DNA of 64,000 nt, taken from Qipengyuania soli (GTDB taxonomy: Bacteria > Pseudomonadota > Alphaproteobacteria > Sphingomonadales > Sphingomonadaceae). The notes under the pieces were generated by a model. It had not been told where the DNA came from, did no database searches, and saw nothing but the letters and a program-made list of their open reading frames with translations. Position 1 is the stretch's first letter. Every line of letters starts with the position of its first letter. The stretch is from the NCBI RefSeq assembly GCF_015529805.1, contig NZ_CP064654.1, positions 1,488,001 through 1,552,000 on the forward strand, written 5' to 3'. Of this stretch, positions 1-64,000 are shown one piece after another. The position numbers were made by a program, and so were the translations under genes.

Positions 1-764
1 AGGCTATCGCCTTCCGCAATGTCCTCTGGGGAAGCGGGACGCACCGGAGCCGCATCGACCAGCCTGCGGATCGCCTCCACAAGGTCGTCGATATAGGTGA
101 AGTCGCGCATCATCTCGCCGTGATTGTACACGTCGATCGGCTCACCCTGAAGCATCGCTCTGGTAAACTTGAAGAGCGCCATGTCCGGGCGTCCCCACGG
201 ACCGTAGACGGTGAAGAATCGGAACATCGTCACCGGCAGGTCGAACAGGTGCGCATAGCTGTGCGCCATCGACTCGGTCGCCTTCTTCGTGGCGGCGTAG
301 AAGGACATCTGGTGATCGGTCCGCATCGTCTCGCGATAAGGCATCTCGGTATTCGCGCCGTATGCCGAGGACGTGGAGGCGAGCAGCATGTGCTGCGGCG
401 GATACGCGCGTGCAGCCTCGAGCAGTTCGAACGTGCCGACCAGATTGCTCTCGAGGTAGCTGCGCGGATTATCGATCGAATAGCGGACCCCCGCCTGCGC
501 GGCGAGGTGGATGACCACATCGGGCCGGTGCTCTTCGAACAGGTCCAGCAGCAGGCCTGGCGTCTCGATCGGCTCGTTGATCGCCGCGAACTTCTGGTTC
601 TGCAACAGGCCAGCCTGGCGACGGTGCTTCAGCTCAGGGTCGTAGTAATCGGACAGCGAATCCACGCCAACAACGCGAAATCCGTCGGCCAGCAGTCGGC
701 GACAGGTGTGGTAGCCGATAAAGCCCGCCGAGCCGGTGACCAGCGCGGTGCGCGGTTCGCTCAT
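1..764 (-). CDS. UDP-glucuronate 4-epimerase (NAD-dependent epimerase), 3' end beyond window
   Basis: Short-chain NAD-dependent sugar epimerase that would convert UDP-glucuronate to UDP-galacturonate for surface polysaccharide. I translated it from the minus strand because it has no stop inside the window: 254 residues are visible, starting [17 protein letters not shown]. That is the Rossmann dinucleotide motif GxxGFIG at about residues 11-17. The YxxxK catalytic pair follows in SFYAATKKATE, and then FFTVYGPWGRPDM, a signature of the CapI/GAE-type UDP-glucuronate epimerases. The start ATG shares one base with the stop of the upstream UDP-glucose dehydrogenase (TGATG), so the two are translationally coupled and substrate-linked: the dehydrogenase makes UDP-glucuronate and this enzyme epimerises it. 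A close relative such as a UDP-glucose 4-epimerase is less likely given the FFTVYGPWG motif. Confidence 0.88.
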   Translation of the reverse strand, partial: MSEPRTALVTGSAGFIGYHTCRRLLADGFRVVGVDSLSDYYDPELKHRRQAGLLQNQKFAAINEPIETPGLLLDLFEEHRPDVVIHLAAQAGVRYSIDNPRSYLESNLVGTFELLEAARAYPPQHMLLASTSSAYGANTEMPYRETMRTDHQMSFYAATKKATESMAHSYAHLFDLPVTMFRFFTVYGPWGRPDMALFKFTRAMLQGEPIDVYNHGEMMRDFTYIDDLVEAIRRLVDAAPVRPASPEDIAEGDS

Positions 765-1930
765 CAGTCGGCGCCGAACAGGTCGCGCGTGAAAACCTTG
801 TCGCGAACGTCTTCCAGTTCGGGATCGAGACGATTTGCGACGATGACGTCGACCTCGGCCTTGAATTTCGCGAGGTCGCGCTCGACCCGGCTGCCGAAGA
901 AGTGATCTTCCTGCATCACGGGTTCGTACACGATCACCTCGATACCCTTGGCCTTCACGCGCTTCATGATTCCCTGGATCGAGGACTGGCGGAAATTGTC
1001 CGAACCGGCCTTCATCACCAGGCGGAAGACGCCGACCTTGCGTGGATGCATGGCGATGATCTGGTCCGCGAGGTAATCCTTGCGGGTCTGATTCGCATCG
1101 ACGATCGCGCGGATCAGGTTCTGCGGAACCTCGGAGTAATTGGCGAGCAGCTGCTTGGTGTCCTTGGGCAGGCAGTAACCGCCGTAGCCGAACGAGGGGT
1201 TGTTGTAGTGGCTGCCGATCCGCGGATCGAGACCGACGCCTTCGATGATCTGGCGGGTATCGAGACCTCGCGAGAGCGCATAGCTGTCGAGTTCGTTGAA
1301 GAAGGCAACGCGCATGGCGAGATAGGTATTGGCGAACAGCTTGATTGCCTCTGCCTCGTCGGCATCGGTAAGCAGGACCGTTACGTCATCATCGAGCGCG
1401 GGCTGCAGCAACAGGTCGGCAAACCGCTGTGCACGCTCAGACCTCTCGCCGACGATGATGCGCGAGGGGTGCAGGTTATCGTAGAGCGCCTTGCCCTCGC
1501 GAAGGAATTCGGGGCTGAAGATCACACGGTCGGTCGAGAACTTCTCGCGTGCGTGGCGAACGTAACCGACCGGGACGGTAGACTTGACGACGATCACAGT
1601 AGTCTCGTTAGCGGCGAGAACACCCTCGATGACGCTGTCGACAGCCGATGTGTCGAAGAAGTTGCTCTCGACATCGTAGTTGGTCGGCACGGCGACCACG
1701 GCAAATTCCGCACCCGAAATCGCATCGGCAAAATCGGTCGTGAAGCGCAGGTCGAGATCGTCGCGGAGCAGGTATTCTTCGACGAGCGCGTCCTGGATGG
1801 GCGAGCGCCTTTCAGCCAGCAAGGCAACGCGATCTTCCGAAATGTCGCAACCGACGACTTCGTTATGCTGCGACAACATTATCGCATTGGACAGCCCGAC
1901 ATAGCCGAGCCCGAAAACTGCAATCTTCAT
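764..1930 (-). CDS. ugd: UDP-glucose 6-dehydrogenase
   Basis: Oxidises UDP-glucose to UDP-glucuronate with two NAD+, feeding exopolysaccharide synthesis. 388 residues, the usual size of the short bacterial Ugd class. The N-terminal NAD-binding motif is GLGYVGLS at residues 7-14. The catalytic cysteine lies in [15 protein letters not shown] near residue 253, followed by a UDP-binding C-terminal domain with [18 protein letters not shown]. It starts at ATG 1930 and its TGA overlaps the ATG of the downstream epimerase, so they form a two-gene operon read leftward. A GDP-mannose dehydrogenase would share the fold, but the epimerase partner supports UDP-glucose. Confidence 0.93.
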
Positions 1931-2029
1931 CCGGATTTCCGTGCCGTCAATTGGTGCGCCCCGAAGCGCGGATTGCGCGCCTTGTGTGACCGTGCGAGGC
2001 GATTTGCAAGACCGTGGCAGGCCGCCCCC

Positions 2030-2656
2030 TTACCAACCGAAATAGGGCCCGCCTCTCTCACGTGCACGCTGCCACGCGGGCCGCGCATGAATGGCTTCGA
2101 CAAAGGCCGCCGACTTCGGTGCCCTTTCTCCCAAACCCTGCATCACCGCAATCTCGGCCGGGAAGCTCATCAGGACATCGGCGGCCGTCCAGTCGTTGCC
2201 GACGAAATGGAGCGAGTCATTCAAGCCAGTCTCCATGAAGTCGACATGGGCGGCGAATTGCTCCTGGATACGCGGCATGATCGGAGCCGCAGCTTCCCCC
2301 AGCCGACCAGCCATGATGTTGAGCATGACCGGCACGAAGAAGCTGCTCTCGCCGAACTGCATCCATTCGAGGTGCCGGACATGGTCCTCCGTATCGACAG
2401 CCGGAAGCCAGCCGCCCCCTCCATGACGCTCGCAAAGGTACTGGATGATCGCCCCGCTCTCGGCGACACGGAAGCCGTCGTCTTCGATGAGCGGCGATTT
2501 GCCGAGTTCGTGCGGACCCTTCAGTTCGGGCGGCGCGAGGTTGGTCACCGCATCGCGCTGGTAGTGCACGATCTCGTAATCGGCGCCGAGTTCCTCGAGC
2601 AGCCAGAGAATTCGCTGCGACCTGCTGTTGTTGAGGTGATGGACCCTTATCGTCAT
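2030..2656 (-). CDS. Glutathione S-transferase family protein
   Basis: 208 residues with the two-domain GST layout. The thioredoxin-like N-terminal domain contains the loop HELGKSPLIEDDGF and the glutathione gamma-glutamyl contact AESGAIIQYL near residues 66-75. An all-helical C-terminal domain follows. The N-terminal segment NSRSQRILWLLEELG resembles the beta/eta-like bacterial GSTs, where Ser/Asn rather than Tyr activates the thiol. The substrate cannot be read from sequence. The gene stands alone between ugd and recA in the same orientation. Confidence 0.85.
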   Translation of the reverse strand: MTIRVHHLNNSRSQRILWLLEELGADYEIVHYQRDAVTNLAPPELKGPHELGKSPLIEDDGFRVAESGAIIQYLCERHGGGGWLPAVDTEDHVRHLEWMQFGESSFFVPVMLNIMAGRLGEAAAPIMPRIQEQFAAHVDFMETGLNDSLHFVGNDWTAADVLMSFPAEIAVMQGLGERAPKSAAFVEAIHARPAWQRARERGGPYFGW

Positions 2657-2744
2657 CGAGCTCTCCTTATCGATCGGCCCACGTCGGACGATTCGGGGGG
2701 CACACTAGGTGAGCTCCAGCGCTCCTGCCAGCGCCGGAAACGGA

Positions 2745-2847
2745 AAAGCCGGTGCGGCCATGGGGGCGGCGCACACCGGCTTTCCGTTCATTCGGGAGCA
2801 CCGGGGGACAGTCCGGCTGAGGCTCCGGTCCGGGGGAGGAGGACCGG
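2745..2847 (-). terminator. Pair of inverted repeats downstream of recA
   Basis: Two hairpins lie in the recA-GST gap. One has a 10-bp stem (AAAGCCGGTG at 2745-2754 pairing with CACCGGCTTT at 2774-2783). The other has a 7-bp stem (CCGGTCC at 2825-2831 pairing with GGACCGG at 2841-2847) 22 nt past the recA stop. Neither is followed by a long U tract on the minus strand, so this is a weak call. They may instead be 3' end stabilisers. Confidence 0.4.
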
Positions 2848-2868
2848 GGCGCTCCCGCTTGAGGGGAA

Positions 2869-3933
2869 TCAGTCCTCGTCCGCGTCCGGACCGGTCATCA
2901 TCTCCTCGGCCACCTCGTCGGTGCGGCCGCGGATCGCGGCTTCCAACTTGGCGCACATCTCTGGATTTTCCTTCAGGAAGGTCTTGGCGTTCTCACGGCC
3001 CTGGCCGATGCGGACGCTGTCGTAGCTGAACCAGCTACCCGACTTCTCGACCACTCCGGCCTTCACGCCGAGGTCGAGGATCTCGCCGATCTTCGAAATG
3101 CCTTCGCCGTACATGATGTCGAATTCGACCTGCTTGAACGGCGGAGCGACCTTGTTCTTCACGACCTTCACGCGGGTGGTGTTGCCGATGATATCGTCGC
3201 GATCCTTGATCTGGCCGGTGCGACGGATGTCGAGGCGGACCGAGGCGTAGAACTTGAGCGCGTTGCCGCCCGTGGTCGTCTCGGGATTGCCGTACATCAC
3301 GCCGATCTTCATGCGCAGCTGGTTGATGAAGATCACCATGCACTTGGAACGGTTGATCGAGCCGGTCAGCTTGCGCAGCGACTGCGACATGAGACGAGCC
3401 TGAAGGCCGACGTGGCTGTCGCCCATCTCGCCTTCGATTTCCGCACGCGGTACCAGCGCCGCGACCGAGTCGACCACGAGAACGTCGATCGCATTCGAAC
3501 GCACCAGCGTGTCGGTAATCTCCAGCGCCTGCTCACCCGTGTCGGGCTGCGACACAATCAGTTCGTCGATGTCGACGCCGAGCTTCTTGGCGTAGACCGG
3601 GTCGAGCGCATGTTCGGCGTCGACGAAGGCAGCAGTGCCGCCATTCTTCTGCGCTTCGGCAATAACGTGCAGCGCCAGCGTGGTCTTGCCCGAGCTTTCG
3701 GGGCCGTAGACCTCGATCACGCGGCCCTTGGGCAGGCCGCCCACACCGAGCGCGATATCAAGTCCCAGCGAACCGGTGGAGATGACCTCCACATTCATCG
3801 CTTCCTTCTGGCCCAGCTTCATCGCCGAACCCTTGCCGAACGCGCGATCGATTTGCGCGAGGGCGGCATCGAGTGCCTTCTGACGGTCTGCGTCCACTTG
3901 CTTTCCTTCTACGAGCTTCAGATTGGCCGCCAT
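2869..3933 (-). CDS. recA: Recombinase A
   Basis: DNA strand-exchange ATPase and co-protease for LexA cleavage, 354 residues. Walker [10 protein letters not shown] lies near residues 74-82, and the L1/L2 loop region includes [20 protein letters not shown]. The [21 protein letters not shown] stretch and an acidic tail ending DADED are typical of RecA. I place the start at ATG 3933 ([12 protein letters not shown]) because it follows AAAGGGG and because upstream in-frame codons run into the promoter/operator. The operator at 4011-4025 shows SOS control. The gene is monocistronic. Confidence 0.97.
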
Positions 3934-4010
3934 GACATCACCCCTTTCGCAATTCCAGAGCCGCGATCGACTCTTCAACTGCCAAGCGGTGTACCGCGTT
4001 TGTTCCACAA

Positions 4011-4025
4011 GAACAAGAGTGGAAC
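4011..4025 (-). promoter_or_regulatory. LexA (SOS) box of recA
   Basis: GAAC-AAGAGTG-GAAC on the plus strand, which reads GTTC-N7-GTTC toward recA. This is exactly the alphaproteobacterial LexA direct-repeat consensus. It lies about 80 nt upstream of the recA ATG, where a promoter is expected. Confidence 0.88.
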
Positions 4026-4051
4026 GAAATTTTTTCCAACAAGCCTAGAGT

Positions 4052-5647
4052 TTAGTCGGAACCAGTCTCGCGCAGGCGAAAATCATAGGTGCGGCGCGAG
4101 TTGGCGGGGACCTCCACTTCGACGATGCGAAAACCGTCCTTGACCCGGCTGCCCTTCATCCCCTGCACTTCGACATCTGCGGCCCAACCGAGCTTGAGGC
4201 GCATGGTGATGGGCTCGTCGTTCGCATTGGCGACGATCGCGCGCATCGGGTAGGACTTGCGGCCTTCCTTCCATTCGCCGACGACGCCGCAGGAAACTTG
4301 CACCTGACTGCTCTCAGGCAGGTCCAGTTCGACCTCTTGGGACAAAGCATAGTCGCGCAGGCGCGTCTCGGCGACGAGAAGGTCGCCCATTTCGGTCGGC
4401 TCGTAGATCGTCATGCCGCCCATCGGCAGCGACTGGCCAAGCCCGTCCTTCTTCTCGTTCAGCGCAAGCAGCTGCATGGCAGCCGGGTGGAACCCGTCGT
4501 TCCCGCCCCGGTCGCAATCGGTGATGTAGAGGAATTTCCCCTTAACGCCTTTCCGGTCGAGGAAGGCGACCTGCTTCTGGCCTTTGGCCGATACATCGAC
4601 GCGTTCCGGAACACGGTAAAGCTTGAGGTCGCCCAGCACCTCTTCCGCCGCGACGACCGACACCGGCGAAGGGCTCTCGAGTGCCTTTTGCGTGATGCGC
4701 GCACCGGTGACGACAATCTCGGCAGAATCCGCATAGGCCACGGCTGCCGGAGGCGGCGGTGGCGGTGGCGGAGGCGGGAAGCCGTAGATCGGGGAGCCGG
4801 CAGCCGTACTTCCGAAAGGATAACATGTCAGGCTCAAGGCCCGTGCCTGCGGCGGATCGGCCAGCGCCTGGAAGTCGCTCCCGATGTTCAGTTTCCCGGC
4901 AACGGCCATGAGTTCGGCATTGTCGAAGCTCTGGTCGTTATCGTTGAGCAGCGTGAGCCACGACAGGAGATCGACCTTGAGTCTGCCCTCGCCCATCCCT
5001 TCGCGCAGCCGCGCAACGTAATTGGCCTCCCAGTCGAAACCCCACGAAATATAGGTCAGGGTCACCTGGTACGTTCCGCCCGCGGGACTGCGCGTGTCGA
5101 TGGTGAAAACCGGCTGTGCCGAAAGCCCGACCGGAACGCGGTTGTAGGTGAGGCCTTCCGGCAAACCCGAGCAACGAACTGCCTCGAACCCCTGCGCGGT
5201 CTGAAGAACCAGCCCACCGTCTGCGCGGGTTCGCACGATCGCATCTTCCGACTGCGCCTTGCCAGTCGCGGGATTGGTGCGCGTAATGGTGACGCGGTTG
5301 CCAAGCGTGCCGTCGACCAGGGCAGCGGGGCTCAGGAGATCCGCATTGCGGTTCTTCTCGATCGTTCCGCCGGGGAGGCCTGTCACGATGGCGCTGACCG
5401 CCACCATTCCTTCCGATACACCGGTGAAACGGATCGTCGATTCCCCTGCCGGCAGAGTCACCGTCCGCACTTCGCTGATCATGGCGAAGCCTTGCGGCCA
5501 GTTGCGGTCCATCTTCTCGCCCTCGCCCCTGTCGGGATTGCGGTAGACGGTGACCGAAAGCTTTTCCGGCGCCGAAGCGTCGACGGCCTCACGCGCCTCT
5601 ACAGGCCATGCCAGGGCCAGCGCCAGAATACTCAAGAGGATGCGCAT
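4052..5647 (-). CDS. Secreted DUF4139 domain protein with a TonB-receptor-like insert
   Basis: 531 residues with a clear signal peptide (MRILLSILALALAWPVEA). The body resembles DUF4139/mucoidy-inhibitor-like proteins: an N-terminal beta domain with SVTVYRN and VTITRTNPATGKAQ, and a C-terminal domain ending in RRTYDFRLRETGSD. Near residue 290 a ten-proline run is followed by EIVVTGARI and SPSPVSVV, which look like the N-terminal plug start of a TonB-dependent receptor rather than DUF4139 sequence. The downstream domain (KGQKQVAFLDRKGVKGKFLY) then continues normally. The gene is 16 nt downstream of a paralogue in the same orientation, so they are very probably co-transcribed. The molecular function of the family is unknown. 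Confidence 0.8.
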   Translation of the reverse strand: MRILLSILALALAWPVEAREAVDASAPEKLSVTVYRNPDRGEGEKMDRNWPQGFAMISEVRTVTLPAGESTIRFTGVSEGMVAVSAIVTGLPGGTIEKNRNADLLSPAALVDGTLGNRVTITRTNPATGKAQSEDAIVRTRADGGLVLQTAQGFEAVRCSGLPEGLTYNRVPVGLSAQPVFTIDTRSPAGGTYQVTLTYISWGFDWEANYVARLREGMGEGRLKVDLLSWLTLLNDNDQSFDNAELMAVAGKLNIGSDFQALADPPQARALSLTCYPFGSTAAGSPIYGFPPPPPPPPPPAAVAYADSAEIVVTGARITQKALESPSPVSVVAAEEVLGDLKLYRVPERVDVSAKGQKQVAFLDRKGVKGKFLYITDCDRGGNDGFHPAAMQLLALNEKKDGLGQSLPMGGMTIYEPTEMGDLLVAETRLRDYALSQEVELDLPESSQVQVSCGVVGEWKEGRKSYPMRAIVANANDEPITMRLKLGWAADVEVQGMKGSRVKDGFRIVEVEVPANSRRTYDFRLRETGSD

Positions 5648-5663
5648 CGCAGCGACCCGCCGA

Positions 5664-7193
5664 TCAGTAACGGGTCTCGAAGACTACGGTAACCTCGCGC
5701 TTGCTGTTGGCTGCGACCGGGATGGTCCACCTGCGCATGTCGGCGTTGACCTGCCGCCCCGTCACATCCTCCGACACGATGCGATAGTCGCGCGTCCACC
5801 AGCCCTGGTCGAGGCCCTGCTGGGTCAGGTCGACCTCGATCGCGGAGGGCTTCGCATTGGTGATGGTGTAGCGCATGGTCGTGCGCCAGTAATCGATGGC
5901 GCGGTCCTTTTCGATCTGGCGAACCACCTCGCCATTCTCGATCACGCGATAGCGCGCGGACCGCTCATATTCGTCCGACGTGATCTTTTCGCGCTTTATG
6001 ACCTCGGACTGGACGAAAACGTCGAAGGCTTCGCCGGTCTGGAGCGACAGCTGGCTGCCCATCGGCGTATGGCCGATCGCGCTTTCGCCGATGAACTGCG
6101 GCGTACCCTGCGCATCGCGCTGGTAGAAGCGGACCGTTCCCGCCGGCAGGGCGTCACCCAGACCCTGGTCGCGGCTCGAACTGAAACCGACCATGCTGGC
6201 CACGTTGTAGGCGCGGTCGTCAGTCGTGAGCCAGCCGATCGTGCGCGAATACTGGCGCTTGGCGGGGACGCCCTGGATGTCGAGAAAGCTGACCTGCTTC
6301 GTCTGGGCATTGGCGATCGTCGTGCGTTCGGCCAGCGGATAGAGATAGAAATCGCCCAACCGCTCGCGATTGGCCGTTTCGGTGCCCGGCTGGACCATTC
6401 CCGGCGGAGGCGGTGGCGGCGTCGGATAGCCGCGACGGTTATAGATGTTCTGGTTCCCGCCAGAAGGATTGCCCGCAACAAGCAGCGTGTCGGCCGCATG
6501 GAAGGTCGTGCCGGTCTGGTTCGTCAGCGTGACCCAGCCCTGCATGTCGACCGATCCCTTGGCCTCGTCGAACAGTGCGACATAGTCCGCGCTCCAGCCG
6601 AGTCCGGGCGTCAGGTAGCGGATCGAGGCGGGCCGCGTTCCGGCGCGGTCGCTCTCGACCGTGACCGACAACGTCGGACGCGCGCGTAGGTTCGGCGGCA
6701 CGCGGTCGAAGATCGTACGGACGGGAAGCCCGTCGTCGCGCAGGACCTCGATGCGGTCGCCAATCTTCACGACAACGCCCCCCGCCGTCGACAGCACTGT
6801 GGCCCGTTCGCGGGTTTCGACACCGGTCGCCGGATTGGTCCTGATCAGCGTGACGGTCTGGCCGATCGCCTTTTCCATCAGCTTGGTGGGGGTCAGCAGG
6901 TCGAAGTCGAAGTTCTGTTCGACGATGCCTGCGCCCGCTGCGGAGAAACTGAGAGTCTCAGGCCGGATACGGGCCGAAACGTCGGGAAATTCGATCCGCG
7001 TGCGACCCGACCCGATGGCGAGTTGGCGGACATCCTGCACCAGCGCCTGGTCGTTGTTGTAGATGGTGACCGAAACGTCGCCCTGTGAAGTCGCATCCGG
7101 GTCGGCCAGCTTCTCGGCAGTGGTCTGGGCGGGCAGCGATGCCGGCACGAGTAGTGCGGCGGTGGCCAGAAGCGAAAATGCGCGAACCTTCAT
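5664..7193 (-). CDS. Secreted DUF4139 domain protein (paralogue)
   Basis: 509 residues beginning with a signal peptide (ending near LPAQT). Shared blocks with the neighbouring gene include VSVTIYNNDQALV, TLIRTNPATGVETRE, SIRYLTPGLGWSADYVA, a proline run (TPPPPPPG), KQVSFLDIQGVPAKRQY and a C-terminal RREVTVVF-like strand. It lacks the EIVVTG insert of its partner. This is a tandem duplication with divergence; the likely location is periplasm or outer membrane. The function is unknown beyond the family assignment. Confidence 0.82.
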   Translation of the reverse strand: MKVRAFSLLATAALLVPASLPAQTTAEKLADPDATSQGDVSVTIYNNDQALVQDVRQLAIGSGRTRIEFPDVSARIRPETLSFSAAGAGIVEQNFDFDLLTPTKLMEKAIGQTVTLIRTNPATGVETRERATVLSTAGGVVVKIGDRIEVLRDDGLPVRTIFDRVPPNLRARPTLSVTVESDRAGTRPASIRYLTPGLGWSADYVALFDEAKGSVDMQGWVTLTNQTGTTFHAADTLLVAGNPSGGNQNIYNRRGYPTPPPPPPGMVQPGTETANRERLGDFYLYPLAERTTIANAQTKQVSFLDIQGVPAKRQYSRTIGWLTTDDRAYNVASMVGFSSSRDQGLGDALPAGTVRFYQRDAQGTPQFIGESAIGHTPMGSQLSLQTGEAFDVFVQSEVIKREKITSDEYERSARYRVIENGEVVRQIEKDRAIDYWRTTMRYTITNAKPSAIEVDLTQQGLDQGWWTRDYRIVSEDVTGRQVNADMRRWTIPVAANSKREVTVVFETRY

Positions 7194-7235
7194 CCCAATC
7201 CCCTTTGAGCGGTTTTTAGCTGAAGGTTGAAAGGC

Positions 7236-9710
7236 TTATTTTTGTTCCCTCAGCACTTCTGCAACCTTGGCATTTATTTGCTGAACGCTGAATGGCTTCG
7301 GAATGAAATGCATGTTCTCGATGTCAATTTCATTGCGCAAGGTCTCTTCGGCATAGCCCGACATGAAGAGGATCGGCAGTTTGGGCTTCACCCGCCGGAT
7401 GGCTCGCGCCATCGCCGGGCCGTCCATCGCAGGCATGACGACGTCCGAGACAATCAGGTCGAAGTCCTCCTTGCCGTTGGCTATGGCGGCAAGACCCTCC
7501 TCGCCATCCGAAGCCGTGACAACCGTGTACCCTGCCCGGACAAGTGCACGTTCGGCGACGGCGCGGACCATGTCCTCGTCTTCGACCAGCAGCAGCTTGC
7601 CGCCGGCCGACCAGTCGCTCGCGCGCTGGTCCTCGCTTTCGTCCACGGGCTTGGCCGGAATTGGCATCGCACCCTTGTGGACCGGAAGATAGACGGTGAA
7701 CCGCGCCCCAGCCGCGCTGCCATCCGCGCCGCGGACATTGTCGGCAAAGATGAAGCCGTTGGACTGCTTCACGATGCCGTAGACGGTCGACAGGCCTAGG
7801 CCGGTGCCCTTGCCCTGCTCCTTGGTGGTGAAGAAGGGTTCGAAGATCTTGTTGAGATGTTCGGACGGGATGCCTCCGCCGGTATCCTGCACGATCAGCA
7901 CCGTGTAGTCGTCGGCGGGCATGATATCGACGCCCATCTTGCGCACGTCGCGCGCCGAAACGCGCCTTGTTGCGAGCGTCAGCCTGCCCTTCCAGTCCTG
8001 CTTGCCCGTCTTGGCCGCATGGGCCTGCATGGCGTCGCGGGCATTGACCGCGAGATTGACGATGACCTGCTCGAGCTGCTGCGGATCGGCGCGGACCGGC
8101 CCGAGCTCGCGGTCGTGGCGCACGACGAACTCGATCTTCTCGCCCATCAGGCGCTTCAGCAGCTGGCTGACTTCGCTGACCACGTCGGGAAGCTGGAGGA
8201 CCACCGGGCGCAGGGTTTGCTGGCGGCTGAAGGCCAGAAGTTGCCGCGTCAGAGAAGCCGCACGATTGGAGTTGGCGCGGATCTGCTGGATGTCGTCATA
8301 GTCACTGTCGCCCGGCGTGTGGCGAAGCAGCATGAGGTCGCAATAGCCGATAATGGCGGTGAGCACGTTGTTGAAGTCATGTGCGACGCCGCCCGCCAGC
8401 TGACCCACGGCCTGCATCTTGGTGGCCTGCGCGACCTGGCGGCGAAGGCGCTTCTCTTCGGTGGAGTCGGTGATCGACAGCAGGACCGCCGCATCGCCAA
8501 GGCCGCGCACGCCGGCGAGCCCGATCGAAACAGGTTCCTCGGAATTGCTGGCGAGACGCACCGCCATGTCCCCGCTCGAGGTCGCGCCTTTGGCAAAGCG
8601 GCGGACCGTATCCGACATCGCCGCCTTGTCTTCGCGCACGACGAGGTCCGAGGGGAACTGGGGAAGCCCCTCGCCTTCCTTCTCAACTGCCCGCAGGAAT
8701 GCCTTGTTCGCGAACAGGAAACGGCCGTCGCGATCGGTCAGTGCAAGCCCGAGGGGGAGTGCCGACAGGAGCGCTTCGAGTTGGGGAATCGCGGCCTTGC
8801 CGCTGCCCTCGCCGCCGCCGCCGATCCCGACGGTGCTGTCGACTAGAAGCATCAGCGAAGGGGCCTGGTCCGCCTCGCTGACCCGCGGCGCGTTGGGCAG
8901 GTCGAGCGGAACGTGAACGAGCGTCTGGGGCGAACCCTGCTGGCCCTCGCGCGCGAAGAAGATGCGGTCGCGATCATCCGAACGCAGGAGCTGCACGAAC
9001 TCCATCCCGACGAGAGAATTGTCGCTGCTGCCCGTCGCCCTTTCGGCAAGCCCGGAGGTGGCGGCCTGCACGATCCCGTCCGGCGCAACCAGCGCAAGCT
9101 CGAGCCCCGCGCGCGACATGACATCGCCGAACGGTCCCATCACGCGTTCGCTCAGGCCGTCATAACTGCGTTCCTGGACGATTTCGGCGAAACGCCAGAC
9201 GAGGTAGTCCTCGGCCCTGCCCGCACGATCGATGGCAAGGCTGAAGCGGCGGTCGCCCTCTTCGCTTGCGAGCAGTTCGACTAGCGCCGAACCGTCGCGC
9301 CAGGCCTCGCGCGCGGCCGCCATCATCGCGGCGCGTCCATCTTCGGCAAAGGGCAACTCAAGGGGTGAGACGGCCTTGTCGAACCAGGCTTCGAAAGTCT
9401 CGTTGGCACAGGTCAGGCGATTCGCCCGGTCGGTGATGGCGATGCCGCGACGGCGGTTCTCGATCGCAGCCGCAGTGACCGACCAGTCGGGCAACGTCCA
9501 TTCCTGTTCGACCGGCGCGGAGCGGAGGCGGGCCACGAGAAGCAGGGTCAGCAGGACTGCGACAAGGGCGCCGCCATACGCTACCGCAACGACTGTCTCC
9601 TGCCCGATTAGCCACACCAATGAAATCGAGACGAGGCACGCGGCGAAGATGCCGAGTGTAAGCGGCAGCGGCGGCAGGCGCCCAATGGGATTCTCTTCCT
9701 TGGCGATCAC
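7236..9710 (-). CDS. cckA: Hybrid histidine kinase CckA
   Basis: Membrane hybrid kinase that controls CtrA phosphorylation through ChpT in alphaproteobacteria. 824 residues from the GTG at 9710, which overlaps the upstream stop as GTGA; longer upstream reading is only a shadow of the DUF2062 gene. Order: two N-terminal membrane segments (about residues 12-60), PAS-like domains, the HisKA phospho-acceptor in [20 protein letters not shown] near residue 442, HATPase motifs [11 protein letters not shown] and [13 protein letters not shown], and a receiver domain with phospho-acceptor Asp in [10 protein letters not shown] near 754. The HisKA block is distinctively CckA-like. The orthology is inferred from motif pattern, not a tree. 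Confidence 0.9.
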
Positions 9711-10318
9711 TCGGCGCTCTCGGCAAGCCGCTGGTCGAGGCGCTCGGTCATCTTGCGCAACCTGCGACTGCGTTTGCGCGCCACGACGAAGCGCCAGATG
9801 AAGCCCGAGACGAGGTAGCCGACAGCAGCGCCGACGATCGACAGGACGATGAAGCCGAAGATCGTCACCAGCACCGTCACACCGACACCCTCGAACATGC
9901 CGACGAACCAAGCCCAGCGCCCGCTCGCGATCTCGCTCTGCGCCGCACCGCCGGTGACGCCGGCATCGACCTTGAGGATGAACTCACCGACCCTGTTGGC
10001 GACCACGGCCCAGAAGGGAAAAGTGAAGGGGTTGGTGATGAAGGTCACCAATGCCGCAAGCGGTACGTTCGCACGCGCAGGCAGGGCCATGAAAGCGGCG
10101 AGGAAGATCTGCCCGACCGGCACGATGAACCCGGCAAAGATGCCGAGGGCCACGCCGCGCGGCACCGAGCGGCGGGTGAAACGCCACAGCTCCGGCGACA
10201 GGAACCGGTGCGCGATAGGCCGGAGATACTTGTTCTCCGCCATTTCCTCGCGCGTCGGCATCCTCCTGCGGAACCAGTCCGATAGTGCCGTCTTCGATTG
10301 TGGCTTGCTCATTGACAC
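9707..10318 (-). CDS. DUF2062 domain-containing membrane protein
   Basis: 203 residues. The N-terminal cytoplasmic part is basic. The central region has the DUF2062-type helices: RRSVPRGVALGIFAGFIVPVGQIFLAAF, then ALVTFITNPFTFPFWAVVANRVG, and later VLVTIFGFIVLSIVGAAVGYLV. It ends in a basic tail. Its TGA overlaps the GTG of cckA by 4 nt, so the two are translated together; this pairing suggests an envelope role but does not define one. Confidence 0.85.
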   Translation of the reverse strand: MSMSKPQSKTALSDWFRRRMPTREEMAENKYLRPIAHRFLSPELWRFTRRSVPRGVALGIFAGFIVPVGQIFLAAFMALPARANVPLAALVTFITNPFTFPFWAVVANRVGEFILKVDAGVTGGAAQSEIASGRWAWFVGMFEGVGVTVLVTIFGFIVLSIVGAAVGYLVSGFIWRFVVARKRSRRLRKMTERLDQRLAESAE

Positions 10319-10413
10319 GGTCCCGAAATGCGCTGCCCCACTGGCAAGTGCAAGGGCCGCGCGAAAGCGAAGTGCGATGAATTCACCGTTGTGCTCGACA
10401 GAGGCTGTCTGGG

Positions 10414-10896
10414 TCAGCCACGCTCGCGCATCAGGCGGGCCTTGTCGCGCTGCCAGTCCCGATCCTTGGTGGCCTGTCGCTTGTCGTGCGCCTGCTTGCC
10501 CTTGGCCAGGGCAAGTTCGACCTTGGCCCGTCCGGTGGAGTTGAAATAGACCGACAGCGGCACGAGGGTCATGCCCTTGCGCTCGACCGCGCCGAACAGC
10601 TTCTCGATCTCGCGCGCATGGAGCAGCAGCTTTCGCGGTCGCCGCGGCTCGTGGTTGAGGCGATTGCCGTGCGAATATTCCGGAATGTTGGCGTTAACCA
10701 GCCAGACCTGCCCGTCGCGGACCTCGGCATAGCTTTCCTTGATGCTCGCCTCGCCCGCGCGCAGCGCTTTCACCTCGGTGCCTTGCAGCGCAAGGCCCGC
10801 TTCGAACGTGTCCTCGATCGTGTAGTCGAAACGCACCTTGCGGTTGTCGGCGACGATCTTCTGCTTGTCGAAGGTTGCGGGTTTCGGGCGTGCCAT
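10414..10896 (-). CDS. smpB: SsrA-binding protein SmpB
   Basis: tmRNA partner for rescue of stalled ribosomes, 160 residues, the normal length. Recognisable blocks are [59 protein letters not shown] and the basic C-terminal tail [20 protein letters not shown] that enters the mRNA channel. The start is ATG 10896 (MARPKPATF); longer in-frame extension upstream has no support. It lies upstream of the DUF2062-cckA pair in the same orientation and divergent from the amidohydrolase. Confidence 0.95.
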
Positions 10897-10987
10897 GATG
10901 CGGCGGCATGTAGGCAAGGTCGCGGCGCAGCGAAAGGGCTTGTGAAGCCTTTCTCTTCGGTCAATGCTCCGATCGGGGAGACAGGCG

Positions 10988-12724
10988 ATGATTATCGGCA
11001 AGACGGACCGGCGCAGTATTCTGGCGGGGCTCGCAGCATTCCCGCTGATATCCGCAACGGGAGGCATGAGCGCGGCGTTGCGCGAGCCGATAACCGTGTT
11101 CGAAGCCCGCCGGATCGTGACCATGTCGCAATCCATGCCAAGGTCGCGTTTCATGGTGGTCGCGGGCGGCACGATCCTGGGGCTCGGCGACACACTCGAC
11201 GCCCTTGCCCCCTGGACAGGCGGTCGCCAGTTTTCGCTCGACCGCAGGTTTGCCGACAAGGTCATCTTCCCGGGATTGGTCGATCCGCATATCCACCCGA
11301 TGCAGGCCGCAATCATGCTGGGGATGCCGTTCCTGGCGCCCGACGACTGGACGCTTCCATCGGGCAAGTGGCCCGGCATCCAGTCGCAGGAGGCCTTCCG
11401 CTCGCGTCTCGCCCAGGTCGTTGCCTCGAACCCGGCAAATCCCTTGATCGTCTGGGGGCATCACGAGCTTTTCCATGGTCCCATCGGGCGCGCCGAACTG
11501 GATGCAATCGCGCCTGATCGGCCGTTGTTGGTCTGGCAGCGAAGCTTCCACGACATCTACGCCAACAGCGCGGCACTCGAGTGGATGGAGCTTTCCGACC
11601 CCGCCGCCTTCGCCGCAGCACTGAGCGCGGCAGGTGCCCAGCCCGAGCATGGCGACATCGCGCGCGGGATGTTTTCGGAGACGGCGTTGCAGGTCGCGCT
11701 GGCCAAATTGCGTCCGGTAATCTTGGCACCGCAAACGCTCCAGCAGGGTTTCGCCGGCCTGATCCAGATGATGCAGGAGCGCGGTGTCACCACCACCAGC
11801 GATCTAGCGACAGGTATTTTCGCTCGCTTCGATACCGAGGCCGGCCTCATTGCCCGCGCATTCTCCACCGGCAATCCAACTGCGCGGGTGAACGTCATGC
11901 CCATCGCCGCAGAGATCGATGCGGTCGAGGATATCGAGGCATGGATGAAGGAGCGCTCGGCGAAGTATGTCAGCGCCAATGTCAGCCTGAAGCGCCGCGT
12001 GAAACTGTTCGCCGATGGCGCCTTCTTCGCCCAGAACATGCAGATGGGCGCGCCGGGCTACTCGGACGGGCACCTGGGCAAGTGGCTGACCGAACCGGAC
12101 AAGCTTCACGACCAGATGCAGCGATACTGGCAGGCAGGTTTCGCGCTGCACATCCACGTCAACGGGGACGAAGGGGCCGAGGTCGTTCTCGACGGCCTGG
12201 GCAAGCTCTCGCCGCGACCGGCGCAGGACATCGTCGTCGAACACCTGGGCTATTGCACCGAGGAGCAGGTTACCCGCATCGCCCGGCTCGGGGCCATGGT
12301 TTCCGCCCAGCCCAACTACATCCGCGTCCTTGGCGGTGCCTATGCCAAGCGCGGTTTCGGCCCCGACCGGGCAGCACTGATGAACCGCCTTGGATCGATT
12401 GAACGCGCGGGGATCCCGCTGGGCCTGCACAGCGATTTCAACATGGCACCCATCGATCCGTTCTATCTCGCATGGATTGCCCAGACACGCTTGGGGATCG
12501 ACGGTGTCGCCCGCGCGCCGCAAGAGCGCCTGACACGTGAAAAGGCCCTGCGCGCCATCACCATCGAAGCGGCGCGCGTGATCGGCATGAATGACGAGAT
12601 CGGTTCGCTCGCAGCGGGCAAGAAAGCCGATTTCGTCGTGCTGGATCACGATCCCTTCGAGATCGAGACTGCGGCGATGAAGGAATTGCCGATCCGCGCG
12701 ACGGTCTTTGAAGGTCGCGTCTGA
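10988..12724 (+). CDS. Secreted metal-dependent amidohydrolase (YtcJ/family 3 type)
   Basis: 578 residues from ATG 10988, preceded by GGGGAG. The N-terminus has a twin-arginine-like export signal ([17 protein letters not shown]). The metal-binding HxH is in [11 protein letters not shown], followed by further ligands in [33 protein letters not shown] and [14 protein letters not shown], and the usual C-terminal return [20 protein letters not shown]. These place it in the amidohydrolase superfamily; the substrate is unknown. It is transcribed opposite to its neighbours: it diverges from smpB and converges on dapA with 5 nt between stops. That makes it look inserted between two genes that are often adjacent. 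Confidence 0.85.
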
Positions 12725-12729
12725 CCCGT

Positions 12730-13611
12730 CTACATCAGGCCCGCGTGAACCAGCGCCTCGTCAACCGCCCTTCGACTGGACTCGCTTGCGTTGACCAACG
12801 GCAATCGCACATCGCAGGAAAACCAGTCGTGGACCCGGCTGAGCGCATATTTTGCCGGTGCCGGGCTGGCGTCCGAGAACATGGCATAATGCAGCGGAAA
12901 CAGCTTGTCGTTCAGCTCACGGGCCTTGACGAGATCGTTGGCTGCAATGGCCGCATGGAACTCGGCACAAAGCGCGGGTGCAACGTTGGCGGTGACCGAG
13001 ATACAGCCTGATCCGCCCGCAGCTGAATGCGGCAGCCACAGCTCGTCATTGCCCGACAGCTGGCAGAAGTCATGACCGATACCCATCCGGTGATCGGCAA
13101 CGCGCGACAGGTCTCCGCTGGCATCCTTGATCGCGACGATGCGCTTGGGGTACTTGGTAACCAGCTCGACCACCGTTTCGTCGAGGATGTCGGTGACCGT
13201 GCGCGCGGGCACATTGTAGAGCACCATCGGCAGGTCGCTGTTTTCGGCGAGGAAGCTGAAATGGGCGATCAGACCCGCCTGGCTCGGGCGATTGTAATAG
13301 GGCGCAACCAGAAGGCCTGCGGCAGCCCCCGCCTTCTTGGAGAAATTCATGTGCAGGAGCGCGTTGTTGGTATCGTTCGAACCGCAACCCGCGATCACCG
13401 GCACGCGTCCGGCAGCCTGCTCGATGCAAACTTCGATAACGCGATGATGCTCCGCATTGGAGAGAGTCGAAGCCTCGCCGGTCGTGCCGCAGGCGACCAG
13501 CGCGCTGCTGCCGTTTTCGATTTGCCAGTCGACCAGCTTGCGAAAAGCGGCCTCGTCAAACGATCCGTCGCGAAAAGGAGTCGCCAGAGCCGGAATCGAG
13601 CCTGAGAACAT
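12730..13611 (-). CDS. dapA: 4-hydroxy-tetrahydrodipicolinate synthase
   Basis: First committed step of diaminopimelate/lysine synthesis: condenses pyruvate with aspartate semialdehyde. 293 residues, full length. Motifs are ALVACGTTGEASTLS for carboxylate binding, the catalytic tyrosine in VLYNVPARTVTD near residue 133, and the Schiff-base lysine in RIVAIKDASGDLSR near residue 161. It starts at ATG 13611 and diverges from the lytic transglycosylase. It is the cytoplasmic precursor supplier for peptidoglycan, which its transglycosylase neighbour cleaves. Confidence 0.96.
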   Translation of the reverse strand: MFSGSIPALATPFRDGSFDEAAFRKLVDWQIENGSSALVACGTTGEASTLSNAEHHRVIEVCIEQAAGRVPVIAGCGSNDTNNALLHMNFSKKAGAAAGLLVAPYYNRPSQAGLIAHFSFLAENSDLPMVLYNVPARTVTDILDETVVELVTKYPKRIVAIKDASGDLSRVADHRMGIGHDFCQLSGNDELWLPHSAAGGSGCISVTANVAPALCAEFHAAIAANDLVKARELNDKLFPLHYAMFSDASPAPAKYALSRVHDWFSCDVRLPLVNASESSRRAVDEALVHAGLM

Positions 13612-13705
13612 TTGCGGAAGTCCTGCGTTACCTGCATGAATGGTCGGACGAATTCGCGCGACCGGGAAATTTCATTCAGCGCCTGATAAGGAGCCGGGGG
13701 GCATT

Positions 13706-15664
13706 ATGTCCAGCATGGGACTAAAGACAGCATTTTCTTTCGTATTGCTCGGCGGCGCCGCGCTCGCCTTCCCCTCTGTCGCCCACGCCGAAGACCCGGT
13801 TTCCTGGGACAATGCCCGCAATAACCTCGTTGCCCAGAGCAGCGGCCGGATGGCCGGGGCGATTTCGCGCTGGGAATACCTTGTCGGCCAGCAAAACCTG
13901 TCGTTCAACGAGTATGCGGGCTTCATCACGACATATCCCGGGTTTCCGCGCCAGGAGCTGCTGCAGACGCGCGCCGAGGCGGCACTCGATCGTGACGCCG
14001 TGACGCCGGAGGCGCTTGTCGCTTTCTTCGACCGCAATCCCCCGATCTCGAACGGCGCGAAGGCACGCTATGCTTTGGCTCTTGCGAGCCTGAAGCGCCC
14101 CGAAGCCTTCGACATTGCACGCGCTGCCTGGCGTGGGGGCACGATGAGCAGCCCTGCCGAGGCTTACATGCAGGGCCTGTTCGGTGCGCGTTTCACGCCC
14201 GATGACCAGGCCGCACGCATGGACGCCCTGTTGTGGCAGGGCGACAAGGAGGCTGCGGCCCGTCAAATCGTCAACTTGCCTGCATCCGAGAGGCAAATGT
14301 CGATGGCGCGCCTCTCGCTGTTGCAGGGCAGCCTGCCGCAGGACATCGGCCTGACAGTTCCGGGCAACGCGCAGAGCGATCCCGGGTACGTCTACAATCT
14401 CGCACGCCATTACCGCTCTACCGGTCAGATGCCGATGGCGGTGAGTACGCTTGCCAACCGACCTGCATTCACCAGCCTCGCCTACGATCCCGAGGATTTC
14501 ATCGGTGAAGCGCTGCGCGTTGCCAAGTCCGCCGGTTCCGATCCCGCCGCGCGCATCGCAGCGCGGGTCGACGACCTGTTTGCGCCCGATGCGGACGTCA
14601 GCAAGATGTCCTTCCGACTGCGTGACGACTACACTTCGCTGATGTGGCTCGGCGGGACGAGCGCGCTATGGAATCTTGGCGATGGCAAACGCGCTGCGCC
14701 GCTCTTCTATCGCTATGGCGCGGCAGCGCAGACGGCCCAGACCCGGTCGAAGGGTTTCTACTGGGCCGGTCGCGCTTCGAAGCGTGCCGGTGACATGGCT
14801 GAGGCCAACCGCTATTTCGAAATGGCCGCGGCCTATCCCGACAGGTTCTACGGCCATCTCGCGCTCGAGGAACTGGGTCGCCCATTCCCCAACCTGGCGA
14901 AGGCCGGGGTTGCCTTGCCGACCCCCGAACAGCGCGCGGAATTCAACCGCATGCCGCTCGTCGCGGCCGTGCGCGAAGTCGCCCGCGGGGCTCCCTGGCG
15001 CACGGGCATATGGTTCTACCGCGAACTCGCCTCGCAGGCAGACACGCCAGAGGAACATGCTCTCATTGCCGAACTCGCCCGCGATATCGGCAGGCGCGAC
15101 CTTGCAGTGATCCTAGCCGATGCGGCGGGGGGCAACGGGCATGACCAGTTTATCGTCCAGGGATTCCCGACACTGCAGCTACCGCAAGGCGCGGACTTCA
15201 CGCTGGTCCACGCCATCGCGCGGCAGGAAAGCCAGTTCGCCCAGAACGCCATCAGCCACGCAGGCGCCCGCGGGCTCATGCAGCTCATGCCGGGCACGGC
15301 GCGCGAGGAAGCTGGCAAGGCAGGCATGAACTACATGTCCGCCTCCCTCACGGACGACCCCGCCTACAATATCACGCTGGGCAACAACTACATCCAGCGC
15401 ATGGTCTCGTATTACAATGGCAGCTACCCGCTCGCCATAGCGGCCTACAATGCGGGTCCGGGCAATGTGAACAAGTGGCTGCGTGCAAACGGCGATCCGC
15501 GCACCGGGTCGATCAGCTGGATCGAATGGATCGAGAAGATCCCGATCTACGAGACCAAGAACTACGTCCAGCGCGTGGTCGAGAACGCTTCGATGTACGA
15601 GACGCTCTATCCCGAGCGGACGCCGTACAAGCGGGCGCGTTCGGTGAGTGACTTCCTCCGCTGA
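13706..15664 (+). CDS. Soluble lytic murein transglycosylase (Slt70-like)
   Basis: 652 residues from ATG 13706, with AAGGAG 13 nt upstream; a second ATG at 13715 is possible. Signal peptide: MGLKTAFSFVLLGGAALAFPSVAHA. A long alpha-superhelical region with TPR-like repeats is followed by the goose-lysozyme-type catalytic domain. The catalytic Glu is in HAIARQESQFAQNAISHAGA near residue 508, then GLMQLMPGTA, NITLGNNYIQRM and AIAAYNAGPGNVNKWL. It acts in the periplasm, making 1,6-anhydro-muropeptides. It is followed 20 nt later by greB. Confidence 0.93.
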   Translation: MSSMGLKTAFSFVLLGGAALAFPSVAHAEDPVSWDNARNNLVAQSSGRMAGAISRWEYLVGQQNLSFNEYAGFITTYPGFPRQELLQTRAEAALDRDAVTPEALVAFFDRNPPISNGAKARYALALASLKRPEAFDIARAAWRGGTMSSPAEAYMQGLFGARFTPDDQAARMDALLWQGDKEAAARQIVNLPASERQMSMARLSLLQGSLPQDIGLTVPGNAQSDPGYVYNLARHYRSTGQMPMAVSTLANRPAFTSLAYDPEDFIGEALRVAKSAGSDPAARIAARVDDLFAPDADVSKMSFRLRDDYTSLMWLGGTSALWNLGDGKRAAPLFYRYGAAAQTAQTRSKGFYWAGRASKRAGDMAEANRYFEMAAAYPDRFYGHLALEELGRPFPNLAKAGVALPTPEQRAEFNRMPLVAAVREVARGAPWRTGIWFYRELASQADTPEEHALIAELARDIGRRDLAVILADAAGGNGHDQFIVQGFPTLQLPQGADFTLVHAIARQESQFAQNAISHAGARGLMQLMPGTAREEAGKAGMNYMSASLTDDPAYNITLGNNYIQRMVSYYNGSYPLAIAAYNAGPGNVNKWLRANGDPRTGSISWIEWIEKIPIYETKNYVQRVVENASMYETLYPERTPYKRARSVSDFLR

Positions 15665-15684
15665 CCTCGGCTAGGGGCGGCAGC

Positions 15685-16164
15685 ATGTCCGCGCCGACAA
15701 ACCCCATAACGCCCGCCGGTTATGCCGCCATGAAGGCACGCTATGATCATCTGCTGGGCAAGGAACGCCCGGAGATCGTCGAGATCCTCAGCTGGGCGGC
15801 GGGCAATGGCGACCGCAGCGAGAACGGCGATTATCTCTATGGCCGCAAGCGCATGCGGGAGATCGACCGCGAACTCGCTTACCTTGCCCGCAGGATGAAG
15901 GCGGCGCGCGTTATCGAACCGGGCGAGCAACCGGACAAGAACCGTGCCTTCTTCGGTGCAACTGTCACCCTCGCCGACGAGGACGACAACGAGAAGGTGG
16001 TCACCCTCGTCGGAGATGACGAGCAGGATGCCGGCATCGGTCGCATCGGGTGGTCGTCCCCCCTCGCCCGCGCGCTCAAGGGCGCCTCGGTCGGGGATTT
16101 GCGCAGCGTGCGGCTTCCCGGCGGGGACAAGGAATGGGAAGTGATCGCCATCGACTATGCGTAA
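15685..16164 (+). CDS. greB: Transcription elongation factor GreB
   Basis: 159 residues, the Gre family length. The N-terminal coiled coil carries acidic tip residues in GNGDRSENGDYLYGRKRMRE, the GreB version of the loop that inserts into the RNA polymerase secondary channel. The C-terminal FKBP-like domain contains GATVTLADEDD and IGWSSPLARALKGASVGD. It rescues backtracked polymerase by stimulating transcript cleavage. The stop codon overlaps the next gene by 8 nt. Confidence 0.92.
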   Translation: MSAPTNPITPAGYAAMKARYDHLLGKERPEIVEILSWAAGNGDRSENGDYLYGRKRMREIDRELAYLARRMKAARVIEPGEQPDKNRAFFGATVTLADEDDNEKVVTLVGDDEQDAGIGRIGWSSPLARALKGASVGDLRSVRLPGGDKEWEVIAIDYA

Positions 16165-16642
16165 GACGATTGCCCTCGCCCTCATATGCCTCGCAACGCC
16201 GCTGGCAGCGAAGGATAGCCTCGGCGTTTTTTCGGACTGGGGCGCGTTTCGCGACCCTTCGGTTCCGCGCTGCTATGCGATCGCGGTTGCGACCGATAGC
16301 AAGGCGAAGCGCGAGTTCGATCCTTTCGCCTCGGTAGGAACCTGGCCTCGCCGCCAGCTTCGCGGGCAAGTCCACTTTCGCCTATCCCGCCAGATCGCCG
16401 ACAAGGCAGCCGTAACGCTGATATTGGGCCGGAAAAGTTTTCGCCTAACGGGCGGCGGGGCCGATGCCTGGGCGCAGGACCGGACCATGGACGCAGCCAT
16501 CCTTGCCGGAATGCGCTCGACCCCGCGGATGACGATCCGGTCGACCGATCGCAGCGGCCGTCGTTTCACCGACACCTATTCGCTGGCCGGCGCGGCAAGC
16601 GCGATCGACGCCGCGACGCTCGGCTGCGCCCGCCTCAAATAG
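16157..16642 (+). CDS. IalB-like periplasmic protein
   Basis: 161 residues with a short signal peptide (MRKTIALALICLATPLAA). The mature part has VFSDWGAFRDPSVPRCYAIA and a C-terminal YSLAGAASAIDAATLGCA, reminiscent of invasion-associated locus B family proteins, with two cysteines that could form a disulfide. The match is by pattern only. It overlaps greB by 8 nt and ends just before a strong hairpin. Function unknown. Confidence 0.72.
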   Translation: MRKTIALALICLATPLAAKDSLGVFSDWGAFRDPSVPRCYAIAVATDSKAKREFDPFASVGTWPRRQLRGQVHFRLSRQIADKAAVTLILGRKSFRLTGGGADAWAQDRTMDAAILAGMRSTPRMTIRSTDRSGRRFTDTYSLAGAASAIDAATLGCARLK

Positions 16643-16647
16643 AAAAA

Positions 16648-16676
16648 GGGCCGGGAGCGACGCGCGCTCCCGGCCC
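16648..16676. terminator. Bidirectional intrinsic terminator
   Basis: Perfect 12-bp GC-rich stem (GGGCCGGGAGCG at 16648-16659 with CGCTCCCGGCCC at 16665-16676) and a 5-nt loop. On the minus strand it is followed by TTTTT, so it is a classical terminator for the leftward outer-membrane gene. On the plus strand it is followed by GATTTCC and also closes the greB operon. Confidence 0.9.
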
Positions 16677-16695
16677 GATTTCCTGGTCCGCCCGA

Positions 16696-17361
16696 TTAGA
16701 AGCGGACGCCTACGCCGGCCATGATCTGGTGGCGGTCGAGGTCCACGTCGAAGCGGTTGCTGTCGGGGACGCTGCCGCTGAAGTCGACTTCGCCCTTCTG
16801 GTAATTCGAGTAGCGATACTCGACATTGATGAAGGTGTTCGGATTGATGGCATATTCAACGCCTGCACCAGCGCGCCAGCCGTCGAGATCGAGGTCCTGA
16901 TTGAACTCGGTCGTGCCGTCGTTCGAGAGCAGGTTGAGCTTCATGTTGGTGTAGCCGCCCTTGGCATAAACCAGCAGATCCGGTGCAGCCTTCACGCCAG
17001 CACGCACGCCGAGGAAAAGGTCACGACCGGCATCGACGCGGCCGTAGCCGAAACCTTCCCAGTCGCCATCGGCGAACTCGGTCTGCGCGGTGCTCTTGGT
17101 GAGCTCGGCTTCGACGCCGATCACGGCATTGCCGATATCGAAGTCGTAGCCAACGTTGGCGCCGTAGACGAAGCCTTCGATCGACTGGTCGTTATCGACG
17201 GTGCTGTCGTCATCGATGCTGCTGCCGGCCGAAAGCATGTCGTAGCCAGCAACACCCTGTGCGCGAAAGCCATCGAACTGGCTGTCGGTGCTCTGGGCAA
17301 ATGCAGGGGTCGAAATGGCCGCGATCGAGGCGGCGGCGAGGAAGGCGGTTGCCTTGTTCAT
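16696..17361 (-). CDS. Outer-membrane beta-barrel (porin-like, Omp25/31 type)
   Basis: 221 residues from ATG 17361, which follows ACGGAGC. The signal peptide is MNKATAFLAAASIAAISTPAFA. The mature region consists of alternating strands typical of eight-stranded barrels: VYGANVGYDFDIGNAVIGVE, LFLGVRAGVKAAPDLLVYAKGGY, WRAGAGVEYAINPNTFINVEYRY and a C-terminal HQIMAGVGVRF ending in aromatic Phe for BAM recognition. It is monocistronic with its own terminator. Expected in the outer membrane; no substrate is implied. The 297-nt gap between this gene and rlmN holds its promoter but no other gene I can recognise. Confidence 0.88.
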   Translation of the reverse strand: MNKATAFLAAASIAAISTPAFAQSTDSQFDGFRAQGVAGYDMLSAGSSIDDDSTVDNDQSIEGFVYGANVGYDFDIGNAVIGVEAELTKSTAQTEFADGDWEGFGYGRVDAGRDLFLGVRAGVKAAPDLLVYAKGGYTNMKLNLLSNDGTTEFNQDLDLDGWRAGAGVEYAINPNTFINVEYRYSNYQKGEVDFSGSVPDSNRFDVDLDRHQIMAGVGVRF

Positions 17362-17658
17362 GGTATTGCTCCGTTTATGTTTCCGCGGGCCGTCCGGCAC
17401 CGCGTGGACCTTCAGAACGGGGCATCGATGTGGTTGGTTTCCTGAACAGGGCACAACATAAAATCGTTGTTTTTGAGACACATCTGATGCGATGAATGGT
17501 TCAGTTCGGGCGACGAGTCGACGGGAACCCGAAATCGTCGACGAACCGTTGACCGGGCTGGTCGAATTCCGGGAACTTCACCGAAAGCCGGTCATTCACG
17601 CGCGCCCGCACGCCCGTGCTTTCTTTTATGGCGCCCTGCCACTATATGCGCGCCTCCC

Positions 17659-18897
17659 ATGGCCGATACGCACCTCATGAGCATCCCCGGGCAGGTCGAC
17701 CCGGTTCCTGTCGCGCGTGACATCACACCGCGCGCCGACGGTCGCATTGACCTGCTTGGTCTGCCGAAGGAGCGGATCCGGGAATTGTTCGAGACGGCCG
17801 GGTTGGAACCGAAGCAGGCAAAGCTGCGCTCCAAGCAGGTATACCACTGGCTCTATCACCGCGGCGTCACCGATTTCGAGGCGATGACCGATATCGCGAA
17901 GACCATGCGCCCCTGGCTGGCCGAGCGCTTCGTCGTCGGTCGTCCCAATGTGGTCGAGGCCCAGCACTCGGTCGACGGCACGCGCAAATGGCTGCTCCAG
18001 ACCGATGACGGCCACGATTTCGAAATGGTCTTCATCCCCGATGCCGATCGCGGCACGCTGTGCGTGTCGAGCCAGGTGGGCTGCACGCTCAACTGCCGCT
18101 TCTGCCACACGGGCACGATGAAGCTGGTGCGCAACCTGACGCCCGGAGAGATCGTCGGGCAGGTCATGCTGGCGCGCGACGCGCTGGGCGAATGGCCGAA
18201 GGGCAAGATGGATTTCGCCGATGATGCGGACGAGGCGGAGTACACCGCCGACGGGCGCCTGCTGACCAACATCGTCATGATGGGCATGGGCGAGCCGCTC
18301 TACAATTTCGACAATGTCCGCGACGCGCTGCGCCTCGTGATGGACGGCGACGGACTGGCTTTGTCCAAGCGTCGCATCACGCTTTCCACCAGCGGCGTCG
18401 TGCCGATGATGGAAAAGTGTGGCGAGGAAATCGGCGTCAATCTTGCCGTATCGCTCCACGCGGTGACCAAGGAAATCCGCGACGAGATCGTCCCGATCAA
18501 CAAGAAATACGGCATCGAGGAACTGCTGCAGGCCTGCGCCGACTATCCCGGCGCCAGCAATGCTCGTCGCATCACTTTCGAATACGTGATGCTCAAGGAC
18601 AAGAATGACAGCGACGAACACGCGCGCGAACTCGTGCGCCTGATCAAGCAGTACAAGTTGCCCGCCAAGGTCAATTTGATCCCGTTCAACCCGTGGCCCG
18701 GCGCGCCTTATGAATGCTCGACGCCCGAGCGGGTGAAGCGTTTCTCTGAGATTATCTTCGAGCACGGCATCAGCGCGCCTGTCCGCACCCCGCGCGGTCG
18801 CGATATCGATGCAGCTTGCGGCCAGTTGAAAACCGCAGCCGAGAAGAAGAGCCGAGCCCAGCGCGATCGCGAGGCTGCCGAGGCTGCCGCTTCCTGA
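17659..18897 (+). CDS. rlmN: 23S rRNA (adenine2503-C2)/tRNA methyltransferase RlmN
   Basis: Radical-SAM methyltransferase forming m2A2503 in 23S rRNA and m2A37 in tRNAs. 412 residues. The 4Fe-4S cysteine triad is in [12 protein letters not shown]. The second methyl-carrying cysteine is in [12 protein letters not shown] near the C-terminus. Other RlmN blocks are [20 protein letters not shown] and [16 protein letters not shown]. The start is ATG 17659. Its stop shares one base with the ATG of the frameshifted methyltransferase downstream (TGATG). Confidence 0.95.
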
Positions 18898-19501
18898 TGA
18901 CCGACGAGGCGACGCTCGCTTGGTACGAACGCGAGGCGCCTGACTACACAGCTCGCGGGCCGCAAGGCTGCAGCCATCATCTGGATGGATTTCTGGCACG
19001 TCTCGCTCCGGGCTCGGAAATCCTCGAGCTCGGTTGCGGAGGCGGCCGCGACGCCGCGCATATGCTGGGCTGCGGTTTCATCGTGGATGCTACAGACGGC
19101 ACGGCGGCCATGGTCAGCAAGGCCAGGGACCTGCGCGGAGTGCCGGCACGCCAGATGCGATTCGACGAATTGGCCGCGGAGGCTGCGTATGACGCCGTCT
19201 GGGCGCATGCGAGCCTGCTCACCTTCCCCGCGCCGTCCTTCCAAGGGTCCTCGTCGCCATCCACCGGGCGCTCCGCCCCGGTGGTCTCCATTTCGCCAAT
19301 TACAAGCTGTGCGACGAAGCGCATCCGGACGAAGGGCGTGACCTGTTGGGCCGCTGGACCAATTTGCCATCGCCGGAGTGGCTCGAGGACGCATATCGGA
19401 ACGCCGGATTCACGATCGTAGAACGCGAGCGTTATCCCGGGAGCGGGTGTGACGGGACGCAGCGAGACTGGCTCGCCCTGACCGTGCAGCGCATCGATTG
19501 A
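18897..19501 (+). pseudogene. SAM-dependent methyltransferase, frameshifted
   Basis: Class I methyltransferase broken by one frame change. From ATG 18897 the frame encodes [17 protein letters not shown], then the SAM motif ILELGCGGGRDAAHML and a post-motif YDAVWAHASLLTFP. At about 19225-19234 the frame is lost. In the frame offset by -1, the expected continuation appears without interruption: LPRVLVAIHRALRPGGLHF, GRDLLGRWTNLPSPEWLED, ending at TGA 19499-19501. One added C in the run at 19226-19229 would restore a 201-residue protein. This could be a true mutation or a sequencing/assembly error. It is coupled to rlmN, so the intact gene would be co-translated. Confidence 0.85.
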
Positions 19502-19627
19502 GAGCGCTCGTCGGACAGGCCTTTCCTACATTTCAGACCTGTGCTGAAAGATTGTCACTGCGCGCTTCCGATCGTCGAAAACCTCGGATTTCCGCCAGTT
19601 TGGCGAGGGAGAGATATTAATATGCTA

Positions 19628-19657
19628 GACCGTGTTCCATGTGTTCCATCCTGTAGG
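19628..19657 (+). repeat. 30-nt dispersed repeat, copy 1
   Basis: Thirty bases that recur with 28/30 identity, in inverted orientation, at 28725-28754. The core is two TGTTCCA heptamers separated by two bases, then TCCTGTAGG. The only differences are at the two spacer bases (TG here, CC in the other copy). It lies 15 nt upstream of the MOSC protein start, in the gap after the frameshifted methyltransferase. Confidence 0.75.
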
Positions 19658-19671
19658 ACCCTGATTTCGGA

Positions 19672-20316
19672 ATGAGTGCCAGACTCCTCGCCCTTTGCAC
19701 CGGCGCGCCGAGCCCGCTGCCTGACGGTAAGCTGAGCGCGATCGACAAACAGGAACGCGCGGGTCCAATTCGCATCGGTCGCCTGGGCCTCGACGGCGAC
19801 GCTCAGGTAGACCGCAAGCACCATGGCGGCGAGCACATGGCGGTGCATCACTATCCGGCGGACCACTACGGCTATTGGCGCACCGAGCTGCCCGCGGTGG
19901 CGAGGCTTGGAGCTCCGGGCGCCTTCGGGGAGAACTTGCATGTGTCGGGCCTCACCGAAAGCGACGTCCTCATCGGCGATCGCTTCCGGGTCGGCAGCGC
20001 GCTGCTGGAAGTCAGCATGGGCCGCCAGCCCTGCAGCACCCTCGCCCGCCACTTCGAGCAGACTGACATGGTGAAGCGCATCGTCGCGAACGGTCGTTGC
20101 GGGTGGTACTATCGGGTGCTCGAGGAAGGCGAGGCAGAGGCGGGCGATATTTTCGAGCGGGTCGAAAGTGGCGCGCCGGAGTGGACTGTCGAACGGGCGT
20201 TTGCCCTGTTGTTCGAGCCGAAACGGGTGCCCGACCGGGCGGAAATCGAAGAATTCATATCGCTCCCGGCCCTCGGCCCCGTTTGGCGCAAGAAGGCGGA
20301 GGCAAAGATCGCCTAA
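19672..20316 (+). CDS. MOSC domain-containing protein (YiiM-like)
   Basis: 214 residues. Characteristic MOSC features: LGLDGDAQVDRKHHGGEHMAV with the HGG motif, GAFGENLHVSGL, IGDRFRVGSALLEVSMGRQPC with the conserved cysteine, and a C-terminal helical extension as in YiiM-type proteins. The family handles molybdenum-cofactor-linked sulfur or reduces N-hydroxylated compounds, so a reductase/detoxification role is possible. It starts at ATG 19672, 15 nt after the dispersed repeat. Confidence 0.87.
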   Translation: MSARLLALCTGAPSPLPDGKLSAIDKQERAGPIRIGRLGLDGDAQVDRKHHGGEHMAVHHYPADHYGYWRTELPAVARLGAPGAFGENLHVSGLTESDVLIGDRFRVGSALLEVSMGRQPCSTLARHFEQTDMVKRIVANGRCGWYYRVLEEGEAEAGDIFERVESGAPEWTVERAFALLFEPKRVPDRAEIEEFISLPALGPVWRKKAEAKIA

Positions 20317-20449
20317 AGGCGTCCGTTCGTCCCGCCGAATGCCTCGTTTTATCGCTAATTTGGAGTTAAGCTCGCTTGTTCATCCGCGGTTCTGCAGCCT
20401 CGCGCATTGTGGGTTCAAGAAACCGACACATCGCAGATGAGGTAGAACG

Positions 20450-20836
20450 ATGAAGAAGATCGCACTCGCATTCGCCGCCGGCACCATGGCCCTTACCGGC
20501 CTCGCCACCGCAACACCGGCCGCCGCCGACCCGCCGCCATGGGCCCCCGCGCACGGTAAGCGTGCCAAGGACCGCGCGATGTACGACAGCCGCGGCTACT
20601 ACGTGACGCCGCGCCGCATCAGCCGGGACGACTACATGTGGCGCGGACGCGATGGCCGCTACTACTGCCGCCGCGACAATGGCACCACCGGTCTGGTGAT
20701 CGGCGCTGGCGTCGGTGCCCTTGCAGGCCATGAGCTTGCGGGTCGTGGCGACAAGACGCTCGGCGCCATTCTCGGTGGCGCAGTAGGTGCCATCGTTGGT
20801 CGCGAAATCGACCGTGGCAGCCTGAGCTGCCGCTAA
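20450..20836 (+). CDS. Glycine-zipper 2TM envelope protein
   Basis: 128 residues: signal peptide MKKIALAFAAGTMALTGLATATPAAA, an Arg/Tyr-rich middle (RGRDGRYYCRRDNG), then a glycine zipper helix pair (GLVIGAGVGALAGHELAG and GAILGGAVGAIVGREID), and a terminal Cys. This is the 17-kDa-surface-antigen-like glycine-zipper family, likely at the outer membrane or periplasm. It has its own upstream region and a strong terminator at 20869, so it is monocistronic. Confidence 0.85.
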   Translation: MKKIALAFAAGTMALTGLATATPAAADPPPWAPAHGKRAKDRAMYDSRGYYVTPRRISRDDYMWRGRDGRYYCRRDNGTTGLVIGAGVGALAGHELAGRGDKTLGAILGGAVGAIVGREIDRGSLSCR

Positions 20837-20868
20837 CGACGAGGGTCCAGGGCCCTTCGGATCGCAAG

Positions 20869-20910
20869 AGCGCGCCGCCACCGAAAGCCGGTAGCGGCGC
20901 GCTTTCTTTT
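20869..20910 (+). terminator. Intrinsic terminator of the glycine-zipper gene
   Basis: Ten-bp stem AGCGCGCCGC (20869-20878) with GCGGCGCGCT (20894-20903), followed by TTCTTTT. It separates the glycine-zipper gene from the SDR operon. Confidence 0.85.
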
Positions 20911-20936
20911 GGCGACGCCTCGGCTATGGTTCGCGC

Positions 20937-21707
20937 ATGAGCAGCGACAGGCCGAGCGTTCTGGTTACCGGAGGGGCGCACCGCCTCGGCAAGGCCATTG
21001 TCCAGCGTTTCGCAGACGCAGGTTGGCACGTCGTCATCCACTATGGCCGCTCCCGGCACTCCGCGGAGGCACTCGCCGTAACTCTGGAACATGCCGAAAC
21101 GGTCGGTTGCGATCTGGCCGATGGCGATGCGGCAGTCGCCATGATCGCATCGCTGGCCGGGCGCATTCCGGACTGGCGGGCTCTCATCAATTGCGCCGCA
21201 ATCTTCGAGTTCGACAATGTAACCGAACTCGACCCTGCCACGAACGAGCGGGCAATGCAGGTCAATGCCTGTACCCCCGCTCGCATGGCCCAGGCCTATC
21301 TTGCGGGGGCACAGGCTCGCTTGGGGAGGCGCGTAATCCATGTCACCGACCAGAAGATCGCCAACCCCAACCCCGACTTCTTCAGCTACACCATGAGCAA
21401 GCATGCCCTTGCGGCCACAGTGCCAATGCTGGCGATGGGAGCGTGCCGTCCCGAGGATCGGGTCTATGCCCTCGCCCCCGGTGCCATCCTCGCCAGCCAC
21501 GACCAGCGCGAAGAAGAGACCGAACTTTCCCACCGGATGAACCTGCTTGCCCGCAAGACGGCAAAGGAAGAGGTCGCCGATGCGGCACTGTTCCTGACCG
21601 ACGGCTGCCTCAAGAGCGGCCAGACGCTATTCGTCGACAGCGGCCAGCACCTGCTGCGCCAGCCCCGCGACGTGATCTATCTCGCGCGTGAGGGAGCTGA
21701 TTCATGA
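20937..21707 (+). CDS. SDR-family oxidoreductase (pteridine/dihydromonapterin reductase-like)
   Basis: 256 residues. NAD(P)-binding TGGAHRLGKAIVQRF at residues 11-25 resembles the TGGxxRxG motif of FolM-type pteridine reductases. The NxxA motif is in LINCAAIFEFD, and the catalytic YxxxK is in FSYTMSKHALAA. The C-terminus has LAPGAILASHDQ. A pterin substrate is inference from the motif. It overlaps the downstream cytochrome b gene as ATGA, so the three genes 20937-23105 form one translationally coupled operon. Confidence 0.8.
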   Translation: MSSDRPSVLVTGGAHRLGKAIVQRFADAGWHVVIHYGRSRHSAEALAVTLEHAETVGCDLADGDAAVAMIASLAGRIPDWRALINCAAIFEFDNVTELDPATNERAMQVNACTPARMAQAYLAGAQARLGRRVIHVTDQKIANPNPDFFSYTMSKHALAATVPMLAMGACRPEDRVYALAPGAILASHDQREEETELSHRMNLLARKTAKEEVADAALFLTDGCLKSGQTLFVDSGQHLLRQPRDVIYLAREGADS

Positions 21708-22375
21708 GGCGGCATTCGCTCAGCACGCGCCTGTGGCATTGGCTCAATGCCCTGTGCGTCGTCGTCCTCTTCATGTCCGGCCTGTCCATCTCCAACGCCC
21801 ATCGGCACCTGTATTGGGGCGACTGGGGTTTCGATGCCCGGCAAGCGTGGTTCGACGTGCCGCGCTTTCCTGACTGGATGACCATCCCGGGCCATTACAG
21901 CCTGGCCGTCGCGCGCGATTGGCATGTCCTGATGGCATGGCCCTTTGCCCTGGGCCTGCTGTTCATGTGGCTCGCCATGCTCGTGAGCAGGCACTTCGTG
22001 CGCGACATTGCCACGACGCGCAGCGAATGGCGTGCGCAAGCCATCCTCGATGACATAGTCCAGCACTTGAAGCTCGATTTCAGCCATGCCGGAGGCAAGT
22101 ACAACTTCCTCCAGAAGCTCGCCTACGGGGTGGTTCTCGGCATTTTTCTGCCCATGATGATCTTCACCGGCATTTCGATCAGCCCCGGAATGGGCCCGGC
22201 GTTCGGCTGGCTCATCGACCTGTTTGGAGGTCGCCAGTCGGCACGGAGCCTGCACTTCATCTTCGCCTTCGCCACTTGCGGTTTCTTCTTCGTCCATATC
22301 GCGCTGGTCGTCCTTTCAGGGCCAATCCACCAGATCAGGGACATGCTTACCGGAGGCCGCATCGATGAAGCGTAG
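21704..22375 (+). CDS. Cytochrome b561-family membrane protein
   Basis: 223 residues with about four transmembrane helices and haem-ligand-type histidines: RHSLSTRLWHWLNALCVVVLFMSG, DWHVLMAWPFALGLLFMWLAML, QKLAYGVVLGIFLPMMIFTGIS and ARSLHFIFAFATCGFFFVHIALVVLSG. This is the di-haem b561/Ni-hydrogenase cytochrome b fold. It probably passes electrons between the quinone pool and the periplasmic molybdopterin enzyme encoded next, with which it overlaps by 11 nt. Confidence 0.88.
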   Translation: MRRHSLSTRLWHWLNALCVVVLFMSGLSISNAHRHLYWGDWGFDARQAWFDVPRFPDWMTIPGHYSLAVARDWHVLMAWPFALGLLFMWLAMLVSRHFVRDIATTRSEWRAQAILDDIVQHLKLDFSHAGGKYNFLQKLAYGVVLGIFLPMMIFTGISISPGMGPAFGWLIDLFGGRQSARSLHFIFAFATCGFFFVHIALVVLSGPIHQIRDMLTGGRIDEA

Positions 22376-23105
22376 GAGTGTCCTCGCCGGCCTCGGTGCG
22401 CTCTGGGTTGCCGGCTGCAACAAGGTCGCGGAAACCGATACGGGGGCAAAGCTTCTTTCCGCTGCAGAGAAGTGGCATCGGGGTGCACACCGCCTGTTGA
22501 TCGACCGCAACGCTCTCGCACCCGAGTATCCGCACAGCGCCGTTTCCCCGTTCTTCCGCGGGAATGGCTCGACCGATCCGCAGAACGGCGAATACCCACG
22601 CCATGCTGCCAATGGCTTCAGCGACTGGCGGCTCGAGGTCCGCGGACTGGTGGAAACGCCGCTCAGTCTGTCGCTCGACAATGTCCGCAAGCTTCCCCAG
22701 CGCACGCAAGTGACACGCCACGATTGTGTCGAGGGCTGGAGCGCGATCGGCGAATGGACCGGCCCGCAGCTTTCCCTGTTGCTGGAAGCCGCAAAGCTGA
22801 AGCCGGAGGCCCGCTTCATCGTCTTCCATTGTGCCGACGAATACAAGGGCACGAGCTATTACGAGAGCATTGACCTGGTCGATGCTTTCCATCCGCAAAC
22901 GATCGTGGCCCACCAGCTCAATGGTGAACCACTGCCAGTCCGAAACGGTGCGCCGTTTCGCATGCGGATCGAACGGCAACTCGGCTACAAGCAGGCGAAA
23001 TACCTCACCGCAATCGAAGCTGTCGCGAGCCTCGAAGGCATCGGCGAGGGGCAAGGCGGGTTCTGGGAAGACCGGTCCGGCTACCAATGGTACGCCGGAA
23101 TCTAG
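22365..23105 (+). CDS. Molybdopterin-dependent oxidoreductase (sulfite-oxidase fold)
   Basis: 246 residues from ATG 22365, inside the 3' end of the cytochrome gene. The N-terminus MKRRSVLAGLGALWVAGC combines a twin-arginine-like signal with a lipobox (VAGC). The molybdenum-ligating Cys is in VTRHDCVEGWSAIGEWTG near residue 120, followed by FHCADEYKGTSYYESID and LNGEPLPVRNGAPFRMRI, standard for the sulfite oxidase/MsrP fold. With the membrane cytochrome b it forms a YedYZ/MsrPQ-like pair. The substrate is not determinable from sequence. Confidence 0.88.
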   Translation: MKRRSVLAGLGALWVAGCNKVAETDTGAKLLSAAEKWHRGAHRLLIDRNALAPEYPHSAVSPFFRGNGSTDPQNGEYPRHAANGFSDWRLEVRGLVETPLSLSLDNVRKLPQRTQVTRHDCVEGWSAIGEWTGPQLSLLLEAAKLKPEARFIVFHCADEYKGTSYYESIDLVDAFHPQTIVAHQLNGEPLPVRNGAPFRMRIERQLGYKQAKYLTAIEAVASLEGIGEGQGGFWEDRSGYQWYAGI

Positions 23106-23108
23106 GGC

Positions 23109-23543
23109 CTATTCAGGGAAGGAGTCGAAGGACCGCTTCCATGCCAGCCGGATCATCTCCTCGAGCACTTCGAGATCGATGTCGTCGAGCTTGTTCACAT
23201 AGAGGCAGGCCTTGCCCATCGAATGTTTGCCCAGTTTCGCGAGCAACGGGGCGAAAGCCGCCGCTTCGGTTTCGTCCCCGCAACGCAGGACATAGAGCGA
23301 ATGCTTGGCCTTTCGCGGGCTGAAGCCCTGACGGCACATGGTCCCTCCATGCCCGCTTTCATACCGGTACTGGTAGGATCCGTATCCAATGATGCTTGGC
23401 CCCCACATCTTGGGTTTCTCGCCTGTCGCCTCGCGGAAGATCCGATCGAGCACCCTCGCCTCCTCGCGCTTGCGCTCGGGCTCTACCTGCGAGATGAAGT
23501 CAGCAGGTTCGATCCTTGTGACGACAGTCTTGGCTTCGGCCAT
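23109..23543 (-). CDS. DUF1801 domain-containing protein
   Basis: 144 residues matching the DUF1801 (YdhG-like) pattern: REEARVLDRIFREATGEKPKMW, GPSIIGYGSYQYRYESGHGG, then ARLGKHSMGKACLYVNKLDDIDLEVLEEMI. It is cytoplasmic and has no known reaction. It converges on the molybdopterin enzyme (3-nt gap between ends) and diverges from cfa. Confidence 0.85.
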   Translation of the reverse strand: MAEAKTVVTRIEPADFISQVEPERKREEARVLDRIFREATGEKPKMWGPSIIGYGSYQYRYESGHGGTMCRQGFSPRKAKHSLYVLRCGDETEAAAFAPLLAKLGKHSMGKACLYVNKLDDIDLEVLEEMIRLAWKRSFDSFPE

Positions 23544-23583
23544 CGATTACAGCTCCGGCAGATGAAAGGATTGCGAGCATAAC

Positions 23584-24831
23584 ATGAGCAAGCGCCTCGT
23601 TGCCCGGTTTCTTGAATCGACGGTGCGCGAAGGCACCCTTTCCGTGCGCTTTGCTGACGGGGACGAGCGCACATTCGGCAAGTCGGCAGATGGATTTCCC
23701 GACATCGCCATTGCCTTCACCGATGCCAAGGTGCCGCGTGACATCCTGCTCGATCCCCGCATCGGCGCGGGTGAGGCATTCATGGACGGTCGCCTCGTAA
23801 TCGAGCGCGGCGGGATCATGGAACTGGTCCAATTGCTGCGGTCGAACAAGCCGTGGGAGCGGGGCGGGATTCTTCGCGCGCCAAGATTGGCTCAGCGCCT
23901 CAAGAACCGCGCGGCATTCGCAATTGAGTCGGTCAACAACAGGATCGGATCGCGCCGCAACGTTTCGCACCACTACGATATCGGCAACGCCCTCTACCGC
24001 CTCATGCTAGATCCCGAGCACATGCAGTATTCCTGTGCCTACTGGCCGGAAGGTGTAACCACACTCGGAAAAGCACAGGAGGCCAAGCTTGCCCATATTG
24101 CCGCAAAGCTTGCGCTTGCCGATGGGCAGAACGTGCTCGACATTGGCTGCGGATGGGGCGGGATGGCGATCTATCTCGCGAGCAAGTTCGACGTGCGTGT
24201 CACCGGTATCACGCTCTCGCAGGAGCAGCTCGCCCTCGCTCGGGAACGCGCCGTGTCGGCGGGCGTCGCCGATCGGGTCACATTCGATCTGGTCGACTAT
24301 CGCGACGTCCCGGCGCGGGGACAGCGCTTCGACCGGATCGTGTCGGTCGGCATGTTCGAGCATGTCGGGCGACCGCAGTTCGAGACATTCTTCCGCTGTT
24401 GCGCGAACCTGCTCGCCGACGATGGCGTGATGTTACTCCACACGATCGGGCGCTTCGGAGGACCGGGGACGACCGATGCCTTTACCCGCAAGTACATCTT
24501 CCCGGGCGGCTACATCCCGGCACTGTCCGAAACCTTGGCCGCCAGCGAGAAAAGCCGACTGATCCACTCAGACATAGAGACATTGCGCCTGCACTATGCC
24601 CGCACGTTGCGCGCCTGGTACGCCAATTGCGAGGCCAACCGCGACGCCATCATCGCCATGTATGACGAACGCTTCTATCGCATGTGGACCTTCTACCTCG
24701 CCGGGGCGACAGCAGCTTTCGAATGGGGCTCGATGGGGAACTACCAGATCCAGTACGTGCGTAGCCGCCATGCCATCCCGGTCACACGCAGCTACATTGC
24801 GGGTGCAGAAGCGAGCCTCAGGCCCATATAG
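23584..24831 (+). CDS. cfa: Cyclopropane-fatty-acyl-phospholipid synthase family protein
   Basis: 415 residues. SAM-dependent modification of unsaturated lipid acyl chains in the membrane. Blocks: SHHYDIGNALYRLMLDPEHMQYSCAYW, the SAM motif VLDIGCGWGGMAIYLA, VTGITLSQEQLALA, FDRIVSVGMFEHVGRPQFETFF, and IFPGGYIPAL; the C-terminal catalytic helices include YDERFYRMWTFYLAGATAAF. The full length and block order fit Cfa. Related mycolic-type or tuberculostearic methyltransferases share the fold, so the exact product is less sure. Confidence 0.9.
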   Translation: MSKRLVARFLESTVREGTLSVRFADGDERTFGKSADGFPDIAIAFTDAKVPRDILLDPRIGAGEAFMDGRLVIERGGIMELVQLLRSNKPWERGGILRAPRLAQRLKNRAAFAIESVNNRIGSRRNVSHHYDIGNALYRLMLDPEHMQYSCAYWPEGVTTLGKAQEAKLAHIAAKLALADGQNVLDIGCGWGGMAIYLASKFDVRVTGITLSQEQLALARERAVSAGVADRVTFDLVDYRDVPARGQRFDRIVSVGMFEHVGRPQFETFFRCCANLLADDGVMLLHTIGRFGGPGTTDAFTRKYIFPGGYIPALSETLAASEKSRLIHSDIETLRLHYARTLRAWYANCEANRDAIIAMYDERFYRMWTFYLAGATAAFEWGSMGNYQIQYVRSRHAIPVTRSYIAGAEASLRPI

Positions 24832-24902
24832 CTGGCCGAGCCCGCTGCGCCTGTTTGCGGACGGATGTGGTAGGGAGCGCCGCGGGAAGGCGCGGCCCGT
24901 TC

Positions 24903-25265
24903 CTAGTCCAGCTTGGTCCAGACCTCACTGTCACACATGGACTTGCCCATGGCGCACCCCTTGATCTTGATGCTCTTCGCATCATGGGTGACGGTGCCAT
25001 TGAAGGTCATGAAGCCCGGCATGCCGGGGTGCTTCATCTTCTTGCCGAACCAGGCCTCGCCCTGCGGTGACATGCCGTGGCACATCTCGAAGTCCTTCTT
25101 CTTGCCCTCGGTAATCCGGCAATAGAGCTTGTCTTCGGCCACCCATACGTGAACCTTGTCACCGTTCTTGCGCTGGTAGTTGCCAGTGGGATCGCCAGCC
25201 ACTGCCGGAGTAGCCACACCAATTGCCAGGACCGCAAAAGCGATCCCCTTCGAAACTCTCCCCAT
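24903..25265 (-). CDS. DUF2147-like secreted protein
   Basis: 120 residues from ATG 25265. Signal peptide MGRVSKGIAFAVLAIGVATPAVA, then DPTGNYQRKNGDKVHVWVAE with CRITEG, CHGM and KGCAMGKSMC, a cysteine spacing reminiscent of DUF2147 proteins, small periplasmic domains. A further in-frame start upstream is possible, but the AT-rich stretch 25266-25310 looks like promoter. Function unknown. Confidence 0.7.
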   Translation of the reverse strand: MGRVSKGIAFAVLAIGVATPAVAGDPTGNYQRKNGDKVHVWVAEDKLYCRITEGKKKDFEMCHGMSPQGEAWFGKKMKHPGMPGFMTFNGTVTHDAKSIKIKGCAMGKSMCDSEVWTKLD

Positions 25266-25409
25266 CACCCTCTCCTTATTAGAATATGCGAATATTAGCA
25301 TGTATACGGAGGGAGTCGATAGCCGCGCTTGCCTTGCCCCTGCCCCTTCTCCATTGCCGCGCCCGCTCGCCCCTGCTAGCCGCGCGCTCGTCAAAGCCAA
25401 GGTAACCCA

Positions 25410-26624
25410 ATGTCCGATATCAAACGCGTCGTCCTCGCCTATTCCGGTGGCCTCGATACCTCCGTCATCGCCAAGTGGCTGAGCGTGGAGCGAGGTCTCG
25501 AAGTCGTGACCTTCACCGCCGACCTTGGACAGGGCGAAGAGATCGAACCGGCGCGCGCCAAGGCCAAGGCCATGGGCATTCCCGACAACCACATCTTCAT
25601 CGAGGACCTGCGCGAGGAATTCGTGCGCGATTTCGTCTTCCCGATGATGCGCGCCAACGCTCGCTATGAAGGCGACTACCTCTTGGGCACGTCGATCGCC
25701 CGCCCGCTGATTTCCAAGCGCCTCGTCGAGATCGCGCACGAGACCGGTGCCGATGCCATCGCCCACGGCGCCACCGGCAAGGGCAATGACCAGGTGCGCT
25801 TCGAGCTTTCGGCCTATGCGCTCGATCCAAATATTCGCGTGATCGCCCCGTGGCGCGAGTGGAACCTCACCAGCCGCACCGCCCTCATCGCCTGGGCTGA
25901 AGCGCACCAGATCGCCGTTCCCAAGGACAAGCGTGGCGAGAGCCCGTTCTCAACCGACGCTAACCTCCTCCACACCTCGTCGGAGGGCAAGGTCCTCGAG
26001 GACCCGTGGGAGGAGACGCCCGACTACGTCTATTCGCGCACCGATCATCCCGAGAACGCGCCCGACACGCCCGCATACATCACGATAGACTTCGAAAAGG
26101 GCGATGGCGTCGCCCTCAATGGTCAGGCAATGAGCCCGGCGACGCTGTTGACCGCCCTCAACGACCTCGGCCGCAAGCACGGTATCGGCCGTCTCGATCT
26201 CGTCGAGAACCGCTTCGTCGGCATGAAGAGCCGCGGGATGTACGAGACCCCCGGCGGCGAGATCTATGCCCGCGCCCATCGCGGGATCGAGCAGATCACT
26301 CTCGACCGCGGGGCGGCGCATCTCAAGGACGAGCTCATGCCCAAGTATGCCGAGCTCATTTATAACGGTTTTTGGTTCAGCCCGGAGCGCGAGATGCTGC
26401 AGGCGGCGATCGACCTCAGCCAGGAAAAGGTCAGCGGGACCGTCCGGCTGAAGCTGTACAAGGGTCTGGCGAGCGTCGTCGGCCGCAAATCGCCCAATTC
26501 ACTCTATTCGGAAGCGCATGTGACGTTCGAGGATGACGCCGGCGCATACGACCAGAAGGACGCCGAAGGCTTCATCAAGCTGAACGCGCTCCGCTTGCGC
26601 CTGCTTGCCAAACGCGACAGGTAA
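25410..26624 (+). CDS. argG: Argininosuccinate synthase
   Basis: Condenses citrulline and aspartate with ATP in arginine synthesis. 404 residues, full length. The PP-loop ATP-pyrophosphatase motif [15 protein letters not shown] is at residues 10-24. Further blocks are [42 protein letters not shown]-type ([10 protein letters not shown]) and [17 protein letters not shown]. Monocistronic. Downstream lies the long non-coding stretch. Confidence 0.97.
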
Positions 26625-26759
26625 TTGCGCTGCAACATGGGTTGTGCATCGCAATATTGCGCCTGCAGCATCGCATTTGGATTATTTTTGCGATGAACCG
26701 TTGAGTTATCCACCCCCCTCCACAGGGAAAAGCGGGGAAAGTGGAAAACTATACTCTTG

Positions 26760-27325
26760 CGCGATTGCAGAATCGGCTCGGCAGGAGCAGCTTTAACTCA
26801 TCGGAACGGCGAGGAAGCCAGCCGAACTGGAAGGTCCAACGATCTGAAAGTTCGAAAGAATTCCAGACCGGAAAGACGTGACGGAAGCTGTCCGCACGGA
26901 TCAAGAGACCCTCGTGGCGAAGGCTTCGGCCGGAGACAAGGCGGGTCGATGACGGAACCGTGAAGTCATTCCTGAACGAGCATGGCCAACCCGGCCGGAC
27001 GCTGATGGATGCTGAACCGGAAGGTCTTCGGACCGGAAAGAGAAGCAACCGCTCGAGGCTCCGACCACTACGGAAGGTCTTGCTGCGGAGCCGCCTGTTG
27101 AAGGCCGGCCTGGGACAGAAGCGAGGGTCTTCGGACCTGGCGCACTTGACCGGGTAGACTGGAGGGTGGAGCCGGATGCCGGTGCGAGCGCCGGTGACAG
27201 AACCGGAAGACGGATCTTCGGATGCGACGGACGGGGAAACATCGGATGCCAAGTTCCTGCCTCTTCGGAGACAAGACCACGCATCGGTGAGAGTGGGGTC
27301 GGCAGCAATGCCGGCCCCATTTGCT
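26760..27325 (+). ncRNA. Candidate long structured non-coding RNA (UUCG hairpin array)
   Basis: The 956 nt from the argG stop to 27580 hold no convincing gene, and all forward frames are repeatedly interrupted. The middle part is different in texture from coding DNA. I count about 28 GGA trinucleotides on the plus strand between 26761 and 27300 against only a handful of TCC. There are five UUCG-capped hairpins: 26922-26931, 27023-27034, 27126-27137, 27214-27223 and 27261-27270. A -10-like TATACT lies at 26750-26755, and a terminator-like hairpin (GGGGTCGGC 27295-27303 with GCCGGCCCC 27310-27318) is followed by ATTT. Upstream, 26625-26749 has GCATCGCA repeats and a CATCGCA/TGCGATG hairpin. Downstream, 27326-27580 is leader to the RlpA-like gene with nothing I recognise. 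The RNA is an inference. Confidence 0.45.
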
Positions 27326-27580
27326 ATGCGGGAAGCAAGTTTCCGTACGGCCACATGTCGCATGGCAAAGCCGCTCTTGATGCCGAAAATGTGCACGAAC
27401 TGCGGCCTCCAACCACTCGTATCGCGACTCGGTAGCACCCCCAAGATGCTGTAGGAAAACGGATCGCGGTTCCCCGAACCACGACGAACTGTGGCGCAAA
27501 TGGGGCAGGAACCCCTCCTGTTAAGGACTCCCGGGACCCCCTCCGGTATAGCCGCCGGAACCGAACGGGAGGTCCAGATC

Positions 27581-28096
27581 ATGGCCAAACGCGCGATACG
27601 CACGCTGCTTTTCATTGCTGCAACGGCCTTGCCGACAACCGCGGGCCACTCGGCCGACCGCGATGGCGTGGCGGCGGCTGTCGCGGCCGATGTCGCCTTT
27701 GCGTCCAGCTTCGCCCAGTTCGAAACGCTGCCCCCTGCCCCCGTGGCCACCTCCGGTGCGGTCGACATCGACACCATCGAGCCGGTCGCCGAAACCGCCG
27801 GCACCCCGCTCGGCAGCGGCACCGCATCCTTCTACGGCCGCGCATTCGACGGCCGGCGCACCGCCAGCGGCGAAGTCTTCCGCATGAACGAGATGACCGC
27901 CGCGCACCGCACCCTGCCCTTCGGTTCGCATGTCCGGGTCACCAACCCGGCGAATGGCAAGTCGGTGGTGGTCCGCATCAACGACCGCGGACCCTTCCAC
28001 GGCGGTCGCGTGATCGACGTGAGCCGCGCCGCCGCCACCGAGCTGGGCCTCGTCGCCCGCGGCCACGGCACGGTCGAACTCGCGCTGGTCGACTAG
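27581..28096 (+). CDS. RlpA-like septal ring lytic transglycosylase / double-psi beta-barrel protein
   Basis: 171 residues from ATG 27581, behind CGGGAGG. The signal peptide is MAKRAIRTLLFIAATALPTTAGHS. After an Ala/Pro-rich linker comes the RlpA barrel: GTASFYGRAFDGRRTASGEVFRMNEMTAAHRTLPFGSHVRVTNPANGKSVVVRINDRGPFHGGRVIDVS. The Asp of NDRGPF is the conserved residue in this fold. No SPOR domain is present, so it is a short RlpA form. Periplasmic, peptidoglycan-directed role inferred from family. Confidence 0.88.
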   Translation: MAKRAIRTLLFIAATALPTTAGHSADRDGVAAAVAADVAFASSFAQFETLPPAPVATSGAVDIDTIEPVAETAGTPLGSGTASFYGRAFDGRRTASGEVFRMNEMTAAHRTLPFGSHVRVTNPANGKSVVVRINDRGPFHGGRVIDVSRAAATELGLVARGHGTVELALVD

Positions 28097-28155
28097 GGCG
28101 TCGACTGAGCGCAGCGCGGGCTGACAGGCACGCGGGGCTTGTGTAGCCTCGCCCG

Positions 28156-28422
28156 ATGTACATCCCCCTGCCCTTCCTCGTCCTCGGCGTCGTGCTGCTG
28201 CTCGTCTTCGTCCTCGCGGCCCGCAGGCGCGGCGGCGGCGACATGATCGAGCGCCAGCGGCGCAACACCCCCGTTTCCCCCGTCGACGCGCACAAGGCGC
28301 TCGCCGATCCCGATGTGGCCACGGCGCTGGCGGCGGGGCGCAAGATCGAGGCGATCAAGCTGGTGCGCCAGCGGACGGGCCTCGGCCTCAAGGAAGCCAA
28401 GGACCTGGTCGAGAAGTCCTAA
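28156..28422 (+). CDS. Membrane-anchored protein with L7/L12 C-terminal-like domain
   Basis: 88 residues. One transmembrane helix (PLPFLVLGVVLLLVFVLAARRR) is followed by a linker and then KIEAIKLVRQRTGLGLKEAKDLVE, which closely follows the helix-turn-helix of the ribosomal L7/L12 C-terminal domain, the part that contacts translation GTPases. Such membrane-tethered copies occur as uncharacterised proteins. Its last four bases overlap the end of the convergent gene at 28419. Confidence 0.8.
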   Translation: MYIPLPFLVLGVVLLLVFVLAARRRGGGDMIERQRRNTPVSPVDAHKALADPDVATALAAGRKIEAIKLVRQRTGLGLKEAKDLVEKS

Positions 28423-29232
28423 CTCCCCTCTTCCTCCTCCTCGCGATAGTCGTGGAGGATCGAGTCCATCATCCCCGGCTCGTCGGTGACCAGCCACCAT
28501 TCGTACCCGTCGGCCTCGAAGGCCTCGAGCTGGAAGCCCTCGATCGCGTCGGCGCATTCTTCCCAGTCCACGCCCCGCTCCCCGGCCAGTTCGCGGGCGA
28601 GTTCATCGGGCGTGTCCGCAAGATCGGGCCGCGCCTCCTCCATCCGCGCGATGCGGTTCGGGTACCACTGGCAATCGTCCGGCCCCAGCTCGCCATGGGG
28701 AATGTCGCAATCGCCCCCGCAATCCCTACAGGATGGAACAGGTGGAACACGGTCCTGGCGTTTTTCGCCCCTCTCCGCACGAGGGCAGGCGGCAGTGGCG
28801 GGATCGGACAGTTCCTCGCCGCGCGCCAGCCCCTCGATCTGGTCGTCGAGCAGCGCGAGCGCGGCCTGGACCTCGGGCCGCTCGGCCATGCGGTCGAGCC
28901 GCGCGAGATGCGCGAGCAGCAGGCGGCTGTCATAGCGGCGGCGCCGCGCGACCTCCTCGCCGTGGTAGAACACCGCCTCCTCCACCCCGTTCAAGGCCCG
29001 GTCGGCGAGCACCTGTTCGGCATGGTCGCGCGCCGCGAGCAGCGCCGCATCCCACGCCCGCGCCAGGGCAGGAGAGCGCCGCCGCGCGCGATAGGCCGTC
29101 TGCGCCGAAACCCGCGCTGCGCGGCAGGCGAGCCGGACATTGCCATTGAGCTGGAGGCTCCTGAGAAACTCCCCCTGCGCGCGCGGTGAAGATGGTGTGG
29201 GGTTCGGATGGAAGGGTGACGAGGGCGTTCAT
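28419..29232 (-). pseudogene. Phage-type HTH (terminase-small-subunit-like) gene, frameshifted
   Basis: From ATG 29232 the frame reads MNALVTLPSEPHTIFTARA and then derails at the GC dinucleotide tract 29177-29185. In the frame shifted by +1 the coherent protein appears: GEFLRSLQLNGNVRLACRAA, then RVSAQTAYRARRRSPALARAW, which is an HTH like those of phage terminase small subunits. It continues through NGVEEAVFYHGEEVARRRRYDSRLLL to an acidic, Cys-containing tail. Adding one GC unit to the tract restores a protein of about 270 residues. The tail carries copy 2 of the dispersed repeat. It is read opposite to its left neighbour. It could be decayed, phase-variable, or a base-call error. Confidence 0.7.
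28725..28754 (-). repeat. 30-nt dispersed repeat, copy 2
   Basis: Reverse complement of the sequence at 19628-19657 with two mismatches. Here it lies inside the coding part of the frameshifted HTH gene, where it encodes DRVPPVPSCR. This stretch sits between the helical part and a cysteine-containing segment and looks like an insertion in the protein. Confidence 0.75.
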
Positions 29233-29360
29233 GGTTCACCTCATGGCGTGGAGTGAACCGGGTTAGTTATCCGCTGGATGGGGTGTAGGACAGAACTGAT
29301 CTGACCAGTGAAAATCTCACTCCTCTGCCTCTTGAACCCAATTTCTTGCCCTCGGAGTAT

Positions 29361-29390
29361 CCACCGGTGGTCGATCTAGTGTGATATAAA
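29361..29390 (+). promoter_or_regulatory. Putative promoter/operator of the accessory cassette
   Basis: The 249-nt gap before the cassette is AT-richer than its surroundings. It contains a perfect 10-bp palindrome CCACCGGTGG (29361-29370) followed 14 nt later by a TATAAA -10-like element (29385-29390). No clear -35 box is visible. The arrangement would let a dimeric repressor bind over the promoter. Confidence 0.35.
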
Positions 29391-29481
29391 TGATTGGGAA
29401 AACACGCCAATCTCTGAGTTAGCGATTGATTTGTCCGCGAAGCCGAGTAGGAGCAAGTCGTTCTAGTTTTCAGCGATACTG

Positions 29482-30120
29482 ATGAAACCCGACTACATTA
29501 TTTGTCACAGCAAGTATGTGCTCGACATTGCAATGTCTTTCGGTTGGAAAGCCGGGGCGCGATATACAAACCTTCGCGATGTGAAGCACCTCAACTCTGT
29601 GCACTTCATCGACATTGACTGGAAAAACTACGACTATGATCGTCACCTGCATGCCGTGCGGGAAAAGCGGCCTGCCCTTACAGTCGCTCGAGACGTCCTC
29701 GACGCGACTCACCTCGATGAGATATTGCGAGAAGCCGAAGTGTTGGGACGCTATTGCGAGACGGTGATCGTGGTTCCCAAGGACCCAGCACTGATGGATG
29801 AGCCTCGATTATCTGTTCCCTACATGTTCCGTTTAGGGTATAGTGTTCCCACACGTTATGGGGGCACCGAAATCCCAACGACTTTTTTTAGAGGGCCAGT
29901 TCATCTGCTAGGTGGTCGGCCGGATGTCCAACGGGAATTAGCGCGTCAAATGGATGTCCAAAGCATTGATGGAAACCGCCTAACATTGGATGCGAAATTT
30001 GGTGACTATTTTGACGGCCAGCGATTTCGACCCCATCCAGAGGGCGGGTATCGTCGCTGCGTAACAGATTCAATTCGCAACGTTAAAGCTTTGTGGGAAA
30101 CGGATACCGATCATGACTGA
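29482..30120 (+). CDS. TGT-like (DUF6610-like) protein of accessory cassette
   Basis: 212 residues. The N-terminus MKPDYIICHSKYVLDIAMSFGW begins a beta/alpha fold with strands SVHFIDIDW, PALTVARDVLD and TVIVVPKDP. The central block YSVPTRYGGTEIPTTFF and FRGPVHLLGGRPDVQRELARQ resembles the barrel strands of tRNA-guanine transglycosylase-like proteins and what I recall as DUF6610. The C-terminus has QSIDGNRLTLDAKFGDYF and SIRNVKALW. An in-frame stop at 29464 fixes ATG 29482 as the earliest ATG. It overlaps the next gene by 8 nt (ATGACTGA). Base composition is clearly more AT-rich than neighbouring genes, suggesting transfer. No catalytic residues can be assigned with certainty. Confidence 0.6.
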   Translation: MKPDYIICHSKYVLDIAMSFGWKAGARYTNLRDVKHLNSVHFIDIDWKNYDYDRHLHAVREKRPALTVARDVLDATHLDEILREAEVLGRYCETVIVVPKDPALMDEPRLSVPYMFRLGYSVPTRYGGTEIPTTFFRGPVHLLGGRPDVQRELARQMDVQSIDGNRLTLDAKFGDYFDGQRFRPHPEGGYRRCVTDSIRNVKALWETDTDHD

Positions 30121-30757
30121 AGCCGAAACACCGGATGGCACTGCGTATGAGAAGCGGCCTGAATTCCTGATCGCGATGTACAATCAGCTCATGAGTGACA
30201 TCAATCGACATATCGTTGTCGTATGGCAAATGGCGGGTGTGGTCGCAGCAGCGGTCGCGGCGATCGCTATCTCCGAAGAGAACGGCTTCCCACTCGCTCT
30301 GGCAATCTTACTGTTCTATGGCGTCTGCCTTTGGGCGATAGATCACATTCATGACAGTAATTTTTGGTATAACCGAAATCTGGTTATGATCACCAATATA
30401 GAAAGAATATTTCTCACTAAAGACGATCTAAAATTGATTCATCCTTACTTCGCGAGCCATAGGAAGAAGGGTTCATTTTTGGAACACTTATCTATCCAGC
30501 GAAACTACATTAAACTCTCCGCAATCCTTGCGTTTTTCTACTTTGCATTTTTAAAGATTATTCCGACCTTAAGCTTTTCCGCGTGTCTCGATTTGATCAA
30601 AGTCCTGCCCGTAATTGGGCTGGCAGTCATTATTTGGCGAGATCAAGAAAGGAAGAAATTCTACGACGAGAAGTACCAAGAGTACTTGAATATTTCGCCG
30701 GGTCTTACGATCGACCACTCGATCGATTTTGGTTCAACCCACGGCAAGAAGTCCTAA
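30113..30757 (+). CDS. Four-helix membrane protein of accessory cassette
   Basis: 214 residues. Two N-terminal transmembrane helices (IVVVWQMAGVVAAAVAAIAI and LALAILLFYGVCLWAIDHI) are separated by a short loop. Then a soluble helical region has WYNRNLVMITNIERIFLTKDD, and two more helices follow (LSAILAFFYFAFLKIIPTLSF and VLPVIGLAVIIWRD) with a basic tail. The layout, paired helices then cytosolic helices, recalls SLATT-type predicted effector proteins but no specific family is asserted. Very AT-rich codon use. It overlaps the TGT-like gene by 8 nt, so the two are co-translated; it converges on the zinc-ribbon gene with 6 nt between stops. Confidence 0.65.
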   Translation: MTEAETPDGTAYEKRPEFLIAMYNQLMSDINRHIVVVWQMAGVVAAAVAAIAISEENGFPLALAILLFYGVCLWAIDHIHDSNFWYNRNLVMITNIERIFLTKDDLKLIHPYFASHRKKGSFLEHLSIQRNYIKLSAILAFFYFAFLKIIPTLSFSACLDLIKVLPVIGLAVIIWRDQERKKFYDEKYQEYLNISPGLTIDHSIDFGSTHGKKS

Positions 30758-30763
30758 CGGGAC

Positions 30764-30999
30764 CTATCGTCCTCTGGGATAAAAGCCGCTTGCGTTCTTG
30801 GCGGGCAAAGGGATGCCACGTGCATTGAGGTGCCTTTCAAATGTCGCCTCATACATTGGAGCGATTCCATCCCAGTTGCTTGAATAGCATACCGAGCAAA
30901 GAGAAAGCTCAAACTCGCGGATCCATTTCCCGTCATATCGGTGACGTCCCATCTGAAATGAACATCCGCACAGATCGCATTCGATATATATTTTGTCGC

Positions 31000-31003
<4 letters not shown>
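30764..31003 (-). CDS. Small zinc-ribbon-like protein
   Basis: 79 residues, [16 protein letters not shown] at the start. Two CxxC pairs (CDLC and CSVC, about 28 residues apart) form a likely Zn ribbon. The ATG overlaps the uvrA stop as ATGA, so it is translated from the uvrA message. Composition is AT-richer than uvrA. The C-terminus [11 protein letters not shown] has no known motif. Function unknown; the coupling could be accidental or could tie it to DNA damage expression. Confidence 0.6.
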
Positions 31004-33912
<2,909 letters not shown>

Positions 33913-33923
33913 GAAGTAGGTTT

Positions 33924-33938
33924 GTTCCTGAATTGTTC
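33924..33938 (-). promoter_or_regulatory. LexA (SOS) box of uvrA
   Basis: GTTC-CTGAATT-GTTC, exactly the GTTC-N7-GTTC consensus, as in front of recA in this window. It ends 12 nt before the uvrA start codon, so LexA bound here would block the start region of transcription or a promoter just upstream. The remainder of the gap to 34195 contains a small GCACC/GGTGC hairpin (33967-33980) and a GCCCCC/GGGGGC hairpin near 34010-34036, and no gene I trust. Confidence 0.85.
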
Positions 33939-34195
33939 GCGTTGGTCAAGGCGCCGCAAGGCTTGTGCACCAAACGGTGCCCGTCGCGCCTCCGTCCCGA
34001 CGAATACGAGCCCCCGCCATGTGGGGTCTGGGGGCCGCCTTGCAAGCCCGCGTGTGGAGGAGACTCACCGCCAAGTCGCTGGGCGGACGTGATCCGACAT
34101 CCGCCGACAATTCCCTGTCGTTCGCCGACCAACGAATGCCGCGCTCGAGGTAGCGGTGATAGCCGTGGACCACTGTATTGTCAGGGGACCATTCC

Positions 34196-36271
34196 ATGTA
34201 TCGCAATCGCATTCTCGCTCGCGCGAAGGCCACTTCGGCGCTCGCGCTCGGCCTCGCATTCGCCCTTCCCGCCGTTTCCGTACACGCCGAGCCGAGTGCC
34301 ATGGCGGATGGCGCCTCGGCCGACGTAATTGTCGTCACTGGCCAGGCCAAGATCGGCGAATACGGCCTCGATCTCACCACCCGCGACCTCAACGCCGACC
34401 CGGGTGACGACTTCGAGCGTTACGCCAGCGGCGCGTGGATCGACCGCACCGAAATCCCGGGCGATCGTCCTTCGGTCGGATCGTTCTACAACCTGCGCGA
34501 GGACGTAACGAGCCAGGTTAACGGGCTCATCACCGAGGCGCCCGCCGGCACACAGCACGGCGCGCTCTACAAGACCTTCATGGACGAAAAGGCGATCGAG
34601 AAGGCCGGGATCGCCCCGCTCAAGCGTGACCTCGCCAAGGTCGACGCGATCGCCGACAAGGTCGAATTCGCCCGCTTCATGGGTTCGACCTACGAGAAGT
34701 TCGGCGGCACGCTGTTTGGCAGCGGTCCCTATGCCGATCCCGACGACCCGACGATGAACACGCTGTGGCTCGGTTCTGCCGGACTCGGGCTTCCCGAGAA
34801 GGACTATTACTTCAACGCCAAGTTCGCGAGCCAGCGTGGCGCCTATCTCGACTATCTCGAGCGGACCTTCCGCGCCATCGGCGTTGCCGAGCCGCGCGCT
34901 GCGGCAAGCAAGGTGATAACCTTCGAAACCTATCTTGCCGAGCTCAACTGGGACAACGAGAAGACCCGCGACATCGACAAGATCAACAATCCGATGTCGA
35001 CTGCCGAGCTCGCCGCCTATGCCCCCGGTGTCGACTGGGGTGCCTTTTTCGAGGGGAACAATATCCCTGAACAAAAGCGCATCATCGTCACCGACAACAC
35101 TGCGGTGAAGGCCATCGCCGCGCTGTATGAAAAGACCGACCTCGACACGCTGAAGCTGTGGCAGAAGGCGCGGATTTCGGACCAGGCGTCGCCCTATCTC
35201 AACAAGAAGATGGTCGACAGCAAGTTCGCCTTCACCAGCACGTTGTCGGGCGTCAGCGAGCAGCGTGCGCGCTGGAAGCGGGCGGTCGACCTGATCGACG
35301 GCCAGCTCGGCGAACTGGTCGGCGAGGCCTATGTCGCGGAATACTTCCCCAAGATCGCCAAGACTCGCATGGACGAGCTGGTCGGCAATCTGAAGCTCGC
35401 AATGGCCGACCGCATCCGCGGCAACGAATGGATGAGCAGCGATACCAAGGCAGCCGCCATCGAGAAGCTCCAGAAGATGGACGTGATGGTCGGCTATCCC
35501 AAGGAGTTCCGCGATTACTCGCAGCTGCCGATCAACTCCACCAGCCTTTACGACAACATGGTCGCGGCGACGAAGTTCAACGCCGACTATGCCATGAGCG
35601 ACCTCGGGAAGCCGGTCGATCGCAGCAAGTGGGGCATGAACCCGCAGACCGTAAATGCCTACAATGGCGGGCTCGAGAACAAGATGGTCTTCCCCGCCGG
35701 CATCCTCCAGCCGCCGTTCTTCGACGCTTATGCCGACCCTGCGGTCAACTATGGCGCGATCGGCGTGGTGATCGGCCACGAGATCAGCCACGGCTTCGAC
35801 GACCAGGGCCGCAAGATCGACGCCAACGGCGCGGTACGCGACTGGTGGACCGCCGAGGACAACGAGCGTTTCAAGGTCGAGGCCAAGAAGTTCGGCGACC
35901 AGTACGCCAAGTTCGAAGTCGTCCCCGGCGCCTTCATCAATCCCGACCTGACCATGGGCGAGAACATTGCCGACCTTGCCGGCGTGCTGGTGGCACTCGA
36001 TGCCTATCACAAGTCGCTGAACGGGCAGGAAGCCCCGGTGATCGACGGGCTGACCGGCGACCAGCGCTTCTTCCTCGCCTATGCCCAGGTATGGCGGGCC
36101 AAGGCGCGCGAGGATGCACTGCGCAACCAGGTCACAACCGATCCGCACAGCCCGGCGCGCTATCGCACCATCGCCCCGCTGCGCAATGTCGATGCCTGGT
36201 ACGAAGCCTTCGGCATCACTCCCGACGACGACATGTATATCGCGCCCGAGGATCGCGCGCGCATTTGGTAA
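34196..36271 (+). CDS. M13 family metallopeptidase (neprilysin-like)
   Basis: 691 residues from ATG 34196, behind AGGGGA. Signal peptide MYRNRILARAKATSALALGLAFALPAVSVHA, then a linker containing DVIVVTGQAKI, then the peptidase body: FERYASGAWIDRTEIP, FPAGILQPPFFDAY, zinc-binding GVVIGHEISHGFDDQGR (HExxH near residue 527), third ligand Glu in GENIADLAGV, and a C-terminal tail PDDDMYIAPEDRARIW, typical of the family. Extracytoplasmic zinc endopeptidase. The IVVTG segment looks like a TonB-dependent receptor N-terminus. Confidence 0.93.
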   Translation: MYRNRILARAKATSALALGLAFALPAVSVHAEPSAMADGASADVIVVTGQAKIGEYGLDLTTRDLNADPGDDFERYASGAWIDRTEIPGDRPSVGSFYNLREDVTSQVNGLITEAPAGTQHGALYKTFMDEKAIEKAGIAPLKRDLAKVDAIADKVEFARFMGSTYEKFGGTLFGSGPYADPDDPTMNTLWLGSAGLGLPEKDYYFNAKFASQRGAYLDYLERTFRAIGVAEPRAAASKVITFETYLAELNWDNEKTRDIDKINNPMSTAELAAYAPGVDWGAFFEGNNIPEQKRIIVTDNTAVKAIAALYEKTDLDTLKLWQKARISDQASPYLNKKMVDSKFAFTSTLSGVSEQRARWKRAVDLIDGQLGELVGEAYVAEYFPKIAKTRMDELVGNLKLAMADRIRGNEWMSSDTKAAAIEKLQKMDVMVGYPKEFRDYSQLPINSTSLYDNMVAATKFNADYAMSDLGKPVDRSKWGMNPQTVNAYNGGLENKMVFPAGILQPPFFDAYADPAVNYGAIGVVIGHEISHGFDDQGRKIDANGAVRDWWTAEDNERFKVEAKKFGDQYAKFEVVPGAFINPDLTMGENIADLAGVLVALDAYHKSLNGQEAPVIDGLTGDQRFFLAYAQVWRAKAREDALRNQVTTDPHSPARYRTIAPLRNVDAWYEAFGITPDDDMYIAPEDRARIW

Positions 36272-36306
36272 GCAGCCGGATTCGGTAGGCCAGCTCTACT
36301 CGGTAA

Positions 36307-36338
36307 GCATTACAGGCGGGGCAAACCGCCTGTAATGC
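36307..36338 (+). terminator. Inverted repeat / terminator after the M13 peptidase
   Basis: Perfect 13-bp stem (GCATTACAGGCGG 36307-36319 with CCGCCTGTAATGC 36326-36338) and a 6-nt loop. There is no good U tract after it on the plus strand. It probably ends the upstream transcript or protects its 3' end. Confidence 0.6.
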
Positions 36339-36426
36339 GCCGTTTCAGCTTTGCCGCGCTGCCCAAATATTAACATTTTCGCGCTATTCACCCGAGCTTG
36401 AACAGGAGCATCGGAAGAGACGCGAA

Positions 36427-37590
36427 TTGTCGACCGCCGAACTGCGTGAGAATGAGCCGGACACCGCCCGCGACGCGCTGGAAGTGCGACGCGAGGCGGT
36501 GCTCGACATGCTCGCGCGCGAAAGGCACGCGCTGACCGCCAGCCTGCTCGGCGTCACAATGTTGCTGGTCACCGTCGCGACCATGCCGCCTTCGATCCTG
36601 CTTTCGCTGTTCATGCTCGCGCGCATTGCTTCCTTCGTGTTTACCCGCTGGGCAGCAACACGGCTGGAAAAGCTGATCGAGCAGCGCAAGCCGCTGGGAC
36701 ATGCGGAACACGTACTGTTCGCCGCCATGGTGACGACCGGCGCGACCCTTGCTCTGATGCTGTGGCCCGCGCCCCTGGGCGCTACGGTCGCATCAGCCGT
36801 CACCCTTCAGGTGGTCGTCCTGGTGGTGGTGACCCTGATCTCCGTTACGCTGGCCGCTTTCCCGGCACCGCGTGACGGAATGCTGGGATCGTTCTGGCTG
36901 GTTGCGACAGGTATCATCCTCGCTCACCCCGAACGCTACGACCAGCTGTTCATTTTCGTCGCGACGGCTTTTGTGCTGGGCGTCAGGGTTTATGCCGCCA
37001 ACGCCGGTCGCCATATCGAGGCCGCAGCGAGGACCACGGTCGAGAACCGCAAGCTGACCGAAGAGCTTGAAGAAGCGCTCGCCCATGCCGAATTCCTCAA
37101 CTGGCGCGATCCCCTGACGGGGTTGTTCAACCGCCGTCGCCTCTTCGAAGAGCGTTCACCCGAGAGCCACGCGGCCAACCGGCACCTGCTTACGATCGAC
37201 CTCGACCGGTTCAAGGCAATCAACGACCGGTTCGGCCATGCGGCAGGCGACCACGTCCTGATCGCAGCTTCGGACGCCATCCGATCGGCCACCGCCCAGC
37301 TTGCCGATCGCGGCGAACAAGAGGCATTCCGACTGGGGGGCGAGGAGTTCCTCGTCATTCTGGAAGGTGTGGATGCCGACGAAGCCAACGAGGTCGCCGA
37401 GCGATTGCGCTGCGCGATTGCCGCGGTCGGGCCTTCCCTCACCGCCTACGCCCGCCTCCAGGTGACTGCTTCGATAGGGATTGCCGAGTGGCGCCGAGGC
37501 GAGAACCTCGACGACGCGCTGCTACGTTCGGACATTGCTTGTTACGAAGCCAAGGACAAGGGCCGCAATCGCGTCCGCCGGGCGGCCTGA
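36427..37590 (+). CDS. Membrane diguanylate cyclase (GGDEF)
   Basis: 387 residues if the TTG at 36427 is used (GGAAGAG upstream); an ATG further inside is possible. Five to six transmembrane helices fill the first 200 residues (TASLLGVTMLLVTVATMPP, LGATVASAVTLQVVVLVVVT and others). A coiled stretch KLTEELEEALAHAEFL links to the GGDEF domain: DPLTGLFNRRRLFEE, DLDRFKAINDRFGHAAGD and RLGGEEFLVI, an active GGEEF site. It should make cyclic di-GMP from GTP. No EAL domain is present. Confidence 0.9.
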   Translation: MSTAELRENEPDTARDALEVRREAVLDMLARERHALTASLLGVTMLLVTVATMPPSILLSLFMLARIASFVFTRWAATRLEKLIEQRKPLGHAEHVLFAAMVTTGATLALMLWPAPLGATVASAVTLQVVVLVVVTLISVTLAAFPAPRDGMLGSFWLVATGIILAHPERYDQLFIFVATAFVLGVRVYAANAGRHIEAAARTTVENRKLTEELEEALAHAEFLNWRDPLTGLFNRRRLFEERSPESHAANRHLLTIDLDRFKAINDRFGHAAGDHVLIAASDAIRSATAQLADRGEQEAFRLGGEEFLVILEGVDADEANEVAERLRCAIAAVGPSLTAYARLQVTASIGIAEWRRGENLDDALLRSDIACYEAKDKGRNRVRRAA

Positions 37591-37754
37591 TCCACGCAAA
37601 ATCCCGCAGGACGAGCCGCGCTCGCGATGGGTGGGGGACCCCGACAGCGTAACAGCGCGTTTGATTTCCGGTCCGCATTGTTCCGCAGATTTCAAATTCG
37701 AACTGCGCGCGGCTGCACACCGAGCAATCATAATCGAAGGCCCCCTGAGTTTCC

Positions 37755-38072
37755 ATGGACGCACAGCACGAGAGTCACCCCAGCGAGGGGATCGGAAACG
37801 GCGGTGCAATTGCGTCTGCTACGCCAAGCCATAATCTGCGCCTGTTGCTCGAACAGCTCGACCGCCCGCTCGAACGCGTAGACTGGAAAGGCAAGGCAAC
37901 GCCTCCTGAAACGCGGGCTGCAGACGAACTCAGACAGAGCGAGCGCCAGCACCTCGGCGACCTCGAGAGAGCGCGGGAAGCGGCCCGGGCAGCTTTCGGA
38001 GTAAGGCCGTCACTGACAGACCGGGTGCTTGCCTCGCACATTCTGTCGAAAGCCGACATCGCCTCGCGCTAG
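37755..38072 (+). CDS. Small hypothetical protein
   Basis: 105 residues, MDAQHESHPSEGIGNGG at the start, then a charged helical region (DELRQSERQHLGDLERAREAARAAFG). No family recognised and no ribosome binding site of note upstream. Position between the GGDEF gene and thpR and the clean frame make it plausible; the 164-nt gap before it holds nothing recognisable. Could be non-coding. Confidence 0.4.
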   Translation: MDAQHESHPSEGIGNGGAIASATPSHNLRLLLEQLDRPLERVDWKGKATPPETRAADELRQSERQHLGDLERAREAARAAFGVRPSLTDRVLASHILSKADIASR

Positions 38073-38117
38073 CGGGCGGGCTTGCCGCGGGTCTGCTTCG
38101 TGGCGCAATGAGCGCCA

Positions 38118-38654
38118 ATGGTTCCGCGCCTCTTCATCGCCATCCGTCCACCGCATGCCATTCGCAATGCCTTGCTCGATGCCATGCAGGGGGTCGAGCG
38201 TGCGCGGTGGCAGGACGATGGGCAGTTGCACCTGACGCTGCGCTTCCTCGGTGAAACCGACCACCATCGAGCCAATGACCTCGCGAGCGCGCTTGCCAGC
38301 GTCTCGGCTTCACCCTTCGCCCTCTCCGTCCGCGGATCGGGGATCTTCGAGCGCAAGGGAACGGTCCACACACTATGGGCAGGCGTCGAACCCAGCGAAC
38401 CCCTCCAACGCCTACAGGCGCGTATCGAGCGCGTGTGCCAGCAGGTCGGCTTCGCCCCCGAAACGCGCAAGTTCGTGCCCCACATCACGCTCGCGCGGCT
38501 GAACGCATCAGCCGGTCCGCTGGCGCAATTCCTGGCACGCACCGGCGATCTGCGCTTCGGCGAATGGACGGTCGACGACTTTCGCCTGTACGAAAGCCAC
38601 CTCGATCCTGGCGGAGCGCGCTACGAACCGGTGGTCCGCTACCCGCTGGCATGA
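38118..38654 (+). CDS. thpR: RNA 2',3'-cyclic phosphodiesterase
   Basis: 178 residues of the 2H phosphoesterase superfamily. The two H-x-T/S-L motifs are HLTLRFLG (near residue 37) and HITLARLN (near residue 121). N-terminal RLFIAIRPP is also typical of ThpR/LigT proteins. They hydrolyse RNA 2',3'-cyclic phosphate ends to 2'-phosphates. Starts at ATG 38118. Confidence 0.92.
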   Translation: MVPRLFIAIRPPHAIRNALLDAMQGVERARWQDDGQLHLTLRFLGETDHHRANDLASALASVSASPFALSVRGSGIFERKGTVHTLWAGVEPSEPLQRLQARIERVCQQVGFAPETRKFVPHITLARLNASAGPLAQFLARTGDLRFGEWTVDDFRLYESHLDPGGARYEPVVRYPLA

Positions 38655-38826
38655 AGCGCGCGGCGGAACCCCACCAAGGCTACACCGTTCGATAAACCGT
38701 AGAGTCGCGCCGACCGGCGACGTTGGGCTTCTTGCACTGCGGCCCGCAATGCTTTCCAAGCGCGTCCGATAAATGTCGCCAATTGCGCCTGGTACGACCA
38801 GTGCGCCAACTTTCCAGGGAGAACCC

Positions 38827-41004
38827 ATGAAGGCCCACATTCTGGCCACTGCTGCCGTCGCCGCGCTGCTTGCAGGCTGCACCACCACTCCGGGCGGAGA
38901 AGTCGAAACCATGGCCCAGGCATCGATCCCCGAAGGCACCGGCTATTTCGCCTCCGACAGCACGCTGCCATTCAAGGCGCCGGACTTCACCAAGATCACC
39001 GAAGACGACTACGTCCCCGCGTTCGATCAGGGCATGGCGATCCACTCGGCCGAGATCCAGGCGATCATCGACAACCCCGAAGCGCCGACTTTCGAGAACA
39101 CCATCGTCGCGCTCGAAAAGTCGGGCCAGATGCTGAACCGCGTGGCTACGGTCTTCTTCGCGCTCACCGGTTCGAACACCACCGACCGGCTTGATGCGAT
39201 CAACACCGAGATCAGCCCCAAGCTGACCGCGCACGGTGACTCGATTACGCTCAACCCCGCGCTCTTCGCCCGCGTGAAGGCAGTCTACGACAACCGCGCT
39301 GCGATGAGCATGACGCGCGAAGACGCCAAGCTGCTCGAAGACACTTACGAGGGCATGGTCCATGCGGGCGCCCTGCTCACCGACGCCCAGCGCGAGCGCG
39401 TGAAGGCAATCAACACAGAGCTTTCCGAAGTCACGACCGAGTTCGGCCTTGCTGCCCGCTCGGCAATGGCCGACCAGCCGCTCATCGTCGACACCAAGGC
39501 CGAACTCGCCGGTCTCTCGGAAGCCGACATCAAGGCTGCCGCCGACCTCGCCACCGAAAAGGGGCATCCGGGCAAGTTCGCCATCGCGCTGCAGAACACC
39601 ACCCAGCAGCCGCTGCTGCCCACGCTGACCAACCGCGCCACGCGCGAGAAGCTGTTCCAGCTCTCGTTCCACCGTGCCGACGGCCAGCGCGCCAAGGACA
39701 CGCGGATGATGGTGGCGAAGATTGCCAAGCTGCGTGCCGAAAAGGCCGCGCTGTTCGGCGAACCGGACTGGGCAACCTACGCGATGTGGGACCGCATGGC
39801 GGAAAAGCCCAAGACCGCGCTCGACTTCATGGAGCAGATGGTCCCCGCCCTCGCCGCGACCCAGCGTCGCGAGGCGGAAGTGCTCAACGCCGCAATCAAG
39901 AAGGATGGCGGCAACTACACGGTCAAGCCGTGGGACTGGTACCGCTATGCCAACAAGGTGAAGGCGGAACGCTACTCGCTCGATGAAGACGCGATGAGCG
40001 AATACTTCCAGATGGACAAGGTGCTGGAAGACGGCGTGTTCTACGCCGCCGGCAAGCTTTACGGCCTGCGCTTCGAGCGCCGCACCGACCTGCCCGTCTA
40101 CCACCCCGACGTGTGGACCTACACCGTCTTCGACCGCGACGGATCGGAACTGGGCGTGTTCTACTTCGACCCGTTCCAGCGCCCGTCCAAGCGCGGCGGC
40201 GCGTGGATGAGCAACTTCGTCGACCAGAGCAAGCTGTGGAACAACAAGCCGGTCATCTACAACGTGCTCAACATTCCCAAGGCGCCCGAGGGCGAGGTCC
40301 AGCTGGTCAGCTTCGACAACGTGAACACCATGTTCCACGAATTCGGCCACGCCCTGCACGGCTTCTTCGCCAGCCAGATGTACCCGAGCCTGTCGGGCAC
40401 GGCGACGGCCCGCGACTTCGTCGAGTACCCGAGCCAGGTGAACGAGGTGTGGGCGACCTACCCCGAAGTGCTGGCCAATTACGCCAAGCACTACAAGACC
40501 GGCGCGCCCATCCCGCAGTCGATGATCGACAAGATCGAAGAAGCCTCGAAGTTCAACCAGGGTTACGACTTCGGCGAGGTCGTCGCGGCTGCACTGCTCG
40601 ACATGAAGTGGAGCGCGCTGTCGCCAGCGGAGGCTGCTGCCATCGACACGCCGGAGAAGGTCGACGCCTTCGAACGCAAGTCGCTGGAAGACCTCGGTCT
40701 CGAAATTGACCTGGTGCCGCCGCGTTACCGCAGCACCTATTTCAACCACATCTTCTCCAGCCCCTCGGGCTATTCGGCGGGCTACTACAGCTACCTGTGG
40801 ACCGAGATGCTCGACCGTGACAGCCGCAAGTGGTTCATGGACAATGGCGGCCTCACTCGCGCCAATGGCGACCACTACCGCGCAACGGTGATCAGCCAGG
40901 GCGGGACGATGGATTACTTCGAGATGTTCCGGAACTTCGCCGGACGTAATCCCGACGTGACCCCGATGCTCGAGGCGCGTGGCCTGGTCACGGAGCCGAA
41001 GTAA
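38827..41004 (+). CDS. M3 family metallopeptidase (dipeptidyl carboxypeptidase-like)
   Basis: 725 residues from ATG 38827. Lipoprotein signal MKAHILATAAVAALLAGC. Zinc site MFHEFGHALHGFF near residue 504 (HExxH), downstream third ligand in SQVNEVWATYPEVL, and a full M3 helical body with FYFDPFQRPSKRGGAWM and GYDFGEVVAAALLDMKWS. Probably periplasmic, lipid-anchored, releasing dipeptides from peptide C-termini. It has its own strong terminator at 41036. Confidence 0.93.
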   Translation: MKAHILATAAVAALLAGCTTTPGGEVETMAQASIPEGTGYFASDSTLPFKAPDFTKITEDDYVPAFDQGMAIHSAEIQAIIDNPEAPTFENTIVALEKSGQMLNRVATVFFALTGSNTTDRLDAINTEISPKLTAHGDSITLNPALFARVKAVYDNRAAMSMTREDAKLLEDTYEGMVHAGALLTDAQRERVKAINTELSEVTTEFGLAARSAMADQPLIVDTKAELAGLSEADIKAAADLATEKGHPGKFAIALQNTTQQPLLPTLTNRATREKLFQLSFHRADGQRAKDTRMMVAKIAKLRAEKAALFGEPDWATYAMWDRMAEKPKTALDFMEQMVPALAATQRREAEVLNAAIKKDGGNYTVKPWDWYRYANKVKAERYSLDEDAMSEYFQMDKVLEDGVFYAAGKLYGLRFERRTDLPVYHPDVWTYTVFDRDGSELGVFYFDPFQRPSKRGGAWMSNFVDQSKLWNNKPVIYNVLNIPKAPEGEVQLVSFDNVNTMFHEFGHALHGFFASQMYPSLSGTATARDFVEYPSQVNEVWATYPEVLANYAKHYKTGAPIPQSMIDKIEEASKFNQGYDFGEVVAAALLDMKWSALSPAEAAAIDTPEKVDAFERKSLEDLGLEIDLVPPRYRSTYFNHIFSSPSGYSAGYYSYLWTEMLDRDSRKWFMDNGGLTRANGDHYRATVISQGGTMDYFEMFRNFAGRNPDVTPMLEARGLVTEPK

Positions 41005-41035
41005 CAAGCAGCTCTCCGGAGAGGAGAGCCACGAG

Positions 41036-41064
41036 GGGGTCGGACTTCGGTCCGGCCCCTTTTT
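41036..41064 (+). terminator. Intrinsic terminator after the M3 peptidase
   Basis: Ten-bp stem GGGGTCGGAC/GTCCGGCCCC (one G-U) capped by a TTCG tetraloop, followed by TTTTT. It is convergent with the end of the btu operon. Confidence 0.93.
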
Positions 41065-41068
41065 CGTG

Positions 41069-41797
41069 TCAGTGCGGAATGAAGGCGCGGTAGCCCTGTT
41101 CGCCGACCCAGTGCCCGGCGACGCCCCAGACACGGGCGACTATATCCTCTGAAAGCGCGTCTGCCGGGTTACCAACGGCGGCCAACCCGCCCCGGTCGAG
41201 CACGACAATACGGTCGGCGTGGTTCACCGCGTGGGCTAGGTCGTGGAGGACCAGGACAACGCCGGTACCAGTGTTCGCCGCCTGCCTGAGGTAACGCATC
41301 AGCGACAGCTGGTGGGAAAGGTCTAGTGCGGCCAGCGGCTCGTCGGCGAGAATCCATTGCGGCTCACCGGCAAGGACACGCGCCAGCAGGACTCGCGCAG
41401 TCTCGCCGCCCGAGAGCGACTGGGCGCGGCGTTCGGCGAGCTGCGCGATGTCGAGCGTGGCGAGCGCCACATCGACTGGCCCGGCAAGCCGGTCGCCATG
41501 CGGCATCCGGCCCAGTTCGACGAGACTGCGGACGGGCACGTCCCACGCAATCTCATGCGCCTGCGGCAGGTAGCCGATGCGCCGCGCCCGCTCGCGTGGG
41601 TGGAGAGTGCGCAGGGCATCTTCGCCCAGCATGACCTCGCCCGCATCGGTGTCGAGCAGACCGGCAAGCGTTTCCAGCAGGGTCGACTTGCCCGCCCCAT
41701 TCGGCCCGCAGATCGCGGTGATCGTGCCGGGCACGAGGCTCAGGGAGACGTCATGAAGCCGCCCGTCGACCGTCACGCTTTTCGCCGCGAGGTTCAT
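41069..41797 (-). CDS. btuD: Cobalamin ABC transporter ATP-binding protein
   Basis: 242 residues from ATG 41797, which overlaps the permease stop as ATGA. Walker A GPNGAGKSTLLETLAG, Q-loop region GYLPQAHEIAWDVPV, signature LSGGETARVLLARVLAG, Walker B WILADEPLAALD, and switch His in LVLHDLAHAVNHADR. This is the FecE/BtuD/HmuV class that powers import of corrinoids, haem or siderophores; the riboswitch at 45505-45690 specifies cobalamin. Confidence 0.92.
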   Translation of the reverse strand: MNLAAKSVTVDGRLHDVSLSLVPGTITAICGPNGAGKSTLLETLAGLLDTDAGEVMLGEDALRTLHPRERARRIGYLPQAHEIAWDVPVRSLVELGRMPHGDRLAGPVDVALATLDIAQLAERRAQSLSGGETARVLLARVLAGEPQWILADEPLAALDLSHQLSLMRYLRQAANTGTGVVLVLHDLAHAVNHADRIVVLDRGGLAAVGNPADALSEDIVARVWGVAGHWVGEQGYRAFIPH

Positions 41798-42747
41798 GCC
41801 AGTCCCGTCCTCATCCGGATCAGGAGCCAGAGGAAGAACGGCGCGCCGAGCAGGCTGAGCGCGATACCGAGCCGCAGTTCGGTCACCAGCGGCAGGACGC
41901 GCACCACGCTGTCGGCGACGAGCACCAGCAGCGCGCCCGCGAGTGCGCTCGGCAGGATCAGTTGCGAAGGCCGGCGGTCGGTCAGCGGGCGCACGAGATG
42001 GGGAACGATCAGTCCGACAAAGCCGATGATGCCGCTCACCGCCACGCTCGTGCCGACGGTCAGTCCGATGCCCGCAATCAGCAACCACAGCAGCTTGCGC
42101 GTATCGACGCCGAGCGAGCGTGCGACTGGTTCGCCCAAGGTCAGCGCATCGAGCGGCTTGCCGCTGCGCCACAGAAGGGCGATGCCCAGCGCCACCAGCG
42201 GGGCGGCCAGCCAGACCTCGCGCCAGCTGCGGTCGGTCAGCGCGCCGTTGAGCCACATCACGATCTCGCTCATGGCAAAGGCATTAGGGGCCATGCTGAT
42301 GGCGAGCGCGGTCAAGGCTCCCGCAAGGCTCGCGACCATCAGGCCCGCGAGGGTGAAAAGGGCAATCCCGCCGGTCCGTCCGGCAATCGCGGCAAGTAAC
42401 GCCATCGCTCCCCCCGCTCCGACGAGAGCGAACAGCGGCAGCAGAAAGGGCGAGGTTGCATACCCGAACCACAGTGCCGCGACCGCGCCCAACGCTGCTC
42501 CCGGAGCTATGCCGAAGAGGCCCGGGTCGGCCAATGGATTGCGCAAATAGCCCTGCATCGCCGCCCCGCTTGCTCCCAAGCCAGCACCGACCACTAAGGC
42601 TAGCACGGCGCGTGGCAGGCGCAGTTCGGCGAGGATAATGGCCGCATTGGGTGTGCTCGACGGATCGAGCCACACCCGCCCTGCAAGGAGCGACAGCGGG
42701 ATGGCGAGCAGAAGCAACCCGAGGAGAACGGCGACGGCGCGGTTCAC
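41794..42747 (-). CDS. btuC: Cobalamin ABC transporter permease
   Basis: 317 residues from GTG 42747, which overlaps the btuF stop as GTGA. FecCD fold with about ten transmembrane helices. Blocks: LRLPRAVLALVVGAGLGASGAAMQGYLRNPLADPGLFGIAPGAALGA and the coupling region SGIIGFVGLIVPHLVRPL. Inner-membrane channel of the B12 importer. Confidence 0.93.
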   Translation of the reverse strand: MNRAVAVLLGLLLLAIPLSLLAGRVWLDPSSTPNAAIILAELRLPRAVLALVVGAGLGASGAAMQGYLRNPLADPGLFGIAPGAALGAVAALWFGYATSPFLLPLFALVGAGGAMALLAAIAGRTGGIALFTLAGLMVASLAGALTALAISMAPNAFAMSEIVMWLNGALTDRSWREVWLAAPLVALGIALLWRSGKPLDALTLGEPVARSLGVDTRKLLWLLIAGIGLTVGTSVAVSGIIGFVGLIVPHLVRPLTDRRPSQLILPSALAGALLVLVADSVVRVLPLVTELRLGIALSLLGAPFFLWLLIRMRTGLA

Positions 42748-43556
42748 GACACGCCCTTCCTGATTTCCGCGAGCCGCCGTGCCGCGCGGATGATCGTCGG
42801 GCCGCCGCAATAGAGGAGGCGCGTGTCGAAGGCTTCGCGCCGCATCCGGGGCAGGTGCTCCAGAACCGGATGCCGTTGCCCTACCTCGCTCCCGGCAAGC
42901 AGCAGGACTTGCGGCGGATCGGCGACCACCTGTTCTAGCGAGAGGTAGTCGGCCTGCGCCATGCCGCGCGCGGCGGAATAGGACGAAAAGCCCGTACGGC
43001 GGAGGAGATCGCTCACCAGCGAGCTTTCGCCGGGCACAATGCCGTCGGGCTGCCACAGAGCAGCCTGGACAGGCGCACCCGAAGCCTGCGTCTCGGCGAG
43101 CGCGGTTTCGATCCGGGCCACCAAGCGCTCGCCAGCCGCAGGGTTACCGGCCAGCCTGGCCAGTTCGCGCACCTGTGCCTCGCTATCCTCGACCGTCGCA
43201 GTGCCGCCGAAGGTCACGACCCTGATACCCAGATCCTCGAATGCCGCCCGCGCGGTCGGTGCGATGAAGCTTGAGGCTACGACCACGTCCGGATCGAGCG
43301 CGAGGACTTCCTCGACCGTCCCGCCCGTTGCCGCAAAGCGCGCCGCTGCCGCCGGTTCCATCGAACTCGCCTGCGGGTCCTTGCTGTAATGCGAGATGGC
43401 CAGCAGCTGCCCCGGCGCCGTTACTTCGGCGAGGATTGCATCGGTGCAGGGATTGAGACTGACGATCGTCGGGCGCGCATCGTACCGCACGCCAGAAGTG
43501 CCGCTGCCCGCGCAGCCTGCGAGCAGCAGGGCCAGCGCGGGCAGCAGGCGGATCAC
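42744..43556 (-). CDS. btuF: Cobalamin-binding periplasmic protein
   Basis: 270 residues. Lipoprotein signal MIRLLPALALLLAGCAGSG. Class III binding-protein body: PTIVSLNPCTDAILAEV, LALDPDVVVASSFIAP, FEDLGIRVVTFGG, and LLRRTGFSSYSAARGMAQADYLSLEQVVADPPQVLLL. It captures corrinoid delivered by BtuB and hands it to BtuC. Overlaps btuB by 4 nt. Confidence 0.88.
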   Translation of the reverse strand: MIRLLPALALLLAGCAGSGTSGVRYDARPTIVSLNPCTDAILAEVTAPGQLLAISHYSKDPQASSMEPAAAARFAATGGTVEEVLALDPDVVVASSFIAPTARAAFEDLGIRVVTFGGTATVEDSEAQVRELARLAGNPAAGERLVARIETALAETQASGAPVQAALWQPDGIVPGESSLVSDLLRRTGFSSYSAARGMAQADYLSLEQVVADPPQVLLLAGSEVGQRHPVLEHLPRMRREAFDTRLLYCGGPTIIRAARRLAEIRKGVS

Positions 43557-45409
43557 AGCTTGGCCCTCACCCCGGCAAAGACGCCGCGCGGGGTCGAGGC
43601 ATAGCCCGATGCGGTCTGGTAGTCGGTGTCGAAGACGTTCTCGACCCGGCCATAGACCTCGAACGCCTCGCTCACCGGCATTGCCGCGCGCAGGTCGAGA
43701 ACCTCGTAGCCGCCGAGGCGGGTGAAATTCCCGGCATCGTCATAGCTCTTGCCAACGATCCGCAGGTCCGCGCCGAGCTTCAGGCCGAAGGGTGCCTGGT
43801 AGTCGGCAAAGATAGTCCCGAAATGCTGCGGACGACGCGCGAGGTCGTTGCCGCTGATGCGATCCTCGGTATCGACGAAGGAATACACGCCCGACAGCCG
43901 CAGCCCTTCGGCAAGGTCGAACCCTGCTTCTGCCTCGATCCCCTGCGCTCGGGCACGGGCCGTGTTGTCGTAGAAGCCGAAGGGCCGCGCCGTGCTGAAG
44001 GCGAAGCCGATCAGGTCCTTGCTGTCGCGGCGGAAGCCGGTCAGCGCGAGATGTGTCCCGCGCCCTCGCTCGCCCTTCTCGACGCCGAGGTCGAAGCTGG
44101 TGCTTTCCTCCGGCTGGAGATCGGCATTGCCGTAGAAGGACAGCAGCTGGAACAGCGTGGGTGCCTTGAACCCTTCGCCGAGGCTTGCCTTGACCCGCCA
44201 GTCCTCGCCGAAGCCATAGGAGAGGTCCGCGCCATAGCTGCCATTGGTGCCGAACAGTTCATGGTCGTCGATGCGCGAGCCGACATGCGCGGCAAAGCGG
44301 CCCATTTCGACCCCGATCTGGGCATAGGCACCGAAGATGCTGGTCTTCGCCGCCGTGTCGAAGCTGGTGACGAAATCGGTCCATTCCTGCTCCGCGCCGA
44401 AGGACACGGTAACCGGACCAATGGCGCGGTATTCGCCGCGTAGCTGGACGCGCTCGGAATGGCCGTCGCTGGCGAAGCTTTCCGCGCCGGCATCGTCGAA
44501 ATTATCGCGCTCCGTGTCCGCCAGGCTGTAGGCACCGCGCAGGGTCAGGTCGTTGGTGCTCCAGGTGAAGCCGACATCGCCCCAGTGGCGGCGGGTTTCC
44601 TGCGTCTCCAGCGTATCGGCCAGCGCGTAGTCGGGCGGCGGGAAACCGTCGATGTCGAGCTTGCCTTCGCTCCAGTTGGCGTGGGCAAAAACTTCGAGTC
44701 CGGGCGTGACGTCGTAAAAGAGCGAGCCTCCCAGCGCGACCTGCTCGAACCCATCGCGTTCGCTGCCCGAGGCTGCGGCGGAGAAGCCATCGGTGCGGAA
44801 CCACGATCCGGTGAGCCCGACGTAATAGCGATCATCGCTCAGGCCGCCCGCCGCGCTGGCGAACAGCGTGTCGCGGCTGCCGTATTCGAAATTGCCCGCA
44901 AAGCCGCTGGTGCCTCGCGTGGTCACGTCGACCACCCCGCCGATGGCGTCCGAGCCCCAGATCGTGCTGTTGGACCCGCGCTGGATATCGAACTTGCCCG
45001 CCGTGCCGAGCAGGAGATTGCCGAAATCGAACCCGCCCGAGGGCGATGCCGGATCGGCAACGCGCACGCCGTCGACCAGCACCAGCAACTGCTCCGAATT
45101 CGCGCCGCGCAGGCTGACGCCGGAGAAGCCGCCGATGCCGCCATTGCGGGTCAGCGACATGCCGGGCGTGCGCTGGAGGACACGGGTGGCGTCGGCGCCC
45201 TGGATGGCGTCGATCTCATCGCGGTCGATGATGGTTACCGATTGCCCGGTGTTACCGACCGCAGTGCCAATCCCGTTGCCGGTTACGGTGATGGCTGGAT
45301 TTGGCTGGCCATCCGAGATCACAGGGATGATTTCGCGATCATCCGCATCCTGCGCAAAGGTAGGAGCGGAAATCAAAACGGTACTGAACAAAAACAGATA
45401 TTTGGACAC
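43553..45409 (-). CDS. btuB: TonB-dependent vitamin B12 receptor
   Basis: 618 residues from GTG 45409, behind a near-perfect AGGAGGT. Signal peptide (SKYLFLFSTVLISAPTFA), TonB-box region PAITVTGNG, plug domain with VSLRGANSEQLLVLVDGVRV and GSNSTIWGSDAIGGVVDVTTRG, then a 22-strand barrel ending FDTDYQTASGYASTPRGVFAGVRAKL. The position behind a cobalamin riboswitch and before btuFCD defines the ligand. Outer membrane. Confidence 0.94.
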   Translation of the reverse strand: MSKYLFLFSTVLISAPTFAQDADDREIIPVISDGQPNPAITVTGNGIGTAVGNTGQSVTIIDRDEIDAIQGADATRVLQRTPGMSLTRNGGIGGFSGVSLRGANSEQLLVLVDGVRVADPASPSGGFDFGNLLLGTAGKFDIQRGSNSTIWGSDAIGGVVDVTTRGTSGFAGNFEYGSRDTLFASAAGGLSDDRYYVGLTGSWFRTDGFSAAASGSERDGFEQVALGGSLFYDVTPGLEVFAHANWSEGKLDIDGFPPPDYALADTLETQETRRHWGDVGFTWSTNDLTLRGAYSLADTERDNFDDAGAESFASDGHSERVQLRGEYRAIGPVTVSFGAEQEWTDFVTSFDTAAKTSIFGAYAQIGVEMGRFAAHVGSRIDDHELFGTNGSYGADLSYGFGEDWRVKASLGEGFKAPTLFQLLSFYGNADLQPEESTSFDLGVEKGERGRGTHLALTGFRRDSKDLIGFAFSTARPFGFYDNTARARAQGIEAEAGFDLAEGLRLSGVYSFVDTEDRISGNDLARRPQHFGTIFADYQAPFGLKLGADLRIVGKSYDDAGNFTRLGGYEVLDLRAAMPVSEAFEVYGRVENVFDTDYQTASGYASTPRGVFAGVRAKL

Positions 45410-45504
45410 AAAACCTCCTGTCAAAAGCGAACGTCGCTCATGACGGGAAGGAGCAGAATTGCTCGCATCCACGTTTGCCATCGGTACACCCCGCCCGCGG
45501 CCGA

Positions 45505-45690
45505 ACGACGCGCACAGGCAGGTCTCCTGGCTCCCGGATCATCGCTCGCCCGCCGCCTTCCCGGACGCGCGGTCCAGTGGCATGTGGCGGGATCGCTCCC
45601 CGGTCACAGTTGCGGGGGCAGCGAGGGCATTTCACCCTCTTCCCTCTTCGGGCCTGCGCGAACAGGCCAACCCATGACGCGGTGCCGCCA
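45505..45690 (-). promoter_or_regulatory. Cobalamin riboswitch upstream of btuB
   Basis: Read on the minus strand, the conserved blocks are in order: GAGGGAAGAGGGTGAAA, GCCCCCGCAACTGT, GCCACTG, GGGAAGGCG, and the B12 box AGCCAGGAGACCTGCC (plus strand about 45516-45531). This is the adenosylcobalamin riboswitch aptamer. It is expected to shut btuB-F-C-D off when B12 is abundant. Outer helices may extend the ends by a few bases. It accounts for most of the 359-nt gap 45410-45768. Confidence 0.95.
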
Positions 45691-45768
45691 CTACACCGCG
45701 CTGTTGCGCTGCACAAGAGACGGGCTTCGTTAAGCAATCTGCGTTAATGCGGGACACGGTACGACGGG

Positions 45769-46941
45769 ATGATTCCCGGCGCGCGTGCCCATGCGCTATG
45801 GGCCAGGCAAAAGGCAGACGGGTTGAACTACCAGACGCGACAGGACGAATGGCAGATCGAGGGTGCTTCGCGCGCCACGCGTCCGCGCGCCCGTCGCCGC
45901 GATCAATCACGCCATGGCCGCCGCCAGTTCGCAATTCGCGCGGGCGTCCTCGCCGCCGCAATCGCCCTTCCCACCTACGCTGCCGAGGGGAAGTGGGAAG
46001 CGATCGGCACTGCCTTCGGACTCGTCGAGGAGCGCGTGCCGTTGTCGCCCATGCCTTTCGAAACGGCAGGCGAGAGTTTCCCCGGTTCGGCCTTCTATTA
46101 TCTCGAGGACGCGCCCATCCTCGCCGCCGACCTTTCGGACATGCGCCGCGAGGAAGGCAGGCTGGAAACCGTCCAGTTCACCCGCAGCCATGGGGCCGGC
46201 GCAGCCGCACAGGCCTTCCGCGCCGCGGGGAGCGGGCTCGACAAGGCACGGGCACTCCAGTGCCTGTCCATGGCCGTCTATTACGAGGCAGCGAGCGAAA
46301 GCTACGAAGGCCAGGAAGCGGTCGCGCAGGTCGTCCTCAACCGCGTTGCGCATCCGGCCTACCCGGCCAGCGTATGCGGGGTCGTCTTCCAGGGGTCGGA
46401 GCGCAAGACCGGTTGCCAGTTTACCTTTACCTGCGACGGCTCGCTCGACCGCCGACCTTCGCGCCAGGGCTGGGCCCGCGCACAGTCGATCGCGCTGGCT
46501 GCGTTGGCCGGTTACGTGTTCAAGCCGGTCGGCCTCGCCACGCACTACCACACGAACTACGTTAACCCCTATTGGGCGGCCAGCCTCGACTATGTCGGCA
46601 GCATAGGTGCGCACCGTTTCTATCGCTGGAAGGGCGGCGCCGGGAAAGCGGGCGCCTTCACGAATGCCTATGTCGGTGTCGAGCCCTTGGCGGCTTCTAA
46701 CGCGCGCACCACGGAAGCTTCGTCTTCACCGGCTGCGCGTGCATCGGTGCCACCGCCCAATTCGGCACTCGGCGTCGATGGACAAGCCGATGCCCCTGTC
46801 GGCGCAGCTGCCCCGACGAATGTTGCAGCGCCTGCGGCCCAGCCCACCGACAAGCTGCCCCAATCCGGACGGGTGAAAGCCGAATACGCCAACAGCGGAC
46901 GCTGGCTGCGCGATCCGGCCAAGGCCGGGAAGTCCGACTAA
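45769..46941 (+). CDS. SleB-like cell wall hydrolase
   Basis: 390 residues. A basic N-terminal extension of about 57 residues precedes a membrane/signal segment (IRAGVLAAAIALPTYA); no closer ATG exists, so the start is kept. The catalytic domain: ALQCLSMAVYYEAASESYEG with the active-site Glu, AQVVLNRVAHPAYPASVC, GCQFTFTCDGSL, and ATHYHTNYVNPYW. Hydrolase_2/SleB fold, cleaving peptidoglycan glycan strands. The C-terminus is an Ala/Pro-rich low-complexity tail. Confidence 0.88.
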   Translation: MIPGARAHALWARQKADGLNYQTRQDEWQIEGASRATRPRARRRDQSRHGRRQFAIRAGVLAAAIALPTYAAEGKWEAIGTAFGLVEERVPLSPMPFETAGESFPGSAFYYLEDAPILAADLSDMRREEGRLETVQFTRSHGAGAAAQAFRAAGSGLDKARALQCLSMAVYYEAASESYEGQEAVAQVVLNRVAHPAYPASVCGVVFQGSERKTGCQFTFTCDGSLDRRPSRQGWARAQSIALAALAGYVFKPVGLATHYHTNYVNPYWAASLDYVGSIGAHRFYRWKGGAGKAGAFTNAYVGVEPLAASNARTTEASSSPAARASVPPPNSALGVDGQADAPVGAAAPTNVAAPAAQPTDKLPQSGRVKAEYANSGRWLRDPAKAGKSD

Positions 46942-47066
46942 CTCTTCCGTCGAGCGGGAGTTTTACCTTTTCAAAACCATGCTGCGGAACAGATGCTTAG
47001 TCGCGATGCGGCTAGGCAGGCGCGAAGGCCAGTAGCAATGGCCATGAGTTTCCAGGAGCCGCCTGC

Positions 47067-47408
47067 ATGCCCGTCCATTTCGCCGCCGCCCGGTCGACCG
47101 CACATTCGCCGATAGCCCGTGCCCTGGCGCGAAAAGCTCTTGCGAGGGCCGCCAACGACAACGGCAGTGCTGCACAGCTTGCCGCCGAAGCGACCTCTTT
47201 CGATCATGTGATGCGGGCTGCACTCAAGCATTTTGCCGAGCACGGCATGGGAGCTGCGGAGGCGGCCAGCCAGCACGCCGAAGAAGCCTTTCACGACGGC
47301 GATGCGGAAGCTTTCGCCTGGTGGCTTGGCGTCTGTCGTGCGCTCGACCGCGGTCTTGCCGCAAAGGTAGAGCGGCGCGTCAACCGCGCCAACTCGCTCA
47401 TCTATTGA
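47067..47408 (+). CDS. Small hypothetical protein
   Basis: 113 residues with AGGAG 8 nt upstream of ATG 47067. Contains a conserved-looking helix FDHVMRAALKHFAEHGMGAAEAASQHAEEAFHDGDAEAFAWWLGVCRALDR. No family recognised, no signal peptide or membrane helix; probably a small cytoplasmic helical protein. Confidence 0.65.
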   Translation: MPVHFAAARSTAHSPIARALARKALARAANDNGSAAQLAAEATSFDHVMRAALKHFAEHGMGAAEAASQHAEEAFHDGDAEAFAWWLGVCRALDRGLAAKVERRVNRANSLIY

Positions 47409-47561
47409 TCGCAGCCGGGAAGTCGCCGCTTGTGTTGGCACTTCGGCCCCGTGCGTTAACCGAAAACTGAGAGTTTACCCGTAGGTCGCCAGAACATGGG
47501 GGAACGTTCGATTTCTTCCGGGTTGCGCAGTTTCCTTTCGTCGGGAGCGAAGGGGGAACAG

Positions 47562-49469
47562 ATGTCCGACAAGACGCGCCGCGTCCTTGTCGACACGCTA
47601 TATGCCCGGCCGACAGCTTTGATGTTCGGGGCGCTGAACGGCGTTCTCGCCAGCGCAGCCGTCGCATTTTTCACCGACAAGTCGACCTTCTACTCCCTTT
47701 CATTCCTGCTGAGTTCGATTGCCATCCTGCGCGTGGTAAATGCGAACCACTTGCGCCACCACCCCGGCGACATTTCCATCTTCAGGGTCGAGACTGCCTA
47801 CACGGTCGGCGCATACGCGTATGCTCTGGTCCTGGGCCTGATCGCAGGCGCAAGCGTCCAGCTCGACCTGCCAGCGCTGGCGCAGGTACTGATGATTGCC
47901 AACGCCATCGGTTATGGCGTCGGCGTATGCGCACACAACGGCGCCCGACCGAAGCTGGCTATGGCGCAACTATCGCTGGTATCGATTCCGATCTTCTTTG
48001 CGATGATTGCGACGCATAGCCGGATGGGCGCCTTCATGGCGATCAACATCGTGCTGCTCTTCCCGGCCATGTACGGGGTGACTTTCTCGGTCTTTCGCAC
48101 CCTGCGCCAGTCGATCGATGCCGCAGAACGCAGCGCGCAACTGGCGAGCAACATGGAGCGCCTCGCCCTGACCGACCATGTGACAGGTCTGTACAACCGG
48201 GCCGGGCTCGACCGGCGGCTGGTGGAAATTCTCGCAACGGCAGATGAACGTGCGCAAGTAGCGATCTTCTGGGTCGACCTCGACCGCTTCAAGGATGTGA
48301 ACGAACTCAAGGGCCATCAGGCAGGCGACAAGGTCCTGCGCGAAACAGGCGAGCGGCTCACTCGCCTTGTCGATGCCCGCGGTATCGTTGCCCGATTTGC
48401 CGGGGATGAGTTTGTGGTCGTCTGCCCGGTCGCCGAACGAAAGACCGCGGAAAAGCTTTCGGAACAGATGCTCGCCGAACTCGTGCGACCCATCCGTATC
48501 GATGGCGAGAGGATCGAGTTGGGCGGTTCGATCGGCATTGCCATGCTTCCCGACGACGGGATCTCTGCCGATATATTGTTGAAGCGCGCAGACCTCGCCC
48601 TGTTCGAAGCCAAGGCGGACGGAAGCCGCCAGATCCGGTTCTTCGATCACTCGATGGCCCGGGACATCGCACACCGGCGGGAAATCGAAACCGAATTGCG
48701 TCGGGCACTGCGCGAGAACGAGCTGGCGGTCTATTTCCAGCCGATTGTCGAGCTGGAAACCGGACGGATCCGCTGCTTCGAAGCGCTCGTGCGCTGGTTC
48801 CATCCCGAACGCGGCGAGATTTCGCCCGACGAATTCATTCCCATCGCCGAGGAGTCGGGTGCCATAGTGACACTGGGCAACTGGTTGACCGCACAGGCAG
48901 CCAGCGTCGCGACGAGCTGGCCGGAGGAGGTTCGCGTGGCGGTCAACCTCTCGCCACTCCAGCTCAAGGTCCCCGGCGCGGCTCTCGGGATCATCAGCGC
49001 TTTCCGCGAGGCAGGCCTACCGCCCGAAAGGCTCGAACTGGAGGTCACCGAGGGCCTGTTCCTCGAAGACAGTCCCAACATCGCAATGTTCATCGAGGAG
49101 CTGTCGGGCATGGGCGTCCGCTTCGCACTCGACGACTTCGGAACAGGGTACTCGTCCCTCGGCTACATCAACCAGTGGCCCTTCTCGAAGATCAAGGTCG
49201 ACCGCAGCTTCGTCTCCGGCTCGCAGGCAGGTCGCAAGAGCGACGCCATCATCCGGGCGGTTTCGCAAATGGGCAAGTCGCTGGGGATGGAGATCGTCGC
49301 CGAGGGCCTTGAAACCATCGACCAGGTGCGGGCAGTACGCGAGGCAGGTTGCACCCACGGACAAGGCTACCATTTCAGCCGCGCGGTCCCGGCCTACCAG
49401 GCTGCCCTGCTCCTGGCTGAAGAGCGCGAGACCGCGCCCGAGGAACTCTTCCGCCGCCGCGCGGGTTAG
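47562..49469 (+). CDS. Membrane GGDEF-EAL protein (cyclic di-GMP turnover)
   Basis: 635 residues from ATG 47562 behind AAGGGGGAA. Five or so membrane helices in the first 200 residues, then GGDEF: DHVTGLYNRAGLDRRLVE, VDLDRFKDVNELKGHQAGDKV and RFAGDEFVVVCP. The signature is AGDEF instead of GGDEF. Then a full EAL domain: YFQPIVELETGRIRCFEALVRW, NLSPLQLK, ELEVTEGLFL, DDFGTGYSSLGYINQWPFSKIKVDRSFV, and AEGLE. The EAL motifs look intact, so phosphodiesterase activity is likely; cyclase activity is uncertain. Confidence 0.93.
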   Translation: MSDKTRRVLVDTLYARPTALMFGALNGVLASAAVAFFTDKSTFYSLSFLLSSIAILRVVNANHLRHHPGDISIFRVETAYTVGAYAYALVLGLIAGASVQLDLPALAQVLMIANAIGYGVGVCAHNGARPKLAMAQLSLVSIPIFFAMIATHSRMGAFMAINIVLLFPAMYGVTFSVFRTLRQSIDAAERSAQLASNMERLALTDHVTGLYNRAGLDRRLVEILATADERAQVAIFWVDLDRFKDVNELKGHQAGDKVLRETGERLTRLVDARGIVARFAGDEFVVVCPVAERKTAEKLSEQMLAELVRPIRIDGERIELGGSIGIAMLPDDGISADILLKRADLALFEAKADGSRQIRFFDHSMARDIAHRREIETELRRALRENELAVYFQPIVELETGRIRCFEALVRWFHPERGEISPDEFIPIAEESGAIVTLGNWLTAQAASVATSWPEEVRVAVNLSPLQLKVPGAALGIISAFREAGLPPERLELEVTEGLFLEDSPNIAMFIEELSGMGVRFALDDFGTGYSSLGYINQWPFSKIKVDRSFVSGSQAGRKSDAIIRAVSQMGKSLGMEIVAEGLETIDQVRAVREAGCTHGQGYHFSRAVPAYQAALLLAEERETAPEELFRRRAG

Positions 49470-49550
49470 ACATAATATACTTCGGAAACAGGCCCGTTCA
49501 GGCCGCGCAAACCCAGCGTTATTGCAATTGCGAACCATTTGCAAAGATAG

Positions 49551-49567
49551 TTGGACGTAGCGTCCAA
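49551..49567. promoter_or_regulatory. Inverted repeat upstream of mdh operon
   Basis: TTGGACG-TAG-CGTCCAA, a perfect 7-bp dyad with a 3-base centre, about 150 nt before the mdh start, in the 246-nt leader of the TCA operon. An AT-rich stretch with TTGCAATTGCGAA lies just before. Size and symmetry suit a dimeric regulator or a short hairpin; no regulator can be named. Confidence 0.45.
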
Positions 49568-49571
49568 TTGA

Positions 49572-50678
<1,107 letters not shown>

Positions 50679-50713
50679 GCACCCCTAGAAATCAAATCCA
50701 AGGAGAGGCCCTC

Positions 50714-51604
50714 GTGAGCATCCTCGTCGACAAGAACACCAAGGTCATCACTCAGGGGATGACCGGTGACACCGGTACCTTCCACACGCAGCAGGCGCTT
50801 GCCTATGGCACGCAGATGGTTGCGGGCGTGACTCCCGGCAAGGGCGGCACCACCCACATCGACCTGCCGGTCTATGACACGGTCGCCGAAGCCAAGGCTG
50901 CCACCGGTGCGACCGCATCGTGCATCTACGTGCCGCCGCCGTTCGCTGCGGATTCGATCCTCGAGGCTATCGATGCCGAAGTCGAACTGATCGTTTGCAT
51001 CACCGAAGGTATTCCGGTGCTCGACATGGTTCGCGTGAAGCGCGCGCTGTCGGGTTCGAAGTCGCGCCTCATCGGCCCCAACTGCCCGGGCGTCCTGACC
51101 CCGGGCGAATGCAAGATCGGCATCATGCCCGGCAGCATCTTCCAGAAGGGTTCGGTCGGCGTAGTCTCGCGTTCGGGCACGCTGACCTATGAAGCTGTCC
51201 ACCAGACCACGATGGTCGGCCTTGGCCAGACCACCGCGGTCGGTATCGGCGGCGACCCGGTCAACGGCACCAACTTCATCGACGTGCTCGACCTCTTCCT
51301 CAAGGATGACGAAACCAAGTCGATCATCATGATCGGCGAAATCGGCGGCAGCGCCGAGGAAGAAGCCGCCGAATTCATCGCCTACAAGGCGAAGCAGGGC
51401 GTGAAGAAGCCGATGGTCGGCTTCATCGCCGGTCGCACGGCGCCTCCGGGCCGCCGCATGGGTCACGCGGGCGCCATCGTTTCGGGCGGCCAGGGCGGCG
51501 CAGAAGACAAGATCGCCGCGATGGAGAAGGCGGGCATCCGCGTTTCGCCCTCGCCCAGCGAACTCGGCACCACGCTCGACGCGCTGTTGAAGGAACTCGC
51601 CTGA
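50714..51604 (+). CDS. sucD: Succinyl-CoA synthetase alpha subunit
   Basis: 296 residues from GTG 50714, behind AAGGAGAGG. CoA-binding [19 protein letters not shown] and [27 protein letters not shown], and the phosphohistidine in [11 protein letters not shown] near residue 251. Substrate-level phosphorylation of succinyl-CoA to succinate. The beta subunit gene sucC is not beside it. Confidence 0.96.
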
Positions 51605-51707
51605 CCGACGATTGCGGACAGGCTGTCTCCTCCCCGGGAGCCTTCCGCACCGTAAAGGCATTGCCAGATAGGAGCCGACACAAGCGTCGGCGCGAAAGGT
51701 GACCCAG

Positions 51708-54545
51708 ATGGGTAACGAAAGCCATGATTTCCTGCCCGAGCTGGGCAACCAGGAAGGTCCGCAACCGGGCCCGAGTTGGGGCAGCAGCCGCAGCTGGCTG
51801 TCCGACGTCGTCGACAGCGGCGCCGACCTGACTGCCGCGCTCGACCCGACGCAGATGCGCATCGCGGTCGCGCAGGCGGCCGAGAAGGCTGGCAAGGCTC
51901 TCGATGCAAAGGCCGTGGAACAGGCGGCAGACGATTCCATCCGCGCGATGCTGCTCGTCCGGCTCTATCGCGTTCGCGGTCACCTTGCGGCGAACCTCGA
52001 TCCGCTGGGCCTGTCGCACCACGACGTACCCGAGGACCTGACGCTCGAATGGCACGGGTTCGAGAACCAGCTCGACCGCGAAGTCTATGTCGGCGGCGTG
52101 TTCGGCTTCGAATGGGTCAAGGTCCGCGACCTCTACGAGGCGCTGCGCAGCACCTATTGCGGCAATGTCGGCCTCGAATACATGCACATCTCGGACACCG
52201 AGGAGCGCCGCTTCCTCCAGGACAAGTTCGAGACGCCCGAGGACACGATCCAGTTCACGCCCGAGGGCAAGCGCGCCATCCTCGCCTCGGTCATCCGCGG
52301 CGAGCAGTACGAAGCCTTCCTCGGCAAGAAATACGTCGGCACCAAGCGTTTCGGCCTGGACGGCGGTGAATCGATGATCCCCGCGCTCGAGGCGGTGATC
52401 AAGTACGGCGGCCAGCTCGGCGTGCGCGAGATCATCTACGGCATGGCCCACCGCGGCCGCCTGAACGTCCTCGCGAACGTGATGGGCAAGCCATACAAGG
52501 TCATCTTCCACGAATTCTCCGGCGGCAGCGCCAACCCCGACGATGTCGGCGGTTCGGGCGACGTGAAGTACCACCTCGGCACCAGCACCGACCGCAGCTT
52601 CGACGGTATCGACGTGCACATGAGCCTTGTGCCCAACCCCTCGCACCTCGAGGCGGTGAACCCAGTCGTTCTCGGCAAGGCCCGCGCGCAGCAGGCCATC
52701 CGTGACGACCTCAAGAAGCACGAGCAGGTCCTCCCCGTCCTCCTCCACGGCGACGCGGCCTTCGCAGGCCAGGGCATCGTGTGGGAGTGTCTCGGCTTCT
52801 CGGGCGTGCGCGGCTACAACACCGGTGGCTGCCTGCACTTCGTCATCAACAACCAGATCGGCTTCACGACGAGCCCCAAGTTCGCGCGCTCCTCGCCCTA
52901 CCCCAGCGACGTCGCCAAGGGCGTCCAGGCACCGATCCTGCACGTCAACGGCGACGATCCGGAAGCGGTGACCTTCGCCTGCAAGCTGGCCATCGAATAC
53001 CGCCAGGTCTTCGGCCGCGACATCGTGATCGACATGTGGTGCTATCGCCGCTTCGGCCACAACGAGGGCGACGAGCCCAAGTTCACCCAGCCGCTGATGT
53101 ACGACCGCATTCGCGAACATCCCAAGGTCAGCAAGATCTACGCCGCCCGCCTCGAGGCAGAGGGTGTGATTGCGCCGGGCGATGCCGACAAGCTGTGCGA
53201 CGAGTTCAACGAGCACCTCGAGCAGGAATTCGCCGCTGCGAAGGAATACAAGCCCGACGTGGCCGACTGGTTCGGCGGGCGCTGGGCCGGCATGAACAAG
53301 CCTGCCGATCCCGAAAACGCGCGCCGTAACGTCGAGACAGCGATCCCCAAGAAGCTGTTCGACAGCCTTGGCCGCACGCTCACGACCGTCCCTGACGACC
53401 TGACCATCCACAAGACCCTGGGCCGCGTGCTCAAGGCCAAGGAGGACATGTTCGCCAGCGGTTCCGGGTTCGACTGGGCTACGGCGGAAGCGCTCGCCTT
53501 CGGCAGCCTCGTCACCGAAGGCTTCGGTGTCCGCCTGTCGGGCCAGGATTCGGGACGCGGCACCTTCAGCCAGCGCCATGCCGTCTGGGTCGACCAGAAC
53601 ACCGAGCGCAAGTACATCCCGCTCTGCCAGCTGCCGCATGGCAAGTTCGAGGTCTACGACAGCCCGCTGTCCGAATACGGCGTGCTCGGCTTCGAATACG
53701 GCTTCGCAATGGCCGATCCCAAGAGCCTGGTGATGTGGGAAGCGCAGTTCGGCGATTTCGCCAACGGTGCGCAGATCATGATCGACCAGTTCATCGCCGC
53801 GGGCGAAGCCAAGTGGCTGCGCGCCAACGGCCTGGTCCTGCTGCTGCCGCACGGATACGAGGGCCAGGGTCCGGAACACAGCTCGGCGCGTCTCGAACGC
53901 TTCCTCCAGCTGTGTGCGAACGACAATATCCAGGTGTGCAACATCACCACGCCGGCGAACTACTTCCACGTGCTTCGCCGCCAGATGCTGCGCAACTTCC
54001 GCAAGCCCATGGTCATCATGACCCCCAAGAGCCTGCTGCGTCATCCACTCGCCAAGTCGGATGCCGCCGAGTTCATGGGCGATACGCATTTCATGCGCAT
54101 CAAGTCGGACATGAAGGACATTGCCGACGCCAAGGTGAAGCGCCTCGTGCTGTGCAGCGGCAAGGTCGCCTACGACCTCATGCAGCGCCGTGACGAGGCA
54201 GGCCTCGAGGACGTGTCGGTTGTCCGTATCGAGCAGCTCTACCCCTTCCCCGGCGAACCGCTCGCGGCGCGCCTCAAGAAGATGAAGAACCTCGAGAAGA
54301 TCGTCTGGTGCCAGGAAGAACCGAAGAACAATGGCGCCTGGTTCTTCGTCGACCGCCTGATCGAGGAAGCTGCCGACGCGGCGGGCAAGAAGGGCATGCG
54401 TCCCTGCTATGCCGGTCGCGAAGTCGCTGCATCGCCAGCCACCGGCTACGCCAGCCGCCACCAGGTCCAGCAGGAAGCGCTGGTCAACATCGCGCTCGGC
54501 CTGAACGACGGCGACAATTCCGCCGCCAGCACCACCTGCAACTGA
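51708..54545 (+). CDS. sucA: 2-oxoglutarate dehydrogenase E1 component
   Basis: 945 residues from ATG 51708. N-terminal peripheral-subunit-binding-type helix ([16 protein letters not shown]), then thiamine diphosphate domains: [55 protein letters not shown], and [12 protein letters not shown]-terminal blocks [32 protein letters not shown] complete OGDH E1. Decarboxylates 2-oxoglutarate onto the lipoyl group of SucB. Confidence 0.97.
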
Positions 54546-54573
54546 TCGAGGCCCCGGAAGGAATAACGATATC

Positions 54574-55818
<1,245 letters not shown>

Positions 55819-55828
55819 GGAAGAAATC

Positions 55829-57238
55829 ATGGCTGAATACGACTACGACGTCCTCGTCATCGGCGCCGGTCCCGGCGGTTACGTTGCCGCTATCCGCGCG
55901 GCACAGCTGGGCCTCAAGACCGCCTGCGCGGAAAGCCGCGAGACGCTGGGCGGCACCTGCCTCAACGTCGGCTGCATCCCGTCAAAGGCCATGCTGCACG
56001 CATCGGAGTATTTCGACGCCGCCGCAAACGGCACGATGGCGCATATGGGCATCGAAGTTTCGCCGAAGCTCAATCTCGACGCCATGCATGGCCAGCGCCG
56101 CGATGCGGTGAAGCAGCTAACCGGTGGCATCGAGTTCCTGTTCAAGAAGAACAAGGTCGACTGGAAGAAGGGCCACGCCACCTTCCAGGACGCGCATACG
56201 GTCAGGGTCGGCGACGAGACGGTCACCGCGAAGAACGTGATCATCGCCACCGGCTCCTCAGTCACGCCCCTGCCCGGTGTCGAGGTCGACAACGACAAGC
56301 AGGTGGTGGTCGATTCCACCGGCGCGCTCGAACTCAAGGCCGTGCCGAAGAAGATGGTCGTCATTGGTGGCGGCGTGATCGGGCTGGAACTCGGGTCGGT
56401 CTGGCGTCGTCTCGGGGCAGAGGTGATCGTGGTCGAATATCTCGACCAACTGCTCCCCGGCATGGACGGCGAAGTCCGCAAGGAAGCGGGCAGGATCTTC
56501 AAGAAGCAGGGCATGGAACTGCGCCTGTCGACCAAGGTCACCGGCTGCACCGCCAAGGGCAAGAAGGCGACGCTGACGCTCGAACCCGCCGCTGGCGGCG
56601 AGGCAACGACGCTGGAAGCAGACTGTGTGCTCGTATCCATCGGTCGTCGGCCGAACACCTCGGGCCTCGGCCTGGAAAACATCGGCCTCGAGCTCAACAA
56701 GCGCGGCCAGATCGAGACCGATCACGACTTCCGCACCGCGGTCGACGGCGTGTGGGCCATCGGCGACGTTGTCCCCGGCCCGATGCTCGCGCACAAGGCC
56801 GAGGACGAAGGCATCGCATGTGCCGAGAACATCGCCGGACAGACCGGCATCGTGAACCACGATGTCATCCCCGGCGTCGTCTACACCTGGCCCGAGTTTG
56901 CCGGTGTCGGCCTGACGCAGGAAGAGGCGATCGAGAAGCTGGGCGACAAGACGAAGGTCAAGGTCGGCAAGTTCCCGATGATGGCCAACAGCCGCGCCAA
57001 GACCAACCATGAGCCGGACGGTTTCGTGAAGGTCATCGCCGATGCCGAGACGGACCGCGTGCTCGGCGTCTGGGCCATCGCATCGGTCGCCGGCACGATG
57101 ATCGCCCAGGCCGCGCAGGCCATGGAATTCGGTGCCACCAGCGAGGACATCGCCTACACCTGCCACGCTCACCCGACGCACTCAGAGGCGATCAAGGAAG
57201 CGGCGATGGCGGTCCAGGGCAAGCCCATCCACATCTGA
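55829..57238 (+). CDS. lpdA: Dihydrolipoyl dehydrogenase
   Basis: 469 residues, FAD-dependent E3. FAD motif VIGAGPGGYVAAIRAAQLG, redox disulfide GGTCLNVGCIPSKAML, NAD motif VVIGGGVIGLELGSVWRRLGAEV, and dimer interface catalytic pair CHAHPTHSEAIKEA. Ten nt after sucB; last TCA gene of the cluster. It reoxidises the lipoyl group of SucB. Confidence 0.97.
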   Translation: MAEYDYDVLVIGAGPGGYVAAIRAAQLGLKTACAESRETLGGTCLNVGCIPSKAMLHASEYFDAAANGTMAHMGIEVSPKLNLDAMHGQRRDAVKQLTGGIEFLFKKNKVDWKKGHATFQDAHTVRVGDETVTAKNVIIATGSSVTPLPGVEVDNDKQVVVDSTGALELKAVPKKMVVIGGGVIGLELGSVWRRLGAEVIVVEYLDQLLPGMDGEVRKEAGRIFKKQGMELRLSTKVTGCTAKGKKATLTLEPAAGGEATTLEADCVLVSIGRRPNTSGLGLENIGLELNKRGQIETDHDFRTAVDGVWAIGDVVPGPMLAHKAEDEGIACAENIAGQTGIVNHDVIPGVVYTWPEFAGVGLTQEEAIEKLGDKTKVKVGKFPMMANSRAKTNHEPDGFVKVIADAETDRVLGVWAIASVAGTMIAQAAQAMEFGATSEDIAYTCHAHPTHSEAIKEAAMAVQGKPIHI

Positions 57239-57240
57239 CC

Positions 57241-58074
57241 ATGGAAGCCGCGCCGATGCACCCGACAGGAACGGCATCGGCGCGGTATCCGGCACTGTTC
57301 GCGCTCGGCCTGCCGGTCCTTGCCGGTATCGCGTACCTTTGGCTCGGGGGAGCACCAGCGAGCTATCCGGTCATCAACGCCGTGGCCCTTGCGACAGGTT
57401 GGGCTGCCATCCTCCTCCCGGCTGTCGAGCCATCCCTGCGCCTTCGCCGCGCAATTCTCATCGCGCTGCTGGTCGTTCTCTTCCTTCCGCTCGCAACGGG
57501 ACCACACCTCAACGGCATTTCCCGCTGGCTACCCCTAGGTCCGTTCCAGCTCCACGCGGGATCGCTCGTCCTGCCGACCATCGCCGTCCTCGCAGCGCGT
57601 GAGCCGGACTATGCCCCGCCAATCCTGCTCACGGCGTTGCTTGTTGCCTTCGTCCAGCCGGACGCCGCGACAGGCTACGCTGTCATGTTCGCAGCTGCCG
57701 GCCTCTACAACGCAACGCGCGACTGGCGACTGGTCCTTGTGGCGGGAGTGGCATTCCTTGCCAGCCTGATCGCCGGATTTCGCGGCGAACTGCCAGCCCA
57801 GCCCTTTGTCGAGCGCGTGCTCATCCAGCTCGGGCTTGACGCACCCTTGATCGGACTGGGACTGCTCACCGCCCTGCTCGGCGGGTTCTTCACCGTTGTC
57901 CATGCCCTTCACGCGCCCAAACCCGAACGGCATGCGCTCGCAGGCGCCCTGTTCGGCTTCTCGCTCGCCGCGCTGGTGTCAAACTACCCCAGCGTCCTCA
58001 TCGGCTATGGCGCGGCGCCGATCATCGGCTTCGGCGTGGCACTCGCCCTCGCCCGTCAGACGCCGTCGGGGTAA
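57241..58074 (+). CDS. Small SEDS-like membrane protein
   Basis: 277 residues, ATG two bases after the lpdA stop. About eight transmembrane helices. NGISRWLPLGPFQLHAGSLVLP and VAFVQPDAATGYAVMFAAAGL follow the RodA/FtsW patterns (RWxxLGP..Q..S and QPDxxT), but the protein is much shorter than SEDS glycosyltransferases (about 370-400) and I do not see their later catalytic loops. Could be a divergent relative or a chance resemblance. Its end overlaps the convergent peptidase by 19 nt. Confidence 0.6.
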   Translation: MEAAPMHPTGTASARYPALFALGLPVLAGIAYLWLGGAPASYPVINAVALATGWAAILLPAVEPSLRLRRAILIALLVVLFLPLATGPHLNGISRWLPLGPFQLHAGSLVLPTIAVLAAREPDYAPPILLTALLVAFVQPDAATGYAVMFAAAGLYNATRDWRLVLVAGVAFLASLIAGFRGELPAQPFVERVLIQLGLDAPLIGLGLLTALLGGFFTVVHALHAPKPERHALAGALFGFSLAALVSNYPSVLIGYGAAPIIGFGVALALARQTPSG

Positions 58075-59732
58075 AGGGGCCGAATGTCGACCGGTATGTC
58101 GCCCATGGCGGCAAACCTGGCTTTCGCCGCCGCATCGAGCACGGCATAGCGCGCGAAAAAGGCCTTGGTCCCTTCGTAATCGCCACGCGCCTGCAGCATG
58201 AGCTGGTCGTGGAGCAGGTCTTCCAGCCCGCTTTCGAGCTGTGCGTAGTCGACGACGTAGCGATTGCTATCGCCATCCCAGGCGAACGCACCCTTCTCCT
58301 TGAGGTAGCCGTACTGCAGCGCCGCGCCCTTGCCGTGAGCCTCGTCGATGCCGAAGCGCATCGCCCGGAAGATGCCCGCGAAATAGGTGGCGAGCAGTTG
58401 CTGCTTCTCCGCCTTGGGCAGCTCGCCCTTCTCCATCATGAAAAGGATGTTCCACACGCCCATAACGTCGGCCTTGCTCTCCTCGAGCGCCGAGTACTGC
58501 TCCTTCAGCTCCTCGTTCACCGTTGTCTGGCGGCCGTTCTTGGTGATCGTGCCCGGCCCGAGGCTGTGCGACAGCTCGTGGAACAGCGTTTCGAGTTCCA
58601 TGTACTTCTTCGCCACCAGCTTCGCCTGGTCGGGCTTCAGCACGACATCGCCGATGGGATCGAGAATGCGCTCGTATTTAGCGCCGAGAACATTGGCGAG
58701 AATGACCTTCTTCGCGCCCTTGGCCTCACGCACGCGCTCGTCATTGGGCAGGTTGAAGGCGATGGTTTGCACGCCGGGGACATTGTCGCCGCCGCCGTGG
58801 ACTTGGTCGGCCACCGCGATGGGGCTTTCGAAGCCACGCTGGAAGTTCTTGTACTGGTCCTCGATCGGGAGGTTGCCTTCCATGTCGCGCAGGTAGTGCT
58901 TGTACTTGTCGAGCGCGGCGCTTTCCTCGGGATTGCGCAGGGTAACGAAGCTCTCGAAGGCGGTCTTGGTGCCGTAGAGGCGGTCGGTGTAGACTTCGTA
59001 GGGGCCAATCGCGACTTCGATGGGCGTGTCCTTCAAATCCATCCAAGCCATCTCGCTCTCGAAATAGTCGTCGGTGAGGAAGCTTGCCGCCCGCAGCGAA
59101 AGGAACTTCTTGAGGCTGGGGTTCGAGGTGCGTTGCGAGGCCTGTTCAAGCAAGCGCGCGGCCGGAACGAGGAATTCGCGGTACTCGACGGAATAAGGCA
59201 CGGCGACCAGCCGGTCACCCTCGCGCTTGACCACCGTATAGGGACTAAGCAGCGCCTCCTTCTGGTCGGGATGAGCGGCAAGGTAGGCATCGAACTCCTC
59301 GCGCGTCAGCTCGGTCGGGTAAAAGCCGGCTCCCTCGGGCAACTGGGTAGTTCCCCAGAACGGGTGAAATTCGGCAAGATCGTCCCACGCGCCGAAATAG
59401 CGGTCGAACATTGCAAGCAGCATGTCGCGGTCGCCGCGCTTGCTGTTGGCAATCGCTGCGCGAACCTGCGGATTGTCGGCGTAGCGCTGGCGCAGGTAGA
59501 TCTTGTCCATGTAGCCCGATGCTTCGATCAGCATGTTCACCACATCGCGTTCCTCGGGCGTGAGGTAACTGGTGTCGGGTGTCATGCGGATCTCGGCCAG
59601 CTTCGCGTACTGCGCCGCCATGTCGTAGCCTTCATGGGCGGCGGGCGTTTCAGTGCTTGCGACCTTGGTCTCGGTGGCAAGCGGGGCGCAGGCAGCACTG
59701 GCGAGCAGAAGGGGCAGGATGGCGCGACGCAT
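58056..59732 (-). CDS. M49-like (dipeptidyl-peptidase III-type) zinc peptidase, lipoprotein
   Basis: 558 residues. Lipoprotein-like signal MRRAILPLLLASAAC. Zinc site LETLFHELSHSLGPG near residue 381 and a downstream ALEESKADVMGVWNILF near 416, spaced as in the DPP III family. The zinc motif here is HExxH, shorter than the HExxGH of classical DPP III, and the second motif is ESKAD rather than EECRAE. Other blocks: FYPTELTREEFDAYL, FNLPNDERVREAKGAKKVIL. An extracytoplasmic peptidase; substrate unknown. Confidence 0.72.
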   Translation of the reverse strand: MRRAILPLLLASAACAPLATETKVASTETPAAHEGYDMAAQYAKLAEIRMTPDTSYLTPEERDVVNMLIEASGYMDKIYLRQRYADNPQVRAAIANSKRGDRDMLLAMFDRYFGAWDDLAEFHPFWGTTQLPEGAGFYPTELTREEFDAYLAAHPDQKEALLSPYTVVKREGDRLVAVPYSVEYREFLVPAARLLEQASQRTSNPSLKKFLSLRAASFLTDDYFESEMAWMDLKDTPIEVAIGPYEVYTDRLYGTKTAFESFVTLRNPEESAALDKYKHYLRDMEGNLPIEDQYKNFQRGFESPIAVADQVHGGGDNVPGVQTIAFNLPNDERVREAKGAKKVILANVLGAKYERILDPIGDVVLKPDQAKLVAKKYMELETLFHELSHSLGPGTITKNGRQTTVNEELKEQYSALEESKADVMGVWNILFMMEKGELPKAEKQQLLATYFAGIFRAMRFGIDEAHGKGAALQYGYLKEKGAFAWDGDSNRYVVDYAQLESGLEDLLHDQLMLQARGDYEGTKAFFARYAVLDAAAKARFAAMGDIPVDIRPLYPDGV

Positions 59733-59856
59733 GTGAATCTCCTCCGGGACTTTGTCTCTGGTTATCCAACGCCATGCGGGTCCGAAGTGTCCCGCGCAAG
59801 CAGCCGATTGACCGGCGACCGACCTTGTCCGACAAGGCGGGCGAGAGGGAGAGACG

Positions 59857-61191
59857 ATGGCTTATCCGAAACTGACCAAGCAGCCGGGTGCACTCGAAAC
59901 CGCCGCAGCGATCCGCAATGGATCCATGTCGCCTATCGAAGCGGTCGAAGCGGCGATCGCGCGCATCGAACATCACGATGCGCATATCAATGCGGTCGCG
60001 GTCACCGATTTCGATCGCGCGCGTGATGCGGCCAAGGCGCTTGGCAAGCGCCAGCCTAGCGCGGACGAACCGCTGTTCGGTGTGCCCATGACCGTCAAGG
60101 AGAGCTTCAATGTCGCGGGTTTGCCGACGACATTCGGTCACGAGCAGTATGCCGATAATATCGTAGACAAGGATGCGGAGGTCGTCCGCCTGCTGAAGGG
60201 CGCCGGTGCGATCATCCTTGGCAAGACCAACGTTCCCCCAGACCTCGCCGACCTGCAGAGCAACAACCCCGTCTACGGCCGCACCAACAATCCGCACGAT
60301 CATGACCGGGTGGCTGGCGGATCGAGCGGCGGTTCGGCGGCAGCGGTCGCTAGCGGAATGGTGCCATGCGAATACGGCAGCGATATCGGCAGCTCGATCC
60401 GCAACCCGGCGCATTTCAATGGCATCTATGGCCACAAGACCAGTTTCGGCCTCGTCAGCAGGCGGGGTCATACGCATCCGGCGGCCGGCGGCCTCGACGT
60501 GCACGAGGGCCCGCTTTCGGTCGTCGGTCCCCTTGCCCGTTCGGCCGAAGACCTCACCGCCCTGCTCGAGATCACCACTGCGCGACCGCTCGTGCGGCGA
60601 GAGAAGTCTTTGTCGGAGTGCCGCTTCCTTGCCGTGCTCGAGCATCCGGTCAGCGAAGTTGACGCTTCCGTGCGGGTGCCCATCGAGGAAGCTCTGGCAG
60701 AACTGGAAAAGGCCGGGGCCACGATCGACCGCACCAGCGCGCTGCTTCCCGATCTGGCCGAGTTGCATGCTGATTACCTGCGCCTGCTCAACGTCGCCAT
60801 GGCACGCGGTCGTCCGGCACCCGGCGGCAAGGAGATGTCGCTGGTCGACTATTACCTCCTGCTCGACCGGCAGGCTCGCTGCGAATACGCGTGGGGCGAC
60901 CTTTTCGCCGAGTACGATTTCGTCCTCGCGCCGCCGCTGCCCTTCCTTGCCTACAAGCACGACGCTACACCGATCAACCAGCGCCGCATCACGATCAACG
61001 GCAAGGATTCCGCCTTTGCCGACGCGCTGGCCTGGGCAGGCATCGCCACCTATCCCAACCTTCCTTCCACCGTCGTCCCGGTCGGGGCGACCGACGGCTT
61101 GCCGTGCGGCATGCAGGTCATGGGGCCGCGTTGGTCCGACCTCGATTGCATCGCCACCGCGGGTGCCATCGGGAAGCTGTTGCACGGCTGA
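59857..61191 (+). CDS. Amidase family hydrolase
   Basis: 444 residues, GAGGGAGAGACG before ATG 59857. Amidase-signature family with Ser-cisSer-Lys triad: Lys in VPMTVKESFNVAGLPT, GGSSGGSAAAVASGMVPCE, and DIGSSIRNPAHFNG with the nucleophilic Ser region. C-terminus: LPSTVVPVGATDGLPCGMQVMGPRWSD. Hydrolyses a carboxamide; substrate not determinable, and GatA is less likely in a lone context. Confidence 0.9.
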   Translation: MAYPKLTKQPGALETAAAIRNGSMSPIEAVEAAIARIEHHDAHINAVAVTDFDRARDAAKALGKRQPSADEPLFGVPMTVKESFNVAGLPTTFGHEQYADNIVDKDAEVVRLLKGAGAIILGKTNVPPDLADLQSNNPVYGRTNNPHDHDRVAGGSSGGSAAAVASGMVPCEYGSDIGSSIRNPAHFNGIYGHKTSFGLVSRRGHTHPAAGGLDVHEGPLSVVGPLARSAEDLTALLEITTARPLVRREKSLSECRFLAVLEHPVSEVDASVRVPIEEALAELEKAGATIDRTSALLPDLAELHADYLRLLNVAMARGRPAPGGKEMSLVDYYLLLDRQARCEYAWGDLFAEYDFVLAPPLPFLAYKHDATPINQRRITINGKDSAFADALAWAGIATYPNLPSTVVPVGATDGLPCGMQVMGPRWSDLDCIATAGAIGKLLHG

Positions 61192-61247
61192 GCCTGCTCG
61201 GCCAAAGCAGACCGCCTTCGGGGGTCAATGAAAAGGACGGGGACTGC

Positions 61248-61946
61248 ATGGCGCAACAGCGCATGATGCTCAAATTCGCAAAGTGGCACATCTGGCTTGG
61301 CTGGCTGGTCGGCGTGCCCGTCCTGATGTGGACGGTCACGGGTCTCGTCATGGTCGCCAAGCCGATCGAGGAAGTGCGCGGCAACCATCTTCGCAAGGAA
61401 GCCGCCCCGGCCGCGTTGCCTGCAGACACCCGCATCGCAATATCGCTGCCTTCGGGAAGCACCAAACCGGTCAGTTCGGTGACGACACGCGTCGAGCGCG
61501 GCGAGACGATCACCCGGATCGCCTACCTCGACGGAACAAGCGACCGCTTCGCCGCAGACGGACGCCGGATGGGTCCGGTTTCCGAGGTCGAGGCGCGCCT
61601 GCTTGTCGCGCAGGAGATCGTTGGCGGCGACAAGGTTACCGGCACCAGCAGGTTTGCGGCCGATGACGTGCCGCTCGATTTCCGGCGTCCCCTACCCGTC
61701 TGGCAGGTCCGGCTCGCTGATGGCACCCATGTCTATGTCGGGACGGAAACCGGCGAGATCGAGGCGGTCCGCACGCGCTGGTGGCGAACGTTCGATTTCG
61801 TTTGGGGCCTTCACATCATGGACCTGCAGACGCGCGAGGATACGCACCACCCGATCCTGATCCTCTTCGCAGTCCCGTCCGTTCTCGGCGCCCTGCTCGG
61901 CTGCATCCTGATGTTCCGCCGCCGCAAGGCGCGCGTCGCGGCATGA
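61248..61946 (+). CDS. PepSY domain membrane protein
   Basis: 232 residues from ATG 61248. N-terminal helix WHIWLGWLVGVPVLMWTVTGLVMV, periplasmic PepSY-like region with AAPAALPADTRIAI and PLPVWQVRLADGTHVYVGTETGEIEAVR, then LGLHIMDLQ-like WGLHIMDLQTREDTHHPILILFAVPSVLGALLGCILMF as second membrane segment. Similar to the PepSY-TM proteins tied to iron reduction, but shorter. ATGA overlap with the channel gene downstream. Confidence 0.82.
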   Translation: MAQQRMMLKFAKWHIWLGWLVGVPVLMWTVTGLVMVAKPIEEVRGNHLRKEAAPAALPADTRIAISLPSGSTKPVSSVTTRVERGETITRIAYLDGTSDRFAADGRRMGPVSEVEARLLVAQEIVGGDKVTGTSRFAADDVPLDFRRPLPVWQVRLADGTHVYVGTETGEIEAVRTRWWRTFDFVWGLHIMDLQTREDTHHPILILFAVPSVLGALLGCILMFRRRKARVAA

Positions 61947-62563
61947 ACAGCGAGGTCCTGACCCCGGTCCTCGACTGGCTCGACCTCGCAGGCGTGGCGA
62001 TTTTTGCCTTGACCGGTGCCCTCGTTGCGGCGCGCGAGAAGCAGACCATGGTCACGCTGTCGTTCTTCGCGCTGGTGACCGGCGTTGGCGGAGGAACGAT
62101 CCGTGACCTCCTCATAGGGGCGCCGGTATTCTGGATCCACGACGCCTGGGTGGCCGCAATCTGTCTCGGGGTCGCGCTCTTTGCCTGGTTCACACCAACG
62201 CGCTGGTGGGAAGGAACATTTCTCTCGATCGCGGATGGCCTCGGGCTGGCTGCGTATGCGGTGCTCGGCACGGCAAAGGCGCTGGAATACGGCGTGCCTC
62301 ATATCCCCGCGCTGTTGATGGGGATCATCACAGGCTGCGCCGGCGGGATCATCCGCGACGTTATCGCGGGTCGCCCGTCAATCCTGATGAAGCCGGAACT
62401 CTATGTTACAGCGGCCGCACTATCCGCGAGCGTCACCGTGCTTGGCGAAACGATCGGGATACCGCGAGAACTGACATGGGTGCTGGCGACGGGCGCAGGT
62501 TTCGGCCTGCGCCTCGCCGCAATCAGGTGGAAGCTCGCGCTCCCGGCCTACGGCAGGGACTAG
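61943..62563 (+). CDS. Trimeric intracellular cation channel family protein (UPF0126/YicG-like)
   Basis: 206 residues from ATG 61943. Two repeated glycine-rich halves: LDLAGVAIFALTGALVAAREK with GVGGGTIRDLLIG, and LGLAAYAVLGTAKALEYG with GCAGGIIRDVIAGRPSILMKPELY. This repeat is the hallmark of bacterial TRIC/UPF0126 proteins, potassium-permeable channels. Seven helices predicted. Coupled to the PepSY gene. Confidence 0.9.
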   Translation: MNSEVLTPVLDWLDLAGVAIFALTGALVAAREKQTMVTLSFFALVTGVGGGTIRDLLIGAPVFWIHDAWVAAICLGVALFAWFTPTRWWEGTFLSIADGLGLAAYAVLGTAKALEYGVPHIPALLMGIITGCAGGIIRDVIAGRPSILMKPELYVTAAALSASVTVLGETIGIPRELTWVLATGAGFGLRLAAIRWKLALPAYGRD

Positions 62564-63354
62564 GCGCCCTTGCCCTGATAGCCGGTGCCGAACTCGATGT
62601 CGGCATCGACCGGGGCCCCAGCCGAGGGACCTCCGGGATAGGTGGCATCCGCCCCACCCTGTGCATCCGTGCGCGCTCGTGCGGCGGCATAGTAATCATC
62701 GCCGTACTGGCTATCGTCACGAGCCTGGTCGCCACGGTCCTCGTCGTCGCGTTCTTCCCAGGACTGGTCGCCCCGATCGTCGTCGTTGCTGCCCTGGTAG
62801 TTGCGATCCTCGCGACCGCGACCATAGTCGATCGCTTCGATCCGGCCGTCCTGGCCGATCGAGCAGGTCCATCCATCGCGATTGTAGAGAGTGCCGGTCA
62901 CTTCCCACCCGCGCGCGTTGCGATTCACCGTATCGACAGTCTCGATGCGGGCATTGCGTTCGACCTCGTCGACGCAGGTGTTGATCGCGCGATCGATACC
63001 GCGCGTGTCGTCGTAGCCCGAATTCCAGTCGCCACGGCGCTGATCGGGATAGGGACGCGGATAGTCGCGGTCGCGATAGCGGCGGTCCTGCGAATTCTTG
63101 GCTGCACTGGCGATCGCGGCGATCCCGCCAAGGATCAGCACGCCGGCAAGGATGTCGCCACCATCGACGCGATTGCGACGATAGCGGTACCAGTGGTTGT
63201 GAACGACGTCCTCACCCGGGGCCCAAGCCATCGGAGCGTCTACCGACACGGCCGGGACCGGTGCCGGAAGATCGGCGGCGAGAACGGGAGTTGCGGTGAG
63301 CGAGAGAGCGGCAAGGATTGCCGGTGCGGCGGAAAGCTTGAAGACCTTGGTCAT
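62560..63354 (-). CDS. Envelope protein with glycine helix and Arg/Tyr/Asp-rich tail
   Basis: 264 residues. Signal peptide MTKVFKLSAAPAILAALSLTATPVLA, then DGGDILAGVLILGGIAAIASAAKN (glycine-rich helix), an Arg/Tyr/Asp region (RRYRDRDYPRPYPDQRRG), a small folded domain AINTCVDEVERNARIETVDTVNRNARGWEVTGTLYNRDGWTCSIGQDGRIEAIDY with two cysteines, and a low-complexity acidic tail. It shares its architecture with the next gene. Function unknown; overlaps the channel gene stop by 4 nt. Confidence 0.75.
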   Translation of the reverse strand: MTKVFKLSAAPAILAALSLTATPVLAADLPAPVPAVSVDAPMAWAPGEDVVHNHWYRYRRNRVDGGDILAGVLILGGIAAIASAAKNSQDRRYRDRDYPRPYPDQRRGDWNSGYDDTRGIDRAINTCVDEVERNARIETVDTVNRNARGWEVTGTLYNRDGWTCSIGQDGRIEAIDYGRGREDRNYQGSNDDDRGDQSWEERDDEDRGDQARDDSQYGDDYYAAARARTDAQGGADATYPGGPSAGAPVDADIEFGTGYQGKGA

Positions 63355-63410
63355 GGCCCGATTACCCCAGAGTGCCCGCCCCCACCAAGACGCGCGGCTG
63401 ATACGATGGC

Positions 63411-63451
63411 AAAAAAATAGGCGGTCCAGGCTGCATGGAGCCTGAACCGCC
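63411..63451 (-). terminator. Intrinsic terminator of the right-edge gene
   Basis: Stem GGCGGTCCAGGCT (63420-63432) with AGCCTGAACCGCC (63439-63451), one non-canonical position, loop of 6 nt. On the minus strand it is followed by a run of seven T (63411-63417 A on plus). A textbook terminator for the gene at 63479. Confidence 0.92.
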
Positions 63452-63478
63452 CGTGGTGGTCATTGCACGGTTCGTCGC

Positions 63479-64000
63479 TTAGCCGAGACCGCGAATTCCC
63501 TTGAAATCGACGTCGGTCACGCGACCACGCTCGATGTAGCAGGTGAACTTGCCGCTATCGCGGTCGTTCCAGCGGTTGTAGCGGTTGTAGTTGTCGCGAT
63601 AGCCGTAACGGTCATAGCGTCCGCCGCGATAATTGCCGTCGACCATGATGCGACCCTTTACGCGCCAGCCGTAGCGGGTGTCCTTGACGTCGCTGATGTC
63701 GGTGACCTGGGCGTAGTTGTAGCCGTAGCGACGGGCATCCTGGCGAGCCGCATTGACGCAACGTTCCACGGCAGCACGCGGATTGCCGCGGCTCGACCAG
63801 CGGTCACCGCGATAGTCGCGGTCGTTGTAACGATAGTCGCGGTCGCCATAACGATAGTCGTCATAGCCGTAGCCACGGTTCTTGCTGGCGGCACTGGCAA
63901 CAGCGGCGATGCCGCCGATGATCACGGCCCCGGCGATCACGTCACCGACGGAAATCCCGTCATTGTCGCGGTGGCCGGCGTAGGCAGGCGTAGCACCCGC
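63479..64000 (-). CDS. Envelope protein with glycine helix, paralogue, 5' end beyond window
   Basis: At least 173 residues visible; the frame stays open to the right edge. ISVGDVIAGAVIIGGIAAVASAASK matches the glycine helix of the gene at 62560, followed by an Arg/Tyr/Asp repeat region (YRYGDRDYRYNDRDYRGDR), then AAVERCVNAARQDARRYGYNYAQVTDISDVKDTRYGWRVKGRIMVDG and FTCYIERGRVTDVDFKGIRGLG. The last domain parallels the Cys-containing domain of the neighbour. A tandem duplication of an uncharacterised envelope protein. Confidence 0.75.
   Translation of the reverse strand, partial: AGATPAYAGHRDNDGISVGDVIAGAVIIGGIAAVASAASKNRGYGYDDYRYGDRDYRYNDRDYRGDRWSSRGNPRAAVERCVNAARQDARRYGYNYAQVTDISDVKDTRYGWRVKGRIMVDGNYRGGRYDRYGYRDNYNRYNRWNDRDSGKFTCYIERGRVTDVDFKGIRGLG

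Follow-up and report, generated by a model that had tools for sequence, protein, structure and literature searches.

A large folded non-coding RNA very probably encoded beside argG in Qipengyuania soli and its relatives, with a predicted replication-linked promoter

Between argG and an rlpA-like gene of Qipengyuania soli there is, very probably, a gene for a large folded non-coding RNA (about 520 bases), which is kept beside argG in many relatives and matches no Rfam family. Our analysis concerns a 64 kb piece of the chromosome (64,000 nt, called the window below, and the source of all coordinates given without further remark); the genome is a single contig of 2,910,044 bases, on which the RNA locus lies at about 1,515,000. 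The upstream neighbour is argG for argininosuccinate synthase (25410-26624, Pfam PF00764/PF20979) and the downstream neighbour is the rlpA-like gene (27581-28096, PF03330), both on the plus strand, and the 956 nt between them hold no credible gene. Comparison with homologous loci has shown a predicted fold that is kept by compensatory changes, a conserved terminator-like hairpin and conserved promoter-like boxes. The best reading of these features, which in our opinion is rather probable, is that a chromosomal gene, present as a single copy, codes for a large structured RNA; this RNA would act in trans, and the predicted promoter of the gene would be linked to replication.

The initial annotation described the gap as free of genes, and this is borne out: an antisense frame of 357 amino acids at 26749-27822 and three other open reading frames, the four that were tested, gave no Pfam match at E ≤ 1. 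Open frames shift between homologs of the gap, and among 29 relatives aligned to the window we counted 193 indel runs (many of them common by descent), with 148 of a length equal to 1 modulo 3, 27 equal to 2 and 18 equal to 0. A hidden coding gene is therefore rejected, and the decayed coding gene that had been named as the alternative fails for the same reason, namely that neither frames nor indels are conserved.

A discrete structured RNA on the plus strand, of roughly the length first proposed and ending at the terminator first proposed, is on the other hand strongly supported by covariation. The predicted transcript runs from 26800 to 27322 (about 520 nt, both ends predicted), as judged from the conservation profile, covariation, promoter and terminator. 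Folding of the plus strand gives z = -2.82, with none of 100 shuffles as good, vs z = -0.91 and 20 of 100 shuffles for the minus strand. All five of the UUCG-capped hairpins that had been pointed out are there, with CUUCGG at 26924, 27026, 27129, 27216 and 27263, and so are the repeated elements, GAAGGTCTTCGGACC at 27020 and GAGGGTCTTCGGACC at 27123. The terminator-like hairpin occupies exactly 27295-27318 (plus strand), reads GGGGTCGGCA-GCAA-TGCCGGCCCC and is followed by ATTTGCT, and it is there that conservation stops.

By blastn, a conserved block at about 26700-27325 is found in 33 of 37 Qipengyuania genomes and in none of 24 genomes from other families of the order. In the conservation profile, made from 30 loci aligned from argG to rlpA (three of the 33 carriers gave no locus and are outside this alignment, A1), conservation climbs near 26700, remains high as far as 27325 and drops sharply past the terminator, and the flanks are less conserved. 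The terminator-like hairpin, which carries a GNRA tetraloop, is the most conserved part of the locus; positions 27282-27321 are 96-99% conserved in the 30 loci, and the loop, GCAA in the window, is GCGA, GTGA, GAAA, GAGA and twice TTCG in relatives.

Covariation on homologous regions downstream of argG, the check that had been suggested together with the original claim, was strongly positive. RNAalifold on the 30 sequences of the genus gave 123 pairs, in which 96.8% of cells are paired, vs 29.5-43.7% when the partners are slid, and 48 of the 123 pairs show changes on both sides, vs 27.7 in shuffles. Since the A1 structure comes from the very alignment used for this count, pieces of it were tested outside the genus. 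Alignments A2, A4 and A5 took 24, 22 and 22 of 30 loci, and A3 is without L033 and L034, which belong to the same genus, and L067. Helix 1 of the A1 structure is probably spurious, since it uses bases that precede the predicted start and holds no varying pair.

The 5' domain (26875-26980, plus strand), predicted from covariation and from a model called R3, consists of a long arm with an inner hairpin that is UUCG-capped in the window. R3 was built from the genus Qipengyuania only; it finds 24 of 33 loci of other genera (E ≤ 7.1e-6), with the matches placed upstream of the 3' domain, and leaves the four loci that lack the RNA unmatched. Changes on both sides occur in 22 of the 23 pairs of this domain, as counted over 25 matches, one of them at chance level, in an alignment fitted to the model. 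The 3' domain (27178-27288, plus strand) is predicted to form a three-way junction with a variable third hairpin, in which helix Pa joins 27178-27186 with 27280-27288 and helix Pb joins 27188-27196 with 27240-27249. When Pa and Pb are taken from the genus and applied to 33 sequences (all but one from other genera), 95.1% of cells are paired and 7 of 18 pairs have changed on both sides, vs 2.8 in shuffles; none of 500 shuffles reach these helices on four of five measures, and 57 of 500 do so on the fifth. A local hairpin, CCGGUG-CGAG-CGCCGG, competes for the same bases. It has double changes in two of six pairs with 98.5% of cells paired, but 13-29 of 500 shuffles do as well or better, according to which measure is taken. 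We prefer Pa/Pb over this hairpin, and the two may alternate. Between the domains lies a middle arm (27084-27177, plus strand; helices 15-19 of the consensus fold) with a UUCG hairpin at about 27126-27137. It is more variable and weak outside the genus: in 44 loci a model of it gave 16 matches at E ≤ 1, of which five are at E < 0.01 and some are misplaced.

How far does the RNA extend beyond the genus? A covariance model of its 3' domain, R1, matches 73 of 149 genomes of the family at E ≤ 0.001 and 50 of 149 at 40 bits or more. Among 118 genomes drawn from the whole order it matches 25, every one from the same family and 12 with a score of at least 40 bits. Most of the weak R1 matches are probably chance terminators, because only two (L072 and L073) of the 18 loci L068-L085 lie near argG. 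An exact pattern of the tail occurs in at least 119 stretches in named genomes, and the 80 listed among these belong to Erythrobacteraceae, a family which GTDB places within Sphingomonadaceae, or to metagenome-assembled genomes named only to Sphingomonadaceae, Sphingomonadales, Alphaproteobacteria or Proteobacteria. The place of the gene is constant in the strong loci that were read: it lies downstream of argG in all 30 loci of the genus, in all 35 family loci L033-L067 and in all 28 family loci that were fetched by the promoter pattern described below (the sets have some genomes in common). Phage and plasmid collections gave no match to the RNA and viral contigs no exact match to its tail, and an RNA of phage or plasmid origin is rejected on this ground.

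In distant genera the body of the RNA measures about 560-710 nt and is hardly alignable to that of the window, so that the case for orthology depends on position, promoter and terminator. Among such loci, L248/L290/L291, L292-L294 and L273-L275 have the same place, promoter boxes and terminator in common but differ largely in the body. L290 shows recurring motifs, ACATCGGAYGCC for instance, and the body evolves fast between fixed ends.

Four of the 37 genomes of the genus (G001, G008, G010 and G024) have only a short spacer between argG and rlpA. Since these genomes do without the RNA gene, it appears to be dispensable and not essential. One of the RNA-less loci L237-L240, L238, contains a leftover, GCGACGAACCGTTG, similar to the beginning of the conserved block upstream, which suggests a deletion of the RNA gene. 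The simplest inference, made without a tree, would be that the gene is old, vertically inherited and dispensable.

The initial annotation took TATACT at 26750 for a -10 box and the start of the transcript. Here we disagree: TATACT varies freely among relatives and is rejected as not conserved, and the conserved promoter boxes are found about 15-45 nt further downstream. According to the alignment, the predicted -35 box is TTGCAG at 26765-26770 (TTGAAG in many members of the genus), followed after a spacer of 17 nt by a predicted -10 box, CAGCTT, at 26788-26793 (CAGTCT, CATCTT, CATTCT and others in relatives). A GAATC at 26770-26774, that is at -30 to -26, has the form of a GANTC (CcrM-type) methylation site. 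Three DnaA-box-like sites precede these elements. Site 1, TTATCCAC at 26706-26713 (about -94 to -87), is conserved across family loci; site 2, CTCCACA at 26718-26724 (-82 to -76), has letters identical to those of the Caulobacter podJ P2 motif; site 3 is inverted, GTGGAAAA at 26741-26748 on the minus strand, and reads GTGGATAA in many relatives. All other elements are on the plus strand. The order of TTATCCAC, (C)TCCACA and inverted GTGGATAA at near-fixed spacing, then TTGNNN, GANTC and a CAGCTT-like box, is the common plan of the promoter.

The likeness to podJ is a striking parallel. According to PMC4287350, Caulobacter podJ P2 has the DnaA motif CTCCACA at -82 and a GANTC at -24, and ctrA P1 has a GANTC at -29; with the predicted start at 26800, CTCCACA of the argG-side RNA is likewise at -82 and its GAATC at -30 to -26.

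The three sites match the perfect DnaA box, TTATCCACA, at only 8, 6 and 7 of 9 positions in the window; in genus g23, two sites are perfect TTATCCACA in each of three loci. Perfect copies number four in the 2.9 Mb genome (12 for a backward control) and are absent from the spacer of hemE, and this rarity and absence make it seem that DnaA boxes are relaxed in this genome or that the word TTATCCACA is avoided. A strict palindrome pattern is present at the RNA locus in six of seven carriers tested and absent from two RNA-less genomes; elsewhere it occurs in two of four genomes of other families, one of which matches the backward control too. A looser three-site pattern is found in 121 of 396 genomes of the order, never twice in one genome, and 119 of these are in the family. 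Thirty such loci were read (28 from the family and two from outside); of the other 91 family matches at least five, in genera g117 and g96, resemble a different sequence, and some R1-positive genomes (G064, G114, G126) are missed. As for the two matches outside the family, f5 is followed about 150 nt downstream by a hemE-like gene, whose relative in the Q. soli genome is URO-D by Pfam, and the other is unrelated.

The methylation site is better placed than chance would have it. The count covers 78 family promoters (80 loci minus two unrelated ones, with five pattern-less loci outside the count). GANTC lies within 75 nt in 72 of them (mean 19.0 and maximum 31 in shuffles) and is absent in the other six, and it lies at an offset of 20-23 after site 3 in 65 (mean 1.2 and maximum 5 in 500 shuffles), with 13 lacking it at that place. 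Those 65 divide into 34 GAATC and 31 GACTC, and because the letter N varies at a fixed place, this points to selection on the methylation site. GcrA is encoded in the Q. soli genome.

Transcription is probably timed by chromosome replication: DnaA and the CcrM/GcrA methylation system would read this promoter, and transcription would change as the replication fork passes the locus. With less conviction, we suggest that the RNA could be a trans-acting regulator or scaffold, folded and tied to the cell cycle, and that it acts neither as a messenger, nor as a leader of rlpA, nor as a sponge for CsrA. A more daring version, which we put forward only tentatively and consider doubtful as a whole, is that of a family of large ornate RNAs outside Rfam through much of Sphingomonadaceae/Erythrobacteraceae in which DnaA and fork-dependent GANTC hemimethylation would gate a burst of a multi-domain RNA whenever the argG region is replicated, the product being a replication-timed scaffold or feedback regulator.

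The alternative that survives best, even if we regard it as unlikely, is a long trans-acting antisense RNA that pairs with mRNAs via one or two exposed loops, in the manner of EcpR1 or CcnA. Alphaproteobacterial cell-cycle RNAs of such kind do exist (PMC8959179, PMC4414408), and the predicted 5' end, AUCGGAAGG/AUCGGAACGG, which recurs in g108 and others, could be a seed; the argG-side RNA is, however, larger and more ornate than an RNA made of seed plus terminator. CcnA of Caulobacter crescentus is a cell-cycle-regulated non-coding RNA at the replication origin, presumably activated by CtrA (PMC8959179), and EcpR1 of Sinorhizobium meliloti is a cell-cycle-linked RNA with two stem-loop domains downstream of divK-pleD, present across several families (PMC4414408). 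Compared by these descriptions, CcnA is likewise an alphaproteobacterial RNA, and cell-cycle control of the argG-side RNA is proposed from promoter motifs only; the latter differs in lying beside argG, about 1.05 Mb from the hemE region, and in having DnaA-like and GANTC signals. EcpR1 is similar as an alphaproteobacterial RNA with a cell-cycle link and with conservation over several families, whereas the argG-side RNA is multi-domain and lies beside argG, again on the basis of the description.

Somewhat less probable still is that the DNA element is what matters and the RNA is secondary, the locus being a DnaA-titrating or replication-control site, for which datA and DARS are the examples in E. 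coli. Three DnaA-box-like sites at near-fixed spacing, in an arrangement that occurs no more than once per genome, would fit this explanation, but it leaves the covariation of the downstream RNA pairs unexplained, and the likely origin is far away. In many alphaproteobacteria hemE adjoins the origin, and we take the hemE region at 2.567 Mb to be the likely origin of the Q. soli chromosome. There hemE (URO-D by Pfam), at 2,567,169, is preceded by an AT-rich spacer and separated from the RNA locus by about 1.05 Mb; GC skew, coarsely sampled from 20 stretches of 6 kb and the window, agrees loosely with an origin near hemE. An origin at the RNA locus itself is rejected, since hemE and the AT-rich spacer lie at 2.567 Mb.

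We think it improbable that the stretch is a cis-element, whether as an attenuator or long 5' leader belonging to rlpA or as the 3' UTR of argG. In the genus of the window and its close relatives the RNA does lie between the two genes and on the same strand. Conserved promoter-like boxes of its own precede it, however, and a terminator of its own closes it about 260 nt ahead of rlpA, after which a poorly conserved stretch follows, and argG and rlpA are both present without the RNA in the four genomes mentioned above. Moreover, rlpA is not the neighbour in all carriers: it comes next after the RNA in the 30 loci of the genus, in L033-L067 and in 20 of the 28 promoter-pattern loci, but was not found in the fetched flank of the other eight (genera g23, g45 and g108), in which the promoter boxes are retained and the terminator follows the same design.

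Two observations on this side of the locus may be recorded. A GACTC (GANTC) site at 27526-27530, upstream of rlpA, is conserved, also in the RNA-less loci L237-L240, and with a conserved upstream GANTC of its own rlpA may be regulated by methylation as well. Further downstream, an open reading frame of 88 amino acids (28156-28422, plus strand) has an end that matches the C-terminal domain of ribosomal L7/L12 (PF00542, E 4.1e-9, residues 59-87), preceded by a hydrophobic N-terminal stretch.

The weakest proposal, that of a GGA-rich sponge RNA binding a CsrA/RsmA-type protein in many copies, has very little chance of being right, because although the stretch has many hairpins and is the most GGA-dense of the window (27 GGA in 522 nt), the genome gave no match to CsrA (PF02599) in a search whose control was positive in three of 14 genomes, E. 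coli, B. subtilis and T. maritima. The GGA bias itself, from which the idea of a protein sponge had come, is confirmed, with 28 GGA vs 6 TCC in 26757-27296. Over 1,270 windows of 522 nt within the 64 kb, the mean is 7.6 GGA (sd 3.3), and the only three that reach 27, starting at 26701, 26751 and 26801, are those of the gap block. The excess is modest vs shuffles that preserve dinucleotides (21.3 ± 2.9, with 28 reached in 15 of 1000), so it is mostly a matter of base and dinucleotide composition. Of the 28 sites, only six are shared by 90% or more of 30 homologs, whose GGA counts range from 18 to 30. Sponge RNAs of the CsrB/RsmY type are GGA-rich and hairpin-rich, and the argG-side RNA is so likewise; it differs in that most of its GGA sites are unconserved and no CsrA was found in its genome.

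The known RNA families do not account for the argG-side RNA. RNase P, tmRNA, 6S and SRP RNA are Rfam families, as are OLE, ROOL and GOLLD. A search of 26600-27600 against Rfam 15 gave no match at E ≤ 5, and a known Rfam RNA is rejected on this ground. The only gathering-level match in the 64 kb window is a cobalamin riboswitch (45513-45676, minus strand, 132 bits) outside the RNA locus, and the window gave no tRNA or tmRNA. Eight distant loci searched against Rfam yielded only a sub-threshold match, that of BjrC68 (RF02353) to the 3' end of the distant homolog L290, at 28.8 bits with a gathering score of 39. Five other places of the genome match BjrC68 at 24-34 bits and none of 289 genomes is above the cut-off, for which reason we reject this identity as a general match to terminators. 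Open-access literature, searched by title and start of abstract, returned no description of the argG-side RNA, which may be in print elsewhere.

OLE, ROOL and GOLLD are large, highly structured bacterial RNAs with covarying helices (PMC12286853). The argG-side RNA resembles them in being large and highly structured with covarying helices, and differs from them in having no Rfam match at E ≤ 5 and no phage or plasmid match. We assign it to the kind of large structured non-coding RNAs on account of a covarying structure, the lack of a conserved open reading frame and the predicted signals of a discrete transcription unit. By the features tested, it is none of CcnA, EcpR1, OLE, ROOL and GOLLD.

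Bacteria have few large structured RNAs that lack a reading frame, and the ones examined closely have proved to be unusual assemblies. The argG-side RNA is chromosomal, has a fixed place, belongs to culturable hosts and is naturally absent in some close relatives. That RNAs serve cell-cycle control in alphaproteobacteria is illustrated by CcnA and EcpR1 (PMC8959179, PMC4414408). The promoter signals reported here could link the argG-side RNA to chromosome replication, and a large RNA timed by replication would thereby become a testable proposition.
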